Shown: positions 1-64,000 of the stretch, piece after piece | How positions within the stretch are numbered: the stretch's first letter is position 1 | Layout of the letters: each line of letters starts with the position of its first letter | From: Chitinophaga pinensis | GTDB lineage: Bacteria > Bacteroidota > Bacteroidia > Chitinophagales > CAMDFR01 | Reading direction: 5' to 3' | NCBI GenBank assembly: GCA_945860705.1 | Contig: CAMART010000008.1 | Span: 1-64,000 of the forward strand | DNA length: 64,000 nt | Program-made: the position numbers and the translations under genes | The notes under the pieces: model-generated | Databases searched by the model: none | What the model saw: only the letters and a program-made list of their open reading frames with translations | Told to the model about the DNA's origin: nothing

Positions 1-22
1 TAATTGATCACCTAAAATTAGC

Positions 23-361
23 CTAAGCCGTTTCATTATCTTTATTTAATTCACCCCAAAATCCATTATGTTTTATAACAGTGACGTCTGACTCTATATA
101 ACAATAACAAGCTAATCTAAAATTGGGAATATTTTCAGGATTAAGAATGGATATTCTTTTTGATTCTAGTAGTCCAGGTTTAGAAGGTCTTACATCACCT
201 ATTACCTCAACAGCGCAAGTGCCGCAGGTGCCAATACCTCTACAATTTAAGTATTTAGAATTTTGATTGTATAAATGTGCATTATGAGTTACCAATAGTT
301 TTCTAAGATTGGTACCCTTATCACATTCGATGCTTTTGTCATCTATTTTTACTTTAGGCAT
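23..361 (-). CDS. [2Fe-2S] ferredoxin, last gene of the cryptochrome operon
   Basis: This small electron carrier has the adrenodoxin/plant-type cluster pattern C-x5-C-x2-C (CRGIGTCGTC) followed about 35 residues later by the fourth cysteine in LACYC. These are the four ligands expected for a [2Fe-2S] cluster. I start it at the ATG at 361 (MPKVKIDD, 112 residues). The reading frame extends to a TTG at 403, but that adds 14 residues with no family resemblance. It is the last gene of the minus-strand run that begins at 5577. Its redox partner is unknown; the flavin reductase or the cryptochrome in the same run are candidates by context only. Confidence 0.82.
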   Translation of the reverse strand: MPKVKIDDKSIECDKGTNLRKLLVTHNAHLYNQNSKYLNCRGIGTCGTCAVEVIGDVRPSKPGLLESKRISILNPENIPNFRLACYCYIESDVTVIKHNGFWGELNKDNETA

Positions 362-435
362 ATGAAGTATAGATGTGTCATTTGAACATCTAAAATTTAA
401 CAAAGAATATTATAAATTGTTTAAATACTGAAAAA

Positions 436-720
436 TTATCTTTTAGATATTTTATTTTGTGTAATTTGTCTTTGGAGACTGCATTTAAATATATTCACAT
501 CTTGGGCTCTTTTAGATTCGTGTTTGATACTGATTTGATGAGCTCTTTTTCGCCATAGTAGAAAACTATTCCTTTTTAAATGACGGCGCATTATTCTTAT
601 TACATCACTTTCTTTTATACCAAACTGGCGTTGTATAGCATCAAAACTAGTTCTGTCTTCCCAAGCCATTTCTATGATTCTATCTATATCTATATCTGAA
701 AGATTATTTGAAATCTCCAT
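436..720 (-). CDS. TIGR03643/DUF2805 family protein
   Basis: A 94-residue basic protein. The N-terminal half (IDRIIEMAWEDRTSFDAI, then a QFGIKESDVIRIMRR segment) looks like a helix-turn-helix-like fold, and the C-terminal half is rich in Arg and Lys. The family, known as TIGR03643 or DUF2805, is recurrently found beside cryptochromes and photolyases, but its function is not established. The start ATG at 720 lies inside the 3' end of the SRPBCC gene (17-base overlap), so the two are probably translationally coupled. A nucleic-acid-binding role is an inference from the HTH-like pattern and the charge. Confidence 0.78.
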   Translation of the reverse strand: MEISNNLSDIDIDRIIEMAWEDRTSFDAIQRQFGIKESDVIRIMRRHLKRNSFLLWRKRAHQISIKHESKRAQDVNIFKCSLQRQITQNKISKR

Positions 721-1168
721 AAAGCTCTATTACTTTTTTAAATCTAAAATCAAATATTTGCTGTAGTTGTTTTTTTACCATTAAATAATTCATAATATCC
801 CCTAAGATACCAAAAGGTAATTTATAATGAATGATGTCTGTCATTTCTACTCCACCTTCTATAGCTTTGATATGATGTTGGTGATGCCAAAAAACATATG
901 GACCAAATCTTTGTTCGTCTACAAAATAATTTGGTTCGCTTACATGAGTGATTTCTGTACACCATTTTATAGGAATAGATAAAATGGGTTTCACAATATA
1001 TTCTATTATTTGCCCGGCATACATCTTTTCTCCATGGTATTTTGAAATAATTTCAAAACCCATGTGGCTGGGTGTTATTGTTTTTAAGTTTTTTGGAGAA
1101 GATAAAAAATCCCATGCTTCATCTATAGATATAGGTATTTTCTGTTCAAATTTTAAACTATGTATCAT
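704..1168 (-). CDS. SRPBCC (START-like) family protein
   Basis: A 154-residue single-domain protein of the SRPBCC/START-like superfamily (helix-grip fold that binds hydrophobic ligands). It begins with the usual alternating strand and the DEAWDFLSSPKNL helix, has a mid-domain PNYFVDEQ..GPYVFWHHQHH stretch, and ends in the long C-terminal helix. The family covers cyclases, lipid carriers and chaperone partners, so the ligand cannot be named. It lies between the cryptochrome and TIGR03643 genes, with 23 bases to the cryptochrome stop. Similar SRPBCC genes are familiar in photolyase/cryptochrome clusters of other bacteria. Confidence 0.8.
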   Translation of the reverse strand: MIHSLKFEQKIPISIDEAWDFLSSPKNLKTITPSHMGFEIISKYHGEKMYAGQIIEYIVKPILSIPIKWCTEITHVSEPNYFVDEQRFGPYVFWHHQHHIKAIEGGVEMTDIIHYKLPFGILGDIMNYLMVKKQLQQIFDFRFKKVIELYGDFK

Positions 1169-1191
1169 ATTATATTTTTAGTAATAACAAT

Positions 1192-2508
1192 TTATTGTAA
1201 CCAATGTTTTCTATATGTATTATTTGGATCATAGGTTGCTGCTTGTTTTGCTGTATTGAAATATCTGTCAGCTCTTGGATCTACTCCTATTCCTGCAATA
1301 TACTGCCAATTGCACCAATTTATATGCACATCGTAGTCTATCAAAAGATACTCAAACCATGATGCTCCCACTCGCCAATCTTGTTTTAAATCTTTACACC
1401 AATAACTCGCTACATTTTGTCTACCTCTATTGCTCATATATCCTGTAAGGTATAATTCTTTCATATTCGCATCTATGAAATCATTGCCTGTATTGAATTC
1501 TGACCATTTTAGAAAAATCTCTTTACTTATATTTTCATAAGGATACTTATTATCTAAACCATGTAATTGAAAAATTTTATTTCCAAATTTTTTGCTCAAA
1601 AAGATGAAATAATCTCGCCACAACAGCTCGAAAACCAACCAATACGTAGACTCATTAGCTCCATTAATACTTTCATATTTTTTTATTTCATGATAAATAA
1701 ATCTTGGTGAGAGCGAACCGTATGATAAATACGACGAAAATTTGCTTGAATAATCAGGTCCTAATAATTCATTTCTTGTTTGTTTGTAATTACTGATTTT
1801 TTTAGATTCAAAAAGATAGTAGTTTAATCTATTTAATCCTTCTTGTTCGCCACCTTTTATAAATACTGAAGTTCTTCTGTCTATTTCTATCTCTTCTATA
1901 TCCTCATATATATTGTATATCTGAGTATGTATTTTGATATGTTCTGTTGGCAGTTGAGCCATTTGTGTGTAATGCTGAAAGGTATCTCTTACTACAAGAT
2001 TTTTTTCTACAATTTTTCTAAATGCAGTAAACATACTTGGAAGATTGCTTATATTAAAAGGCAAATCTTCATTAACTATAAGAGATTTGCAATTAACTAT
2101 ACAAATTTCTATAGAAGTGTACTTCTTTACATCATCAATATGTCTCAGTTCTTCTTCTGCTTCTATATTTTGATAAAGTAGAAGATTTGTATCATTTGTT
2201 ATTATTAAATCTTTAATAATATTTGCAACATTACCCTTAAAAATAAATAAGTCAGAGCCTAGCTTATTAAGTTTTGATTTCAATTCTAGTAATGAATGAG
2301 CGCGAATCTTTTTTCTTTGTTTTGAAATTCTACTAAACCCAAATTGATTCAACTCATCTTCTTTTTCGTCTATTATATATATAGGTAAAAAAGTTTTTGC
2401 AAATTGACTAAGATATAATGCTTCATTATCATGAATTCTTAAATCATTTCTAAATAAGTAAAGGACGTTTTTGTTTGAAATATTTATTTCGCTTTTTGTC
2501 GTTTGCAT
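1192..2508 (-). CDS. DASH-family cryptochrome/photolyase
   Basis: A 438-residue flavoprotein of the cryptochrome-DASH group, which repairs cyclobutane pyrimidine dimers (mainly in single-stranded DNA) and is proposed to sense blue light. The N-terminal alpha/beta antenna domain starts with VLYLFRNDLRIHDNEAL. The FAD-binding helical domain has the DASH hallmarks YKQTRNELLGPDYSSKFSSY, ELLWRDYF, GYMSNRGRQNVASYW and DPRADRYFN. The length is normal for a bacterial DASH protein without a C-terminal extension. The ATG at 2508 lies 25 bases inside the preceding DUF2256 gene. The folE gene upstream in the same run would serve production of the pterin antenna (MTHF). Confidence 0.93.
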   Translation of the reverse strand: MQTTKSEINISNKNVLYLFRNDLRIHDNEALYLSQFAKTFLPIYIIDEKEDELNQFGFSRISKQRKKIRAHSLLELKSKLNKLGSDLFIFKGNVANIIKDLIITNDTNLLLYQNIEAEEELRHIDDVKKYTSIEICIVNCKSLIVNEDLPFNISNLPSMFTAFRKIVEKNLVVRDTFQHYTQMAQLPTEHIKIHTQIYNIYEDIEEIEIDRRTSVFIKGGEQEGLNRLNYYLFESKKISNYKQTRNELLGPDYSSKFSSYLSYGSLSPRFIYHEIKKYESINGANESTYWLVFELLWRDYFIFLSKKFGNKIFQLHGLDNKYPYENISKEIFLKWSEFNTGNDFIDANMKELYLTGYMSNRGRQNVASYWCKDLKQDWRVGASWFEYLLIDYDVHINWCNWQYIAGIGVDPRADRYFNTAKQAATYDPNNTYRKHWLQ

Positions 2509-2627
2509 TTTTCACTACAATATTTTACTGCATCCCAATTTTTTTCCCATTTTTTTCTCCAGTCAAATGGTCTTTGACATAATAAACAGATTTTTGAAGG
2601 TAAGGTAGATTTGGTAAATTTTTTCAA
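2484..2627 (-). CDS. DUF2256 zinc-finger mini-protein (TTG start)
   Basis: A 47-residue protein. It has four cysteines at residues 14, 17, 37 and 41 (ICLLC and YCSEKC) around the conserved core QRPFDWRKKWEKNWD, which I recognise as DUF2256. The only plausible start is TTG at 2627: an in-frame stop lies four codons upstream and there is no internal ATG. It begins 5 bases after the flavin reductase stop and overlaps the cryptochrome start by 25 bases. The family is known as a short companion of cryptochrome/photolyase genes. Its role is unknown; the four cysteines suggest a bound zinc. Confidence 0.85.
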   Translation of the reverse strand: MKKFTKSTLPSKICLLCQRPFDWRKKWEKNWDAVKYCSEKCKRQKAK

Positions 2628-2632
2628 GCTAT

Positions 2633-3253
2633 TTAACTAATTAATTTAGCTATTGAATTTGGTTTGGCATAAGAAAGCCTTTTTATCTTACTAGTAGTAT
2701 AATACGCATCAAGCCCTGTAGCCGTAATAGTTCCAGCTTTATCTATGTTTATAAAACCATCATTTTCTATGATTTCATTTGGTACAATTATATCTATTAT
2801 TTTACCGATAATAAAAGATGTTCCATTTATTTCTATGTCTATTTTTTGCACAAACTCACAAGCAAATTTGATAATGCTTTCTTTTACAAATGGCGCGTAA
2901 ATACCCTCTTTGTATTCCGACTTTAGACCAGTGGTTTCAAATTCAGAAATAGAAGCTTCGTATTTTGCACTTGTCTGATGTGCTTGGTCTATCATAGATT
3001 CATGTATATGGTTTATCGTATACGATCTAGATTCTAAAATATTTGCTAATGTATTTCGAGGTGGTATACTTGGCCTTACTATCAAACCACACAATGCTGG
3101 GTCTGCACCTATATGAACCAAAGAACTAAATATAGCTAGGTTTTCATTACCTAAAGTATTCTTAGTACCTACAAGACATATGCTTTTAAAACCGCCTAAT
3201 GAATTTATGAGATTGCCTCTATATCTTCTTTCTAAACTATCTAAATGTATCAT
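2633..3253 (-). CDS. flavin reductase-like FMN-binding protein
   Basis: A 206-residue protein of the flavin reductase/FMN-binding split-barrel family. Near the N-terminus it has the typical phosphate-loop region, with NLAIFSSLVHIGADPALCG and the PRNTLANI segment that contacts FMN, followed by barrel strands such as FIIGKIIDI. Members use NAD(P)H to reduce flavins, or carry a tightly bound FMN. In this operon it could supply reduced flavin for the cryptochrome or take electrons from the ferredoxin; both ideas are inference. It is 7 bases downstream of the SDR gene and 5 bases upstream of DUF2256. Confidence 0.8.
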   Translation of the reverse strand: MIHLDSLERRYRGNLINSLGGFKSICLVGTKNTLGNENLAIFSSLVHIGADPALCGLIVRPSIPPRNTLANILESRSYTINHIHESMIDQAHQTSAKYEASISEFETTGLKSEYKEGIYAPFVKESIIKFACEFVQKIDIEINGTSFIIGKIIDIIVPNEIIENDGFINIDKAGTITATGLDAYYTTSKIKRLSYAKPNSIAKLIS

Positions 3254-3260
3254 AATAACT

Positions 3261-3959
3261 TTATCTAATTATAGACATACCACCATCTGCGTGTATTACT
3301 TGTCCTGTAATCCATGAAGAGTCATAACTAATTAAAAACATCGCTAATGAAGCTATCTCTGATGGATTGCCATATTTTTTGAGTGGGTGTCTTTGTGAAG
3401 CTGCTTCTTTTTTTGCATCGGTATCCAATAGTTTTGAAGCTAGTGGAGTATCTGTAAGTGAAAGTGCTATACAATTTACATTTACTTTGGGAGCCAACTC
3501 AGCAGCGCATGAACGAACCATACCTTCTACTGCAGCTTTTGAAGCAGCTATAGATGCATGGAAAGTCATACCTTGAGCTACTGCTACTGTGCTAAAAAAA
3601 AGTGCTTTTGGAGCGTCTGATTTCTTGATATTAGGTAAGCATTTTTGGAATGTATCAAATGCACTCACTACATTGATTTCATAGTCTGTTCTAAAATCAT
3701 CTTTAGTCAATCTATTTATTGGTTTAAGATTGATACTGCCTGGACAATAAATAAATGCATCAATCATATCTGGTAGTATAGAAGTATCTATTGTATCTGA
3801 TAACACATCATGCTGATGATGAATTAATGAATTTGTATTTATTCCTAAAGGTTCGTTTCTAGAAAAGTTATATACAGTATAATTTAGATTAACTGCTTTT
3901 TTAATAATCTCTAAACCTACTCCAGATGAGCCACCTATGATTACTAAGTTTTTCGCCAT
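3261..3959 (-). CDS. photolyase-cluster SDR lacking the catalytic tyrosine
   Basis: A 232-residue short-chain dehydrogenase/reductase. The NAD(P)-binding glycine motif is GGSSGVG at residues 9-15. Ser123 and Lys141 are at the expected catalytic spacing, but residue 137, where the YxxxK tyrosine should be, is isoleucine (HASIAASK). The base sequence confirms the ATA codon. The C-terminal SLTDTPLASK segment follows the usual substrate loop. The fold is therefore SDR, but classical Tyr-Lys chemistry cannot operate; a neighbouring His134 might substitute, or the protein may only bind a ligand. The start ATG shares one base with the folE stop (TAATG), so the pair is coupled. I recall similar Tyr-less SDRs in other photolyase clusters. 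Confidence 0.85.
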   Translation of the reverse strand: MAKNLVIIGGSSGVGLEIIKKAVNLNYTVYNFSRNEPLGINTNSLIHHQHDVLSDTIDTSILPDMIDAFIYCPGSINLKPINRLTKDDFRTDYEINVVSAFDTFQKCLPNIKKSDAPKALFFSTVAVAQGMTFHASIAASKAAVEGMVRSCAAELAPKVNVNCIALSLTDTPLASKLLDTDAKKEAASQRHPLKKYGNPSEIASLAMFLISYDSSWITGQVIHADGGMSIIR

Positions 3960-4636
3960 TATTTTTTATTGATCAAATTAAATAATTCAGATTTTTTACT
4001 TTCATTTTTAAATTTACCTCCTAAATGATACGTGATAGTATCACTACTCGTATCACCTATACCTCTGGAGGATACGCATAAATGGTCTGCTTCTATCACT
4101 ACAGCTACATCTTGTGTATGTAATATTTTTTTAAGTTCATGAGCTATTTGCTCGGTCAATCTTTCTTGTACTTGTGGTCTTTTGGCAAAATACTGTGCTA
4201 TTCTATTGAGCTTTGAAAGCCCTATTACGTGTTTACTAGGGATGTAAGCAATGTGCGCTTTACCAATGATAGGAACAAAGTGATGCTCACAATATGAGTA
4301 AATGGTGATATTTCGCTCTAATAAAATTTGTTCGTAGTTATAGTTATTTTCAAATAGACTGATACTAGGTTTGTTTCGCTGGTCTAATCCTTTGAAGATT
4401 TCATTTACATACATTTTTGCTACACGCTTGGGAGTATCTTTCAGACTTAAATCTGTAAGATCTAATCCTAGTGTATGCATGATTTCGTGAAAGTGTTCTG
4501 TGATTTTATCTATCTTTTCATTGTTAGTCATATCAAATGCATCTTCTCTAAGAGGAGTGTTGATATTGTAAAATGAGTGGCAATCGCATGAGTCTTCATC
4601 TTGGTCATGTATTGTTTTAGCTAATGAATTATTCAT
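3959..4636 (-). CDS. folE: GTP cyclohydrolase I
   Basis: A 225-residue GTP cyclohydrolase I, the first enzyme from GTP to dihydroneopterin triphosphate (folate and tetrahydropterin pathways). The zinc ligands are clear: Cys116 and His119 in YSYCEHHF and Cys187 in HLCVSSRG. The active-site stretches GKAHIAYIP and SKLNRIAQYFAKRPQVQERLT are intact. The N-terminal 40 residues are a nonconserved extension. It sits between the B12-type MerR regulator and the SDR. A folE copy beside a cryptochrome is a known feature of LitR/CarH light regulons and fits the need for the MTHF antenna pterin. Whether another folE exists elsewhere in the genome cannot be seen. Confidence 0.96.
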   Translation of the reverse strand: MNNSLAKTIHDQDEDSCDCHSFYNINTPLREDAFDMTNNEKIDKITEHFHEIMHTLGLDLTDLSLKDTPKRVAKMYVNEIFKGLDQRNKPSISLFENNYNYEQILLERNITIYSYCEHHFVPIIGKAHIAYIPSKHVIGLSKLNRIAQYFAKRPQVQERLTEQIAHELKKILHTQDVAVVIEADHLCVSSRGIGDTSSDTITYHLGGKFKNESKKSELFNLINKK

Positions 4637-4692
4637 ATTTGATATTTATATTTATCTAACATAAAATCAATTTGAATGTTCAAAAATTTGTG

Positions 4693-5577
4693 CTAATTAT
4701 TTAATTTAGTTGCTTGATCTATTAAATCTTGAAATTCTACAATCTTTAAAAGATTACTTTGTTTCTGTCTTAATTGATTTATTTGATTACCACTAGCCCA
4801 GATGGTTTGTTTTTTGAATGAGCTACAGATGATGTTGAAGTATTCATCCATAGTAAAATCTTGCATAGGGATAGTAATCATAGTGAGAACTATGTCTGGT
4901 TCTACAAAATTGATAGCACTTTTTAAATCTATTAATGGGAGTGAAGCACCCATGTAAAGTGCATCATGGTGTTGAGATTTGAGAATGTAATAAGCCATTA
5001 GTAATGGTATTTCATGAAACTCTCCTTCTGGTAAATAAAGTATAAATCTTTTTGAGTTAGGATTTTTCTCTGGTATAATTCCATCGATGGCTACAAGAAT
5101 TTTTTTGCGTATAAGATTGGTAATGAAATGTTCCTGAGCTGGATTTACAGAGCCTGTTACCCACATAGCACCTATCTTTTGCATAAAAGGAATGATGATG
5201 TCAGACATTGTTTTTAATACGCCATGTTTGAGAATGCAATTTGAAAATATTTTTTCGAATTTAACTTTATTAAAATCAATCATTGCAGATTGAAGTCCAT
5301 GTATGTTTGCATCTTCAGAGTTTACTGTATCATATAATTTTTCTATTTCATTATTGATATCCTCGTGCTTCATTGATGCAAGCTTGGATATCTTCATTCC
5401 TTTGTGATTGAGAAATGCGATATTAAGAATATACTTTAGCTGGTCATCAGTATAATAGCGTATATTGGTATCTGTGCGATGTGGCTCTATGAGTCCATAT
5501 CTTTGTTCCCAGATACGTATAGTGTGTGCTTGCACTCCCGTTAATGTTTCTATATCTTTTATTGAATACTTTCCCAT
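4693..5577 (-). CDS. CarH/LitR-type B12-binding MerR photoreceptor-regulator
   Basis: A 294-residue regulator. The N-terminal MerR winged helix is YSIKDIETLTGVQAHTIRIWEQRYGL. A helical bundle carries the signature W139-x9-E149-H150, which caps adenosylcobalamin in CarH photoreceptors, and a cobalamin-binding Rossmann domain has the lower-ligand histidine H188 in EFHEIP. In known CarH proteins, B12 in the dark holds a DNA-bound tetramer that light breaks apart. Two departures: the residue after W139 is Val rather than the histidine of Thermus CarH, and the ExHxxG glycine is Pro191. It is the first gene of the minus-strand run and probably controls it and itself. The B12 requirement is inferred. 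Confidence 0.88.
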   Translation of the reverse strand: MGKYSIKDIETLTGVQAHTIRIWEQRYGLIEPHRTDTNIRYYTDDQLKYILNIAFLNHKGMKISKLASMKHEDINNEIEKLYDTVNSEDANIHGLQSAMIDFNKVKFEKIFSNCILKHGVLKTMSDIIIPFMQKIGAMWVTGSVNPAQEHFITNLIRKKILVAIDGIIPEKNPNSKRFILYLPEGEFHEIPLLMAYYILKSQHHDALYMGASLPLIDLKSAINFVEPDIVLTMITIPMQDFTMDEYFNIICSSFKKQTIWASGNQINQLRQKQSNLLKIVEFQDLIDQATKLNN

Positions 5578-5604
5578 AATTTCATTTCATCATTTTATAT
5601 ATAA

Positions 5605-5623
5605 ACTAAATAAAGTACTAAAT
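5605..5623 (-). promoter_or_regulatory. possible operator: direct repeat ahead of the CarH-like gene
   Basis: On the minus strand the 7-mer ATTTAGT occurs twice with a 12-base period, about 30-45 bases before the regulator's ATG. It brackets TACTTTAT, a fair match to the Bacteroidota -7 box TAnnTTTG. CarH-type regulators bind short direct repeats that overlap the promoter, so this is a candidate site. Only the repeat itself is directly observed. Confidence 0.35.
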
Positions 5624-5639
5624 GTTTAAGTTATAAAAA

Positions 5640-5670
5640 AAGCCTGTATAAAATTTTGATATACAGGCTT
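5640..5670 (-). terminator. rho-independent terminator of the T9SS gene at 5692-7041
   Basis: Perfect 11-base inverted repeat AAGCCTGTATA / TATACAGGCTT with a 9-base loop. On the minus strand it is followed by a run of seven T, so it ends transcription coming from 7041 and insulates the light operon from read-through. Confidence 0.85.
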
Positions 5671-5691
5671 TTAGTTTAAAGCAAATCTATA

Positions 5692-7041
5692 TTAATTTTT
5701 AATAAATTTAGATAAAACAACTTTATTATTTTGGTCACAAGTTTCTATAAAATAGATTCCTTTGGATAGATTTTTTACATTTATACTATTATTTTCTAAA
5801 GAAATATTTTTAGAAACAATAGCCCCTTTCTCATCTAAAATATTTACATATTTAATTGTAGAAGTTGTAGATATTTGTATGAAATCTATTACTGGATTTG
5901 GGTAAAATTTTACTTCACTTACTGATTTAACAGTTTGTATAGAAGTACCATAATCTCTTACAAGAATATAATCAATACGTGTAGTATCATCAGATACTGG
6001 AGCACCAGCACTACTTACTGGAGGAACAGTAGAAACTAAATTTATAGTATACAATCCATTTGCAGTAAATCTGACTCTAGGTTCATCACTTGTATTATTT
6101 GTTCCGCCTACATATACAAATGTATTTGGTGTGATAGTCCATACAGAAGTATTACCCGTAAAAGTAGGAGTAGAATTATTAATAAAACTTACAGTATCGT
6201 GAATAGAACAATTTGTAATATCTGCACTAAAATTTGCTACTGGTGTGAAAGGTATTGCTGATTCATTAAAATTGTCTCTATATCTGATTTGAGTAGGTGT
6301 AAAATTGCCTCCAATCTCAGTTCCTTGTAATTCTAAAGCTGGTATTTTCTCTCCATTGCAAAGCCATTTGTAAGTAACAGTATTTCTAGTTATTCCAAAC
6401 GGAAATGGCAATAATGAAATATTTACTGAATCTATTTCATTTACGACAGATTTTAAACGAATAGTATTAAAAGTTCCATAAGGTGTAATCAATGTTCCCC
6501 ATCCATCTACTATATTTATTCTATCTCCATACATTCTTATATTTCCTATAGTAGGTATGGTGATTCTCACATCAAAAGTAGAAGTATCATGGTCGCCATA
6601 GTCAAGTGGAAACTGATATACTTCATCTGGATCTGAGTAGGTACTTGGCAATGGAATACCTGTTACTTCTGCTCCATATCCTTCTATCGTCAATTTAGTA
6701 GAAGATTTTTTATAAAAATTATAAATATTTGAAAGCGAAATAGGACCAGCACCAAAGCCATCTGATAGTTTTAATCCATAACCAAATAAACCAAACGGAA
6801 TGACATATATCGGATTAATAGCTAAAGCAGTTTTAAATTCGTAAAGCGCTTGACTATTGGATGTAAGTGAAGAATAATCCCAGGTGATACCTGCACCTGT
6901 AGTATCATAATTATTGATATCATTAGTTACACTGTACCTTATAGTATCACTACTATTGGGCATGTCTGACTGTGTGATGGTGATTTGAGAAAATACATTT
7001 GCTGATATAGCTAATAAAATAAGTAGTGATATTTTTTTCAT
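5692..7041 (-). CDS. T9SS type A sorting-domain protein with PKD-like domain
   Basis: A secreted protein of 449 residues if started at the ATG at 7041 (MKKISLLILLAISANVFSQ, a clean signal peptide); the frame stays open 14 codons further upstream. The C-terminus has the T9SS type A tail: VKFYPNPVIDFI, then LSKGIYFIETCDQ and a final KFIKN. Before it, around residues 265-355, is a PKD/Ig-like domain with VSFINNSTP. The rest is beta-rich with no recognisable catalytic motif. It is expected to cross the outer membrane by the T9SS and be attached or released. It stands as a single gene with its own terminator. Confidence 0.82.
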   Translation of the reverse strand: MKKISLLILLAISANVFSQITITQSDMPNSSDTIRYSVTNDINNYDTTGAGITWDYSSLTSNSQALYEFKTALAINPIYVIPFGLFGYGLKLSDGFGAGPISLSNIYNFYKKSSTKLTIEGYGAEVTGIPLPSTYSDPDEVYQFPLDYGDHDTSTFDVRITIPTIGNIRMYGDRINIVDGWGTLITPYGTFNTIRLKSVVNEIDSVNISLLPFPFGITRNTVTYKWLCNGEKIPALELQGTEIGGNFTPTQIRYRDNFNESAIPFTPVANFSADITNCSIHDTVSFINNSTPTFTGNTSVWTITPNTFVYVGGTNNTSDEPRVRFTANGLYTINLVSTVPPVSSAGAPVSDDTTRIDYILVRDYGTSIQTVKSVSEVKFYPNPVIDFIQISTTSTIKYVNILDEKGAIVSKNISLENNSINVKNLSKGIYFIETCDQNNKVVLSKFIKN

Positions 7042-7063
7042 ATTTATTTGATAAATTACATAG

Positions 7064-7093
7064 TAAAGATACAGTTTTATCAATATGTTTAAA
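7064..7093 (-). promoter_or_regulatory. candidate promoter of the T9SS gene
   Basis: On the minus strand TATCTTTA matches TAnnTTTG except for its last base, with TTT nineteen bases upstream as a weak -33 element. The leader to the ATG at 7041 would be roughly 20 bases. Confidence 0.3.
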
Positions 7094-7107
7094 AATATTT
7101 AAAAGAC

Positions 7108-7872
7108 TTATTTCACTGTGTTTTTTAGAGTCTCTATTTCTTCTTTCATATCTTGCATCAATGAAACTATATTTTGAAATGATGATTCTGAACCTTTGTT
7201 GGCATAACTGATTTGTAAAACTGCTCTCCATACTTCAAGGACTTCTTCTGCTTTTATTGTATATGGCTCATAAGAAAGATTATCTGAACGAAGCACGAGT
7301 GTTTCGTTTTCTTCTATTTTATTAAAAACTCTCTTAAATACTATACCTTCACTTTTAGAAACAATCACATAAGTTTGTCCATCTTTGATGGCGGTGGCAT
7401 GTTCTACATACTCTCCTACTACTATACTTCCACTTGGAACTGGCGCCATGCTATCTCCTTTTATTTCAAATGCTCTGTAGGTGCTTTTTGATAAAAAAGG
7501 TAAACTAAATCTTTTCAATTCTTGAAGATATTCAGGATCGGCATATCCATTGAGATATCCTGCAGCAGCTTTTGCAGGTACGAGCTCTATATTTTCATTA
7601 CCTTCTTTATCAACAGTGATAGAAAGCACTTTCATATTAGATGCAGGCTTAGTGGGCTCTTTATACTTTTCTAGGTTTTTTGTAATCAATTGCTCCATAG
7701 TAACCCCAAAAATTTTAGCAATAGTAACTACTACATCATAATTAGGTTTTGCTCTACCTTCCTCATACGCGCCCAAAAGTGAGCGTTTTATTTTAAGCTT
7801 TTCTGCAAAGTCTTCTTGAGTCCACTCCTTGGTTTTACGAAGGTGTTTTAGGTTACTGTGTATATAATCCAT
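7108..7872 (-). CDS. LexA-like XRE/S24 transcriptional repressor
   Basis: A 254-residue repressor with an N-terminal XRE helix-turn-helix (LKHLRKTKEWTQEDFAEKL, with the recognition part around residues 18-40) and a C-terminal S24 peptidase domain. The serine-lysine dyad is Ser141 (FEIKGDSMAP) and Lys180 (IVFKRVF). A possible self-cleavage site is Ala104-Gly105 (KAAAGYLNG). A short coiled coil ends the protein. Such proteins respond to DNA damage or act as cI-like repressors. No phage genes surround it, so I read it as a chromosomal stress regulator. Its upstream region carries a clear paired operator, implying autoregulation. Confidence 0.9.
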   Translation of the reverse strand: MDYIHSNLKHLRKTKEWTQEDFAEKLKIKRSLLGAYEEGRAKPNYDVVVTIAKIFGVTMEQLITKNLEKYKEPTKPASNMKVLSITVDKEGNENIELVPAKAAAGYLNGYADPEYLQELKRFSLPFLSKSTYRAFEIKGDSMAPVPSGSIVVGEYVEHATAIKDGQTYVIVSKSEGIVFKRVFNKIEENETLVLRSDNLSYEPYTIKAEEVLEVWRAVLQISYANKGSESSFQNIVSLMQDMKEEIETLKNTVK

Positions 7873-7925
7873 AGTTTTACTAAATATTTGAGCATAAAAA
7901 TACTAAATATTTTGGTAAAACAAAA
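7873..7925 (-). promoter_or_regulatory. operator/promoter of the LexA-like repressor
   Basis: The 11-mer ACTAAATATTT occurs at 7879-7889 and 7902-7912, 23 bases apart. Each copy contains the palindrome AAATATTT. Flanking TTTTAC (7875-7880) and GTAAAA (7915-7920) make the whole block an extended inverted repeat. On the minus strand a TTTG, an 18-base spacer and TATTTTTA form a plausible promoter lying between and across the two sites. This arrangement fits two repressor dimers closing their own promoter. Confidence 0.6.
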
Positions 7926-8216
7926 TTATTTTTCTAATGAAGTAATTTTTACAATTTTACCTACCATACAAATAGAAGCCATACCGTTTTCTGTAATATA
8001 GGTAATTTTCACTTTCTGATTTTCTTTAGGATTGCTTATAAAATCGTTTAGGTTAGTAGGTTCAAGTACTTTCCCATCATTCATTTTTATGACCCAACCA
8101 CAACCATCAAGTCCTGTATAGTTTTTGAGTGTAGCGTTGTAGCTATCATTAGGTTTTATGCATGAGTATAATATGAGCATACATAATCCTACACATAAAA
8201 ATTGTATTTTTTTCAT
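7926..8216 (-). CDS. small putative lipoprotein
   Basis: A 96-residue protein with a lipoprotein signal: basic start MKKIQ, hydrophobic core and lipobox LYSC with the modified cysteine at residue 19. The mature part is about 78 residues, with a GLDGCGWVIKMNDGK segment and two further cysteines. I recognise this GCGW-type pattern from short Bacteroidota lipoproteins of unknown function. It lies between kdsC and the repressor on the same strand, with 45 and 53 base gaps. Function is unknown. Confidence 0.75.
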   Translation of the reverse strand: MKKIQFLCVGLCMLILYSCIKPNDSYNATLKNYTGLDGCGWVIKMNDGKVLEPTNLNDFISNPKENQKVKITYITENGMASICMVGKIVKITSLEK

Positions 8217-8261
8217 TTTATAAATTTTATAATAAAACGAGTATTTAATAAAATTGGTTGC

Positions 8262-8744
8262 TTACGAAATTGTACCCAAATATTTTTCTACAAACTCTCT
8301 CACACAAGCCTCCCCTCCTGTTTTAGTTAATATATGTGTTACATTTTTTTTCACGATATCTACAGCATCTATGGGGCATGCACTTAGTCCTACTTTTTTT
8401 ATTATCGTGAGGTCATTTACATCATCACCTACAAAAGCTACTTGAGAAGAAGTAATATTTAATTCTTTGAGCCATTTGTCTAATACCAATGCTTTATCGT
8501 CATCACCTACATAACAATATTTCATACCCAACATTTTAGCACGAGTTCGCACTATCTCTTGACTGATGCTTGCAGAGATAATTCCTACCTCTATTCCGTT
8601 TTTCAAAAGATATCGTATAGCAGTACCATCTTTGGCATTAAATTTTTTGAAACTATCTCCTTTTTCAGTAATATAAATACCACCATCGGTGAGAGTTCCG
8701 TCTACGTCTAATATCAAGAGTTTTATATTTGTATCTTTTAGCAT
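8262..8744 (-). CDS. kdsC: KdsC-type 3-deoxy-D-manno-octulosonate 8-phosphate phosphatase
   Basis: A 160-residue HAD-superfamily phosphatase of the capless KdsC type. The nucleophile and acid/base aspartates are D13 and D15 in LILDVDGTLTDGG. Motif II is IISAS and the later acidic motif is FVGDDVNDL. KdsC removes the phosphate from KDO-8-phosphate in lipopolysaccharide core synthesis, working as a tetramer. The length is that of the shorter family members. No other KDO gene is nearby. Some close relatives act on related sugar phosphates (KDN or N-acylneuraminate 9-phosphate), so the substrate is likely but not certain. Confidence 0.88.
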   Translation of the reverse strand: MLKDTNIKLLILDVDGTLTDGGIYITEKGDSFKKFNAKDGTAIRYLLKNGIEVGIISASISQEIVRTRAKMLGMKYCYVGDDDKALVLDKWLKELNITSSQVAFVGDDVNDLTIIKKVGLSACPIDAVDIVKKNVTHILTKTGGEACVREFVEKYLGTIS

Positions 8745-8761
8745 TGTAAATATTTGTGCTA

Positions 8762-8769
8762 CAAAGTTA
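8762..8769 (-). promoter_or_regulatory. -7 box of kdsC
   Basis: TAACTTTG on the minus strand is a full match to TAnnTTTG and ends 17 bases before the kdsC ATG at 8744. No TTG is found at the -33 position. Confidence 0.4.
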
Positions 8770-8812
8770 AAATATTCCTAATTTAGATTTTTGAAATTAT
8801 AGATTATTGTAT

Positions 8813-9277
8813 ATGAAAAAAATTGCTGTATTCCCTGGCTCATTTGATCCTATCACTATAGGTCATGTAGATGTTGTAAATCGTGCTTTACCATTATTTG
8901 ATGAGATAATCATAGCTATAGGTGTAAACACTCAAAAGACTTGCTTATATACTTTAGAAAAAAGATTGGATTTTTTGCATAAAGTTTTTGCAGATAATCC
9001 TAAAATTGGTATTACTCATTTTGAAGGTCTGACTATTAATTTCTGTATAGAACAAAATGCAAATTATATAGTACGAGGAATAAGAAGTGCTGCAGATTTT
9101 GAATATGAAAAAACGATAGCACATCTCAATAACGAAATGCAACCAGGAGTAGAAACCATACTCATACTTACCAAAGCAAATCTATCCATGATATCTTCTA
9201 CTATAGTACGCGAAATCATAAAAGGTAAAGGTGATGTAAGTAAGTTTGTACCAAAGGAAATAGTTGGACTTTTGTGA
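8813..9277 (+). CDS. coaD: phosphopantetheine adenylyltransferase
   Basis: CoaD transfers AMP from ATP to 4'-phosphopantetheine, the penultimate step of coenzyme A synthesis. The 154-residue protein has the nucleotidyltransferase motif FPGSFDPITIGH at the start, the VRGIRSAADFEYE substrate loop and the closing MISSTIVREI, all typical. I use the ATG at 8813; a TTG six bases upstream is also in frame but gives no better start. It is divergent from kdsC with about 70 bases between them. Length and motifs are complete. Confidence 0.96.
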   Translation: MKKIAVFPGSFDPITIGHVDVVNRALPLFDEIIIAIGVNTQKTCLYTLEKRLDFLHKVFADNPKIGITHFEGLTINFCIEQNANYIVRGIRSAADFEYEKTIAHLNNEMQPGVETILILTKANLSMISSTIVREIIKGKGDVSKFVPKEIVGLL

Positions 9278-9349
9278 TTATGAATTTTTAGTTATGAATA
9301 CATCTCAACAAAAATGGATTAATTATATTTTAAGATTTAAGTAATAATA

Positions 9350-9550
9350 ATGGAAGCAATTTTTCAAGGGATTTTTGAAGTAGTATTTATAAAAACACTT
9401 AAATATACTGGTGCTGGTCTCCGATGGATAGTATCATTCAATAAATATTCTTACAAAGAACTATTAAATAAAGATGGAAACACAAGAATTGGTTTTTTGG
9501 TATTTATTATAATTCTAGCAAATATTGTTTACATGTATATTAAAGATTAA
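9350..9550 (+). CDS. small membrane protein of unknown function
   Basis: A 66-residue protein with an amphipathic N-terminal part (FEVVFIKTLKYTGAGLRWI) and one C-terminal transmembrane segment (IGFLVFIIILANIVYMYI). The KYTGAGLRW stretch followed by a Ser-Tyr-Lys-Glu-Leu motif resembles a family of short Bacteroidota membrane proteins of unknown function. The ATG at 9350 lies 72 bases after coaD on the same strand. No function is proposed. Confidence 0.6.
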   Translation: MEAIFQGIFEVVFIKTLKYTGAGLRWIVSFNKYSYKELLNKDGNTRIGFLVFIIILANIVYMYIKD

Positions 9551-9601
9551 AATAAAGAAACAAGATATGATGGAGCATATTATTAAATAAAATAAGAAAC
9601 A

Positions 9602-11173
9602 CTAATTCGTTTCTTTAATTTTTTTATATGTCACCGGTGCTACTCGAGCTGTGCCACCTACTTTATCATATACTTCACTAAAAGCTCTACTACATAATGG
9701 TAATTTTTCTCTAAGTGCATCATATGATAAATGTGAAAACATTCGTCTGAATTGTTCTTTATTCATCAAAGTTCGAGCATATAGTGCTTGATATCCGTGA
9801 TTATCTATTACAAAGTTTTCTAGTTTTGCTAAAGATGTATTCCCATCAAAATTTATTTGCTTTGGTGAACCATAAGCACCAATATCTACAAATAATTCAT
9901 CATACTCTCCATTATCTTTATGATATGGATGTATAAAACCAATATTATTTGGATAGGCTTTTACTGCCATAGGACAAACCCATAGAGGATATACCTGATA
10001 ATGTTCTTCAAAATATAACAAGGATTTTTTTAATAAAGATATCGGCATCAACATATCTTGTACTACATGATGTTTTTCGCGTAATGCACGTGTGGTTTCT
10101 GTTTCAAAATATTTCATCAAAGACAATTGAGGTGGCAATGCCCAACCTAATAAATATCTAAACCATAAACTATTTCCAAATGGAATAACTTCTTCCATTT
10201 CCCAAAACAAACTACGAGTATGACGATGATAATAATCTCTTAATGGAATATACTCAACACTTGTAGAATTGTTTTTCAAAAATTTTTCTACTTGTTTATA
10301 AAACCAGGGTTTATAAAAACGACCAATTCGATTTATTTTACTTCTATCAAAAGCATCTTTTGCAAAATTTCCAGTCATTAATACTGCTTCATCTCTACTG
10401 TATTGCAACAATTCTATAAATTGATACTCTTTATTTCTACTCGCATCTTCAAATTTTTGAACAATATTATCTAAGCCATATATCGGCTGATAAGTTAGCT
10501 CTACAAATTTGCTACAAGGTATAATATATAACTCTGCGCAAACTAAAAAACCTAATGTGCCATGACTCCATGGAATATTATAAAATAATGTTTGGTTTTC
10601 AGTAGCTGAACAATGCATAAAAGTACCATCGGCTGTAATAATATCTATAGATGCAATTGTATACTGAAACAAACCATATTTATGACTTGAAGATTCAATT
10701 CCAAATCCATTTATCAAACCACCAACTGTAAGATTATCTAGTTCGGGTACTACTTGTAAAGTCCAGCCTTTTTGATTCAACATAGCAGTAATTTGTCCCA
10801 TATTTACTAGTGGTTCTACTTTTATTGTCTGTTTTTGATAATCTATATATATAATATCTCGCATATTCATTTCAATAGCGTGATTTGTTTTTTTATAGGC
10901 AGGTACCAATTCACTCATTGTAAACCAACCAGATCGAGATGTAGTAAGTTTTTGAGTACTTCCACTATTAGCCCATTCTATTACTTGTTGTTTTACTTTC
11001 TCTACTCGTTTTTCATGGTCTTTAGGAGCAGTATTTAATAAAAAAACTAATCTACTTCTAAGTGATAAATAGGAAGAATATACTACAGAGATAGGAATCA
11101 AGATAATAGTAGCAAAAGCACCTCTGTGATATGTCAATAAATATTCGAAAAAATTAAAAGACTTTTTACTCAT
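9602..11173 (-). CDS. Delta(24)-sterol reductase (DHCR24)-like FAD oxidoreductase
   Basis: A 523-residue FAD-linked oxidase (PCMH/vanillyl-alcohol oxidase fold) that follows human DHCR24/seladin-1 (516 residues) over its whole length, as I recall that sequence. It keeps the N-terminal membrane helix with the LIPISVVY segment, the SAP-x-x-HE-x-RV start of the soluble part, the FAD loop PELDNLTVGGLINGFGIESS (residues 143-162), PWSHGTLGFLV, FYKPWFYKQVE, the block EYIPLRDYYHRHTRS (307-321) and DIGAYGSP. DHCR24 reduces the C24 double bond of sterol side chains with NADPH. No other sterol gene is in the window, and the base composition does not obviously differ from its neighbours. The real substrate may be another isoprenoid. 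Confidence 0.88.
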   Translation of the reverse strand: MSKKSFNFFEYLLTYHRGAFATIILIPISVVYSSYLSLRSRLVFLLNTAPKDHEKRVEKVKQQVIEWANSGSTQKLTTSRSGWFTMSELVPAYKKTNHAIEMNMRDIIYIDYQKQTIKVEPLVNMGQITAMLNQKGWTLQVVPELDNLTVGGLINGFGIESSSHKYGLFQYTIASIDIITADGTFMHCSATENQTLFYNIPWSHGTLGFLVCAELYIIPCSKFVELTYQPIYGLDNIVQKFEDASRNKEYQFIELLQYSRDEAVLMTGNFAKDAFDRSKINRIGRFYKPWFYKQVEKFLKNNSTSVEYIPLRDYYHRHTRSLFWEMEEVIPFGNSLWFRYLLGWALPPQLSLMKYFETETTRALREKHHVVQDMLMPISLLKKSLLYFEEHYQVYPLWVCPMAVKAYPNNIGFIHPYHKDNGEYDELFVDIGAYGSPKQINFDGNTSLAKLENFVIDNHGYQALYARTLMNKEQFRRMFSHLSYDALREKLPLCSRAFSEVYDKVGGTARVAPVTYKKIKETN

Positions 11174-11307
11174 AAAATATTTTTATTGTAAAAATGAATT
11201 AGTGAATGTATTTCTATTTAATTTAAAAATGAAAAAATCTTATACACTTTATTAAAAAACGAATGCAGTATAATATATAGGAATATAATTAAATGAATTC
11301 ATATCGA

Positions 11308-13908
11308 CTACTCCATCATCTTTTTTAGCTCGTTTAGTTTCCAGAGTGCATCTACTGGTGTGAGCGTATTGATATCTACTTTTTCAAGCAATTCAAGTAC
11401 TTGAGAGGCTTTAGGATTGCTCGATTCAAATATATTGAGTTGGTATTGTGTTGTTTTTTTAATGTTTTTTATTTTATCTTTTTCTGTAGCCAACGATTTT
11501 TTTTCGAGCTGAACAAGTAATTCATTAGCTCTATCTACTATAGGCTTGGGCATTCCTGCCATCTTTGCTACATGTATACCAAAACTATGTTCACTGCCAC
11601 CTTCAACTAGCTTTCGCAAAAAAAGCACCTTATCTCCTACTTCTTTTGTAGCTACATGATAGTTTTTGATACGAGGATAGTTTGTTGCTAATTCGTTGAG
11701 TTCATGATAGTGTGTAGCAAAAAGCGTTTTGGGTTTTGCATTTGGATAATCATGCAGAAACTCAGCAATAGACCAAGCAATACTGATACCATCATAAGTA
11801 CTAGTACCACGACCTATTTCATCGAGCAGTATCAAACTTCTACTACTTATATTATTGACAATACTAGCTGTTTCATTCATTTCTACCATAAAGGTACTCT
11901 CGCCACTACTCATATTATCTGATGCTCCTACCCTAGTAAATATTTTATCTACTATACCTATTGTAGCTTGGCTTGCTGGCACATAAAAACCACACTGAGC
12001 CATCAATACAATCAGTGCTGTCTGTCGAAGAACTGCAGATTTACCAGACATATTTGGACCAGTGATCATCATGATTTGTAATGTGTCACAATCAAGTACT
12101 ATATCATTTGGTATATATTCTTTGTCATGTCCAAGTTGATTTTCTATCATCGGGTGTCTACCATTAACAATAGATAAAGCAAGTGTATCATTGATAGTTG
12201 GCTTACAATAATTATTTTTTTGTGCTACAAAAAAAGCACTATACAACACATCTATTTTTGATAAGACTATTGCATTGTTTTGGATAGGCATAATATAGTC
12301 TTGAACAAATACGAGTAATTTATTAAAGATACTTTCTTCGAGTACTTGTATTTTTTCTTCTGCTCCTAGTATTTTTTGCTCTAGTACTTTTAGCTCTTCT
12401 GTTATATATCTTTCTGCATTACTTAGTGTTTGCTTACGTATCCATTCATTTGGCACTTTAGTTTTGTGTACATTAGTCACTTCTAGAAAATAGCCAAATA
12501 CATTATTAAATCCAATTTTTAAAGAGCTAATACCTGTTTTTTCGGCCTCTTCATTTTGTATTTTTAGCAAATAATCTTTGCTATTACTGATAATATCTCT
12601 TAGTTCATCTAGCTCTGAATTTGCACCTGCTTTTATTACATTTCCTTTGTTGAGAAGTGCGGGAGCTTCTTCATTTATCTCTTGTTCTATTTTGTCTATA
12701 AGCAATGGGAAATGTTGCAACTGTTCTTCCCATTTTTTGAAACTGATAATTTTTGAATCATAAAAAAGTTGTTTGATTTGACTAGTTGCTTTCAAAGATT
12801 TTTTTAACTGATTGATATCTCTAGGGGAGATTTTACCAGTACTTACTTTTGAAATCAATCGTTCTAGGTCACCAACTTGTTTTAGTTGTTCGGCTATTTG
12901 TTTTGTAAATTTTTCATCTTTGGAAAATTCCTCAATGATATCTAATCGTTCTTGAATAGATGAAATATTTTTGAGTGGCATCATCAAAAAACGCTTGAGC
13001 ATACGAGCACCCATAGAGGTAATAGTATAATCTAAAACATCTACTAATGAAGTAGCACCTTGTTGTGAACCTTGTAGTATTTCTAAATTTCTTATAGTAA
13101 ATTTATCGATACTTACGTATTGTTCTTCATCTATTTTAGTGATTTTATTGATATGTTGCAGTCTATTATGTTCTGTACTTTTTACATATTGTAGAGTAGC
13201 TCCACTAGCTATGATAGCTAGATTCATCTCTTCTATACCAAAACCTTTGAGCGAATTTACCTCAAAATGTTTAACAAGCATATCATATGTATATTCACTG
13301 GTGTAAACCCATTCATCTTGAGGATAGCTATAGAATTTATTTGAGAAATGTTTGTTAAATTCTTTTTGTGCATTGCGTGGATAGATAATTTCGTTTGGCA
13401 CGAAAGACTGAACTAGCTTTTCAATATATGAAACTGTACCTTGTGCAGTCAAAAATTCTCCTGTACTAATATCTAAAAATGCAACACCTGCATTTTTATC
13501 TTGCAGAAAAATAGAACATAAAAAATTGTTCTGTTTATTTTCTAGAATATTATCATTGAGTGCTACACCGGGAGTGACTAATTCTGTGACACCACGTTTC
13601 ACTATAGTTTTGGTCATTTTTGGATCTTCTAGTTGGTCGCAGATAGCCACTCTATATCCAGCTCTAACCAATTTGGGCAAGTAAGTATCCATAGCATGAT
13701 GCGGAAAGCCTGCCAACTCTACTTCAGACGGACTTCCAGCTCCACGTTTAGTAAGTGTAATACCAAGTACTTTTGCTGTAGTAATAGCATCTGTGCTAAA
13801 TGTTTCATAAAAATCTCCTACTCTAAATAATAAAATAGCATCAGCATATTTTGCTTTGATGGTATTGTATTGTTGCATTAATGGAGTTTCTGCTACTTTC
13901 TTTGTCAT
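11308..13908 (-). CDS. mutS: DNA mismatch repair protein MutS
   Basis: An 866-residue MutS that recognises mismatches and small loops. The mismatch-reading motif F33-Y-E35 (GDFYETF) is at the N-terminus. The connector, lever and clamp domains follow. The ATPase domain has Walker A GPNMSGKS near residue 618, the Walker B/signature region LILLDEIGRGTSTYDG and the FATHYHEL switch. The C-terminal dimerisation tail is present. The length matches MutS1. It is a single gene, with about 134 bases to the sterol reductase homologue downstream. Confidence 0.98.
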   Translation of the reverse strand: MTKKVAETPLMQQYNTIKAKYADAILLFRVGDFYETFSTDAITTAKVLGITLTKRGAGSPSEVELAGFPHHAMDTYLPKLVRAGYRVAICDQLEDPKMTKTIVKRGVTELVTPGVALNDNILENKQNNFLCSIFLQDKNAGVAFLDISTGEFLTAQGTVSYIEKLVQSFVPNEIIYPRNAQKEFNKHFSNKFYSYPQDEWVYTSEYTYDMLVKHFEVNSLKGFGIEEMNLAIIASGATLQYVKSTEHNRLQHINKITKIDEEQYVSIDKFTIRNLEILQGSQQGATSLVDVLDYTITSMGARMLKRFLMMPLKNISSIQERLDIIEEFSKDEKFTKQIAEQLKQVGDLERLISKVSTGKISPRDINQLKKSLKATSQIKQLFYDSKIISFKKWEEQLQHFPLLIDKIEQEINEEAPALLNKGNVIKAGANSELDELRDIISNSKDYLLKIQNEEAEKTGISSLKIGFNNVFGYFLEVTNVHKTKVPNEWIRKQTLSNAERYITEELKVLEQKILGAEEKIQVLEESIFNKLLVFVQDYIMPIQNNAIVLSKIDVLYSAFFVAQKNNYCKPTINDTLALSIVNGRHPMIENQLGHDKEYIPNDIVLDCDTLQIMMITGPNMSGKSAVLRQTALIVLMAQCGFYVPASQATIGIVDKIFTRVGASDNMSSGESTFMVEMNETASIVNNISSRSLILLDEIGRGTSTYDGISIAWSIAEFLHDYPNAKPKTLFATHYHELNELATNYPRIKNYHVATKEVGDKVLFLRKLVEGGSEHSFGIHVAKMAGMPKPIVDRANELLVQLEKKSLATEKDKIKNIKKTTQYQLNIFESSNPKASQVLELLEKVDINTLTPVDALWKLNELKKMME

Positions 13909-13994
13909 AAATTATGATATAAAAGTAGAAAATATAGTAAAGCTCTATATAATTAAGTTTTACACATAGGCTTAATAGAGTACATTTGAAATAA

Positions 13995-14581
13995 TTATAA
14001 TGTTGTATTGATAATATCTGCATTTGTGGTACTACCCAACTCCGATATTTCTTTTTTGAGCAATAAATCTTTGAGAGTCTTTTTTGGTAAAACGTAGGTA
14101 TCTGTCCAGCTATCGTGCCATGGTCTATCACCTAGGCATGAGAAAGCTTCAAAAGGTACTATTCTAGAAAGAGTTCTATAAATTATTTGTTTAAATTTTG
14201 GTCTTTCGCCATACTCATCTATCACTATAGAACCACAAATCATTTTGTCAATTGTAGCTTGAAAAAAATATTCGAAAAACACATAATAAGAAAAATAAAA
14301 AATATAAAAACTAAAAGTCAATATATTCTCAAATGTAGTAGAATTTTGATCACCAAAAACAATTGAATTAATAATAGCAAAAAGAAATACAAATGCTAAA
14401 AAATGCCATAACATACTATAATATCAATTAAATAATGAAGAAACCTCATACCACTACTAGTAGTTTCAAATGTTTCGAATGAATCGTATTCTATAGTTTC
14501 TTGAAAAGGATTTCCATATTGATCATGGTTGGTTCGAGTGAGCTCTCTTCGATTTTTTATTTCGGTTATCTTGGTATTCAT
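13995..14581 (-). pseudogene. RDD family membrane protein interrupted by a frameshift
   Basis: Two overlapping frames give one RDD protein. The first 61 residues (MNTKITEIKNRREL to LIDIIVCYGIF) end at 14396. The rest (LAFVFLFAIINS to ADIINTTL) continues in the -1 frame. The break is at a run of six T on the coding strand (GGCATTTTTTAG). One more T would restore a 195-codon frame, exactly the length of the paralogue next door (14614-15201). The retained features PWHDSWTDTYVLPKK and IDEYGERPKFKQI match that paralogue. This is either a recent inactivating single-base deletion, a homopolymer sequencing error, or slippage that still makes protein. Confidence 0.75.
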
Positions 14582-14613
14582 TTATTATTTTTTTCAAAAA
14601 TAAATAAAAATTA

Positions 14614-15201
14614 TTATAAAACTATTCCTTCAATTTCAAATCTTAACAAAAACTCATCATATTTTTTTTTGTGAAGTACCAAAGTATCTGACCACTGGTC
14701 GTGCCAAGCTCTACTCTCAAAAGCAGAAATAAAATCTAATGGTACATATCTACTTATAGTTCTGATGAATATTTTTTTTAGCGAGGGTTTTTGACCATAT
14801 TCATCTAATATAATTGCCCCAGAAATCATATGTCCGATAGTGCGTCCAAAGAGTAATTCAAAAAATAAATAATAAAAAAATGGAGTAATAAAGTATGCGA
14901 AAATAATCACTAATCCAATATATAAATCTGTTTCAGAGGAGTTGACTAATGCATCTACATTATTGGTAATACCAAGAAATGCTCCAGTAAAAACTATAGC
15001 TAATAGAATGAATATTATATAAATAAATGTATAAACTAAAAAATCAATAAAAGCATACAAAAATCTTTTATAAACTTCTATATAAGGGGGTGTTTCATAA
15101 TATTTGGAATAAAATATTTTTTCTACCCATTCTCCTGCACTATTCTTATCTTTTGTTACTATTTCTCTAGTACGAGCTATATGGGTAAGCTTTGTATTCA
15201 T
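14614..15201 (-). CDS. RDD family membrane protein
   Basis: A 195-residue RDD family protein with about three transmembrane segments (residues 48-72, 92-118 and a shorter one near GRTIGHMISG). The conserved arginine/aspartate features are FLYAFIDFLVY, ILDEYGQKPSLKKI, ISRYVP and the C-terminal AWHDQWSDTLVL. RDD proteins are integral membrane proteins of mostly unknown role; some take part in ion or polar compound transport. It lies upstream of a frameshifted tandem paralogue and 11 bases after the NicO-like gene. Confidence 0.85.
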   Translation of the reverse strand: MNTKLTHIARTREIVTKDKNSAGEWVEKIFYSKYYETPPYIEVYKRFLYAFIDFLVYTFIYIIFILLAIVFTGAFLGITNNVDALVNSSETDLYIGLVIIFAYFITPFFYYLFFELLFGRTIGHMISGAIILDEYGQKPSLKKIFIRTISRYVPLDFISAFESRAWHDQWSDTLVLHKKKYDEFLLRFEIEGIVL

Positions 15202-15212
15202 TAGATTTTTTT

Positions 15213-15830
15213 CTAGTGTACAAAGAACGAAAAAATACCTGTTAAAATTAAAATAACACCAGTTATCAATCCAGCATTATGTTCTATTCTATGCCAGTTG
15301 GCATGTTTTAATCCTTTAAGTGCAATACTAACCCATAATAACATACCACCTATTGTAAGAATTGTATAGGTAGCTACAAGTAATAATAAAAACCAAATAG
15401 TATATTGTCCTGCAAGCAAAAAATAGGCTTCTACCTCCAAACATGGTGATAAAAACATTAAAAGCATGAAAGAGCTTACTATTTGAAATTTTGTTCTTTT
15501 ATTGCGAGCTTCTTTTTCGTCTATATGAAAGTGATGGTGTGTATGATGTCTATAAATAAATATAACGCCTATAATAATAAGGCCTATAGGTACAGCTACT
15601 TCAAAATATTGACTATAATTTTGTTCTATTTGTTTGCCTAAAAAATATAAAATAGTACCCAATAATAATGTGCTAGCTACATGTGATATACCAAGATAGA
15701 GCGTAACAAGAAGTGTCTCTCTCTTGGTCCACTTTAATGAATGACTCAACGCAGTGATTGGAAGCCAATGACTAGGTATAAGTGCATGTAAAATGCTGAT
15801 GAGTAATGTGCCTGTAAATATTGATATCAT
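15213..15830 (-). CDS. NicO/UreH-like polytopic membrane protein, possible metal transporter
   Basis: A 205-residue protein with about six transmembrane helices. Features include HALIPSHWLP in the first helix, GISHVASTLLLG in the second, a histidine-rich cytoplasmic loop at residues 95-102 (HHTHHHFH) and SPCLEVEAYFL later. This layout fits the NicO/UreH-like group of nickel/cobalt transporters and TauE-like proteins. The histidine loop and helix-1 histidines suggest a divalent metal substrate, but the exact ion is not decided. It precedes the RDD pair on the same strand. It could also be classed simply as a conserved membrane protein. Confidence 0.6.
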   Translation of the reverse strand: MISIFTGTLLISILHALIPSHWLPITALSHSLKWTKRETLLVTLYLGISHVASTLLLGTILYFLGKQIEQNYSQYFEVAVPIGLIIIGVIFIYRHHTHHHFHIDEKEARNKRTKFQIVSSFMLLMFLSPCLEVEAYFLLAGQYTIWFLLLLVATYTILTIGGMLLWVSIALKGLKHANWHRIEHNAGLITGVILILTGIFSFFVH

Positions 15831-15901
15831 AAAAAACCTACAAAACCCTAATGTAATATTTTAATAAAAAGTTCATAAATGTAGGACTTTGCAAAAATAG
15901 C

Positions 15902-18343
15902 TTAAAATGGATAACCTATAGCTAAATTTATATTATATATAGAATATCTTTGTTCTTTGGGTAATCTGAAATTTTCTTGATATTTAGATATTCTCCACCT
16001 ATCTTCTACAGGGAAAGATGGGTCATAAAGTTTAAACCCAACATCAAAACGTATAACAAAGAACTGAAAATCTGCTCTTACTCCTGCTCCAGCTCCTACT
16101 GCTATTTCTTTATAGAAGTCAGATAATTCAAATTCGGCATCAGGTTGAGAAGGAAGTTTTCTAATATTCCATACGTTTCCGGCATCTACAAAAAGTGCTC
16201 CTTTAAACCATTTATAAAGACCAAACCTATATTCAGCACTTGCCTCCAATTTGAAATCACCAAGCTGAAGATTATTTTTTGAGTTGTCTACAACAGTAGC
16301 ACCAGGACCCACTGAAAATGGCCTAAAAGCTCTTACACTATTTGGACCACCTACAGAAAACTGCTTGTTGAAAGGTAAAACAGCTCTATTGCCATATGGA
16401 ATGCCAATACCACCATATAAACGACCTACCAATGCACTCTTATCATCATTGATAAAATAGTATTTCAAATCACTTTCAAATTTTATATATTGAAAATATC
16501 GAGTATCAAAAATTTTATCTAAACTATATTTTGGATTTATTTTATTAAATGTCCATGCGACACCATTTGCCAAATTACCAGCAATTTCGGCATTAAATAA
16601 GTAATTTATATATTTATTGTCATTTACATCTTTTTGTCCATTGTATACCAAAGTATAATTCGTTGCTGGTATGATACCATCTGTAAAACTGAGTTTTTGT
16701 ATCGGATTATCTTCCAAACTTTGGTTAAATGATTCTGTAGTGATAAGTGATAGAACACTTAAATCTATTAAATTAAAATAATGATGAACTCTTGAGGAAG
16801 AAAACCAATCGTAGCCATATTTTAAATTGACTCTGTTGATAGTGAAAAAATTGAATCTTTGTTGATAATTATACGAAATACTCAATCTTGTTTTTGGGTT
16901 TGATTTATAAGATGGTTTTTTAATCTTAAATGGAAGAATAAATCTATTTTGACTATATGCAAACTCGATTCCTAAATCTATAACTCCAAATGTATTTGCA
17001 TTGAGCGATGATGAACCTTTCTTTCCTATTACATATTGTAAACTAGCTGAAGCAGTAACACTAAATTGATCTGCATTTCTACTAAAATTTTTATTTCTAT
17101 AGCTAAATGAAATACCACTACCTAATAATCCTGCAAGGGATTTATCGTTGGTTCCATTTGTAGAATAATTTTGGTCAAAATCTATTGAAAAAGATTGTCG
17201 TTTATTGGGTGTAAGGTAAATGAATACATCTAGTTTATTGTTATCAATATCTTTATTAGCAGGGACATATTCTATATTACTAAACTTAAAAACACCAAGA
17301 TTAGTTAATCTTTGAAGTGTAAGTTGATACATTTCTTGATTGTACTTATCTCCTTCTCTTAGAAAAATAAACTCTGTAAGTCTATTGGGTCTAAATTTAT
17401 GTATGTTACTAATAAAATCTATGTCTTTTGAATTGATAGTATCGTCATATCCTATTCTGTTAATATTGCTTATTTCAAAATTTGGGTATACGTATATATT
17501 TCTTATGGTATAACTTTTATATACTCCTGTATCTGGCTTGCTTACTACTAATCTTAGATTTAATTTTTTATAATCAAACGAGGTATCTATATCAAAAGTA
17601 AAATTTTCACGAGTAATATCAAAATATCCTCTATTTCTGAAGTCATTTGCCAGTCTATCTCTTTCTTGTTTGAGGTTTAGCACATCAAAATATTGGCCAA
17701 ATATGAGTTTAGTATTCTTTTTATTGTCTTGTATTATTTTATCTATTTCTGTATTCCCATTGGGGAAAATAACATCATATATTTTAAATGGCTCTTCTAT
17801 TTTAACATTATAAGTTACAGTAGTTTTTTTATTGACTGTTTTATAAGAAGATGTTATGTTTTTATAGTAGTACCCTTTATTAAAAAAATAATTATTTAAT
17901 AGTTTCTCTGTCTCCGGTATAGAAGTACTATCAAAAAATACTGGAGCTTCACCCAATGTATATTTTATCCAATGATTGAATTTTCTAATAGATAAGCTAT
18001 CATATGGCTTATTAGTAAGTTTTGCTGTATTGTAGAGTTTTTGTTTGTATTTAGGATTCGCAGTTTTTTCATTGACGCTATTGTACAACCATAATTTTAT
18101 TCTAAAAAAATTAAAAACACTCTTATTAGGTTTCTGAACAGGAATTACATAAGTTTCGTCTTGAAGTGGTCTTCTATCTTTTTTGCCATCAATATGTTTT
18201 ATCTTGATTTTATTTTGGATAAGAATGGATTTATTAGAAGGAATATTCTTTACATTGCTACAAGAAGTAATAAAAATAATACAAAATAAATATATAAGAT
18301 ATATGTATGGAGCATTTTGTATATTTGTATTTCTAATATTCAT
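15902..18343 (-). CDS. TamL-type BamA/TamA family outer membrane protein
   Basis: An 813-residue Omp85 superfamily protein. I start it at the ATG at 18343 (MNIRNTNIQNAP), which places a lipobox FITSC with Cys28 after a hydrophobic stretch; the frame extends 19 codons further. A lipidated TamA is the TamL variant known from Bacteroidota. POTRA-like repeats occupy roughly residues 95-430 and a C-terminal 16-strand barrel follows. It includes the surface-antigen motif VGGPNSVRAF, the counterpart of the loop-6 VRGF/Y motif of BamA, and ends in GYPF. It should insert or export outer membrane proteins together with a TamB partner, which is not in the window. Confidence 0.85.
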   Translation of the reverse strand: MNIRNTNIQNAPYIYLIYLFCIIFITSCSNVKNIPSNKSILIQNKIKIKHIDGKKDRRPLQDETYVIPVQKPNKSVFNFFRIKLWLYNSVNEKTANPKYKQKLYNTAKLTNKPYDSLSIRKFNHWIKYTLGEAPVFFDSTSIPETEKLLNNYFFNKGYYYKNITSSYKTVNKKTTVTYNVKIEEPFKIYDVIFPNGNTEIDKIIQDNKKNTKLIFGQYFDVLNLKQERDRLANDFRNRGYFDITRENFTFDIDTSFDYKKLNLRLVVSKPDTGVYKSYTIRNIYVYPNFEISNINRIGYDDTINSKDIDFISNIHKFRPNRLTEFIFLREGDKYNQEMYQLTLQRLTNLGVFKFSNIEYVPANKDIDNNKLDVFIYLTPNKRQSFSIDFDQNYSTNGTNDKSLAGLLGSGISFSYRNKNFSRNADQFSVTASASLQYVIGKKGSSSLNANTFGVIDLGIEFAYSQNRFILPFKIKKPSYKSNPKTRLSISYNYQQRFNFFTINRVNLKYGYDWFSSSRVHHYFNLIDLSVLSLITTESFNQSLEDNPIQKLSFTDGIIPATNYTLVYNGQKDVNDNKYINYLFNAEIAGNLANGVAWTFNKINPKYSLDKIFDTRYFQYIKFESDLKYYFINDDKSALVGRLYGGIGIPYGNRAVLPFNKQFSVGGPNSVRAFRPFSVGPGATVVDNSKNNLQLGDFKLEASAEYRFGLYKWFKGALFVDAGNVWNIRKLPSQPDAEFELSDFYKEIAVGAGAGVRADFQFFVIRFDVGFKLYDPSFPVEDRWRISKYQENFRLPKEQRYSIYNINLAIGYPF

Positions 18344-18351
18344 TATAGTAG

Positions 18352-18359
18352 CAAAGTTA
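18352..18359 (-). promoter_or_regulatory. -7 box of the tamL gene
   Basis: TAACTTTG on the minus strand matches TAnnTTTG fully and lies 8 bases before the ATG at 18343, giving a leader of only a few bases. The matching -33 TTG is absent. Confidence 0.4.
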
Positions 18360-18389
18360 TAAAGCTTACATTTATTTTTATTATTTATT

Positions 18390-19139
18390 TTGATTAGCAA
18401 AGCTCAAATAAAACATATACTATCTCTTCATAACAAGAAAAACAGGCTTGAAGAAAAATTATTTATAGTAGAGGGCACTAAAATAGTAACTGAACTTATT
18501 GCATCAAATACTTATAAGATTCATAGCATCTATCATACCAATTCTTTTGATATAACTCAAAAAGACCTAAAAAAAATCGCTTTTGAAATCAATGAAAAAG
18601 AACTAGAGCAAATAAGTACTCTCAGTAATCCCAATCAGGTATTGGCTTTGGTACATTTAAATGAGAAGGAAATATATACAATAGATGCTAATCAATGCTA
18701 CATTGCACTTGATGAAATAAAAGACCCAGGCAATATGGGTACTATTATCAGAACTGCGGAGTGGTTTGGAATAAATACTATATTTTGTAGTTCTACTTGC
18801 GTAGAATATACCAATCCAAAAGTAATAATGGCAAGTATGGGCTCATTTTTGAGAGTGAAAATTTACTATATAAACTTAGAAAAATTTTTAAGTGAAGATT
18901 TAAATATGCCAATAATAGGTGCAAGTTTGCAAGGTGAAAACTTATATGAATCTACTATGAGTAAAAATGGCTTACTGGTAATAGGAAGTGAATCTCATGG
19001 AATATCAAAAAACATAGAAAAATATATAACTAAATCTATAAAAATACCAGAATTTGGTAACGCAGAATCTCTCAATGCCTCTATAGCAAATGCTATAATA
19101 ATCAGTGAATGGAAAAGACAACATTATGGAAGAAAATAA
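18390..19139 (+). CDS. TrmH/SpoU family RNA 2'-O-methyltransferase (TTG start)
   Basis: A 249-residue SPOUT methyltransferase. The N-terminal substrate-binding domain begins ISKAQIKHILSLHNKKNRLEE and contains FIVEGTKIV. The knotted C-terminal domain has all three SpoU motifs: DEIKDPGNMGTIIRTAEWFG, the GSESHGIS loop and SLNASIANAI. It uses S-adenosylmethionine to methylate a ribose 2'-OH in rRNA or tRNA; the exact site is unknown. The start must be TTG at 18390, because no ATG lies near the conserved N-terminus. It overlaps the following pseudouridine synthase by 14 bases, forming a two-gene RNA-modification operon. Confidence 0.9.
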   Translation: MISKAQIKHILSLHNKKNRLEEKLFIVEGTKIVTELIASNTYKIHSIYHTNSFDITQKDLKKIAFEINEKELEQISTLSNPNQVLALVHLNEKEIYTIDANQCYIALDEIKDPGNMGTIIRTAEWFGINTIFCSSTCVEYTNPKVIMASMGSFLRVKIYYINLEKFLSEDLNMPIIGASLQGENLYESTMSKNGLLVIGSESHGISKNIEKYITKSIKIPEFGNAESLNASIANAIIISEWKRQHYGRK

Positions 19140-19866
19140 ATTTTGGTCGTATAGAGATTTAAATGTAGTAGAAGATGCTGGTGTATTAATAGTAAATAAA
19201 CCAAGTGGACTATTAAGTATTCCTGATAGAAACAATGAAAAACAATCTGTATTAAGTATCCTTAGAAAAAAACATGAAAACGTTTTCACTATACATAGAT
19301 TGGATTTTGATACTAGCGGTATTATGTTGTTTGCTACCAACGAAGAAGTACATAGAGCTCTCAATATTCAATTTGAACATAGAAAAATAGAAAAAATATA
19401 TCATGCTATAGTACAAGGTCATATGATGAAAACAGAAGGCAGTATAGATTTGAAAATAGATGAAGATAAGGCCAATAAAGGCAAAATGAAGATAACTCGA
19501 GATGGAAAACCCGCATTGAGCTTATATAAAGTAATAGAAAATTTCAAACACTATGCTTATGTAGCTATTGACTTGAAAACTGGAAGAACTCACCAAGCAA
19601 GACTTCATATGAAAGCTATAGGACATCCTATGGCCGTAGATAAAGATTATAGCGAAAATGAAGAATTTATGTTATCTAGTATCAAACATAAATACAAAGA
19701 AGGAAAATGGACAATAGAAAGACCACTTGTGAGTAGATGCACACTGCATGCATATTCACTGAAATTTTTTCATCCAATACATCAACAAGAGCAAACTCAT
19801 ATAGCACCTTTGTTGAAAGATATGCAAGTAATGCTGAAATACCTGAGAGAATTTGATGCTAAGTAA
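19126..19866 (+). CDS. RluA family pseudouridine synthase
   Basis: A pseudouridine synthase of the RluA/RsuA superfamily. The catalytic motif is HRLDFDTSGIMLFA, with the essential aspartate after RL, followed by KIYHAIVQG and the conserved KTGRTHQARLHM arginine-helix region. I start it at the ATG at 19126 (MEENKFWSY, 246 residues); a GTG at 19105 is in frame but less likely. There is no S4 domain, so it resembles RluA-type rather than RluD-type enzymes. The RNA target is undetermined. Its stop codon directly abuts the stop of the convergent lipid kinase gene. Confidence 0.9.
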   Translation: MEENKFWSYRDLNVVEDAGVLIVNKPSGLLSIPDRNNEKQSVLSILRKKHENVFTIHRLDFDTSGIMLFATNEEVHRALNIQFEHRKIEKIYHAIVQGHMMKTEGSIDLKIDEDKANKGKMKITRDGKPALSLYKVIENFKHYAYVAIDLKTGRTHQARLHMKAIGHPMAVDKDYSENEEFMLSSIKHKYKEGKWTIERPLVSRCTLHAYSLKFFHPIHQQEQTHIAPLLKDMQVMLKYLREFDAK

Positions 19867-20775
19867 TTAGTACTTTTCATTACGTCTATTTATAATCACA
19901 TTTAGACTACTAGGTGCTACTTCTATTTCAAAATCATGATCTATTACAAAAGGATCTCCATCAATTTGAATTACAAAATTATCTACTTTTTCTACTTTTA
20001 TTTTGAAGCCTTTAAAATACTCTACATCTTTGCTCCAATGTGGTTTTCGCATCATGAGAATAAACATGTTCCAAAATAAACGATACCAAATAAATTTTTT
20101 GACCATTACTATTTCTAATACTCCATCATTCAAACTACTATTATTAGTAAATCCTATATTATAGCCATATTGATTTGAATTAAATACAGTAAAAATAAAA
20201 ATATCTCTATCTAAGATTTTTGAATCTATATGTACACGAGTTTTTTGAATACTATCATACAAAAAATATTGTCTAATAATAGCAATTGTATATGATAAAA
20301 AGCCTCTTAATGGTTGTTCTTTAAATCGTTGAACGGCTAGTGCTTCAAAACCAAAGCCACCAACACTTACAAAATATCCGTATTTAGTATTTGTTTTTGC
20401 TAAGTCTATTTTAACAGATTTACCAAAATTGATGATTCGTATACATTCTTTAAAATTTCTAGGTGGTATTTTGAGATGATTGGCAAATCCATTTCCAGAT
20501 CCCATAGGAATGATGGCTAATTGAGTATTCGTATTTACAATACCGTTTACAACTTCATTGATTGACCCATCGCCTCCTATTGCTACTACTATATCATATC
20601 CTTGCTCACTGGCTTCTTTTGCAAGTACAGTGGAGTGTCCAGCATATTCACTTTTATTGATAGTTACATCGAATTTATTATAATCGATATACTTATCTAT
20701 CTGTTTCGGAATATTGTAATGTTGTAGTAATCCAGACACTGGATTATAAATAAACATTATTTTTCTTTTTGTCAT
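19867..20775 (-). CDS. diacylglycerol kinase family lipid kinase
   Basis: A 302-residue lipid kinase (DAGK catalytic domain, YegS/DgkB type). I start it at the ATG at 20775 (MTKRKIMFIYNPVSG); nine in-frame codons upstream look nonconserved. The ATP-binding motif is VVAIGGDGSINEVVNGI, followed by IPMGSGNGFANHL, both diagnostic. The C-terminal half has DGVLEIVMVK and IDGDPF. It phosphorylates diacylglycerol or a related lipid; sphingolipid-type substrates are possible in Bacteroidota. The start is 38 bases from the divergent rRNA methyltransferase gene, with a TATATTTG box just ahead. Confidence 0.9.
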   Translation of the reverse strand: MTKRKIMFIYNPVSGLLQHYNIPKQIDKYIDYNKFDVTINKSEYAGHSTVLAKEASEQGYDIVVAIGGDGSINEVVNGIVNTNTQLAIIPMGSGNGFANHLKIPPRNFKECIRIINFGKSVKIDLAKTNTKYGYFVSVGGFGFEALAVQRFKEQPLRGFLSYTIAIIRQYFLYDSIQKTRVHIDSKILDRDIFIFTVFNSNQYGYNIGFTNNSSLNDGVLEIVMVKKFIWYRLFWNMFILMMRKPHWSKDVEYFKGFKIKVEKVDNFVIQIDGDPFVIDHDFEIEVAPSSLNVIINRRNEKY

Positions 20776-20782
20776 AGGTTTG

Positions 20783-20790
20783 CAAATATA
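20783..20790 (-). promoter_or_regulatory. -7 box of the lipid kinase gene
   Basis: TATATTTG on the minus strand is a full TAnnTTTG match 7 bases before the ATG at 20775. The predicted leader is only about three bases. No -33 TTG at the usual spacing. Confidence 0.4.
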
Positions 20791-20813
20791 TTTATAATTC
20801 ATCTACTATTACT

Positions 20814-22208
20814 ATGTACCGTTTACCAAGTTCATTTCTCGAAAATATTGCTCATCGAAAAGGAAAGGAGTTTGCGATAGAATTGGAAAAATGTATTTTA
20901 GAGACTGAAAGCCCTATTAGTATTAGATTTAAAAGAGATATAGATAGGAATATATTAGCCAATAATTTTGAAATAGATGGTAAAGTTTTATGGGATGAAA
21001 ATGCATTTTATTTGAAAAGTAGACCAAGTTTTTCGCAAGATCCACTTTGGCATGCTGGAGTTTATTATGTACAAGAGGCTAGTAGTATGATACTAGGATA
21101 CCTTCTTAAAAAGGTGCTTATCAAATTTGATCATTTGAAAGTATTGGATTTGTGTGCTGCTCCAGGTGGTAAAAGCACTCAAATTTTGTCTGTGATAGAT
21201 AATAGCTCATTTCTTATAGCCAATGAAATTTTACCAAAAAGAGCTCAAATTTTAAAAGAAAATATAATAAAAAGTGGCTATTCTAATGTAGCTATCACTA
21301 ATAATGATTCAAAAGATTTTTTGTGTATGCAAGAAATATTTGATGTAGTATTGATAGATGCTCCATGCAGTGGAGAAGGATTATTTAGGAAAGATAAGGA
21401 TGCTATAGATGAATGGAGTATTGAAAATATTCAAAAATGTGATATTCGTCAAAAAGAGATACTATATAATGCTATTCATTTAGTAAAAGAAAATGGATTT
21501 TTGATATATAGCACATGTACTTATAACTATACTGAAAATATTGATCAGATTAAATTTTTATTAAGTACTGGATTATTTGAGTGTATAAACATCTCACTAC
21601 CAGATTCATTTGGGTTTGAAAAAATAGAGATATATGAGGCAATTGGTTATCAAGCTTTTCCATCTAAAGTAAAAGGTGAAGGATTTTTTATATCTGTACT
21701 TAAAAAAGTAAGACATAGTAATATAAGTTTTCATATTAGAGAAAATAAATATGCTGATTTATTTAAAAAAATTGAAATAAAAAATCATTCAATTTTATCG
21801 GATTATATAAAAATTGATGAAAACGATATATTTCAAAAAGAGAACAATTTATATGCTTGGGAGAAAAAAAATAGTTTATTTATTAGATCATTTCTGAATA
21901 AGTTAAAGGTTGTATATATTTCTACTAGTATAGGTGAGCTAAAAAAAGATATATATATTCCATCTCAAGAATTAGCTTTAAATAATAAATTATTAAATAT
22001 TGAATATCAATATTTTATAGATATTGATATAAATAATTCAATTAAATATTTAAAAAAAGAAAATGTAGATAATGAGATAATTCCAATTGAAAATAAATCT
22101 AAGTGGTACCTAATAAAATACTTAAATAATATACTTGGATGGATCAAAATACTACCAAATAAAAAACAAAATAATTACTATCCATTAGATTGGAGATTGA
22201 GAAAATAA
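20814..22208 (+). CDS. NOL1/NOP2/Sun family RNA m5C methyltransferase (RsmF-like)
   Basis: A 464-residue m5C methyltransferase. The Rossmann domain has the SAM motif VLDLCAAPGGKSTQI, motif IV DAPCSGEGLF with one catalytic cysteine, and motif VI STCTYNYTEN with the nucleophilic cysteine. The N-terminal part (MYRLPSSFLENI, SIRFK) is the RNA-binding lead-in. The AT-rich C-terminal 170 residues resemble the extra PUA-like domain of RsmF. The likely target is 16S rRNA. The C-terminal third is more Lys/Asn/Ile-rich than the rest, consistent with drift in a less constrained domain. Confidence 0.92.
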   Translation: MYRLPSSFLENIAHRKGKEFAIELEKCILETESPISIRFKRDIDRNILANNFEIDGKVLWDENAFYLKSRPSFSQDPLWHAGVYYVQEASSMILGYLLKKVLIKFDHLKVLDLCAAPGGKSTQILSVIDNSSFLIANEILPKRAQILKENIIKSGYSNVAITNNDSKDFLCMQEIFDVVLIDAPCSGEGLFRKDKDAIDEWSIENIQKCDIRQKEILYNAIHLVKENGFLIYSTCTYNYTENIDQIKFLLSTGLFECINISLPDSFGFEKIEIYEAIGYQAFPSKVKGEGFFISVLKKVRHSNISFHIRENKYADLFKKIEIKNHSILSDYIKIDENDIFQKENNLYAWEKKNSLFIRSFLNKLKVVYISTSIGELKKDIYIPSQELALNNKLLNIEYQYFIDIDINNSIKYLKKENVDNEIIPIENKSKWYLIKYLNNILGWIKILPNKKQNNYYPLDWRLRK

Positions 22209-22217
22209 TATCGGATA

Positions 22218-22247
22218 TTGTAAATAAATAAAAAAACGATATATTTG
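22218..22247 (+). promoter_or_regulatory. consensus Bacteroidota promoter of the Fic gene
   Basis: TTG at 22218-22220, exactly 19 bases of spacer, then TATATTTG at 22240-22247. This is the textbook TTG-N19-TAnnTTTG pattern. The box ends only 4 bases before the ATG at 22252, so the transcript probably starts at or next to the start codon. Confidence 0.65.
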
Positions 22248-22251
22248 TGGG

Positions 22252-23202
22252 ATGAAATGGGTAGAAGATATACGAATAGATATTGAGATAATAGAGATGC
22301 TTTATAGATTAGAAAATAAAAAATCTAATATCAATAAACATAGACCAATACATCCATCGGTATTATCAAATATTAGTGAAGCTCTAAATATAGAGTGGAT
22401 TTATAATTCAAATAGCATAGAGGGGAATACCCTTTCTTTGAATGAAACTAGAGTTATTTTAGAAGAAGGAATTACCGTAAAGGGCAAGTCTATGCGTGAA
22501 CATTTAGAGACTATAAACCATCAAGAAGCTATAGAATATGTAGAGTCTATTGTTCATCCAGACTATACTCTTACTGAAAAAGATATTTATTCTATACATG
22601 CACTTATTATGAGCAAAATAGAAAAAGATTTTGCTGGTAGGATCAGAAATGCAGGAGTAAGGATAGTAGGTGCTAATTTTACACCACCAAATGCACAAAA
22701 AGTATATGACTTATTAGTAGAATTAATAAATTGGACTAATATTGAAAATTCTAACATAAATCCAATTATAAGAGCTGCAGTATTTCATCACAGATTTGTA
22801 TGGATACACCCATTTTTTGATGGAAATGGCCGTTCAGTAAGACTTTTATTTAATCTACTATTGATGAAAGAGAGCTACCCTCCTGCTATCATTCTAAAAA
22901 ATGATAGAAAAAAATACTATGATGCATTAAATAGAGCGAATAATGGAGATTACAATAAATTGTTTTTGATCATTATTCAGGCATTGGAGCGTTCATTGGA
23001 TATTTATTTGAGCAATTTAGAAGACAATGCTACTGATTACAAACCAATTTCTAATATAGTAACTGAACCTAGTGTACCGTATGGTCAAGAATATGTAAGC
23101 TTACTCGCTAGAAAAGGCAAAATAAATGCCTATAAGGAAGGAAATGTTTGGTATACTACAGAGGACGCAGTGGCAGAATATGTAAGAAAGAAAAAAAAGT
23201 AG
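22252..23202 (+). CDS. Fic family protein (class II, with C-terminal DNA-binding-like domain)
   Basis: A 316-residue Fic protein, an enzyme family that usually transfers AMP from ATP to a hydroxyl side chain on target proteins. The catalytic motif is complete: H186-PFF-D190-GNG-R194-SV-R197. An N-terminal autoinhibitory helix S53-NSI-E57-G58 marks a class II, self-inhibited Fic. Residues 270-316 (VPYGQEYVSLLARKG to YTTEDAVAEYVRKKKK) look like a short MerR/excisionase-type winged helix. It stands alone, without an antitoxin neighbour, and has a consensus promoter with almost no leader. The target is unknown. Confidence 0.92.
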   Translation: MKWVEDIRIDIEIIEMLYRLENKKSNINKHRPIHPSVLSNISEALNIEWIYNSNSIEGNTLSLNETRVILEEGITVKGKSMREHLETINHQEAIEYVESIVHPDYTLTEKDIYSIHALIMSKIEKDFAGRIRNAGVRIVGANFTPPNAQKVYDLLVELINWTNIENSNINPIIRAAVFHHRFVWIHPFFDGNGRSVRLLFNLLLMKESYPPAIILKNDRKKYYDALNRANNGDYNKLFLIIIQALERSLDIYLSNLEDNATDYKPISNIVTEPSVPYGQEYVSLLARKGKINAYKEGNVWYTTEDAVAEYVRKKKK

Positions 23203-23213
23203 AATAGATGTTT

Positions 23214-23828
23214 TTAGGCCTTGATTAGTTTTGTCAATACTATTGTATTCAACTCATGTTTACCATCAAAGTTTATATATTCAAATAGATAGGAATTGAA
23301 TTGATTTTGAATTTTTAAAATTTGTCCTTCTTGTATAAATAGGTCTTGATTGCCATATACATAATATAAGTTAGGTACATTCTTAAGATATGAATAATCT
23401 ATATCGTATGCTGGTTCTCCGGCCCAAAACACTAATTTATTTATATTAAAATTCACTTGTGATAGCCATCTACTAGAGGTGGCTACTCCTTGTGAAAACC
23501 CTAATATATTTATTTTTTTATTTTCTAATTTTAATTCAATGAATAGTTTGTTTAAGTAATTAATATAATCAACTATTTCATCTTGTCTATCTTCTTTGGT
23601 CATCCAAGATGCTACAACATCTCCTTGAAATCCTTTCCAATAAAATCTTGAAAGTCCTTCTGGAGCTATTATAAATATCTCTTTTTTTTCTAGCTCTGAA
23701 AAATATGTTATCATTTTTGAAGCTAACATTCCATAACCATGAAGTAGAATCCAAACTTCAGATGCATCAGGATTTCCTTCTGTAAAAAATCTAGCCGTTT
23801 TAGTTACTGTAATATTATGTTGTTGCAT
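23214..23828 (-). CDS. alpha/beta hydrolase, phospholipase/carboxylesterase type
   Basis: A 204-residue serine hydrolase of the small carboxylesterase/acyl-protein thioesterase type. The oxyanion region is WILLHGYGM, the nucleophile elbow is GFSQG, the acid residue lies in YGNQDLFI and the histidine in GKHEL near the C-terminus. It lacks a signal peptide, so it should be cytoplasmic. The start ATG overlaps the 3' end of the DUF4105 gene by 14 bases, making it the third gene of the yqgE operon. The substrate is unknown. Confidence 0.85.
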   Translation of the reverse strand: MQQHNITVTKTARFFTEGNPDASEVWILLHGYGMLASKMITYFSELEKKEIFIIAPEGLSRFYWKGFQGDVVASWMTKEDRQDEIVDYINYLNKLFIELKLENKKINILGFSQGVATSSRWLSQVNFNINKLVFWAGEPAYDIDYSYLKNVPNLYYVYGNQDLFIQEGQILKIQNQFNSYLFEYINFDGKHELNTIVLTKLIKA

Positions 23829-25089
23829 ATTTTTTTTTGCTAGAATAGTAATATATATATGCCGACCTTACTAATAATACAATAAATAATGGCAATAATC
23901 CAATATTAAAGTCTTGAGGAAAAAGCCAATGCCAAGTGATGATAAGAATAAAAACACATAGTGTATAAAATGCAGAGAAATATTTTATAATATTAAATTT
24001 ATTTAATAAAATGAGAATAATTAATATTAATAAAAACGGATTTGCAAAAACTAATCCCATATTTTGATGAGCTACTGCATGTCTAGTGCTTGTCCACATA
24101 AAAATAAATAAAAAGCCAATAAATACTAGTATTAAATAAAAAATTATATCTATTGTTTTGTACCATTTGTTCTGTTTATACTCAAAAAATGTAATTAAAA
24201 TTATAAATATAGCTAATGTAGAAAAGATAAAAAGCGGAGATAAATAAAATGGTGTAGCATCTTTAGTAATGGGTATATCTAAGAGTACATTTGTAGATTT
24301 TACTAAATTTTCTTCTACTCCATCATGATTTATAGTTGCTAAAAAATATGCTGTCATAAGATTTTCTGGCAAAAATAAATGTTCTCTTTCTGACGCTGTC
24401 TTGTCGCAAGGCATACCTAACATCAAGTCCATACCATATGTGAGCCATTTGAGATGACCAGATTTTGATGCTATTAAATCTCTATAAGTTTTCTTTTCTC
24501 TTATAAAAGTATAATCATATTTTATTTTATGGTCTGTGGCATTTTCTAATGCATCTCTTATTCTAGTAGTACAATTATCAAATAAAAAATCATATCTGTA
24601 TGTTCTGTTTTCAGGTTTATAGTTTTCTTTAAGAAAATTATATAGTTTTAATTTTTCTTGAAAGCTTAGATTTAATTTTTGTTGTGTAATTCCTCTTTTT
24701 TCATAGATATATTGATTGATAAAACCATTTAAATTATCTATGGAAAGATAATAATCTAAATCACCTTTAACGAATTTATATATAAAATCTTCTTCAAATG
24801 AAAATGTCCCATAATTATAGACTTTATTGATGTTTTTTAATGTATCTATAATTAGTATTGCACTATGACCAAATGTAGAATAGACTTCATTTCCAGGGTC
24901 ACATGTAAGTAGGCTAATTTCTGCAGTAGAATCTAATGATAATGATTGATGTTCTGGTAATACACCTGATATAGAAGTATCTATTTTTGTTTTTATAAAA
25001 ATAGGTTTTTCAGTATTTGGATATATCTTTTTAGCAATAGAAAAAAAAGCTATGTGTGATAAAAAAAAGAATATAAATAATCTGTTCAT
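23815..25089 (-). CDS. DUF4105 membrane protein (Lnb-type lipoprotein N-acyltransferase candidate)
   Basis: A 424-residue envelope protein. An N-terminal signal (LFIFFFLSHIAFFSIAKK) is followed by a periplasmic DUF4105 domain with the conserved LLTCDPGNEVYSTFGHSAI stretch (Cys and His) and FLFDNCTTRIRDAL (second Cys). The C-terminal third has about four or five transmembrane helices. From memory, the Bacteroides lipoprotein N-acyltransferase Lnb belongs to DUF4105, which would make this the enzyme that adds the third acyl chain to lipoproteins. That assignment is by family only. It shares one base with the yqgE stop and overlaps the hydrolase gene. Confidence 0.75.
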   Translation of the reverse strand: MNRLFIFFFLSHIAFFSIAKKIYPNTEKPIFIKTKIDTSISGVLPEHQSLSLDSTAEISLLTCDPGNEVYSTFGHSAILIIDTLKNINKVYNYGTFSFEEDFIYKFVKGDLDYYLSIDNLNGFINQYIYEKRGITQQKLNLSFQEKLKLYNFLKENYKPENRTYRYDFLFDNCTTRIRDALENATDHKIKYDYTFIREKKTYRDLIASKSGHLKWLTYGMDLMLGMPCDKTASEREHLFLPENLMTAYFLATINHDGVEENLVKSTNVLLDIPITKDATPFYLSPLFIFSTLAIFIILITFFEYKQNKWYKTIDIIFYLILVFIGFLFIFMWTSTRHAVAHQNMGLVFANPFLLILIILILLNKFNIIKYFSAFYTLCVFILIITWHWLFPQDFNIGLLPLFIVLLVRSAYIYYYSSKKKYATT

Positions 25090-25694
25090 TAATTGAAAAT
25101 TGGATTTTCAGGATAAGTAGTCATTATTTTGTATGCTCCGCCCATTTCCTGTAGAATTTTAGTCCACATTTCATCATCTTCATATTCAAAAAATAATTTA
25201 CTAACTGAATTATTTATAATCCAAGTGTGTTCTTTTATTTCATCTTGTAGTTGTGTATATTGCCATCCAGAGTATCCTATAAAAAATCTGATATTGTTTT
25301 TATCGTACCCTTCATTATGTAAATATTTTTTAATATCCTCAAAATCACCTCCCCAATATAATCCGTTTCCCATATGAATACTCTGTTTTATGCTTTCACC
25401 ATATTTATGTATATAATGTAATGTATCTTCTTCACATGGTCCTCCACTATATATTCTTATATCTTCTTGTTCAATTTCTTCTATTAAATCACTCAAAAAA
25501 AGCTGAGTTACTTTATTTAATACAAATCCTAATGTTCCATCTGCAAAATTATTTTCACAAACCATTAATACTGATTTTTTGAAATTTTCATCTAACATAA
25601 AAGGCTCTCCAAGTAGTATACTACCTACTTTTACCTCTTTGTTTTCCTCAAAAGATGCATCCCAAATTTTTAAATCCTCATTAGGAGTTTTCAT
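25089..25694 (-). CDS. YqgE/AlgH family protein
   Basis: A 201-residue protein of the UPF0301/YqgE/AlgH family. It starts the domain with GSILLGEPFMLDENFKKSVLMVCE, continues with GTLGFVLNK and IYSGGPCEEDTLHYIH, and has FIGYSGWQYTQLQDEI, all conserved in the family. The molecular function is unknown; AlgH was named from alginate regulation in Pseudomonas. First gene of a three-gene operon with DUF4105 and the hydrolase, expressed from the TTTG-N18-TATCTTTG promoter. Confidence 0.92.
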   Translation of the reverse strand: MKTPNEDLKIWDASFEENKEVKVGSILLGEPFMLDENFKKSVLMVCENNFADGTLGFVLNKVTQLFLSDLIEEIEQEDIRIYSGGPCEEDTLHYIHKYGESIKQSIHMGNGLYWGGDFEDIKKYLHNEGYDKNNIRFFIGYSGWQYTQLQDEIKEHTWIINNSVSKLFFEYEDDEMWTKILQEMGGAYKIMTTYPENPIFN

Positions 25695-25719
25695 AGTATA
25701 TCATTCCTATTTATATTTT

Positions 25720-25749
25720 CAAAGATATATGTTTTTATGACATATCAAA
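25720..25749 (-). promoter_or_regulatory. promoter of the yqgE operon
   Basis: Minus strand: TTTG at 25749-25746, an 18-base spacer, then TATCTTTG at 25727-25720, near-perfect Bacteroidota -33 and -7 elements. About 20 bases of leader follow to the ATG at 25694. Confidence 0.6.
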
Positions 25750-25849
25750 TATCATATATAAATATTAACATTTTATATTCATTATATGATTTTATGAATT
25801 TGTTTATGTTTTTTTTGTATAATTTAGTAGCTCATTTAAAACATAAAAC

Positions 25850-28800
25850 ATGCTTAACAAACTTTACTCGATTATTTTATTACTTTTTGCTTTTGGTATT
25901 TCTCAAGCTACAATAGTGACAGTAACTGCATCTGGACTTACCTACTCACCTAGTACTATTAATATTTTTGCTGGTGATACTATAAACTTTAGTATAGGAG
26001 GATCTCACGATGTGGTACAAATAACTACTGCTGGCGGGTGCACTGCTACTGGTGGTGGCTTTACTCTACCATTTGGAGGAGGCTTGCTACTTCCTACAAC
26101 TTCAATTGGCTCAATAGGCACTTATTTTATTAAATGTACTCCACATTGTTCTGCTGGAATGCGTGCGACAATAAATGTTACTGCTCCACCATCACCTGGA
26201 CCTGGATTATCTTCATTTTCATCAGTGGGTACTGCGCTTTGCGAAACATTTACAGGTTTTAATGCATCTGGTTTTAGCCCTACTCCTATAGCTGGACAAC
26301 TAAACAGTAATTCTTGGTCTATGACCGATTGGAGTACTGGTATACTCTATTTTGGAGGTACAAGAACAACAGCAAGTACAGATTATACTAGAGGACTTAC
26401 AAGCTGGGGAACTCCTGTAACAGGAGGTGTATATAGCATTACTGCAAACAATAACTTGATGATACAGCCTACAACATCAGATATGGACAATGGTACTATC
26501 ACTTATAGAATTAAAAATACAACTGGTAGTGCTCTAAATACATTCAATGTATCTTATGATATTTTTTACTTAAATGATCAAACAAGAAATACAGATATTA
26601 CGCTTGCATATGCTACTGATACAAACTCTGTATGGCAAGTACCAACTACAAAATTAAGCACCGGACTTTTACCTACTACTTCTACATTAGATTCAATAAC
26701 TAAAACTGTAACTCTAACAGGATTTTCTGTACCAAATAATGAATATATATATTTAAGATGGATAGTAAGATATAATAGTGGGTCGGGAAGTAGTGATGAA
26801 TTTGCAATTGACAATATATGTGTAACGCCTAATACTACTGGTACTACGAGTGTATCAAGATTAAATGAAGTTGTACTCAATGAATTTTTGACTAACAATA
26901 TAAGTTCATCTGTTACTAGCCCAAGTGGATTGAGATCAGATTATATTGAATTGTTTAATAGAACATCTAGCTCAATAGATATTAGTGGATTTAGCTTAAG
27001 CAATTCTAATACAAATAAATACTTATATACTTTCCCTACAGGTACTACTTTACCTGCTAGTGGTTATCTTATTGCTTGGTGCGATACCAATATTTCTGGT
27101 GCAGGTATACATACTAACTTCACTCTTAATAATGTAGCTGGCAATATTTACTTAAGTAATTTTTTAGGTAGACAATTGGATTCTGCAATATATTCTGGTG
27201 GTGTAGCGGATACCACTTTTTCTAGAATACCAAATGGAACTGGAGCATTTAGAAACTATAGCCGACTAACTCCTTTAGCTGTAAATGATACATTTGCTGT
27301 ATCTATAATACCTGTTGTAAGATTTAGTAGTGCTACTTCTAGTGTGAATGAAGGAACTTCTACAGCAACTATTACAGTAAACTTATCTAGTCCTAATTCG
27401 AGCCCTACAAGTGTAGATGTAATGCTAGGAACTGGTAGTACAGCAACAGGTGGCGGTACTGATTATACATTTACAACTTCTACAGTTACATTTCCTGCAT
27501 CGAGTACTACTCCTCAAACAGTGACTGTTAGTATCAATAATGATTTAATTGCAGAATCAAATGAAACAGTAGTTCTAAAACTTGCCAATCCTACTAACAG
27601 TGCCATATTCGGAACTGATTCTATACATACTTTAACTATAGTTGATAACGATCAACTAAGAGTAGATTGGGATACTACCACTTTTTCATACAATGAAAAT
27701 GCTGGTACTGTAAGTGCTAATGTGGTTATAAATACAAGTAGTCCATCACCAACTAGTGTCAATGTATCGCTTATAAGTGGAACTGCTACAAGCGGTAGTG
27801 ATTTTAACTTCACTCCAATTACAGTTACATTCCCAGCTAGTAGTACAGCTCCACAATCGGTTACTTTTAGCATTATTGATGATAGCTCACCAGAATCTAC
27901 AGAAAACTTTACTTTGAGACTAAGTGGTGCAACAAATAGTGCTGTAGTTACTGATTCAAATTTTGTAGTAAACATAATAGATAACGACGCTCCATCTAGT
28001 GGTGATTGTGCAAATCTATTCTTTAGTGAATATATAGAAGGAAGCTCAAATAACAAATCGGTAGAAATATACAATCCTACATCTAGTGCAATAAATTTGA
28101 GTACATATAGTCTAGTTAAATATATAAATGGAAGTGCTACTCCATCTGGAACAAGAGTATTATCAGGAACCATAGCTCCTGGAGATATATATGTAATATC
28201 TAATAATAACTCTAATACAGCAATTATACTTGCAAGTGATGATACTACTGGATTTATGAATTTTAACGGAAATGATGCTTTAGAACTTAAACAACTTGGA
28301 ACTTCACTTGATATAATAGGTCAAATAGGTGTAGATCCAGGTGCTGGTGGCTTTTCTGTAAATGGAGGAACAACTACTGATAGAACTATAATTAGAAGCA
28401 AATATTCATACAAAGGAAACACAAACTGGACTACTGCTTCATTAGAATGGAATGCATTTCCAATAGATATGACAGATTCTATAGGTGCACATAATATCAT
28501 GCCTTGTGGAAGTACTGTACCTCCAACAATTTCTTTTGATACAATGAGTATGACTGTAAATGAAGGTGTAGGTTCCGTTGGATTTGGATTTAGAGTAAAT
28601 AATCCTAGTGGTACTGCTTTTTCTGTAGATGTATTAGTGGATGTTTCAAGCTCAACAGCTACTGGTGCAGATTACACATTCGCACCACGTACAGTAAACT
28701 TCCCGGGAGGCACTACTCAGACATTAGTTATCATAAATGATTTATTGGTAGAAGGTGCTGAAAACATAAAAGTAAAAATGAGAAATCCTACAGCTGGAGC

Positions 28801-29452
28801 TCTTATAGTAGATTCTATAGTTACGATAAATATAGTGGATAATGACTCTTTGAAAGTATTTTTTGAAGGAGCTGGAGCAAGTGTAGTAGAAACTACTCCA
28901 TCAACTGTAATTAATGTAAAACTTAGTGGAACTACGACCAGCAGTGTTAGTGTAGATGTAAGGTATCTCAGTGGAGATGCTACAATAGGAGTTGATTTTA
29001 CATTTACTGATACTACACTTACTTTCCTACCTGGTGATACGCAAAAATCTGTTAGGGTAAATATTATAGACGATTTGGCAGATGAAGTAAATGAACAAGC
29101 AATTCTTACTTTGACAAACGCTACTGGAGGAGCAACTTATGGAACTAGAAATCATACAGTAGTGATAGTAGATAATGATAGCATAGGTATAAGTGTGAAT
29201 GATCCAAAAAATAGCTTAAATATCAATATGTATCCTAATCCTGTATTAAATAATTTAATTATTGAATCTAATGAGAGTAGTATTAATAATATATCTATCA
29301 TGGATGCATTGGGAAAAGTAATTAGATTTGAATCTAATTTTAGTAATCCAAAAAATGTATTACTAGTTTGTAATAATCTTTCTAGTGGCATTTACTATAT
29401 ACAAATAAAATCAGAGGATAGAATATTCAATAAGTTATTTATAAAAGAATAA
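25850..29452 (+). CDS. secreted T9SS protein: cupredoxin, lamin-tail and Calx-beta domains
   Basis: A 1200-residue secreted protein. After the signal peptide (LLLFAFGISQA) comes a plastocyanin-like cupredoxin domain, residues 21-112, with all four type 1 copper ligands: His53, Cys96, His99 and Met104. Next are a beta-rich domain (to about 335), a lamin-tail-like domain (VVLNEFLTNN to LIAWCD), two Calx-beta repeats (about 485-715), a second lamin-tail-like domain starting at LFFSEYIEGSS, and two more Calx-beta repeats (about 890-1105). A type A T9SS tail (NMYPNPVLNNL to NKLFIKE) ends it. It should be a surface or released copper protein. The combination is unusual, and its electron partner is unknown. 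Confidence 0.85.
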   Translation: MLNKLYSIILLLFAFGISQATIVTVTASGLTYSPSTINIFAGDTINFSIGGSHDVVQITTAGGCTATGGGFTLPFGGGLLLPTTSIGSIGTYFIKCTPHCSAGMRATINVTAPPSPGPGLSSFSSVGTALCETFTGFNASGFSPTPIAGQLNSNSWSMTDWSTGILYFGGTRTTASTDYTRGLTSWGTPVTGGVYSITANNNLMIQPTTSDMDNGTITYRIKNTTGSALNTFNVSYDIFYLNDQTRNTDITLAYATDTNSVWQVPTTKLSTGLLPTTSTLDSITKTVTLTGFSVPNNEYIYLRWIVRYNSGSGSSDEFAIDNICVTPNTTGTTSVSRLNEVVLNEFLTNNISSSVTSPSGLRSDYIELFNRTSSSIDISGFSLSNSNTNKYLYTFPTGTTLPASGYLIAWCDTNISGAGIHTNFTLNNVAGNIYLSNFLGRQLDSAIYSGGVADTTFSRIPNGTGAFRNYSRLTPLAVNDTFAVSIIPVVRFSSATSSVNEGTSTATITVNLSSPNSSPTSVDVMLGTGSTATGGGTDYTFTTSTVTFPASSTTPQTVTVSINNDLIAESNETVVLKLANPTNSAIFGTDSIHTLTIVDNDQLRVDWDTTTFSYNENAGTVSANVVINTSSPSPTSVNVSLISGTATSGSDFNFTPITVTFPASSTAPQSVTFSIIDDSSPESTENFTLRLSGATNSAVVTDSNFVVNIIDNDAPSSGDCANLFFSEYIEGSSNNKSVEIYNPTSSAINLSTYSLVKYINGSATPSGTRVLSGTIAPGDIYVISNNNSNTAIILASDDTTGFMNFNGNDALELKQLGTSLDIIGQIGVDPGAGGFSVNGGTTTDRTIIRSKYSYKGNTNWTTASLEWNAFPIDMTDSIGAHNIMPCGSTVPPTISFDTMSMTVNEGVGSVGFGFRVNNPSGTAFSVDVLVDVSSSTATGADYTFAPRTVNFPGGTTQTLVIINDLLVEGAENIKVKMRNPTAGALIVDSIVTINIVDNDSLKVFFEGAGASVVETTPSTVINVKLSGTTTSSVSVDVRYLSGDATIGVDFTFTDTTLTFLPGDTQKSVRVNIIDDLADEVNEQAILTLTNATGGATYGTRNHTVVIVDNDSIGISVNDPKNSLNINMYPNPVLNNLIIESNESSINNISIMDALGKVIRFESNFSNPKNVLLVCNNLSSGIYYIQIKSEDRIFNKLFIKE

Positions 29453-29470
29453 AAAATAGTAAACTAAAAC

Positions 29471-29503
29471 AAAAAACCGTTCTTGTATGAGAACGGTTTT
29501 TTT
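29471..29503 (+). terminator. rho-independent terminator of the cupredoxin gene
   Basis: Inverted repeat with core ACCGTTCT / AGAACGGT, flanked by A and T runs that extend the stem to 13 pairs, loop of 6 bases, then T7. It lies 18 bases after the stop codon. Confidence 0.9.
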
Positions 29504-29724
29504 ATTTAAATATAATTTATTATTAAATTATATAGATGATTATTATTAAAGAGTTAAATTATATATATATTCGCTAAAAAGCCTCAATAAAATTAGAATA
29601 AATGGTAAGAATAATATTAAATAACTTATTTATTTATTGAATAACAACCTGTTTATTATATAATATTATTGTAACTAAGCCGAAAATATTTAAGTAGTTA
29701 TATATTTTATAATTAAGTATTTAC

Positions 29725-29757
29725 AAAAAAAGACTATCAAATATGATAGTCTTTTTT
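29725..29757 (-). terminator. rho-independent terminator of the gene at 29776
   Basis: Inverted repeat AAGACTATC / GATAGTCTT with a 6-base loop, extended by A6 and T6 tracts. On the minus strand a T tract follows, just after the stop of the 288-residue secreted protein gene. Confidence 0.88.
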
Positions 29758-29775
29758 AATATAATTTAAAATAAT

Positions 29776-30642
29776 TTATTTTGGATTTCCGTATTCATCT
29801 GTCGAAGAACTTTCATCTGTAGTAGTTGTACCTTCTTCAGTATTAGTATTTTCATTATTATTATTACCATCTAAATTTTCTTCAGTTGTTTCTTCTGTGC
29901 TTACAGGAACTACTTGTACTGGATCTGGTTCTTTTTTGATTTGGAATTTAAAGCATATTGCACCTCTTCCAGCTTTTGTTGCTTCAACAGGCTCTAATGA
30001 ATTTCTAATTTTCAAATTTTTCTGAGTTTCTAGAGCTGCAACTTTAGATATGTTTTGTTGCTCTGCTATAGTAAATTGTGCCAAGAAATAGTAAATAGAA
30101 TCTTCTCTAGCTTTTACCATAGTTTGAGCCATTTTGAGATTAACCGCTGTTTCTTTAGCTTTTATTGCAGCTTCAAAAGCTTCATTTGCATCAGCAACCA
30201 TTTGGTCATAAAGTACTTTTTTAGCATCTTTTTTTGTTTTGGACATAGCTCTCAAATCTAAAATAAATGGATTTAAGCCTTTTAAACTAACTTCTGAGAA
30301 AATTTGTCCCTTATAGGAAATCAATTCATTTTTTTCCATACAATCACCAGCTGGTTTATTTACTAGCTGTTGTACTTTATCCATTCTGAATTGAACGTAT
30401 TTATCATACTTTTCTAGACTATCATTGGTGAATTTTTCGTCCAAAGCTTCTAAATCTGAAGTTATATCTCTTAAATAAGAAGAAATATCTACATCTTTAA
30501 TGGCAGCATCTGTTTCATCAAAATTGATACCTTGAAGTACATCTGTCGCATCTGTTTTGGTTGGATCTGTTTGTGCATATAGCACTGGAGAAATGAAAAA
30601 GGCTAAAAAAATAGTGAGGAACTGCCTGCTTACTTTTGTCAT
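29776..30642 (-). CDS. secreted protein with acidic low-complexity tail, function unknown
   Basis: A 288-residue protein with a signal peptide (QFLTIFLAFFISPVLYA, cleavage near AQ). The middle 200 residues are predicted mostly helical, with repeated Lys/Glu/Ala heptads (about 120-215, such as ANEAFEAAIKAKETAVNLK) suggesting a coiled coil. The last 45 residues are a Glu/Thr/Asn/Ser-rich linker with no hydrophobic anchor. I recognise no family. It is a single gene with its own terminator. It is likely periplasmic or surface exposed; nothing further can be said. Confidence 0.65.
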   Translation of the reverse strand: MTKVSRQFLTIFLAFFISPVLYAQTDPTKTDATDVLQGINFDETDAAIKDVDISSYLRDITSDLEALDEKFTNDSLEKYDKYVQFRMDKVQQLVNKPAGDCMEKNELISYKGQIFSEVSLKGLNPFILDLRAMSKTKKDAKKVLYDQMVADANEAFEAAIKAKETAVNLKMAQTMVKAREDSIYYFLAQFTIAEQQNISKVAALETQKNLKIRNSLEPVEATKAGRGAICFKFQIKKEPDPVQVVPVSTEETTEENLDGNNNNENTNTEEGTTTTDESSSTDEYGNPK

Positions 30643-30781
30643 CTATTTTAGGTTTGGTTTATTTATAAAACGTTATTAATATTTAATTTATTATTACAAT
30701 TTAAATGCCAACATAAAATTATATATAATTATTTAAATACAATCAACTTTTTTCCTATACGATGTAAAAATAAAAATGTTA

Positions 30782-32671
30782 CTAATTTGACTTAGGTTTG
30801 TGGAAAAACAATAAATAGACAACTAATATACTTAAAATCAATTGTGTAAGTATCGATTCTATAGTAGGGTAAATACCTAATAATTCAACCCTGATATTTA
30901 TAAAGAATGAATGAATCGGAATGTAACCTGTCTCTTGAAATGAGTGTATAGCTTTGCCTATAAGAATCACCGCAAGCAATCCTAATACCATAGATGAAGC
31001 TTGTAATAATTTTCTAATAGGAATATTCTTTGTATAATTAATAAAAATATAAGACAAAACAAATACTAATATTAAAGCAACTATAACACCTGCTATTATA
31101 TATAAATGTAAATTGCTTACTGCATGTTTTTGTGTACCTAATGCACTTAGGAATAGCACACTTTCAAAAACCTCTCTTCCTACAACTATAAATGATAGTA
31201 AAGCCAATCCTTTATAGTTTTCATTTTTTACTAAATTTCCTATTTTGTCATTAACAAATGTTTTCCATCTATTGATTTCTGTATGTTGATGCATCCAAAA
31301 CCCTATATATATAACAATTATTACAGATACAAAAGAAACTACTCCTTCAAAAAACTCAATTTTCTCCATACCAATTTCTAGAAGTTTCTCACTAAAAAAC
31401 CAAGCAAAAACTCCCATGATTAAAGCAGAAATCCATCCTATATGCACCCAAAAAAGTGCTCTTTTTACTTCTAGATTTTTGATAATATTTATAATGATAA
31501 TCAAAATTAATACTGCCTCTAATGCCTCCCTTATAATAATTGAAAAACTCATGATGAAACTCCACCACCCAGATTTTTTTTCTGAGTCTAGAAGCGTTTG
31601 TATATCATTAATTATGACGTAACAAGATTTGATATCGATATCTAGTTTTGATGGGCTCACTTTATTGGCTATATCGCTTCTAACTAGCATCATAGCTTTC
31701 TCTATCTTCTCTTTTAAATGAGGATTGAGCGATTTTACTTGTAGTTCTATAGGTTCGATACCTTCAAGGTATGCACTAATAGCGTCTTGTTCTGCTTGGC
31801 TATAGTCCTTATTTATATATGCTTGATAACAGTTAGATAGTTTATTTTTCGCTATTAATAAAAAGTTAGCTTTTTCTTTTACAGGTTTACCTAGTCTTAT
31901 AGCCGCTATTATACTTGAATCTGATATATTAAATTTTGTAGTCAATTCTTCATCAGAATATTTAGCTAACTGGTCTAGGGATACTTTATCAATATATTGA
32001 TTATAGATTTTTTGAATAGTATTACTATCTAACTTTGGGTGATATAGAGAAGTGACATAAAAAGATAAATCCCAAACTTCTTTTTCGGTAAGTTGACTGA
32101 AGCCCTGCATACCCGTTCCTTCAACACCTAATCTTATTGTATTAAATGCTTGAAGAGGTGATATTTTTTTCAAACGCTCTATTTCATGAAAATTTCTAGG
32201 CGCTGGGTCTAGAGTTAGTCCTTCTTCACCATTGCCTCTTCCATGCGTACCATGACACTTGGCACAATTATCTGCATATAGTTTTTCTGCATTAGTAAAG
32301 TCGGGCCAAGAACTGGGAAATGTAATATATCCTGTGAGTTCTATGATTTTAGTCTTTGAAACTAAGCAAATGTTTTTGATTTCACTTGGGCTTGCTTTTG
32401 CATTTACTTTTATAGAAAGTGAAGAAATATCATTATTTAAACTAACTATAGTATCCAGTTTTATTTCTACTAACTGTTTTTGAATTTTCAAAGCAAACTC
32501 TTGCATTTCTTTATACTCTTGCTCACTATTTACTTTTCCATCTTTTACTGCTAATGCATAGTCATTTCCTAAATAATCAAGTAAATGAATAAGTTGTTGT
32601 ACTTTAGGATTATTAGCAAAAAGTATATTACTTGCTATTATTAAAAAAAAGATATAAAAATGCTTTTTCAA
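30782..32671 (-). CDS. cytochrome c-FTR1 iron permease fusion (TTG start)
   Basis: A 629-residue protein. After a signal segment (FYIFFLIIASNILFA) comes a periplasmic part with a class I cytochrome c domain whose haem motif CAKCH is near residue 136; a likely distal Met is in GTGMQGFSQL. A helical linker follows. The C-terminal 260 residues are an FTR1-type permease of about seven helices with two iron-binding REXXE motifs: REALE near residue 380 and REVFE near residue 495. FTR1 imports Fe(III) produced by an oxidase; here the covalent cytochrome could accept the electron. The frame starts at TTG 32671, as no ATG is available. Confidence 0.88.
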   Translation of the reverse strand: MKKHFYIFFLIIASNILFANNPKVQQLIHLLDYLGNDYALAVKDGKVNSEQEYKEMQEFALKIQKQLVEIKLDTIVSLNNDISSLSIKVNAKASPSEIKNICLVSKTKIIELTGYITFPSSWPDFTNAEKLYADNCAKCHGTHGRGNGEEGLTLDPAPRNFHEIERLKKISPLQAFNTIRLGVEGTGMQGFSQLTEKEVWDLSFYVTSLYHPKLDSNTIQKIYNQYIDKVSLDQLAKYSDEELTTKFNISDSSIIAAIRLGKPVKEKANFLLIAKNKLSNCYQAYINKDYSQAEQDAISAYLEGIEPIELQVKSLNPHLKEKIEKAMMLVRSDIANKVSPSKLDIDIKSCYVIINDIQTLLDSEKKSGWWSFIMSFSIIIREALEAVLILIIIINIIKNLEVKRALFWVHIGWISALIMGVFAWFFSEKLLEIGMEKIEFFEGVVSFVSVIIVIYIGFWMHQHTEINRWKTFVNDKIGNLVKNENYKGLALLSFIVVGREVFESVLFLSALGTQKHAVSNLHLYIIAGVIVALILVFVLSYIFINYTKNIPIRKLLQASSMVLGLLAVILIGKAIHSFQETGYIPIHSFFINIRVELLGIYPTIESILTQLILSILVVYLLFFHKPKSN

Positions 32672-32702
32672 ATTCCTTATTTAGAATTAGTATAAATAAG
32701 CA

Positions 32703-32730
32703 CAAATGTAAGCTTATTTTTTGAAAACAA
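32703..32730 (-). promoter_or_regulatory. promoter of the cytochrome c-FTR1 gene
   Basis: Minus strand TTG at 32730-32728, a 17-base spacer and TACATTTG at 32710-32703, a full TAnnTTTG match. A leader of about 27 bases precedes the TTG start codon at 32671. No Fur box was recognised. Confidence 0.5.
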
Positions 32731-32800
32731 TTATTAAATTAAATACGTCGATGATTTTATTAGATATTTAATAGAATACATAAAAAATGATACACAAATC

Positions 32801-33559
32801 TTATTCTATAAATTTAAAATTAATATTAAATTTCTTACCGTTTAATGTTGCATGAATAGCTCTAGCTGTTCTTCCACTTAGGCTAAACTGAAGTATATAA
32901 GTATAGTCTTTAGATAATGTAATAGTAATAGGATTAATATTTTCTATTGAGACACTTTTATTAGATTGTTTCATGATTTTCAAAGCTACTCCTTCTCTAT
33001 CCATTTCTGCTTTATCTAAAGATAAAAATCCGTTAGAAGTACCTGACTGATATACTACCAATGATATATCGTCTGGTCTGTTATTAATAGATTTACTAAT
33101 AGTATAGGTTATATTTTTATTTTTATCCAAAGCAAATTTAATATTACCAACTGAACTACTATAATATAATCGTATATTAGATGAATAAGGTACTACATTA
33201 CCCATTATATATAATTCTTGAGGACCATTGATGGCATTGCTTTCTACTTTCACCATTTTATCTATTGGTCCTAGATGTCCTACACTATTATATGTAGCGA
33301 GTATAGTATCATAAGTATTTGGTGGTATTATTCTTTGGTCATATTTTGGTACGGTACATCCACAAGAACTTTTAACAGCTGTTACTATTAAGTTGCTATC
33401 ACCAATATTTTTAAATATAAAATTTACAGGTGCATTCTCCCCTTCATCTAAAGTATCTACATATATTTTAGATTGTAGAAACTCTATTTTGGCTTGCGAA
33501 AAAAGAAAATAAGAATTGAATGATAAAAGTATATATAGTAAAGTCTTTTTAATTTGCAT
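32801..33559 (-). CDS. DUF1573 family secreted protein
   Basis: A 252-residue exported protein. A signal peptide (LLYILLSFNSYFLFSQA) precedes a DUF1573 Ig-like domain with the conserved SCGCTVPKYDQRIIPP motif and GPIDKMVKVESN strand. The second half is another beta-rich domain ending in FNIKFKFIE. DUF1573 proteins are common in Bacteroidota; their role is not known. It lies 33 bases downstream of pdhB on the same strand, so it may be co-transcribed, though a weak AT-rich stem-loop separates them. Confidence 0.82.
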   Translation of the reverse strand: MQIKKTLLYILLSFNSYFLFSQAKIEFLQSKIYVDTLDEGENAPVNFIFKNIGDSNLIVTAVKSSCGCTVPKYDQRIIPPNTYDTILATYNSVGHLGPIDKMVKVESNAINGPQELYIMGNVVPYSSNIRLYYSSSVGNIKFALDKNKNITYTISKSINNRPDDISLVVYQSGTSNGFLSLDKAEMDREGVALKIMKQSNKSVSIENINPITITLSKDYTYILQFSLSGRTARAIHATLNGKKFNINFKFIE

Positions 33560-33570
33560 ATGTTTAAAAT

Positions 33571-33593
33571 ATTTTAGATGTATAATCTAAAAT
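33571..33593 (-). other. AT-rich perfect stem-loop between pdhB and the DUF1573 gene
   Basis: A 9-base perfect inverted repeat ATTTTAGAT / ATCTAAAAT with a 5-base loop, touching the pdhB stop codon. With only one G-C pair the stem is weak, so it may be a leaky terminator, an RNA processing site or chance in AT-rich DNA. Confidence 0.35.
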
Positions 33594-34573
33594 TATGCCA
33601 CATAGCAAATTTCTTTGCATACTTTTACTGTTCTTTCTATACTAGGAAGATATGCCTCTACTAAATTTGGGGCATAGTGCATCGATGAATCGGCTCCATT
33701 TATTCTTCTGATGGGAGCATCAAGATAGTCAAAAGCATATCGCTGAGCTATATAAGTCACTTCAGAAGAAATACCTCCAAAAGGCCAAGATTCATCTACA
33801 ATAACAAGTCTATTTGTTTTTTTGATAGATTCTAAAATAGTAGTGTGATCCATGGGTCGAATAGTTCTAAGATCAATAACTTCTGCACTGATTCCTTCTT
33901 TTGCCAATTCTTCTGCTGCACCTAGTGCTACTTTCATCATTTTATTGAATGAAACTATAGTCACATCTGTACCTGCACGTTTGACATCGGCTTTACCTAT
34001 TTCAATGATATATTCTTCTTCAGGCACCTCACCTGCATCTCCATACATCATTTCACTTTCCATAAATATTACTGGATTATTATCTCTGATAGCTGCTTTC
34101 AAAAGTCCTTTTGAGTCGTATGGATTTGATGGAGATATTACTTTTAGACCTGGTACATTAGCATACCAGTTTTCAAAACTCTGTGCATGCTGACCTCCCA
34201 GCTGTCCTGCACTACCAGATGGACCTCTGAATACCATTGGGCATTCGAACTGACCACCACTCATTCCTTTCATTTTAGCTGCACTATTTACTATTTGATC
34301 TATTGCCAATAGTGCAAAATTGAATGTCATAAATTCTACAATTGGTCTCACGCCATTCATAGATGCTCCTACTGCTATACCTGCAAAACCTAATTCGGAT
34401 ATAGGTGTGTCGATTACTCTTTTTGCCCCAAACTCATCTAACATACCTTGAGTCACTTTATAGGCACCATTATATTCAGCAACTTCTTCACCCATAATAA
34501 GTACATTTGGGTCTCTTCTCATTTCTTCTGTCATTGCTTCTCTCAAAGCATCTCTCATTCTGATTGTTCTCAT
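33593..34573 (-). CDS. pdhB: pyruvate dehydrogenase E1 component, beta subunit
   Basis: A 326-residue E1 beta subunit of the pyruvate dehydrogenase complex (the alpha2beta2 form of E1), which decarboxylates pyruvate with thiamine diphosphate. It starts MRTIRMRDALREAMTEEMRRDPNV-type, with GEEVAEYNGAYKVTQGM, DTPISELGFAGIAVGAS, GQLGGQHAQS and RTIRPMDHTTI, all conserved. The alpha subunit and E2 are not in the window, so this is an orphan beta gene, a common arrangement in Bacteroidota. Branched-chain 2-oxoacid dehydrogenase is an alternative but less likely. Confidence 0.93.
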   Translation of the reverse strand: MRTIRMRDALREAMTEEMRRDPNVLIMGEEVAEYNGAYKVTQGMLDEFGAKRVIDTPISELGFAGIAVGASMNGVRPIVEFMTFNFALLAIDQIVNSAAKMKGMSGGQFECPMVFRGPSGSAGQLGGQHAQSFENWYANVPGLKVISPSNPYDSKGLLKAAIRDNNPVIFMESEMMYGDAGEVPEEEYIIEIGKADVKRAGTDVTIVSFNKMMKVALGAAEELAKEGISAEVIDLRTIRPMDHTTILESIKKTNRLVIVDESWPFGGISSEVTYIAQRYAFDYLDAPIRRINGADSSMHYAPNLVEAYLPSIERTVKVCKEICYVA

Positions 34574-34638
34574 ATGAAATATATTATTTTATTATGTATC
34601 TATTTATCTAAATTTATCAAATTTGAAATGCAAATATA

Positions 34639-36303
34639 CTATTTCTTATTCAGTTCTTGAATAGCTCTTTGAACAGTATTATCCATTTCATTTAATACAG
34701 GGTAAAAACCTTCATTTTTCCACTTTTGTTTAGCAATATATGCTTTCAAAAGGTTTTTTATTTGAGGAGTAACTTTGGCTAGATATTTATCATTTTTCAT
34801 AGCACCTTTGCTATATGCATATGATAGAAAATCATTTAAAATGGTAGCATCTATCACAAAAGTTTTTTGAAACTCATATATATTCTTATAGTTTACATAT
34901 ACACCTTCATTTGAAGCATATTTCATCAATACATAATCTGGGATGAATTTTCTAAACTCTGCTAAATAATTCCAGTTGATAGTAGTATCAAGAGGCACAA
35001 ATACATCTGGAGTGATGCCACCACCAGCATATACGATTCTGCCTTTATCTGTATAGTATCGAGTAGTATCTTTTCTATGAAAACTATCAATTGTATACAT
35101 TTCACCATCTTGATATCTTTCTAATAAATCATTATAATAGTCTTCAGTATTTTTACCATAGTCTCTCTGAATACATCTTCCACTTGGAGTATAATATCGT
35201 GCTATAGTCAATCTAAGTCCACTACCATCTTTAAGCGTATATTGGTCTTGTACAAGTCCTTTTCCAAATGATCTACGACCTACTACTATGCCTCTATCAT
35301 GGTCTTGTATAGCTCCACTCAAAATTTCACTAGCACTCGCACTTCCTTCATCTATAAGCACACAAACTTTACCTTCTTCAAACTGCCCTGGTCTACTTGC
35401 AATATAGTCTTTGCGTGGCGACGAATTTCCTTTGGTATAAACTACTAGTTGCTTTCCTCCCAGCAACTCATCTGCCATATCAACTGCAGCATTGAGATAT
35501 CCTCCTGGATTTTGACGAAGGTCTACTATAAGTTTTTTGATACCCAATTGATTGAGTTCATAAAGTTTTTTACCAAATTCATTGGTGGTAGTAGCACTAA
35601 ATCTATTGATTTTGATATAGCCTATATCGCCTTCAAGCTTATAGGCTACATCTACACTATACTGTGGTATTACATCTCTTTTTATATCAAAATCTATAAG
35701 ATTTTTAGAACCATTTCGAAGTATAGAAACTTTTACTTTGGTACCTTTGATACCTCTCAACTTGTGCATCACTCCATCATTATTTATTTTTACACCAGCT
35801 ACTATTGTATCGTTTATTTTTATGATTTTATCGCCTCCTTTGATACCAAGCGACTCTGAGGGTCCACCTGATATAGCAGCTACTACTATTATAGTATCGT
35901 CTTTAAGCCTAAACTCAATGCCTATTCCATCAAAATGTCCCTGCATTTCTTCGTTTACTCCTACTATTTCACTTGCAGGTATATATACACTATGTGGGTC
36001 TAGATTTTGCAAATATGCATTAATTGCATTATCTTCTAGTTGAGATCCATTTGTAGTATCTACGTACTTAGCATTTACTAGATTGATTATTTCATTGAGT
36101 TTATCAGACTGAGCACCAGAGAAATTAAGATTACCATTAGTTTTCCCTCCTGTTACTTTATTGATATAAATACCTAAACCTACTCCCAATACTATTGCTA
36201 CTGCAATGGCGATAGGAATTAAAAAAAGATACTTGCCAGAATTATTGTTTTGATACGAATTATTTTCCAATTTATGAATCAGCTTTTTATTAGTTAATTT
36301 CAA
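34639..36303 (-). CDS. S41 family C-terminal processing peptidase (CtpA type, TTG start)
   Basis: A 554-residue protease. One N-terminal transmembrane helix (YLFLIPIAIAVAIVLGVGLG) anchors a periplasmic PDZ domain (about 100-190), followed by the S41 core with GYIKINRFSATT, the catalytic serine in DEGSASASEILSG and the lysine in GRRSFGKGLVQ. These tail-specific proteases cut exposed C-termini of envelope proteins. The frame opens with TTG at 36303 and has no nearby ATG. A TACCTTTG box ends 4 bases before it, suggesting a leaderless transcript. Confidence 0.92.
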   Translation of the reverse strand: MKLTNKKLIHKLENNSYQNNNSGKYLFLIPIAIAVAIVLGVGLGIYINKVTGGKTNGNLNFSGAQSDKLNEIINLVNAKYVDTTNGSQLEDNAINAYLQNLDPHSVYIPASEIVGVNEEMQGHFDGIGIEFRLKDDTIIVVAAISGGPSESLGIKGGDKIIKINDTIVAGVKINNDGVMHKLRGIKGTKVKVSILRNGSKNLIDFDIKRDVIPQYSVDVAYKLEGDIGYIKINRFSATTTNEFGKKLYELNQLGIKKLIVDLRQNPGGYLNAAVDMADELLGGKQLVVYTKGNSSPRKDYIASRPGQFEEGKVCVLIDEGSASASEILSGAIQDHDRGIVVGRRSFGKGLVQDQYTLKDGSGLRLTIARYYTPSGRCIQRDYGKNTEDYYNDLLERYQDGEMYTIDSFHRKDTTRYYTDKGRIVYAGGGITPDVFVPLDTTINWNYLAEFRKFIPDYVLMKYASNEGVYVNYKNIYEFQKTFVIDATILNDFLSYAYSKGAMKNDKYLAKVTPQIKNLLKAYIAKQKWKNEGFYPVLNEMDNTVQRAIQELNKK

Positions 36304-36307
36304 ATAT

Positions 36308-36315
36308 CAAAGGTA
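36308..36315 (-). promoter_or_regulatory. -7 box of the S41 protease gene
   Basis: TACCTTTG on the minus strand, full TAnnTTTG match, only 4 bases from the TTG start codon. No -33 TTG at normal spacing, so its strength is uncertain. Confidence 0.35.
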
Positions 36316-36453
36316 TATTATTTATCTCAATTTACCTGATAGGAATTGAAGGGATTTACATTCTAATATATAAAATCTGTTGCTCCCACATATTTATATA
36401 AGATAATTTTGATAGTTAATTTTAGAAACAAAATTATTATACAATAAAAAAAC

Positions 36454-36482
36454 AGGCTATAACACTTAATGTATCATAGCCT
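36454..36482 (-). terminator. rho-independent terminator of the DUF2723 gene
   Basis: Inverted repeat AGGCTAT / ATAGCCT with a 15-base loop that can pair further. On the minus strand a seven-T run follows shortly after. It lies about 25 bases beyond the DUF2723 stop codon. Confidence 0.7.
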
Positions 36483-36507
36483 ATCTAATTATTTTATATT
36501 CAAAAAA

Positions 36508-39500
36508 TTATTGTTGTTGTGGCATCATTTGTTGTTGAGGTTGTGGAAATCGCTGGTTGTATTTAGCTAATAATACATCTACTTTTTTAGCCGCTTCTTC
36601 ATCACCTCCTGCTCTCATATAAGTCATCATATTATTAAGTATGTATAAATTTCTTTGTACTTCTTGGTTTTGGAGTGACTCACCTTGTTTATCATATAAA
36701 TCTAAATATACTTTAGCAAGATTTACTAATTCTTCGGCATATTTTCTACCATTGGTTTTATCTCCTGCTTTATAGTATGCTTCTGGAATACTCATATTGT
36801 ATATATTAAGTGGGACTCTGCTAGTAGGAAGTTCTGTCATAGCTTTATTAAGAATATTTAGTGCTTTATCTTTTTCACCTCTATTCGCTAATTCAGAAGC
36901 TAATCTACCAAAATTGCTTCTAATATTGTAAGTCATACGCATGATATTTTCATCTAAATATACATCTGGGTCTTTCATATTTCCCCATTTAAATTTATTG
37001 AGCATACGATCATACATTACATCTGTTCTCAATCTAGATTCATATATACTAGCTCTAGGGTCTGGATTCAAATAAGGAACTATTCTATTTGCCATACCTT
37101 CTAGTTGAACATATTTATCTAAGCCTACATACATATCTGGTGAACAAGAAATAGCGAAATATATTGGTCTTTCCCAAAGATTGTTTGCTATTATATCTAG
37201 AATCATCAATTTATCTTTCATTATAGTAGGCGATGGAATATCCCAATTTAAATTTGTTTTTAGCATATTAGGCAAATCTTCTTTAGCCAAAATATCTAAC
37301 TTAGCTATCTTGTTTGTATCTACTGGCATATATACTTTTAGTGTAGGGAAGTATGCTTCTGCTTCACCATTTTGGTTTATGGTTTTATCTCCAGGTTTTT
37401 CGCTAGCTACAAAAGCCATAATATCTTTTAGTGGGTAATAAGTATTTGCATCTAAAGCTTGACTTGCTTTGTATCTCACTACATTTCTATTGCTAGCTTT
37501 TATTTGATCCCAATTAAAAGAAGTTTTAATAGCTGGTCCATCATTAAGTTTGAAATGAAGTTGATCTATATACCAATCTACACCTAATAAACTCAAATTG
37601 ATAATACGAATATCAGGACGTATATTTTCTACCTCTTGAGCATACCAAAGCGGATAAGTATCATTATCGCCTTGTGTAAATAAGATGGCATTTGGTGCGC
37701 AGGATTCTAGATAGTCTATGGCCATGTCTCTTGCTACATATCTTTTGCTTCTATCGTGGTCATCCCAACCTTGAGAACCCATCAAAAATGGAGCTACAGC
37801 ACATAATGCTATTGCTATGTATGCTGGCACTGTACTTCCTTTCATTCTTTTGCTGATTTCTTCAGCTATAAAAATAACTGCAAAGCCAATCCATATACTA
37901 AATGCTAATACTGAACCAGCAAATATATAATCTCTCTCACGAGGCTCACGTGGTGGTTGGTTGAGTCCTATGATTTGTACTACACCTGTCAATAGCCAGA
38001 ATAAAAGAACAAATGTAAACACAGTAGGATTTTTTCTAAATAAATAAAATGCGCCAATAAGACCTAAAATAAATGGAATACCATAAAATACATTACGAGC
38101 CCAATTACCTTTTTTATCTGGTAAAATTTGACTTTGATCAGATTGTGGTGTTCCCAATGGTTTAAGTAAATTATCTAATGCATTGATACCTGTAATCCAT
38201 CTACCATCATCATTGTAGTATAGACCTTGCTCATCACTCTGACGACCACTGAAATTCCACATCAGATATCTAAAATACATATAACCTATTTGGTATTTAA
38301 CAAAGAATGCAATATTGTCACCTGCACCTATATTATCCTTTACAGCAAATCTTGGTTGACCACCTTTATTCTGTGCATCGGCTGCTTGTTGAGCTTCTTC
38401 GATACTTGAATAAGTTTCTATTATTTCATTGTTTTGAGCTCTATCTACTACATTGTATGTAGCTCCTCCCCACTTATCAAACCAACCTCTATATGCTTGA
38501 GTTTTCTCATTGTCCATAAGTACTCCCATTCTTGGGAAAAGTACTTCTACCCCGTCTTTCCATACATATTTGAATTTCTTATCTACTTCTTCGTACTTGC
38601 CTGTAGTTTTGTTTTTGTAAATAACCGCTCCATCATCGTCTACTCTTTCTATATCATAATTATCAGCAGAATACTGAGGACCAAATACAAGAGGTCTATC
38701 ACCATATTGTTCACGATTTAGATAGGATAATAATCTGTATGGATCTTGAGGTTTGTTCATATTGATAGGGGTATTAGCAATAGAACGAATAGGCACCATG
38801 ATATATGAAGAATATCCAATAAAACAAAATGCAATAGCTAAAATCAATGTATTAGTTCTAGCGTGATTGTTATTTTTTGTATAAATAAATAAAGCTACAA
38901 ATGTTGCAATAGTCAAAGCAAAAAAGAAGTAGACTCCTGTGTAAAAAGGAGCTGATAGGGTATTGACAAACAATTTATCAAAAAATGCTGCTGCTGTAGG
39001 TATACCAGATATAACAAATTTCATCACTAATGGAACCGATGCAAATGATATAACAAATGCAATAGCAAAATGCATCCAATTAAATTTGTATTTTTTGAAA
39101 TAATAAGCAATACCCAAAATAGGTAAAGCTAATAAAGATAGTAAGTGAACGCCTAATGATAAACCTACTGCATAACCAACAAATATCATCCATCTATCTG
39201 CATATTTTTCATCAGAAGCATCCCATTTGAAAATAGCCCAGATAACGAGCATCAAAAAGAAACTAGATAAAGCATACACTTCGCCTTCTACAGCCGAAAA
39301 CCAAAACGAATCTGTGAAAGTACCACATGTAGCTGCAATAATACCTGCACCAAATATGGCTACCATATTGAACATAGAATAATCTTCTTCAGACTTTATC
39401 AATACTTTTTTTGCAAGCATCGTAGTGGTCCAGAATAAAAATAAAATCGCAAATGCACTTGATAGACCACTCATAAAATTAATCATGACTGGCACTTTAG

Positions 39501-39717
39501 TCATATCACCGCCTGCAAATAAAGTAAATACTCTACCTATCATGATGAACATTGGTGCTCCTGGAGGGTGTGCGACTTGAAGTTTCAATGCGGCAGGAAC
39601 AAACTCGCCACAATCCCAAAAACTTGCACTACTTTCTATGGTACTACCATACACAAACAATGCAAAAGCAAATACTACCCAGCCAACTACATTGTTTAAT
39701 AATTTGTATTGTTTCAT
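36508..39717 (-). CDS. DUF2723 family large membrane protein
   Basis: A 1069-residue protein of the DUF2723 family, a large Bacteroidota membrane family with the topology of a GT-C glycosyltransferase. The first 350 residues have about nine transmembrane helices and include SSASFWDCGEFVPAALKLQ and HPPGAPMFIMIGR, with an acidic residue placed like the catalytic loop of O-mannosyltransferases. Further helices run to about residue 660. A soluble C-terminal half with TPR-like helices follows, ending in a Gln-rich tail (QQQMMPQQQ). A role in protein or lipid glycosylation is inference from fold. Confidence 0.85.
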   Translation of the reverse strand: MKQYKLLNNVVGWVVFAFALFVYGSTIESSASFWDCGEFVPAALKLQVAHPPGAPMFIMIGRVFTLFAGGDMTKVPVMINFMSGLSSAFAILFLFWTTTMLAKKVLIKSEEDYSMFNMVAIFGAGIIAATCGTFTDSFWFSAVEGEVYALSSFFLMLVIWAIFKWDASDEKYADRWMIFVGYAVGLSLGVHLLSLLALPILGIAYYFKKYKFNWMHFAIAFVISFASVPLVMKFVISGIPTAAAFFDKLFVNTLSAPFYTGVYFFFALTIATFVALFIYTKNNNHARTNTLILAIAFCFIGYSSYIMVPIRSIANTPINMNKPQDPYRLLSYLNREQYGDRPLVFGPQYSADNYDIERVDDDGAVIYKNKTTGKYEEVDKKFKYVWKDGVEVLFPRMGVLMDNEKTQAYRGWFDKWGGATYNVVDRAQNNEIIETYSSIEEAQQAADAQNKGGQPRFAVKDNIGAGDNIAFFVKYQIGYMYFRYLMWNFSGRQSDEQGLYYNDDGRWITGINALDNLLKPLGTPQSDQSQILPDKKGNWARNVFYGIPFILGLIGAFYLFRKNPTVFTFVLLFWLLTGVVQIIGLNQPPREPRERDYIFAGSVLAFSIWIGFAVIFIAEEISKRMKGSTVPAYIAIALCAVAPFLMGSQGWDDHDRSKRYVARDMAIDYLESCAPNAILFTQGDNDTYPLWYAQEVENIRPDIRIINLSLLGVDWYIDQLHFKLNDGPAIKTSFNWDQIKASNRNVVRYKASQALDANTYYPLKDIMAFVASEKPGDKTINQNGEAEAYFPTLKVYMPVDTNKIAKLDILAKEDLPNMLKTNLNWDIPSPTIMKDKLMILDIIANNLWERPIYFAISCSPDMYVGLDKYVQLEGMANRIVPYLNPDPRASIYESRLRTDVMYDRMLNKFKWGNMKDPDVYLDENIMRMTYNIRSNFGRLASELANRGEKDKALNILNKAMTELPTSRVPLNIYNMSIPEAYYKAGDKTNGRKYAEELVNLAKVYLDLYDKQGESLQNQEVQRNLYILNNMMTYMRAGGDEEAAKKVDVLLAKYNQRFPQPQQQMMPQQQ

Positions 39718-39865
39718 AAATTGATCTAAAATTTTGAATTTTGAGGTACGAATGTAGGAAAAATTGAATAAAAACTCTTTAATAATTGTTAATCACGAGG
39801 TAAATTATTATCAAAATTCTCAAATAAGCATTATTCTTAAAAAAACGTATTTGATATAAATAAAA

Positions 39866-39894
39866 AATCCTTCTTAAAAATTTTAAGAAGGATT
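39866..39894 (-). terminator. rho-independent terminator of the gene at 39916
   Basis: Perfect 14-base inverted repeat AATCCTTCTTAAAA / TTTTAAGAAGGATT with a single-base centre, T6 following on the minus strand, about 20 bases after the stop codon of the small secreted protein. Confidence 0.85.
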
Positions 39895-39915
39895 ATAAAA
39901 GTGTAACTTAAAAAA

Positions 39916-40203
39916 TTAATTTTCTATTTTGATACAACCATTTTTGATTGAAATTTTCATATTGTCTTTTAAAGTTATTTCTCCACAGCTAGTAGTCAAT
40001 ACAGCTTCACTACATCCTGTTTGGATAGTAACTGTAGAGGTAGTACCATGGTCAAATTTTACTTCTGATGTACTTCCACAAGATTTTACTTTGCATACTA
40101 AGTCATTAGAATCTCCATTATAAAATTTGATAAAAATACCTGCATTAGCAGAACTAAAAGCAAATAATAATGTAAATACAAAAAGGATAGATAAATTTTT
40201 CAT
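39916..40203 (-). CDS. small secreted cysteine-containing protein
   Basis: A 95-residue protein with a signal peptide (LSILFVFTLLFAFSSANA). The mature 75 residues are beta-rich and contain five cysteines, including a VCKVKSCG stretch, so two disulphides are likely. I recognise no family. It is a single gene with a strong terminator, and its neighbours are unrelated. It is probably periplasmic or extracellular; function unknown. Confidence 0.7.
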   Translation of the reverse strand: MKNLSILFVFTLLFAFSSANAGIFIKFYNGDSNDLVCKVKSCGSTSEVKFDHGTTSTVTIQTGCSEAVLTTSCGEITLKDNMKISIKNGCIKIEN

Positions 40204-40324
40204 TGTTTTTTAATTTTACGATGTATAATGTTGTAAATATAAGTTTTATTATAGAATTTATGTTAAATTATATATTAGATTTAATATGATTAAACTAAAT
40301 GCAGAAAATACTAGTAAGCAACAA

Positions 40325-40353
40325 TTTATATAGAAATATTTTTACTATCTTTA
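40325..40353 (+). promoter_or_regulatory. candidate promoter of the T9SS subtilase gene
   Basis: TATCTTTA at 40346-40353 (one mismatch to TAnnTTTG) with TTT 18 bases upstream. It would leave about 25 bases of leader to the ATG at 40384. Confidence 0.3.
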
Positions 40354-40383
40354 TTTCCTTTTTTTATGATAAAATAAATTTAG

Positions 40384-43300
40384 ATGATAAGAATTATATC
40401 TATTATACTAACTACTCTTCTACTAAACGAAAGTATTGCTCAAAATAATATTTACTTTATTGAGGAAAGGACCAACTTAGTTGAGAATATTTTATCAAGT
40501 TCAGCAATAGACAAAAGCAAACTAAATAGTTTTTTGTATCAAGATAAATATATCATTATAGCAAGACTAAATAATATTCCTACTAGTACTCCTAAAAACA
40601 TAGAATTATTAAGTTATTTAGGAAATAATTATTATTGGGTAGCCGTAGACAAAAACATCAATAGTACTCAGCTTATAGAAGATAATGTTACATCTATCTA
40701 TACTCCAAAACTAGAATTAAAAACTACTGCAAATATTTTATTTAAGAATTATCCAATACATGCAGTAAACGAAGCTGACTATATAGATGTATCCATTTTA
40801 TTATATAAACCTGAAAAAAAAGAAATAATTGATCAAGAATTAAAAAAAATAGGTGCATATATATTGCCTACCATTTCGGAAAACACCGTATTTTATCCAT
40901 GTAGAGTACCAATCGACAGTATTGATAAATTAATTATGCTTCCAATTATCCATTTTGTAGAACCTATATTAGAAGAAGCAAAAGTGGTGAATTATGATAA
41001 CAATGCAACACATGGAAATTTTTACTTAAAGTCTAAGGAATTAAGTGAAAGAGGTTTGACTGGTAAAGGTGTAGTAGTGGGTGAGGGAGATGATGGAAAT
41101 ATTACATCACATATCGATTATTCTGATAGAGTAATTGATAGAGCAAGCTATCCATACAATAGCCACGGAACCCATGTGGGAGGAACTATAGCTGGAGCTG
41201 GCATACTTAATCCGCTACATGAAGGTATGGCACCAAAAGCAACATTGATTGGTGAATATTTCACAAATATTATAGGTGCTACTGACCAGCATGTTAGAGA
41301 TTTTAATATGGTACTTACAAACAACTCCTATTATAGTGGAGCGGCGGGTTGTACTAGTAATGGCACTTATTCTAGCTCTAGCAATTTTGCTGATATACAA
41401 CAAGTAAATAATGATACATTACTACATGTATTTGCAGCAGGAAATGATGGAGGTTCTACCTGTGCTCCATACCCATTAGGGTTTCATACAGTGAAAAGTA
41501 ACTGGCAAATAGCTAAAAATACTTTAGTAGTAGCTAATATGCAAGAGTCATATAATATTTCAGGAAGTAGTAGTAGAGGTCCTACAGATGATGGTCGAAT
41601 AAAACCTGAAATCACAGCTATAGGCACAGCTGTAAATTCTACTTATCCTAATAATACTTATGCAAGTATTTCAGGAACTAGCATGGCTTCACCAACTGTA
41701 ACTGGAACTCTAGTGCTACTTTGTGAACGCTACAGACAAACTCATAGTGGCTCGAGTCCAATTGGTGGTTTATTAAAAGCTATTGCATGCAATACAGCTA
41801 CTGACTGGGGAAACACAGGACCAGATTATACTTTTGGATATGGAATAATTAATTCTGTAAGAGCTGTAAGAGCTATAGAAAACAATCAATTTATAATCAA
41901 TAATGTTTCACATGGTATCACAAATACCCATAATATAACTTTACCATCTGGTGCACAACAACTAAAAGTGACATTGTATTGGGTTGATGCTGCTGGCGAT
42001 CCAGTACTTACTACAAATCTTGTAAACAATCTTGACTTAAGTGTAATCACTCCAAGTTCTACCACTTTTTTACCCTGGGTTCTTAACCAAACACCAGCAA
42101 GTGTAAATGCATTGGCATTGAGAGGACGTGATAGTTTGAATAATATAGAACAAGTAACCATAGATAATCCTGCTTCTGGAATATATACACTCCAAGTAAA
42201 TGGATATAATGTACCAATAGGTGCTCAGAGATATATTCTTACATATGATATAGTGACGCCTAGTGTAGAGGTGTTATGGCCAAATGGTGGTGATCCGATA
42301 AGAGCAAACACAACAGTGAATATACAATGGAATGCATTTGGAGGTGATCCTAATACATTTACAGTAGAATATTCTTTAAATAATGGCTCTACATGGACCA
42401 CTATTGTCAATAATGCTGCAAGTACAGTAAGAAGACAATCTTGGGTGGTTCCAAATACTTCAACTAATCAAGCATTGGTAAGAGTAATAAGAAATGTGGT
42501 TGGATATGCAGATACAAGTAATACAGCTTTTGTAATATTACCACAAACCACAATAAGTAATACTACGATGTGCGAAGGTCATATTTTACTTACATGGCTT
42601 CCTATAGTTGGTACTACAAGTTATGACTTAATGATGAAAGTAGATGATAGCATGCAAGTAATAAAAAACACCCTTGATACTTTTAATTATATAAATGGCT
42701 TATCTCCTACTACTACCTATTATTTTGGAGTAAGAGGAAGAATAGGGAGCAGTAATGGTATGCGTTCATTATCTGTTATAGTAACTCCAACATCTGGTTT
42801 ATGTACATCAAACTTATTTGATAATGATATGAAATTGGTTTCTATAAATAATAATACTGGTAGAATAAATACGTCTAGTTCTTTAAGTAATAACCAAATT
42901 ATTTCAATCACTATAAAAAATCTAGATAATATATCAACCACTGGATCATATAATCTCTATTATCAAATAAATGGGTCGACACCTGTTATGGAGACTATTA
43001 GTACAACTATAGCTTCATCAGCTACTTTAAATTATAACTTTTCTACTACAGCTAATCTATCTGCCATTGGAACTTATAACATAAAAACATGGGTTAGAAG
43101 AATAGGTGATATACAATTTTCAAATGATACATTAGAAAAAGTAATACGTCAACTGAGCAATCCATTAGTTGTATTGCCAGCATTAGAAAATTTTGAAACT
43201 CTATCTAATACAAGTTATTCGTCAACTACTATAGGTCTTATAGGAGATGATAGATTAGATTTTTATACTATAAGTGGCAATAGAAATAGAGCTAGGACGT

Positions 43301-45681
43301 ATGTAAGTAATTCAATATGTAATAATGGTTCAAGAGCATTTAGTATGGATGCAAAATCATATGGCACCAATTTGAATGTAGACAATTTATATTATACACT
43401 CAATATGTCTTCATACAATACCTCACAAGAAATAAAATTGGATTTTTACTATATGCATCACGGTAATACAACACATGCCAATGATAGAGTTTGGATAAGA
43501 GGTAGCGATACTAGTGCATGGATTGAGGCCTACAATTTATTTACCAATCAAGCTGGAGCAGGTGTATACAAACTGGTAAATAATATAAATCTATCCAACT
43601 TACTAGCTGCTAATGCTCAATCGTATTCTAGTAGTTTTCAAATTAGATTTGGATGGGAAGGTGTAAATTCTATAAATAATATTATCTATACTGATGGATA
43701 CTCTTTTGATGATATAAATGTATATCAAATAGTAAATGATATAAGTGTTTTATCCGTAAATAGTCCAGGTGTATTTAATTGTAGTTTGAGTGCTACTACC
43801 TCTATAAACGCGAGTGTAAGAAATAATGTAGCCAATACTATAAATAATATTCCTGTGGCATTTAGAATAAATAATACAGTATTTGTATATGATACTATTC
43901 CTACTATAACTGGAAATACCACTATCAATCATACATTTGCTATACCTGCAAATCTTTCTGCATTAGGAATACAAACAATAGATATACTTTCAAATCTAGC
44001 AGGAGACTCCTATAGACTTAATGATACATTGAAATCATATACAATAATTAATTCACCTTCAGTAAGCAACTACCCATATTTAGAAGAATTTGAAGCAAAT
44101 AATGGGAATTATATAGCTTTTGGAAACTCATGGACTTGGGGTACTCCTACAAAAAGTATCATCAATAAAGCTGCCAATGGAACTAAAGCATGGGTAACAA
44201 GAATTAGTGGAAACTATGCAGATAATACAAATACAGTTTTATATTCTCCATGTTTTGATTTATCTTCATTGACAAACCCTGTCTTATCATTTAGTCATAT
44301 ATATCAAACAGAAAATGGGTGGGATTTTATGTGGGTAGAGTATAGCACAAATAATGGGAATACTTGGACTAAACTTGGTGCTGTAGGAAGTGGAACAAAT
44401 TGGTATAATGATGTAGCTACAAATACATGGGATAATATTACGAATACAAAATGGCATGTAGCATCTTGTCCTATTCCTACTACATCTGCCAATACAAGAT
44501 TTAGGTATGTATTTACTTCAGATGGCTCTGTCACTTTTGAAGGTGTAGGTATCGATGATATACATATTTTTGATAGACAACAAATATATTCTGGTGTATC
44601 CAATCCTGTAATAGCATCTCAAAATATCAATGGTTCAAATTGGGTGCATTTTACCAACGCTGGTCTGAGAGTGGCATCTGTAAACTCTAATGGACAAAAT
44701 CTAGGCAATACATCATGTAATGTATATATAAATACTTCTGGCATTAGAAATAACTCAGTGCAATATTATTTAGATAGAAATATAGTGATTAATCCAGTAA
44801 ATACTCCTACGTTGCCAGTTACAATTAGGATGTACTTTACCTATGCCGAAGCACAAGAATTGATACTTGCATCTGGATGTGGTGTATGTACAAGTATTGC
44901 AGATGCTTATGAAAGTGGTATTACTAAATTTCATGGAAATACACCAAGTATTGAAAATGGTACTATAGCAGATAATATTTTTGCAGGTATATATTCATAT
45001 ATCTTACCAAATGATGTAAAAATAATTCCATATGATAATGGATACTATGCCGAATTTAATGTAAATAGTTTTTCGGAATTTTGGATCAATGATGGTGGAC
45101 TTACAAACTCTTTACCATTGCCAGTAGAATGGCTCTCATTTGATGTAGAAAAAATAAATAATGACGCGATCATCAAATGGTCTACTGCAAGTGAAATCAA
45201 TTGTGATTATTTTCAAATAGAAGTAGCTAAAGATGATGCTTTAGATTTTTATACTATTGGAAAAGTAAATGGTGCAGGATTCTCAAGCAGTATCAATTCA
45301 TATGAATTTATAGACCCTGAGATGAATAAAATAAATACTCGATATTATAGAATCAGACAAATAGATTTAGATAATAAAGAGGATATAACACCGATCAAGT
45401 ATCTAAATTTTTCATCTAATCAAACTATACATATATCTCCAAATCCTTTTAATGATGAGCTAAATATATACTATAGCGATAGTAGAGAGACGTTATACAG
45501 ATATGAATTGACAAATATTCAAGGTCAACTAGTAATGAGAAATAATTTTGATGATGTAAGTAAAACAACAAATTATAAAATAAATAATCTGCAACAAATT
45601 GGCAGAGGGAATTATATTTTAAAACTATATAATAGTGAAAACCTACTTCTAAAAACTATTCATATCTCTAAATTAGAATAA
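40384..45681 (+). CDS. S8 subtilisin-like protease with T9SS sorting domain
   Basis: A 1765-residue secreted protease. After the signal (ISIILTTLLLNESIAQ) and a propeptide of about 200 residues comes a subtilase domain with the triad Asp236 or Asp237 (GEGDDGN), His261 (SHGTHVGG) and Ser433 (GTSMASP). It is followed by a P-domain-like jelly roll (about 505-620), a fibronectin type III-like region, CARDB-like repeats, MAM-like beta domains with SFDDINVY and GIDDIHIF, and a type A T9SS tail (HISPNPFNDELNIYY to KTIHISKLE). The expected role is surface or extracellular protein digestion. Its stop shares a base with the sirtuin start (TAATG). Confidence 0.9.
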   Translation: MIRIISIILTTLLLNESIAQNNIYFIEERTNLVENILSSSAIDKSKLNSFLYQDKYIIIARLNNIPTSTPKNIELLSYLGNNYYWVAVDKNINSTQLIEDNVTSIYTPKLELKTTANILFKNYPIHAVNEADYIDVSILLYKPEKKEIIDQELKKIGAYILPTISENTVFYPCRVPIDSIDKLIMLPIIHFVEPILEEAKVVNYDNNATHGNFYLKSKELSERGLTGKGVVVGEGDDGNITSHIDYSDRVIDRASYPYNSHGTHVGGTIAGAGILNPLHEGMAPKATLIGEYFTNIIGATDQHVRDFNMVLTNNSYYSGAAGCTSNGTYSSSSNFADIQQVNNDTLLHVFAAGNDGGSTCAPYPLGFHTVKSNWQIAKNTLVVANMQESYNISGSSSRGPTDDGRIKPEITAIGTAVNSTYPNNTYASISGTSMASPTVTGTLVLLCERYRQTHSGSSPIGGLLKAIACNTATDWGNTGPDYTFGYGIINSVRAVRAIENNQFIINNVSHGITNTHNITLPSGAQQLKVTLYWVDAAGDPVLTTNLVNNLDLSVITPSSTTFLPWVLNQTPASVNALALRGRDSLNNIEQVTIDNPASGIYTLQVNGYNVPIGAQRYILTYDIVTPSVEVLWPNGGDPIRANTTVNIQWNAFGGDPNTFTVEYSLNNGSTWTTIVNNAASTVRRQSWVVPNTSTNQALVRVIRNVVGYADTSNTAFVILPQTTISNTTMCEGHILLTWLPIVGTTSYDLMMKVDDSMQVIKNTLDTFNYINGLSPTTTYYFGVRGRIGSSNGMRSLSVIVTPTSGLCTSNLFDNDMKLVSINNNTGRINTSSSLSNNQIISITIKNLDNISTTGSYNLYYQINGSTPVMETISTTIASSATLNYNFSTTANLSAIGTYNIKTWVRRIGDIQFSNDTLEKVIRQLSNPLVVLPALENFETLSNTSYSSTTIGLIGDDRLDFYTISGNRNRARTYVSNSICNNGSRAFSMDAKSYGTNLNVDNLYYTLNMSSYNTSQEIKLDFYYMHHGNTTHANDRVWIRGSDTSAWIEAYNLFTNQAGAGVYKLVNNINLSNLLAANAQSYSSSFQIRFGWEGVNSINNIIYTDGYSFDDINVYQIVNDISVLSVNSPGVFNCSLSATTSINASVRNNVANTINNIPVAFRINNTVFVYDTIPTITGNTTINHTFAIPANLSALGIQTIDILSNLAGDSYRLNDTLKSYTIINSPSVSNYPYLEEFEANNGNYIAFGNSWTWGTPTKSIINKAANGTKAWVTRISGNYADNTNTVLYSPCFDLSSLTNPVLSFSHIYQTENGWDFMWVEYSTNNGNTWTKLGAVGSGTNWYNDVATNTWDNITNTKWHVASCPIPTTSANTRFRYVFTSDGSVTFEGVGIDDIHIFDRQQIYSGVSNPVIASQNINGSNWVHFTNAGLRVASVNSNGQNLGNTSCNVYINTSGIRNNSVQYYLDRNIVINPVNTPTLPVTIRMYFTYAEAQELILASGCGVCTSIADAYESGITKFHGNTPSIENGTIADNIFAGIYSYILPNDVKIIPYDNGYYAEFNVNSFSEFWINDGGLTNSLPLPVEWLSFDVEKINNDAIIKWSTASEINCDYFQIEVAKDDALDFYTIGKVNGAGFSSSINSYEFIDPEMNKINTRYYRIRQIDLDNKEDITPIKYLNFSSNQTIHISPNPFNDELNIYYSDSRETLYRYELTNIQGQLVMRNNFDDVSKTTNYKINNLQQIGRGNYILKLYNSENLLLKTIHISKLE

Positions 45682-46373
45682 TGAAAAAAGTAGTAGTGCT
45701 AACAGGTGCTGGAATAAGTGCCGAAAGTGGTATTAAAACATTTAGAGATGCTGGTGGACTTTGGGAAGGTCATGATGTGATGGAGGTTGCTTCACCTGAA
45801 GGCTGGAGAAAAAATCCACATTTAGTATTAGATTTTTATAATCAAAGAAGAAAACAACTAAAAGAAGTTTTACCTAATAAAGCACACCTAGACATACAAA
45901 AACTGGAAGAAGATCTTGAAGTAATAATTATCACTCAAAATGTTGATGATTTACATGAAAGAGCTGGCAGTAAAAATATCATACATCTTCATGGTGAATT
46001 ACTGAAAGTACGAAGCATAAAAAATTCAACATTAATTTCTGTCACAACTGAAGACATCTTTTGGGGAGATACTGCAAGTGATGGAGCGCAGTTGCGACCT
46101 CACATAGTTTGGTTTGGCGAGGAAGTACCCATGATAGAAAAAGCAATAGAAAATATAATAGATGCTGATTTTGTATTGATAATAGGTACATCAATGCAAG
46201 TATATCCTGCTGCAGGACTGATTCATTATTTAAAAAATGGGTGTATTGTATATGCTATAGACCCAAATTTAGAAATACATCAAATAAACGTAAAAAATGA
46301 GTTTCATCTTATAAAAGATACTGCGGTAAATGGTGTAGCTAAAGCAATAAGGATGATAAAAAGTACTTTATAA
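45681..46373 (+). CDS. cobB: NAD-dependent protein deacylase (sirtuin), SIRT5-like, zinc site absent
   Basis: A 230-residue sirtuin that removes acyl groups from lysines using NAD. The NAD motifs are TGAGISAESGIKTFR, ITQNVDDLHERAG and IIGTSMQVYP, and the catalytic histidine is His104 (HLHGEL). Tyr53 and Arg56 (YNQR) match the Y-x-x-R pair of SIRT5-type enzymes, which favour succinyl, malonyl or glutaryl lysine. The four zinc cysteines usually found after HGEL are missing: residues 105-150 contain none. The start overlaps the subtilase stop by one base, and the 3' end overlaps convergent rfbD by 6 bases. Confidence 0.9.
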   Translation: MKKVVVLTGAGISAESGIKTFRDAGGLWEGHDVMEVASPEGWRKNPHLVLDFYNQRRKQLKEVLPNKAHLDIQKLEEDLEVIIITQNVDDLHERAGSKNIIHLHGELLKVRSIKNSTLISVTTEDIFWGDTASDGAQLRPHIVWFGEEVPMIEKAIENIIDADFVLIIGTSMQVYPAAGLIHYLKNGCIVYAIDPNLEIHQINVKNEFHLIKDTAVNGVAKAIRMIKSTL

Positions 46374-47225
46374 ATTTGCAATTACGTTTCCTAAACTTTC
46401 TCTCCAATGTGGAATTTGAATTCCAAAAGTTGATTTTATTTTATTTTTATCCATCACAGAGTATGCAGGTCTTTTAGCTGGAGTAGGATATTGAGCACTT
46501 AGTATCGGTAATATATCACATTCAATTTTTTGCATACTGACTAATTCTTTGGCAAAATCATACCAAGAACATACTCCTTCATTGCTATAATGATAAATTC
46601 CAAATGAATTTGATTTAGATAAAATTATATTAAAAATAGTTTCTACTAAATCCATAGTATAAGTTGGTGTTCCAACTTGGTCATATACTATATTTAATGA
46701 GACTCTATCTCTAGCATACTTAGAAATATTGGTAAAGAAATTTGCACCAATAGAAGAATATAACCATGAAGTTCTGATGATAAAATATGATTCTAAATTT
46801 TGGATGATTGCTTGTTCTCCATCAAACTTAGTTTTGCCATATGCTCCAAGAGGAATACATTTTTCATCTTCAATTAATGGAGTATTTTTAGTGCCATCAA
46901 ATACAAAATCTGTAGAAATATGAATTAATGTACAACCATAAACTTTTGAAATTTGAGCTAATTTTCCTACTGCTATATTATTAATAAGATTTGCTTGTTC
47001 AAGTTCGCTTTCTGCCTTATCTACAGCAGTATAAGCAGTACAATTGATAATATAACTAGGTTGTATAGACTTGATTGTATTTTCTAATTTGGCGAAATCT
47101 GTGATATCAATTTCGGTTCTTGTTGTGAAAATAAAATCTCCATCAATTTTATGAATGGAAATATATTCTTTTATTGATTTGCCTAGTTGACCATTTGCTC
47201 CTAAAACTAGAATTTTTGTAGACAT
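46368..47225 (-). CDS. rfbD: dTDP-4-dehydrorhamnose reductase
   Basis: A 285-residue RmlD/RfbD enzyme, the last step to dTDP-L-rhamnose. It has the NAD(P) motif VLGANGQLGKSI, NCTAYTAVDKAE, STDFVFDG, the YxxxK pair in YGKTKFDGE and ARPAYSVMDKNK near the end. It is the last gene of a nine-gene nucleotide-sugar run on the minus strand and is 11 bases from rfbC. Its 3' end overlaps convergent cobB by 6 bases. Confidence 0.95.
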   Translation of the reverse strand: MSTKILVLGANGQLGKSIKEYISIHKIDGDFIFTTRTEIDITDFAKLENTIKSIQPSYIINCTAYTAVDKAESELEQANLINNIAVGKLAQISKVYGCTLIHISTDFVFDGTKNTPLIEDEKCIPLGAYGKTKFDGEQAIIQNLESYFIIRTSWLYSSIGANFFTNISKYARDRVSLNIVYDQVGTPTYTMDLVETIFNIILSKSNSFGIYHYSNEGVCSWYDFAKELVSMQKIECDILPILSAQYPTPAKRPAYSVMDKNKIKSTFGIQIPHWRESLGNVIANL

Positions 47226-47236
47226 TATAGACTTAT

Positions 47237-47797
47237 TTATGAGAAGTAAAATTCGGTTGAAGCTTCTTCAAATGTAGGTAGAATATTATCTTTTTCAGAA
47301 ATAATTAATTCCTCTTTTCTAAAAGGCAATTCAATATGTATTGATTGATCAAAAAATGACAAACCTCTTTCTGCATCTTTATTATAAAAATTATCACATT
47401 TATAAAAAAACTCGGTATTGTCTTTGAGAACTAAAAAACCATGAGCAAAACCACGTGGTACGAATAACTGCTTTTTATTTTGTTCTGTCAAAAGTATTTG
47501 ATATGACTTTTTATATGTAGCAGAATCTTTTCTGCAATCAACGACAAAGTCTATTACTTCGCCTTTTAATACTGTAACAAGCTTGGCTTGAGCAGATGCT
47601 CCAATTTGATAATGAAGTCCTCTAATCACACCTTTATGTGACATAGAGCGATTATCTTGTACAAATTTTGCATCTATACAACCATCGTTCAAAAAACTAT
47701 TGGCATTGTAGCTTTCCATAAAGAATCCTCTAGCATCTTCGATTACTTTTGGTTCAAAAACAATTAGACCTTCAATGTCGGTTTTAATAAATGGCAT
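47237..47797 (-). CDS. rfbC: dTDP-4-dehydrorhamnose 3,5-epimerase
   Basis: A 186-residue cupin-fold epimerase that inverts C3 and C5 of dTDP-4-dehydro-6-deoxyglucose. The diagnostic stretches are IEGLIVFEPKVIEDARGFF, QDNRSMSHKGVIRGLHYQ with the catalytic histidine, DFVVDCRKDS, and PRGFAHGFLVL. Complete length. It works between rfbB and rfbD; all three are in this cluster, with a WbpP-type epimerase gene inserted between rfbC and rfbB. Confidence 0.96.
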   Translation of the reverse strand: MPFIKTDIEGLIVFEPKVIEDARGFFMESYNANSFLNDGCIDAKFVQDNRSMSHKGVIRGLHYQIGASAQAKLVTVLKGEVIDFVVDCRKDSATYKKSYQILLTEQNKKQLFVPRGFAHGFLVLKDNTEFFYKCDNFYNKDAERGLSFFDQSIHIELPFRKEELIISEKDNILPTFEEASTEFYFS

Positions 47798-47807
47798 GTT
47801 ATTTTAT

Positions 47808-48803
47808 TTAATGAGTTTCATACATTTTAGCAAAATATTTTACTGCTATAGGTAATCCATCTTCAAATCTAAATTTAGGATCATAGTCAAGTAATTTTTT
47901 TGCTTTAGAAATATCTGCAAGAGAATTTCTCACATCGCCTTTTCGAGCATCTCTATGTATAGGTTTATGTGTAATCCCTAGTATTTTTTCTATTTGATTA
48001 TATAAATAATTTACAGAAAATTTTTCACCTACAGCTATATTATATATCTGATTTACTGCATCTATATTTTCAGTTAAAAGTGCTTTTATGTTAGCTTGTA
48101 CAGCATTTTCCACAAAAGTAAAATCACGACTTTGTTCTCCGTCTCCGTCAATAAATACATCTTCTTTGGTCAATATTTTTGATACGAAAATAGGAATAAC
48201 AGCAGCGTAAGGATTATTTGGATCCTGATTTGGTCCAAAGATATTGAAATACCTTAATCCTATAATTTCCATACCATATGTCAAACCGAATACTTTTCCG
48301 TATAATTCATTGGTATATTTAGTAACCGCATATGGAGAAAGAGGATTACCTACATTTTCCTCTATTTTTGGTAGAGCAGGATGGTCTCCATATACCGATG
48401 ATGAAGATGCATAAACTACTCTTTTTATATTTGAATCTTTAGCAGCAATTAAAACATTCAGAAAGCCAGTTACATTTGCTTGATTACTTCTTGCTGGGTC
48501 TTTTATAGAGCGTGGAACAGAACCTAGAGCTGCTTGATGTGTAATTATATCCATACCTTTACAAGCTTGTAAGCAAGTCCCAATATTTGCAATATCTCCT
48601 TCTATAAATTCGAATCTAGGATCACCTTCATATTTAGAAATATTTTTGTAATTTCCATTACTCAAATTATCTAAGACTCTCACTTTTCCTACACCATATT
48701 TTAATAAATATTCTACAATATTAGAACCGATGAAACCAGCTCCACCAGTTACCAACACTTTTAGTTTACTAATATCTTTTTCGTGATAAGGATGATCGTA
48801 CAT
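47808..48803 (-). CDS. NAD-dependent epimerase, WbpP-type UDP-GlcNAc 4-epimerase
   Basis: A 331-residue extended SDR. The motifs TGGAGFIGSNIVEYLL, ALGSVPRSIKDP, SSSSVYGDHPALPKIE, YAVTKYTNELYG and NIFGPNQDPNNPYAAVIP closely follow Pseudomonas WbpP and Salmonella TviC, which interconvert UDP-GlcNAc(A) and UDP-GalNAc(A). The catalytic Tyr and Lys are in YAVTK. Together with the WbpO/TviB-type dehydrogenase two genes upstream, it would give UDP-GalNAcA, as in Vi antigen and O6 antigen synthesis. A UDP-glucose substrate is less likely because of the GSVPRS loop. Confidence 0.85.
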   Translation of the reverse strand: MYDHPYHEKDISKLKVLVTGGAGFIGSNIVEYLLKYGVGKVRVLDNLSNGNYKNISKYEGDPRFEFIEGDIANIGTCLQACKGMDIITHQAALGSVPRSIKDPARSNQANVTGFLNVLIAAKDSNIKRVVYASSSSVYGDHPALPKIEENVGNPLSPYAVTKYTNELYGKVFGLTYGMEIIGLRYFNIFGPNQDPNNPYAAVIPIFVSKILTKEDVFIDGDGEQSRDFTFVENAVQANIKALLTENIDAVNQIYNIAVGEKFSVNYLYNQIEKILGITHKPIHRDARKGDVRNSLADISKAKKLLDYDPKFRFEDGLPIAVKYFAKMYETH

Positions 48804-48809
48804 TTTATA

Positions 48810-49859
48810 TTAGTTATATTGTTCTTGATAATATTTTTGATAGTTTCCGCTAGTCACATTGCTCAGCCATTCATCATTTGAAAGATACCAATCTACCGTT
48901 TTCTCTAGACCTTGTTCGAATGTAACAGATGGATAAAATCCTAACTCTTTGTTGATTTTTGTAGCATCTATTGCATATCTTAGGTCATGTCCAGGTCTAT
49001 CTTTCACAAAAGTAATGAGCTTTTCTGAAGTTCCTATTTCTCTTCCTAGTTTTATATCCATTAGTTTACAGAGTGTTTTTACTAAATCTATATTCTGCCA
49101 TTCGTTGAATCCACCAATATTATATGTGTCACCATTTTTACCACTATGAAATACTAAATCTATAGCAATAGCATGATCTATAACGTACAACCAATCTCTT
49201 GTATATTTTCCATCTCCATAAACCGGAAGTGGCTTATTATTTTTAATATTATAAATACAAAGAGGAATTAACTTTTCTGGAAAATGATTAGGTCCATAGT
49301 TATTTGAACAGTTTGAAATTACTATTGGTAAACCATAAGTGTCATGATATGCACGTACAAAATGATCTGAACTTGCCTTAGATGCCGAGTATGGACTATG
49401 TGGATCATAGGAAGTATCTTCAGTAAATAATCCTTCAGCTCCTAGTGCACCATATACTTCATCAGTAGATACGTGATAAAATCGTTTATTTGAGAAATCA
49501 TCTTTCCAAATATTTTTTGCTGCGTTAAGTAAATTTACAGTTCCAATAACATTTGTATATACAAATTCTAATGGATTGGTAATGGATCTATCTACATGAC
49601 TTTCTGCGGCTAAATGTATAACCGCGTCAAATCTTTCAGTTTCAAATAAATTATTTATAAAAGAAGCATCTACGATATCTCCTTTAATAAATTGATAATT
49701 AGGAGAATTTTCAATGTCTTTTAGATTTTCTAAATTCCCAGCATAAGTTAGCTTATCTAAATTATAAATTTTATAATCTGGATATTTTATAACAAACAAT
49801 CTTGCTACATGTGAACCTATAAAACCTGCTGCACCAGTTATTAATATTTTTTTACTCAT
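48810..49859 (-). CDS. rfbB: dTDP-glucose 4,6-dehydratase
   Basis: A 349-residue RmlB. The NAD motif is TGAAGFIGSHVARLF, the catalytic acid pair lies in STDEVYGALG, and YxxxK in YSASKASSDH; NNYGPNHFPEKLIPL and VYGDGKYTRDWLYV are conserved. It makes dTDP-4-dehydro-6-deoxyglucose for rhamnose synthesis. The thymidylyltransferase rfbA, its usual partner, is not in the window. It is 10 bases downstream of the WbpO-type gene. Confidence 0.96.
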   Translation of the reverse strand: MSKKILITGAAGFIGSHVARLFVIKYPDYKIYNLDKLTYAGNLENLKDIENSPNYQFIKGDIVDASFINNLFETERFDAVIHLAAESHVDRSITNPLEFVYTNVIGTVNLLNAAKNIWKDDFSNKRFYHVSTDEVYGALGAEGLFTEDTSYDPHSPYSASKASSDHFVRAYHDTYGLPIVISNCSNNYGPNHFPEKLIPLCIYNIKNNKPLPVYGDGKYTRDWLYVIDHAIAIDLVFHSGKNGDTYNIGGFNEWQNIDLVKTLCKLMDIKLGREIGTSEKLITFVKDRPGHDLRYAIDATKINKELGFYPSVTFEQGLEKTVDWYLSNDEWLSNVTSGNYQKYYQEQYN

Positions 49860-49869
49860 TATATTATTA

Positions 49870-51168
49870 TTATAGAGTCCAGTAAGTTATTTCTTTAATT
49901 TTATTTCTATAAATACCTTTTACATCTACTAAAACTCCTTTTTCATTCAATATAGATTTAAAATAAGCTTCATCAAGACTTAAATATGCACTATGATTTA
50001 CGGCTACAACAATAGCATCATATCCAGTTCCTATTTTATCTTCTAATGTTTGGTTATATTCATGCAAAAATTCTTCTTTTTCTGCATGAGGATCTGTTAT
50101 TTCTACATTTACTGAGAATGTTTGCAATTCTTTTATTACATCAATTACTTTCGAGTTTCTAATATCGCTTACATCTTCTTTAAATGTAGCTCCCATAACT
50201 AGTACTCTTGATTTATCAATTTGTTTTCCAGCTTTAATCATTTTTTGAACTAATCTTTGAGCTACGTATGCACCCATACTATCATTGATTCTTCTACCAC
50301 CTAAAATAACTTCTGCCTTATACCCCATGCTTTCAGCCTTATATGTAAGATAGTAAGGATCTACACCTATACAATGTCCTCCTACAAGACCTGGTTTAAA
50401 GTTTAAGAAGTTCCACTTAGTACCTGCTGCTTCAAGTACGTCATAGGTATTGATTTTCATTTTATCAAAAATTTTAGACAACTCATTCATCAATGCAATA
50501 TTGACATCTCTTTGTGTATTTTCAATAATTTTTGCAGCTTCAGCAACTTTAATTGTAGGTGCTTTGTGAACGCCCGCCATTACTACTATTTTATAAGTAT
50601 CAGTTATTATTTCTAAAGATTCTTGGTCGCATCCACTTACTACTTTCAATATTTTTGTAATAGTATGTTCTTTATCACCTGGATTAATTCTTTCCGGAGA
50701 ATACCCAACTTTAAAATCAGAAACAAATTTTAATCCTGATTCTTTTTCTAAAACTGGAATACAATCTTCCTCTGTACATCCTGGATATACTGTAGATTCA
50801 AATACTACATAATCACCTTTTTTCAAAACTTTACCTACAGTTTTAGATGCAGATAATACTGGTATCAAATCTGGTACATTATGTCCATCTACTGGTGTTG
50901 GAACGGCTACAATAAAGAAAGTAACATCTCTTAAGTCTTCCAATTCATGTGTGAAATGTATATCAGCACCTTTAAAATCATCACTTGTCAGTTCATTGCT
51001 AGGGTCGATATGATTTCTCATCATTTCTACTCTTTTTGCATTGATATCGAAGCCGACTACTTTTATTTTTTTTGCAAATTCTAAAGCTATAGGTAATCCT
51101 ACATATCCAAGACCTATTACAGCAAGTTTTGTTTCTTTATTAATTAGTTTTTGATAAATATTACTCAT
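49870..51168 (-). CDS. nucleotide sugar dehydrogenase, WbpO/TviB type
   Basis: A 432-residue UDP-sugar 6-dehydrogenase that oxidises C6 to a carboxylate in two steps with NAD. N-terminal Rossmann motif GLGYVGLPIALEFAKK; VPTPVDGHNVPDL; ESTVYPGCTEE; catalytic cysteine in GLVGGHCIGVDPYY. The ESTVYPG and GGHCIGVDPYYL forms point to the UDP-GlcNAc/GalNAc group (WbpO, TviB, WbpA) rather than UDP-glucose, which is served by the separate ugd in this cluster. It likely pairs with the WbpP-type epimerase. Confidence 0.9.
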   Translation of the reverse strand: MSNIYQKLINKETKLAVIGLGYVGLPIALEFAKKIKVVGFDINAKRVEMMRNHIDPSNELTSDDFKGADIHFTHELEDLRDVTFFIVAVPTPVDGHNVPDLIPVLSASKTVGKVLKKGDYVVFESTVYPGCTEEDCIPVLEKESGLKFVSDFKVGYSPERINPGDKEHTITKILKVVSGCDQESLEIITDTYKIVVMAGVHKAPTIKVAEAAKIIENTQRDVNIALMNELSKIFDKMKINTYDVLEAAGTKWNFLNFKPGLVGGHCIGVDPYYLTYKAESMGYKAEVILGGRRINDSMGAYVAQRLVQKMIKAGKQIDKSRVLVMGATFKEDVSDIRNSKVIDVIKELQTFSVNVEITDPHAEKEEFLHEYNQTLEDKIGTGYDAIVVAVNHSAYLSLDEAYFKSILNEKGVLVDVKGIYRNKIKEITYWTL

Positions 51169-51188
51169 TTTGTTAAGTATTTATATTA

Positions 51189-51764
51189 TTATTTAATTCT
51201 TATTACTTTGTTATCTGCTAGTTTATATTCTTGGTTTGTTTCTGGGCATAACGCTATTCCTTCATCATTAAATTTGAGTCTATGCCCATACTCGCTTACC
51301 CATCCCAACTGACGTGCAGGGTTTCCAACAACTAATGCATAATCTGGAATATTTTTTGTAACTACAGCACCTGCACCAATAAATGCAAAAGCTCCTATAT
51401 CATGACCACAAACGATAGTAGCATTAGCACCGATGGATGCCCCTTTTTTTACTGTCGTTTTTGCGTATTGTTCTTTTCTATTTACTGCACTCCTTGGATT
51501 GATTACATTTGTAAAAACCATTGATGGCCCTAAAAACACATCATCTTCGCAAATAACTCCAGTATAGATAGAAACATTATTTTGAATTTTTACATTCGAA
51601 CCTAATATCACATCTGGAGATATCACTACATTTTGTCCTATATTACATCGTTCTCCTATAAAGCAGTTTGGCATTATATGACTAAAATGCCATATTTTAG
51701 TACCATCACCTATAGTACAACCTTCATCTACAATTGCAGATTCGTGTGCGTAGAAATTTCCCAT
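51189..51764 (-). CDS. WlbB/WbpD-type UDP-amino-sugar N-acetyltransferase
   Basis: A 191-residue left-handed beta-helix acyltransferase with many hexapeptide repeats (such as [40 protein letters not shown]). It has the features [14 protein letters not shown] and [20 protein letters not shown] of the WlbB/WbpD group, which acetylates the 3-amino group of UDP-GlcNAc(3NH2)A. Its natural upstream partners are an oxidase (WlbA) and an aminotransferase (WlbC); an aminotransferase lies four genes upstream at 54071, but no WlbA is in the window. It is 2 bases from the UXS gene. Confidence 0.88.
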
Positions 51765-51766
51765 AT

Positions 51767-52756
51767 TTATTTTATAATATATTTTTCAAAATTATTGTGT
51801 TCTTTGTTAAATAGTTCATCTTTTGATAAAGATTTGAAATATTCATACGTGATTTTTAATCCTTCTTCACGACTTACTTTAGGCTTCCAACCTAAAATTT
51901 CAATAGCTTTAGTTATATCTGGTTTTCTTTGCATAGGATCATCTATTGGTAAAGGCTCATAGATAATCTTTTGATTTGTATTCGTTAGTTTTATTATTTC
52001 TTCTGCAAACTGTTTAATCGTGATTTCATCTGGATTACCAATATTGATAGGCAAATCATAAGAACTTAACAATAGTCTATAAATTCCTTCTACTAAATCA
52101 TCTACATAACAAAAAGAGCGAGTTTGGCTACCATCCCCAAAAATAGTTAAATCTTCTCCTCTTAATGCTTGACCTATAAATGCAGGCAATACTCGACCAT
52201 CATTCAATCTCATTCTTGGCCCATAAGTATTAAAAATACGAACTATTCTAGTTTCTAATTTATGAAAACGATTATAAGCCATGGTTAGTGCTTCTTGAAA
52301 ACGTTTTGCTTCATCATAAACTCCTCTAGGACCAATAGGATTCACATTTCCCCAATAATCTTCTGTTTGAGGGTGGACTAATGGGTCTCCATATATTTCA
52401 GAAGTTGATGCTATCAAAATTCTAGCATTTTTAGCTTTTGCTAGTCCTAATACATTATGTGTGCCTAATGAACTTACTTTTAGTGTTTGAATAGGAATTT
52501 TTAAATAGTCAATAGGGCTAGCTGGAGAAGCAAAATGAAGTATATAATCTAAGTGACCAGGAATATGTATATACTTAGTGACATCATGATTATAAAAAGT
52601 AAAGTTTTCTAGTGAAAATAAGTGTTGTATATTTTCTAGTCTTCCTGTTATAAGATTATCCATGCCTAATACATCAAAGCCTTCATTGATATATCTATCA
52701 CATAAATGTGAGCCTAAAAACCCTGCAGCACCTGTAATTAATATTCTTTTACTCAT
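51767..52756 (-). CDS. UDP-glucuronate decarboxylase (UXS-type)
   Basis: A 329-residue extended SDR that converts UDP-glucuronate to UDP-xylose. Diagnostic stretches: [62 protein letters not shown] with the catalytic Tyr/Lys, and [17 protein letters not shown]. It overlaps the ugd stop by 4 bases (ATGA), so UDP-glucose to UDP-glucuronate to UDP-xylose is encoded by a coupled pair. Confidence 0.93.
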
Positions 52757-54063
52757 TGAGTGATTACTTCTCTTCCTATACTTATATATTCAAATCCTTG
52801 TTTTTTCATTTCACTAAGCGAGAAAACATTTCTTCCATCAAAAATTAAATGATCTTTCAATTCTGATTTTATTATATCAAAATTTGGATTCCTAAATTCA
52901 GACCATTCCGTAACAATCACTAAAAAATCAGCACCTTTCAACGCATCATATTCTGTATCTGCAAATTTTATTTTATCACCATATATCTTCTTAACATTAT
53001 TCATAGCCTCTGGATCATATGCAGTAATATTTGCACCATGCAATAATAATTGATCAATTATATATAATGCTGGAGCTTCTCTTATATCATCTGTATTTGG
53101 TTTAAAAGCCAATCCCCATAGTGCTATATTTTTTTCTTTTAAGTTGGTTATTCTATTTTTTATTTTATTAAAAAACATTTCTCTTTGTCTATCGTTTACA
53201 GACATTACTGCTTCTAGAATTTTAAAATCGTATTCGTTTTCTTTTGATGTCCTAGCAAGCGCTTGTACATCTTTAGGAAAACATGAGCCACCATATCCTA
53301 CTCCTGGAAATAAAAACCTATTACCAATTCTATTATCAGTACCAATACCTTTACGAACCATATCTGCATCTGCACCTGTGAGCTCGCAAAGATTTGCTAT
53401 TTCATTCATAAAACTAATCTTAGTAGCTAAAAATGCATTGGCTGCATATTTAGTCATCTCTGCACTTTTCAAATCCATATGGATAATAGGATTGCCCTGT
53501 CTTACAAATGGCTCATATAGCTGATTCATCATTTGTTTTGCTCTATCTGATGATGAACCGATTACTACTCTATCCGGTTTTAAAAAATCTTCTACAGCTA
53601 CACCTTCTCTCAAAAACTCTGGATTAGAAACTACATCAAACTCACAAGTTGAGTTTTTCAATATGGCATCTTTTACTTTATCAGCAGTTCCTACAGGCAC
53701 TGTGCTCTTATCTACTATTACTTTGTAACTGGTCATTATTTTTCCAAGTTGCTCTGCTACTCCAATTATATAGGATAAATCTGCTGAACCATCTTCACCT
53801 GGTGGCGTAGGCAATGCTAAAAAAATAATATCCGATTTATCTACTGCTTCTTTTAAATTTGTTGTAAAAAGCAATCTGTTTTTTTCTATATTTCTATGAA
53901 ATAAAGTTTCTAAACCTGGCTCATAAATAGGAATATTACCATTTTGCATAGATTTTACTTTCTCTTCATTTATATCTACACAGATTACATAATTTCCTGT
54001 TTCTGCAAAACATGTTCCTGATACCAATCCTACATATCCAGTTCCTATTACTGCTATTTTCAT
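52753..54063 (-). CDS. ugd: UDP-glucose 6-dehydrogenase
   Basis: A 436-residue UDP-glucose dehydrogenase forming UDP-glucuronate. It has [18 protein letters not shown], the [15 protein letters not shown] loop, the [11 protein letters not shown] motif, [15 protein letters not shown] and the catalytic cysteine in [13 protein letters not shown]. The length is standard. It is 7 bases downstream of the aminotransferase gene and coupled to UXS by a 4-base overlap. Confidence 0.96.
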
Positions 54064-54070
54064 AATTTAT

Positions 54071-55195
54071 TTAAATACTATTTAATACTGTTTTCGTGAT
54101 AAATTCTAATTGTTCTTGATCCATTTCAGTATGTATAGGAAGCGAAATAACTCTCTCCGTAAGCCAATCTGTAATAGGTAAATTAGACTCCTCAAGCTTT
54201 AAAGATTCAAACATTTTTTGCTTATGTGCTGGCACAGGATAATATATCATTGAGGGTATACCTGCATCTGCAAGCTTTTGTTGAAACTCATCTCTATTAG
54301 TATTTTCTATAAGCATTGTGTACTGATGAAAAACATGATAAGAATTTTTATTTCTTGCTGGTGTAGTTATTTTTGGATGATTGGCAAATGATGCATCATA
54401 AAAGTCTGCTACTTTTCTTCTCTCTACACAATAGCTATCTAGTAATCTCAATTTTATTCTCAGTACAGCTGCTTGAACCGTATCTAATCTACTATTGCAT
54501 CCTACAACATCATGATAATATTTTTTGCTTTGTCCATGATTGGCTATCATTTTTAATTTATCTGCAAGCAAATCATCATTAGTCATTATTGCTCCGCCAT
54601 CACCGTAACACCCTAAATTTTTTGATGGGAAAAATGAGGTACATGCAATAGTACCCATACTACCTGTTTTCTTTACTGTACCATTGTTATATGTATAAGT
54701 ACTGCCTATAGCTTGAGCATTATCTTCTATTATTGGTAAATTATGTTTTTTTGCGATTGCTTCCAATGCTTCCATATCTACACTTTGCCCATATAAATGT
54801 ACTGGAACTATTGCTTTTGTTTTTGGTGTTATTGCTTCCTCTATTTTTGATACATCTATAGTGAAAGTATCTTTATTTACTTCTACAAAAACAGGTTTTA
54901 AATTTAGAAGAGCTACAACTTCCACGGTAGCTATATAAGTAAAAGATGGAGTGATCACTTCATCACCTGGCTCTAAACCTATTGCCATCAATGCTATCTG
55001 CAATGCGTCAGTACCATTAGCACAAGCGATTACATGTTTTACACCTAAATAATTTTGAAGTTCTTTTTCAAATTCCAGAACATCTGGACCTTTGATAAAT
55101 TGCGCTTTGCTTATAACGCTTTGAATTGCCGAATCTACTTCTGGTTTTATTTTCTCATATTGGCTGATGAGATCTACCATTTCTATTTTTCTCAA
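54071..55195 (-). CDS. DegT/DnrJ/EryC1 family sugar aminotransferase
   Basis: A 374-residue PLP-dependent aminotransferase acting on keto-sugar nucleotides. The PLP lysine is Lys192 in FFPSKNLGCYGDGG; Asp158 in IIEDNAQAIG binds the pyridine nitrogen; PSFTYIATVEVVALLN and PVHLYGQSVDME are conserved. Similarity in detail to WbpE/WlbC (3-amination of UDP-GlcNAcA) is my reading, supported by the WlbB-type acetyltransferase in the same run. It heads the nucleotide-sugar cluster, 54 bases after aroE. Confidence 0.92.
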   Translation of the reverse strand: MRKIEMVDLISQYEKIKPEVDSAIQSVISKAQFIKGPDVLEFEKELQNYLGVKHVIACANGTDALQIALMAIGLEPGDEVITPSFTYIATVEVVALLNLKPVFVEVNKDTFTIDVSKIEEAITPKTKAIVPVHLYGQSVDMEALEAIAKKHNLPIIEDNAQAIGSTYTYNNGTVKKTGSMGTIACTSFFPSKNLGCYGDGGAIMTNDDLLADKLKMIANHGQSKKYYHDVVGCNSRLDTVQAAVLRIKLRLLDSYCVERRKVADFYDASFANHPKITTPARNKNSYHVFHQYTMLIENTNRDEFQQKLADAGIPSMIYYPVPAHKQKMFESLKLEESNLPITDWLTERVISLPIHTEMDQEQLEFITKTVLNSI

Positions 55196-55249
55196 TATAT
55201 ATCAAATTTTAAGTTGGCAAATTTAAGGAGAAATAAGCAGAATTAATAG

Positions 55250-55969
55250 CTAATTATTCCAAAGATTCCAAGCATATATGGCTTGATTTTCAAGCATCTT
55301 GTATCCATTGATACAGGTAGCTCCTTTATCCATAGCTTTTTGTAGAAATAGTGTAGTTTCTGGATTATATATCAAATCTACAACTAAGTGCTGATTAGTA
55401 ACTAAATCATAACGCAAAGGTAATGATTCGTCAATATTTGGATACATACCAATAGGCGTACAATTTATCCAAAGTAAAGATTCATGATATATTTTATCAT
55501 CAATGTTTTCATAGTTAAATTTGCTATATCGTGATATCACTTGAAAATCAATATTTAATAGTGATAGCGAATACTGTATAGCTTTGCTAGCTCCTCCAGA
55601 ACCAAAAACTAGAGCTTTTTTATGAACTGAGTTGAGCAAAGGTTTTAGCATATCTATAAAACCTAAATAATCTGTATTGTATCCAATTAATTTTTTATTT
55701 TTAAATACGACACAATTTACAGCTCCAATTTTTTGTGCATTTGTATCTAAACTATCTAAAAATGGAATTATTGATTCTTTATAAGGAATAGTTACATTCA
55801 GCCCTTGTAAATTAGGATTTTCTATTATAATATTAGGAAATTTATCAATACTTTCAATCTCGAAATTTAGATATTGAGCATCAATATTTTCATGTGAAAA
55901 TTTTTGTGTGAAAAATTTCTTTGAGAAAGAATGCGTCAATGGATATCCTATAAGACCGAAGGTTTTCAA
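55250..55969 (-). CDS. aroE: shikimate dehydrogenase
   Basis: A 239-residue AroE reducing 3-dehydroshikimate with NADPH. N-terminal FGLIGYPLTHSFSKKFF, substrate lysine in GLNVTIPYKESII, NTDYLGF, the NADP glycine motif VFGSGGASKAI and the closing NGYKMLENQAIYAW are all present. Slightly short, as in other Bacteroidota. Third gene of the TPR-comA-aroE run, 8 bases after comA. Confidence 0.94.
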   Translation of the reverse strand: MKTFGLIGYPLTHSFSKKFFTQKFSHENIDAQYLNFEIESIDKFPNIIIENPNLQGLNVTIPYKESIIPFLDSLDTNAQKIGAVNCVVFKNKKLIGYNTDYLGFIDMLKPLLNSVHKKALVFGSGGASKAIQYSLSLLNIDFQVISRYSKFNYENIDDKIYHESLLWINCTPIGMYPNIDESLPLRYDLVTNQHLVVDLIYNPETTLFLQKAMDKGATCINGYKMLENQAIYAWNLWNN

Positions 55970-55977
55970 TCTATTAT

Positions 55978-56757
55978 CTACTTCTTGGGTTGCATATCTT
56001 CAGGTAAAAAATTGTAGAAAGTATCTGAGCGCAATCCTACACGAAGTGTCTCTAATGGTATAACATCTGTAGGTGCTATATTACCTAGATTTACATTGCA
56101 ACCCAATTTTTTCACAAAATATTCTTGTTGAATTTTTTGAGGGGCTTCCCAAACTACTTTAGTTCCGTCTATGCCATCTAATATTTCTTCCACTAATCCA
56201 TCTCTAGCTTCACCACTACCCATATAGATACCAGTATTACCACTTTCACGTGCTTCTGCTATCACTTTCCATGCTCCAGCCTCTAGTTCTGCTTTCATCA
56301 TACGCACCCATTTGAATGGAGGTATGATGTGATTGTTATCCTTACTTCCTACTTCAGATATTACTGTAGCATATTTAGTAAGTTTTTGGATACATTCGCA
56401 TTTCACATCGTGTGGCATAGCTATAGAGCCGTCACTTACTTCTACATATTGCATTTTATATTTTTCAACAGCACGTACATAGTCATCAAATTGACCACGT
56501 ATATAAAAAGCTTCAAATAAAGTACCTCCAAAGTATACTGCTATACCATTACTTTGATAAAATTTTATCTTGTCATCTATGTTTGGAGTTACATATGCAG
56601 TACCAAAACCAAGTTTCACCATATCTATGTATGGATGACTAGTAGTGAGCATATCTTGTACTTGTGAAATACTAAGACCTTTATCCATGACCATGGTTAG
56701 TCCATTTTGTCTAGGTCTTACGGTTCTTTCGGGTATGTGAGATAGTGTTATTGACAT
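55978..56757 (-). CDS. comA: phosphosulfolactate synthase (ComA family)
   Basis: A 259-residue ComA family protein, a TIM-barrel enzyme that adds sulfite to phosphoenolpyruvate giving (2R)-phospho-3-sulfolactate. It has the PRQNGLTMVMDKGLS start, the VKLGFGTAYV strand, YFGGTLFEAF, VSDGSIAMP, SEVGSKD and WEAPQKIQQEYFVKKLG. In methanogens this begins coenzyme M synthesis. In Bacteroidota it could feed sulfolactate or cysteate for sulfonolipids; that role is inference. It is 2 bases from the TPR gene upstream and 8 bases from aroE. Confidence 0.9.
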   Translation of the reverse strand: MSITLSHIPERTVRPRQNGLTMVMDKGLSISQVQDMLTTSHPYIDMVKLGFGTAYVTPNIDDKIKFYQSNGIAVYFGGTLFEAFYIRGQFDDYVRAVEKYKMQYVEVSDGSIAMPHDVKCECIQKLTKYATVISEVGSKDNNHIIPPFKWVRMMKAELEAGAWKVIAEARESGNTGIYMGSGEARDGLVEEILDGIDGTKVVWEAPQKIQQEYFVKKLGCNVNLGNIAPTDVIPLETLRVGLRSDTFYNFLPEDMQPKK

Positions 56758-56759
56758 AT

Positions 56760-58184
56760 TTATATTTTATATTGCTCTATCAAATTTAGTACTTCATTAT
56801 CAGATTTCATTTGATTTGAGATTGCAAATATAATATAATGATGCTTAAATTTTAAACTAAGTCCTTGTTCGAGATTTTCTATACTTTCTTTTCTTTTTCC
56901 AAGATTATATAAAATAGCTGATTTTGCATAAAACAATTCTGCTTTTTTCTTAAATCTACTTATAGCTTCATCCAATATTTCTATAGATTCATCCTTTTCA
57001 TCGTTTTGATATAGTGTAGTAGCTAAATCTATCCATTGCCATTTTTTAGAACCATCAGATTCTATAAGTTCTTTGTATATTTTTACAGCTTCATTATACT
57101 CTTCTAAAATGATATAAATCTCTGCTAATGCCTTTTGATAGTATACATTATCTGGATAAATCTTTGATGCACGCTCAATTGAAGAAATAGCTTCTCTGTA
57201 TCTTTTTTCTGATTTATACGTCTCTCCTATTCTAAAAAATGCTTCATCATATTCTGCATCTACAGTCAATGCTTTTCGATAGTAAGTTCTTGCTTTATTA
57301 GGCAATTTTAGTTTTTCATGACAAAGACCTACTTGAAAATAAACCTCTTTAGATACTCGTGCAAGCGTATTTGCAGATAAGTAGAGTTCTATTGCTTTAT
57401 TATAATTTTTTAGATTGAAATAAATATCAGCACAATCTACATAGGCATCTTCAAATTTTTCATCTATAGCTATCACATATTCAAAAGCCTCTATACCTTT
57501 TTCCCATAAATCTAATCCCACATAACAATGTGCCAAATTGAACCAAGCTAATACAATATATGGATTTTTATCAATCAATTCTTTATAGAAATCTACCATG
57601 AGCTCATAGTTTTCTAATAGCTCCGTACAAAACCATAATCTATTCAATGCCTCATCAGAGTCTTCATTGAACATCACTGCTTTTTTTAGGCAATAAACTA
57701 CTTTATCATATCTTTCACAGTCTTCATATATATCTGCAAGCTCTAAGTATAGGTCTTCTTTATCCTCATCATCTGCTTTTTCGAGAAAATCTTTTACTAT
57801 TTTTATAGCTTCATGATGCTTTCCCTGCCATACATATAGGTCTGCTCGAGTAAGACAAATACTCATGTCTTCTCCATCAAGCAATGAAGCTTTGTTTATC
57901 CATTCTTCTGCCTCATCATATGCTCCTTTTTCTATGAGCAATTGGGCTTTTCTTATCATAAAAGTTGATGAATAAGGGTATTGAATCAAAGCTAATTCTA
58001 CAGTATCTAAAGCAGATTCTTTTTTATGATTATCTTCATAAAAATCGATTATTTGCTCATACTTATCGTGATCAAAAAATACAGCTTGTTGATTTTTTAT
58101 TGCTTTTTCAAAATCTGATACCATCTGAATAATCTCAAATTCATCCTTTCCCCATTCATTTTCGCTATTTTCATCTTCGTACAT
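56760..58184 (-). CDS. tetratricopeptide repeat protein
   Basis: A 474-residue soluble protein made almost entirely of TPR units (about 10-12), recognisable by spaced patterns such as AWFNLAHCYVGLDLWEKGI, AYVDCADIYFNLKNYNKAI and YFQVGLCHEKLKLPNKA. The N-terminus is acidic (MYEDENSENEWGKDE), and there is no signal peptide or membrane segment. TPR proteins are scaffolds; the partner is unknown. It heads an operon with comA and aroE, separated by only 2 bases from comA. Confidence 0.88.
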   Translation of the reverse strand: MYEDENSENEWGKDEFEIIQMVSDFEKAIKNQQAVFFDHDKYEQIIDFYEDNHKKESALDTVELALIQYPYSSTFMIRKAQLLIEKGAYDEAEEWINKASLLDGEDMSICLTRADLYVWQGKHHEAIKIVKDFLEKADDEDKEDLYLELADIYEDCERYDKVVYCLKKAVMFNEDSDEALNRLWFCTELLENYELMVDFYKELIDKNPYIVLAWFNLAHCYVGLDLWEKGIEAFEYVIAIDEKFEDAYVDCADIYFNLKNYNKAIELYLSANTLARVSKEVYFQVGLCHEKLKLPNKARTYYRKALTVDAEYDEAFFRIGETYKSEKRYREAISSIERASKIYPDNVYYQKALAEIYIILEEYNEAVKIYKELIESDGSKKWQWIDLATTLYQNDEKDESIEILDEAISRFKKKAELFYAKSAILYNLGKRKESIENLEQGLSLKFKHHYIIFAISNQMKSDNEVLNLIEQYKI

Positions 58185-58299
58185 AGAATATAAATTTAGT
58201 TATACATAATACCTCAATCAAAGTTCAATCCATAATGTAAAATACAAAACATTAAAGAATTATTGTCATGTTTTTGTAATAATATACTAGTATTGTCAT

Positions 58300-61200
58300 A
58301 TGATTATAAAAACGAAATCTACTATCAATATATTTTACTTGTGTATAATTTTATTCACAAGTGTGCAAACATTTGCTCAAACAAGCTGGCAACAACGTGT
58401 AGACTATGACATATCAGTGAAATTAGATGATATAAATCATACTCTGAGTGGAAAAGAAAAAATGATTTATACAAATAATTCTACTCAAACATTAAGTTTT
58501 ATTTACATACATCTTTATGCAAACGCATATAAAGATAGAACTACTGCTTTAGCAAAAGAGTTGATAGCGGATAGAAGAACTGGTTTGTATTTTGCAGACG
58601 AAAAAGATAGAGGATTTATAGACTCATTAGCATTTACAGTAGATGGTATAACTGCAAAATATGAGTTAGTAGATAAAAATATAGATATAGCAAAACTTTA
58701 TCTCAATACTCCTCTTCTACCAAATAATAGAATAAAAATAGAAACTCCTTTTTTTGTAAAAATACCTGGGAATTTTTCCAGACTTAGTCATGTAGGACAG
58801 AGCTACCAGATATGTCAGTGGTATCCAAAGCCAGCAGTATTTGACAAAAATGGTTGGCATCAAATGCCATATCACGATCAGGGTGAATTTTTCAGTGAAT
58901 TTGGTTCATATAAAGTAAGTATTTCTTTGCCAGAAAACTATATTGTAGGTGCTACTGGTATACTTCAAGAAAAAAGTGAACAAGATTTTATAAATAATCT
59001 AGCCAATGATTCTATCGAAAATATAGATGACTATATTTATTTTCCAAAGTCAAGCAAAAACTATAAAACCATTACATATATACAAGATAGTATTCATGAT
59101 TTTGCTTGGTTTGCTGATAAACGTTTTATTGTAAGGAAAAGCGAAGTACAACTTCCAGTATCAAAAAGAAAAGTAACTACCTATGCATTTTTTACAGGTC
59201 AAGGCTATGACTTATGGCTTCATGCTACAGATTTTGTCAATCGTTCTATAGCCTTTTATAGCAAAAATATAGGCGAATATCCATATGACGTGTACACAGC
59301 CATAGACGGAACTTTGAGTGCAGGTGGTGGTATGGAGTATCCAATGATTACAAACATTAATACTCCTGGAGATTTGCATGAATTAGATATTGTAATCACA
59401 CATGAAGTAGGTCACTCTTGGTTTTATGGAATACTGGCATCCAATGAGCGAGATGAGCCATGGCTAGATGAAGGAGTGAATTCTTTTTATGAAAACATGT
59501 ATAATAACACTTATTATCCTGATGAAAAACTATACAAAACTCTTATCAATAGTAAAAAGATAGCTAAAATATTAGGAATTTATGAGCTAGACGAAAGCTA
59601 TAAAAATAAATTATTCTATCAATATCAAGCCGCTACACATCGAGATCAGGCTATCAATCTAAAATCTAGAGAATATACCAATGAAAATTATGGAGCAGTA
59701 GTATATAGCAAAACGCCGCTTGCACTTGAATATATAAGACAATATATGGGTAAGTCTGCATTTGAAAATGCCATGAAATCATACTTTATAAATTATCAAT
59801 TTAAACATCCATCGAGCATAGATTTTCAGAATGAACTTCAAAAGTTTTGTAAAATGGATTTGAGTAATTTATTCAATGAATTGATTTATTCAAAAAGTTA
59901 TCAAAATACTTCAATTAAAAATATAAAAAACTCAAAGTCAAATACAATAAATATTAACTTAAAAAACAAAAACTCAAAAATTCCATTCCCAATCAGTTTT
60001 GGTAATGTAGGAGAAAACAATACTATTTGGTATGATACGAATAAGATATCTATCAAAAATAATACGATACAATCTGTAAGCTTATTTAATAAAACAGATA
60101 ATATCAATAGTCCATTTAATAACGAAAAATACATATGGAAAAACAATAAATTCATAAGAGAACAAAATCCTGTAGTGGTAAAAATGATTGGTATAGTCCG
60201 AGCTCCTAACCAACGACAACTAAATATTCTTCCAGCTATTGGTTGGAATCAAGCAGATAAATTTATGATTGGTTTGTTATTTTATAATTGTCCTATTCCA
60301 TCTCCAAAATTTGAATATCAGCTTGCACCAATGTTTGCTACAGGTAGTCTAAAACCAGTGGGAATGGGTCGTATTAGCTATCATATTTATCCAAACAAAA
60401 TTTATAGAATCACCTTATCACTCAAAGCACAAAGTTTTGCATATAAAGACTATTATATTTCTAGTATTGATAAAACAAAATGGCTTTATTTTTATAATGC
60501 ACAACCATCAATAAAGTTTGTTTTTAAAAACAAATCTATCCATAGTCCAATAACGAAATATCTGCAGTTGATGAGTTCTATTGTGTATCAAGAATTTGAA
60601 AGTGATTTCACTGCATCCAAAAAAGTAGGACACTTATATCAAACAGCAGAAGTGAAATTTAATTTATTAAATACTAAAAAAATAAATCCATATGAATTCA
60701 ATTTTTCGCTTCAAGGTAGTAGTGATTTTGCTTCTATAAATACTACAGCTAAATACAATATCTCCTACAACAAATCAAGAAATGCAATTGAATTTAGATT
60801 ATTTACAGGAGTATTCTTATTCAAAAAAAGTATTGCAATCGATTTGAACAAAGGATTTTTACCACCCAATAGAAGCTTGACATTAAGTAGTAATCCATTA
60901 GTAGGGAATTATGTAGGCAAGATGAATGAAGATTTTACTTATGAATCTATATATTTAGACCGCTCAGGAAGTACTAATGTACTTTCGCATCAAGTATTTA
61001 CTAATAAAGAAGGTGGATTTAGAAGTATGATAGGAACTGGACTAGGCAATAGTGATAAATGGATACTAAGTTTAAATGTATCTGCTTCTCTACCAAAAAG
61101 AATCCCAATAAAACCATTTGTTAGTGTAGGAACAGGATATTTATTTAGCTATAAAGAAAACACCTATATACACGGCGTATTTATTGCAGAAGCAGGATTT

Positions 61201-61377
61201 TCTATAGTGGGTATTAAAGATGTATTTGAAATTCATTTTCCACTTTTGGTAACAAATAATATAAAAGAAAACCAAAAATTTAATTTTGGAATTGATAAGT
61301 TTTACGAAAGAATTACCTTTACACTAGATTTAAATTTATTAAATCCATTTGAAAAAATTAGAAATTTAAAATTTTAA
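58300..61377 (+). CDS. M1 family metallopeptidase with probable C-terminal outer-membrane barrel
   Basis: A 1025-residue exported protein. After the signal peptide (FYLCIILFTSVQTFAQ) comes an M1 aminopeptidase domain, with GGGMEYPM as the counterpart of the GAMEN motif, zinc ligands His368 and His372 (HEVGH) and Glu391 18 residues on (WLDEG). The M1 part ends near residue 560. Residues about 620-1025 are strongly alternating beta strands ending in aromatic residues, with a terminal Phe, like an outer-membrane beta-barrel. No T9SS tail. It would place a peptidase on the outer membrane. It is 5 bases upstream of the aldehyde dehydrogenase gene. Confidence 0.86.
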   Translation: MIIKTKSTINIFYLCIILFTSVQTFAQTSWQQRVDYDISVKLDDINHTLSGKEKMIYTNNSTQTLSFIYIHLYANAYKDRTTALAKELIADRRTGLYFADEKDRGFIDSLAFTVDGITAKYELVDKNIDIAKLYLNTPLLPNNRIKIETPFFVKIPGNFSRLSHVGQSYQICQWYPKPAVFDKNGWHQMPYHDQGEFFSEFGSYKVSISLPENYIVGATGILQEKSEQDFINNLANDSIENIDDYIYFPKSSKNYKTITYIQDSIHDFAWFADKRFIVRKSEVQLPVSKRKVTTYAFFTGQGYDLWLHATDFVNRSIAFYSKNIGEYPYDVYTAIDGTLSAGGGMEYPMITNINTPGDLHELDIVITHEVGHSWFYGILASNERDEPWLDEGVNSFYENMYNNTYYPDEKLYKTLINSKKIAKILGIYELDESYKNKLFYQYQAATHRDQAINLKSREYTNENYGAVVYSKTPLALEYIRQYMGKSAFENAMKSYFINYQFKHPSSIDFQNELQKFCKMDLSNLFNELIYSKSYQNTSIKNIKNSKSNTININLKNKNSKIPFPISFGNVGENNTIWYDTNKISIKNNTIQSVSLFNKTDNINSPFNNEKYIWKNNKFIREQNPVVVKMIGIVRAPNQRQLNILPAIGWNQADKFMIGLLFYNCPIPSPKFEYQLAPMFATGSLKPVGMGRISYHIYPNKIYRITLSLKAQSFAYKDYYISSIDKTKWLYFYNAQPSIKFVFKNKSIHSPITKYLQLMSSIVYQEFESDFTASKKVGHLYQTAEVKFNLLNTKKINPYEFNFSLQGSSDFASINTTAKYNISYNKSRNAIEFRLFTGVFLFKKSIAIDLNKGFLPPNRSLTLSSNPLVGNYVGKMNEDFTYESIYLDRSGSTNVLSHQVFTNKEGGFRSMIGTGLGNSDKWILSLNVSASLPKRIPIKPFVSVGTGYLFSYKENTYIHGVFIAEAGFSIVGIKDVFEIHFPLLVTNNIKENQKFNFGIDKFYERITFTLDLNLLNPFEKIRNLKF

Positions 61378-61382
61378 CATAT

Positions 61383-62915
61383 ATGAAAATCGAAAAAGTA
61401 TTAAAAGAACTTGGTATTGAAAAAATAAACTCTGGTGTAAGTACTGGAACAAAATGGCAGAAAGCCAATGGTGCAATCATCTCATCTTACAGTCCTGTAG
61501 ATGGAAAATTGATAGCAAAAGTAACTTGTGCAAGTCCTTTAGACTACAAAAAAACTGTAGAAAAATCTAATGAAGCATTCAAAACCTGGAGACAAATGCC
61601 TGCACCTAAAAGAGGTGAGATAGTTCGTCAGATGGGTAAAGCATTTAGAAAATATAAAGAAGAGCTAGGTATGCTCGTTTCATATGAAATGGGTAAATCT
61701 TTGCAAGAAGGACTTGGCGAAGTACAAGAGATAATAGATATCTGTGACTTTGCAGTTGGACTTTCTCGTCAACTATATGGTCTTACTATGCATAGCGAAA
61801 GACCCAACCATAGAATGTACGAACAATATCACCCATTGGGAATAGTAGGTGTAATCAGTGCATTCAACTTCCCTGTAGCAGTATGGAGCTGGAATAGTAT
61901 GCTTGCTTGGATATGTGGCAATACCTGTGTATGGAAACCTAGTGAAAAAACTCCTTTATGTGCTATAGCTTGTCAAAATATTATTAAAGAAGTACTAAAG
62001 AAAAATGAATTGCCAGAAGGACTTTCTTGCATAGTAATTGGCGATGCAAAAATAGGAGAAGCTATGAGTACAGATACAAAAGTGCCTTTAGTTTCTGCAA
62101 CAGGTAGTACACGTATGGGTAAAGCTGTGGCAATGAAAGTAGCAGAAAGATTGGGAAGAAGCTTATTGGAATTAGGTGGAAACAATGCCATTATTGTTAC
62201 AGAAAATGCAAATCTTGATATGGTAATAAGAGGAACTGTATTTGGAGCAGTAGGTACAGCAGGTCAAAGATGCACCACAACAAGAAGACTAATCATACAT
62301 GAAAGTAAATATACTGAAATCAAAAAAAGATTAGTAGCAGCTTATAAGCAAGTGAAAATAGGTGATCCTTTAGATGAAAAAAATCACGTAGGTCCATTGA
62401 TAGATAAGGATGCGGTTGCATTGTATTCTAAAGCATTGTTAGCTATAAAAAAACAAGGTGGTAAAATGCTCATAGAAGGTGGAGTATTGAAAGGCAAAGG
62501 ATATGAAAGTGGATGCTATGTTCAACCTGCTATTGCAGAAGTACAAAATCATTTTGAAATTGTACAACACGAAACATTTGCTCCAATATTATATATAATG
62601 AAATACAAAACATTAGATGAGGCAATAGATATGCAAAATGGAGTAGTACAGGGATTATCATCATCTATAATGACAAGCAATATGCATGAGGCAGAACAAT
62701 TCTTATCATATGCTGGAAGTGATTGTGGTATTGCCAATGTAAATATAGGTACAAGTGGTGCAGAAATAGGTGGAGCATTTGGTGGTGAAAAAGAAACTGG
62801 TGGTGGTCGTGAAAGTGGCTCTGACTCATGGAAAGCATATATGCGCAGACAAACAAACACGATTAATTTTGGTAATTCTTTACCACTTGCACAAGGTATT
62901 AAATTTGATGTATAA
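61383..62915 (+). CDS. aldehyde dehydrogenase, ALDH7 type (aminoadipate-semialdehyde dehydrogenase-like)
   Basis: A 510-residue NAD-dependent aldehyde dehydrogenase. General base Glu263 in LELGGNNAII and nucleophile Cys297 in AGQRCTTTRRL. The GGNNA form and SFNFPV-like AFNFPVAVWSWN region are typical of ALDH7 (antiquitin, AmaB), which oxidises alpha-aminoadipate semialdehyde in lysine breakdown. Complete C-terminus (GGEKETGGGRESGSDSW). Other lysine-degradation genes are not in the window, so the substrate is an inference from subfamily. Confidence 0.9.
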   Translation: MKIEKVLKELGIEKINSGVSTGTKWQKANGAIISSYSPVDGKLIAKVTCASPLDYKKTVEKSNEAFKTWRQMPAPKRGEIVRQMGKAFRKYKEELGMLVSYEMGKSLQEGLGEVQEIIDICDFAVGLSRQLYGLTMHSERPNHRMYEQYHPLGIVGVISAFNFPVAVWSWNSMLAWICGNTCVWKPSEKTPLCAIACQNIIKEVLKKNELPEGLSCIVIGDAKIGEAMSTDTKVPLVSATGSTRMGKAVAMKVAERLGRSLLELGGNNAIIVTENANLDMVIRGTVFGAVGTAGQRCTTTRRLIIHESKYTEIKKRLVAAYKQVKIGDPLDEKNHVGPLIDKDAVALYSKALLAIKKQGGKMLIEGGVLKGKGYESGCYVQPAIAEVQNHFEIVQHETFAPILYIMKYKTLDEAIDMQNGVVQGLSSSIMTSNMHEAEQFLSYAGSDCGIANVNIGTSGAEIGGAFGGEKETGGGRESGSDSWKAYMRRQTNTINFGNSLPLAQGIKFDV

Positions 62916-62967
62916 AACATCAATTTCACTAAATTAAATAATATAAAACAACGATAATATTAAACAT

Positions 62968-64000
62968 ATGAATCATCCATTATTTCAAAAAATAAAATTT
63001 CATTTAATTGCATTTGCAATATTTATAGCAGTAGCTGTCATCTATTGTTCTCCAGCATTATCAGGTAAAATCATCGGAGCTAATGACGTGCTGATGGGTG
63101 AAGTGATGTCTAAAGATGCAAAAGTGTATTATGAAAAAACAGGAGAAATAGTTCACTGGAACAATAATGTGTTTTCTGGTATGCCCAATACATATGGTAC
63201 AGGATTATCTAATTATTTTTATAATATACCTTATTATTTTGGAAACAATATTCTTCATGGACATTTTTCATTTGATACATTAATTTGGATTATGCTTGGA
63301 GCTTATCTCCTATTACTTTCTATAGGTATCAAAAATAATTGGTTGGCAATATTTGGTGCCATAGCTATGTGTCTTTCTTCATTCAATATTATGAGTTTAG
63401 AAGGCGGTCATATACTTAAAGTTTTAGCTATTGGATGTTTGCCAGGAATGTTAGCTGGTTTGATTTTTTTGGCTAGAAAAGAATACTATAAAGGTATTAT
63501 CATTTCACTTATCTATATGAATGTTACCCTTTCATTGAATCATACACAGATAAGCTATTACATGATCATGATGACTATATTGTTCTGTGTGAGTATGGGT
63601 ATTTTATTACTGATAGATGGCGAAACAAAACATGTATTGAGAATGGCTGTGATTGTAGCTGTCATTACTGCTTTAAGTGGAGCAAGTAATTATCAATTAT
63701 TCAATGTTATCACATCTGCTAAAGAAACTATACGAAGCGGAACGAGTGAACTAACAGATGGTAAAACAAAACCAAAAGAAGGAGTAGATAAAGATTATGC
63801 TACAGCTTGGAGCAATGGTAAACTAGAAACTTTTTGTGCTATCATTCCAAACTTAATGGGTGGTGAAGGTTTCCCATTGATTTATAAAAAAGATGAAAAT
63901 GGTGAAACACAACTCAATGAAGAAAGTGAAACTTTAAAAGCACTTCAAGCACATCAAAATGAATCACAAGCATACCAAGGAAAAACCACATCTTATTGGG
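62968..64000 (+). CDS. YfhO family membrane protein, cut by the window end
   Basis: The ATG at 62968 opens a frame that stays open to the last base (344 codons visible). The product starts MNHPLFQKIKFHLIAFAIF and has repeated transmembrane helices, the loop HWNNNVFSGMPNTYGTG and a conserved SLNHTQISYYM segment. This matches the large YfhO/DUF6541-like polytopic proteins of Bacteroidota, which share the GT-C glycosyltransferase layout. The C-terminal part lies outside the window. It follows the aldehyde dehydrogenase gene by 52 bases. Confidence 0.85.
   Translation, partial: MNHPLFQKIKFHLIAFAIFIAVAVIYCSPALSGKIIGANDVLMGEVMSKDAKVYYEKTGEIVHWNNNVFSGMPNTYGTGLSNYFYNIPYYFGNNILHGHFSFDTLIWIMLGAYLLLLSIGIKNNWLAIFGAIAMCLSSFNIMSLEGGHILKVLAIGCLPGMLAGLIFLARKEYYKGIIISLIYMNVTLSLNHTQISYYMIMMTILFCVSMGILLLIDGETKHVLRMAVIVAVITALSGASNYQLFNVITSAKETIRSGTSELTDGKTKPKEGVDKDYATAWSNGKLETFCAIIPNLMGGEGFPLIYKKDENGETQLNEESETLKALQAHQNESQAYQGKTTSYW

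Follow-up and report, generated by a model that had tools for sequence, protein, structure and literature searches.

A DHCR24-type sterol reductase encoded in a Bacteroidota genome with an oxidosqualene cyclase, and its predicted role in the C-24 reduction of home-made sterols

The 64-kb stretch of Bacteroidota DNA analysed here (hereafter the window) harbours a gene for a full-length homologue of DHCR24, the delta(24)-sterol reductase that completes cholesterol in animals. We propose, with a probability of roughly 0.8, that this protein would reduce the delta24 bond of a sterol made by the cell itself and not that of a host-derived one, because the same genome carries genes for squalene synthase, squalene epoxidase and a cycloartenol-type cyclase. 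As to the substrate, we favour cycloartenol with somewhat less confidence, lanosterol-type or further-processed sterols being possible as well, and the product would then probably be cycloartanol.

The open reading frame is intact, with 523 codons followed by a stop codon on the minus strand, and the plus strand over the same interval contains 37 stops (Table 1). The gene follows mutS, which has the same orientation, at a distance of 134 bp, and an unrelated HAD hydrolase gene and a coaD-like gene are found on its other side. Repeats around it are limited to short chance-like matches, and the ORF list of the window contains no other sterol gene. The window belongs to contig C8 of a 2.94-Mb assembly of 46 contigs, for which completeness is given as 100% and contamination as 0.18%. 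Its order is probably Chitinophagales, since two other members of that order, G064 and G127, have DHCR24 genes identical to those of the Chitinophagales MAGs TGS_BAC7 and SKYG42. Two other gene groups were noted on the minus strand of the window. Positions 704-5577 form a light-response-like block coding for an SRPBCC-like protein, a DNA photolyase, a flavin reductase, an SDR protein, a GTP cyclohydrolase I and a CarH/LitR-like MerR regulator with a B12-binding domain; Pfam confirms the domains of all but the SRPBCC-like protein. Positions 46368-55195, judged by inspection of the listed ORFs, comprise a nucleotide-sugar/polysaccharide precursor cluster with dTDP-rhamnose-type enzymes, UDP-sugar dehydrogenases, epimerases and an aminotransferase.

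Table 1. Locations of the features discussed. Coordinates without a prefix refer to the window; the other entries give contigs of the window genome or of three other genomes (G163, G132 and G115).
Feature	Location	Strand	Basis
DHCR24-type delta(24)-sterol reductase, 523 residues (stop codon at 9602-9604)	9602..11173	-	Homology, bacterial relatives and tree, structural model
Predicted hydrophobic, probably membrane, N-terminal helix, residues 17-47: RGAFATIILIPISVVYSSYL	11033..11125	-	AlphaFold model
FAD_binding_4 (VAO/PCMH) domain core, residues 98-188	10610..10882	-	Pfam, E 1.4e-13
Signature block, residues 307-321, largely conserved in 30 homologues: EYIPLRDYYHRHTRS	10211..10255	-	Alignment
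Oxidosqualene cyclase	C40:5453-7693		PDB matches
ERG24-like/P450 gene pair	G163:C70:11842-15037		
ERG24-like/P450 gene pair	G132:C127:35965-39546		
ERG24-like/P450 gene pair	G115:C4:21645-24094		

An earlier note on this DNA had described a full-length DHCR24-like reductase in a Bacteroidota chromosome, with an N-terminal helix and the block EYIPL-x-x-YYHRHTRS, and our analyses bear out all three points. Over residues 9-510, 251 of 502 positions are identical to human DHCR24 (50%, with 69% positives and nine gap positions), and identity to Arabidopsis DWF1 is 37%. Both reference sequences are provisional. The human one is supported by seven known disease positions of DHCR24 (R94, R103, E191, N294, K306, Y471 and E480), all of which fall on the expected letters. 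R94, N294, K306 and Y471 are retained in the window protein, and E191, R103 and E480 are replaced by D, L and Q, respectively. The similarity extends over the full length, past the generic FAD domain, with a conserved C-terminal half, and the signature block is present.

Generic families recognize much less of the protein. FAD_binding_4 is its sole Pfam match, generic FAD families of NCBIfam score far under their cut-offs and PDB sequence matches are confined to the FAD region; searching the PDB by sequence gave no DHCR24 structure. We generated an AlphaFold model from 30 input sequences, all from the window or from fetched loci (mean pLDDT 87, pTM 0.87). It shows a long N-terminal helix of hydrophobic sequence and a VAO/PCMH-type fold, and its closest PDB folds are DprE1 and cytokinin dehydrogenase, with E values down to 1.6e-19. 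Both Pfam and the model thus indicate a VAO/PCMH-type FAD-binding fold. Judging from these sequence comparisons, the window protein is a genuine, intact bacterial DHCR24 homologue.

The absence of accompanying sterol synthesis genes, also put forward in the earlier note, holds for the window but not for the genome, which encodes squalene synthase, squalene epoxidase and oxidosqualene cyclase. The best PDB match of the squalene synthase is 1ezf (E 2.7e-94), and the protein scores above the cut-off of the NCBIfam squal_synth family; that of the squalene epoxidase is the squalene monooxygenase 6c6n (E 4.5e-89). Their genes adjoin on contig C4, and the DHCR24 gene is unlinked to the sterol genes. 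The cyclase matches human lanosterol synthase best (E 3.5e-205) and squalene-hopene cyclase far less strongly (E 1.9e-39), and a hopanoid reading was rejected for this reason. A search for squalene epoxidase and cyclases had been suggested at the outset; it returned these two enzymes and no second cyclase in the genome.

The cyclase has the residues Y381/H449/I453 (human numbering). In every strain tested, I453 is associated with cycloartenol and V453 with lanosterol (PMC4919349). All Bacteroidota cyclases that we checked have the Y/H/I combination except one with Y/H/V, and most methanotroph cyclases have Y/N/V or Y/Q/V at these positions.

These enzymes would compose a short route. Squalene synthase would convert farnesyl diphosphate to squalene, the epoxidase would yield 2,3-oxidosqualene, and the Y/H/I-type cyclase would form cycloartenol, the delta24(25) double bond of which would be saturated by the window DHCR24 to give cycloartanol. 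By analogy with the family, NAD(P)H would reduce the flavin, which would pass a hydride to the side-chain alkene, the protein being presumably membrane-anchored and FAD-dependent. Cholesterol-like products, unlike simple sterols, require the C-14 demethylase CYP51, and none was found in the genome. Its sole P450 is 23% identical to a methanotroph CYP51, its nearest PDB entries are carotenoid hydroxylases and P450 BM3, and it was therefore rejected as a CYP51. It is this lack of a recognizable CYP51 that makes the conversion of cycloartenol to cycloartanol probable. In methanotrophs, the presence of a DHCR24 homologue parallels the state of the side chain: Methylobacter luteus, which has one, contains C-24-saturated sterols only, and in Methylosarcina lacus, which has none, C-24 is not saturated (PMC4919349).

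The distribution of the genes also links the reductase with sterol synthesis. Among 398 Chitinophagales genomes, five have DHCR24 and 25 the cyclase, and the latter is present in all five DHCR24 genomes (hypergeometric P 6.5e-7, a value that overstates independence, as three genera only are involved). Similarly, all six DHCR24-containing Bacteroidota genomes found outside this sample (labelled Flavobacteriales, Cytophagales, Xanthovirga or Bacteroidia) encode the cyclase. The DHCR24 genomes are dispersed across the cyclase tree, and in two congeners of the window genome, 84% and 87% complete, no DHCR24 was detected beside the cyclase. C-24 reduction thus seems to be optional, added to a core that these genomes have in common.

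In one Bacteroidota genome, G060, 49 bp separate the DHCR24 and cyclase genes inside a mevalonate-to-sterol cluster. This cluster includes, on one side, genes for HMG-CoA synthase, HMG-CoA reductase, a type-2 IPP isomerase-like protein (E 2e-55, under the NCBIfam cut-off), a GHMP kinase and a polyprenyl synthase and, on the opposite side, divergent squalene synthase and squalene epoxidase genes. DHCR24 adjoins the squalene epoxidase gene in Xanthovirga, and P450, cyclase and epoxidase genes in several methanotrophs. A gene at the end of the G060 cluster (L108:913-3234) codes for a CrtC-like lipocalin domain fused to a polyprenyl synthase domain.

We scanned GTDB genomes with two short conserved patterns, which can miss divergent members, and found at least 63 related loci, most of them nearly full length. 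Methylococcales methanotrophs make up the bulk, with 53-59% identity to the window protein, followed by about ten Bacteroidota (41-71%) and by Nannocystaceae and other Myxococcota (33-40%); the remainder belong to a few other Gammaproteobacteria, two Actinomycetota and one Latescibacterota. This differs from the initial picture of homologues known from a few host-linked bacteria, and homologues in methanotrophs and myxobacteria have also been published (PMC4919349, PMC12004948). By sequence, the nearest relatives outside the Bacteroidota are sterol-making methanotrophs, not host-linked bacteria.

The DHCR24 tree unites the main Bacteroidota group with the Methylococcales in one clade (ultrafast bootstrap 100, SH-aLRT 99). 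The human sequence is the next branch beyond it (98/96), and the myxobacterial and plant sequences are farther out. The tree comprises DHCR24-like sequences alone, two of them eukaryotic and both provisional, and has long branches. A direct transfer with a eukaryote, as had been considered, does not agree with nearest relatives that are bacterial and with a human sequence that falls outside their clade; with its two eukaryotic sequences, the tree leaves room for an older exchange of DHCR24 between domains without showing one. The G060 and Xanthovirga sequences fall on the Methylococcales side (96/89). Separate DHCR24 origins within the Bacteroidota, as the tree might suggest, are not established, as the AU test (p 0.116) does not rule against all Bacteroidota sequences forming one clade. 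A viral origin was set aside, as a single scan of viral contigs with two short patterns yielded no relative of the window DHCR24.

In both the DHCR24 and the cyclase trees, methanotroph sequences are placed beside or among those of Bacteroidota. In the cyclase tree, the rooting of which is not secure, the Methylobacter-type methanotroph cyclases nest near the Bacteroidota, their nearest neighbour being the Y/H/V cyclase of the Bacteroidota genome G053; this hints at a transfer from Bacteroidota to methanotrophs. As a tentative broader view, which we hold at slightly less than even odds, a group of Bacteroidota would make cycloartanol as end sterol in four steps (squalene synthase, squalene epoxidase, cycloartenol-type cyclase and DHCR24), with no C-14 demethylation, and Bacteroidota may also be the source of both the cyclase and the DHCR24 of Methylobacter-type methanotrophs.

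Several other explanations were weighed against the reduction of home-made cycloartenol. A generic FAD-linked VAO/PCMH-family oxidase without a sterol role might be argued for from the single Pfam match of the protein and from the resemblance of its fold to DprE1 and cytokinin dehydrogenase. However, the earlier note had named best matches to generic FAD oxidases as the result that would speak against a DHCR24, and these families cover the FAD part alone and remain under their cut-offs; together with 50% full-length identity to human DHCR24 and the conserved C-terminal half, this makes a generic oxidase scarcely credible. Action on acquired sterols, another early suggestion, whether these come from eukaryotic hosts, from prey or from detritus, would fit a window without other sterol genes, and single sterol-modifying genes have reportedly been seen in some bacteria that lack a cyclase. 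Nevertheless, with its own squalene synthase, squalene epoxidase and cyclase, the genome covers the whole route between farnesyl diphosphate and a cyclised sterol, so no outside supply has to be assumed, and every Bacteroidota genome found with DHCR24 has the cyclase; we thus regard this explanation as highly improbable. Menaquinone and carotenoids are widespread in Bacteroidota, and the protein might reduce a double bond of another isoprenoid, such as a menaquinone side chain, a carotenoid or a polyprenol. Geranylgeranyl reductases, which belong to an unrelated FAD family, act on both isoprenoids and sterols (PMC12004948), so side-chain reduction can shift substrate. In contrast with those widespread compounds, DHCR24 is found in just five of the 398 Chitinophagales genomes, each of which also has the cyclase, which leaves such a role very remote.

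A longer pathway deserves more weight, although we still consider it unlikely. DHCR24 would in that case saturate a demethylated sterol, after C-14 demethylation by an unrecognised enzyme and delta14 reduction. The genome indeed encodes a 360-residue delta14-sterol-reductase-like protein of the ERG4/ERG24 family (L076:8962-10041, i.e. contig C7:88962-90041), the best PDB match of which is the delta(14)-sterol reductase 4quv (E 1e-38). This protein counts against the short route: without CYP51 it should have no delta14 substrate, and the pathway may therefore have further steps that we did not find. The unlinked position of the DHCR24 gene, the two congeners with the cyclase alone and the substitutions at E191, R103 and E480 also weigh against the proposed role. 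Its gene is over-represented with the cyclase in Chitinophagales (20 of the 25 cyclase genomes, compared with 38 of 398 overall). However, it is likewise present in 18 genomes in which no cyclase was detected, which makes its role uncertain and perhaps a different one, and the single P450 is not CYP51-like. There are also six FA_hydroxylase/sterol-desaturase-like proteins in the genome, two of which resemble human SC5D (E about 1e-23 to 1e-27 against a provisional reference), but this family is broad and includes non-sterol enzymes. The similarity is too general to designate any of them as a C-4 oxidase or C-5 desaturase.

Two other gene arrangements involving these families were observed. The window genome codes for a 603-residue protein in which a sterol-desaturase/FA_hydroxylase domain is fused to a ferredoxin-reductase module and to a 2Fe-2S ferredoxin (L210:1955-3763, contig C15). 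In three genomes, a second, distant ERG24-like gene (about 30% identity) is found within 1.3 kb of a P450 gene (Table 1); these P450s are not CYP51-like.

Sterols, and steranes as their fossil remains, are taken to indicate eukaryotes, and each new bacterial sterol maker bears on that interpretation. The presence of DHCR24 in bacteria and that of oxidosqualene cyclase in Bacteroidota are already known. In the part of the literature covered by our search, in which earlier reports could be missed, we found no description of both enzymes combined in Bacteroidota, nor of bacterially made cycloartanol; the combination appears unreported. The one sterol-positive Bacteroidota strain reported in PMC4919349 had cycloartenol and no downstream enzymes. 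Our analyses predict that side-chain-saturated sterols, cycloartanol or other 24-saturated ones, would be present in several Bacteroidota groups with this gene set, and they supply further candidate donors and recipients for the movement of sterol genes among bacteria and eukaryotes.

The window protein resembles animal DHCR24 (seladin-1) in its length, N-terminal helix, FAD domain, signature blocks and 50% identity over 502 residues. It differs from it in being bacterial and in its predicted substrate, cycloartenol instead of a lanosterol-derived sterol. Plant DWF1/SSR1 and SSR2 belong to the same superfamily, and the reaction predicted here is that of SSR2, which is believed to convert cycloartenol to cycloartanol (PMC10267570), but the window protein is closer to the animal enzyme than to Arabidopsis DWF1.

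Among bacteria, the Methylococcales proteins, such as that of Methylobacter luteus, are in the same clade as the window protein, at the identities given above, and come from genomes with an oxidosqualene cyclase. In contrast with the unlinked window gene, in a genome where no CYP51 was found, their genes are often clustered with those for a CYP51-type P450, the cyclase and the epoxidase, and most of their cyclases have lanosterol-type residues. DHCR24 homologues have been listed in methanotrophs and myxobacteria, and their presence or absence has been tied to side-chain saturation (PMC4919349). Within the Bacteroidota, Fluviicola taffensis has a squalene epoxidase and a cycloartenol-type cyclase, and lipid analysis confirmed that it makes cycloartenol; no downstream sterol genes were found in it (PMC4919349). 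To this set, the window genome adds a C-24 reductase. In Myxococcota, Enhygromyxa salina is reported to complete its cholesterol synthesis with a canonical C-24 reductase, and two other myxobacteria use Bsr, a geranylgeranyl-reductase-type enzyme (PMC12004948). Bsr and the window protein thus share the same predicted reaction in sterol-making bacteria, but Bsr belongs to another family, whereas the window protein is of the canonical DHCR24 type.
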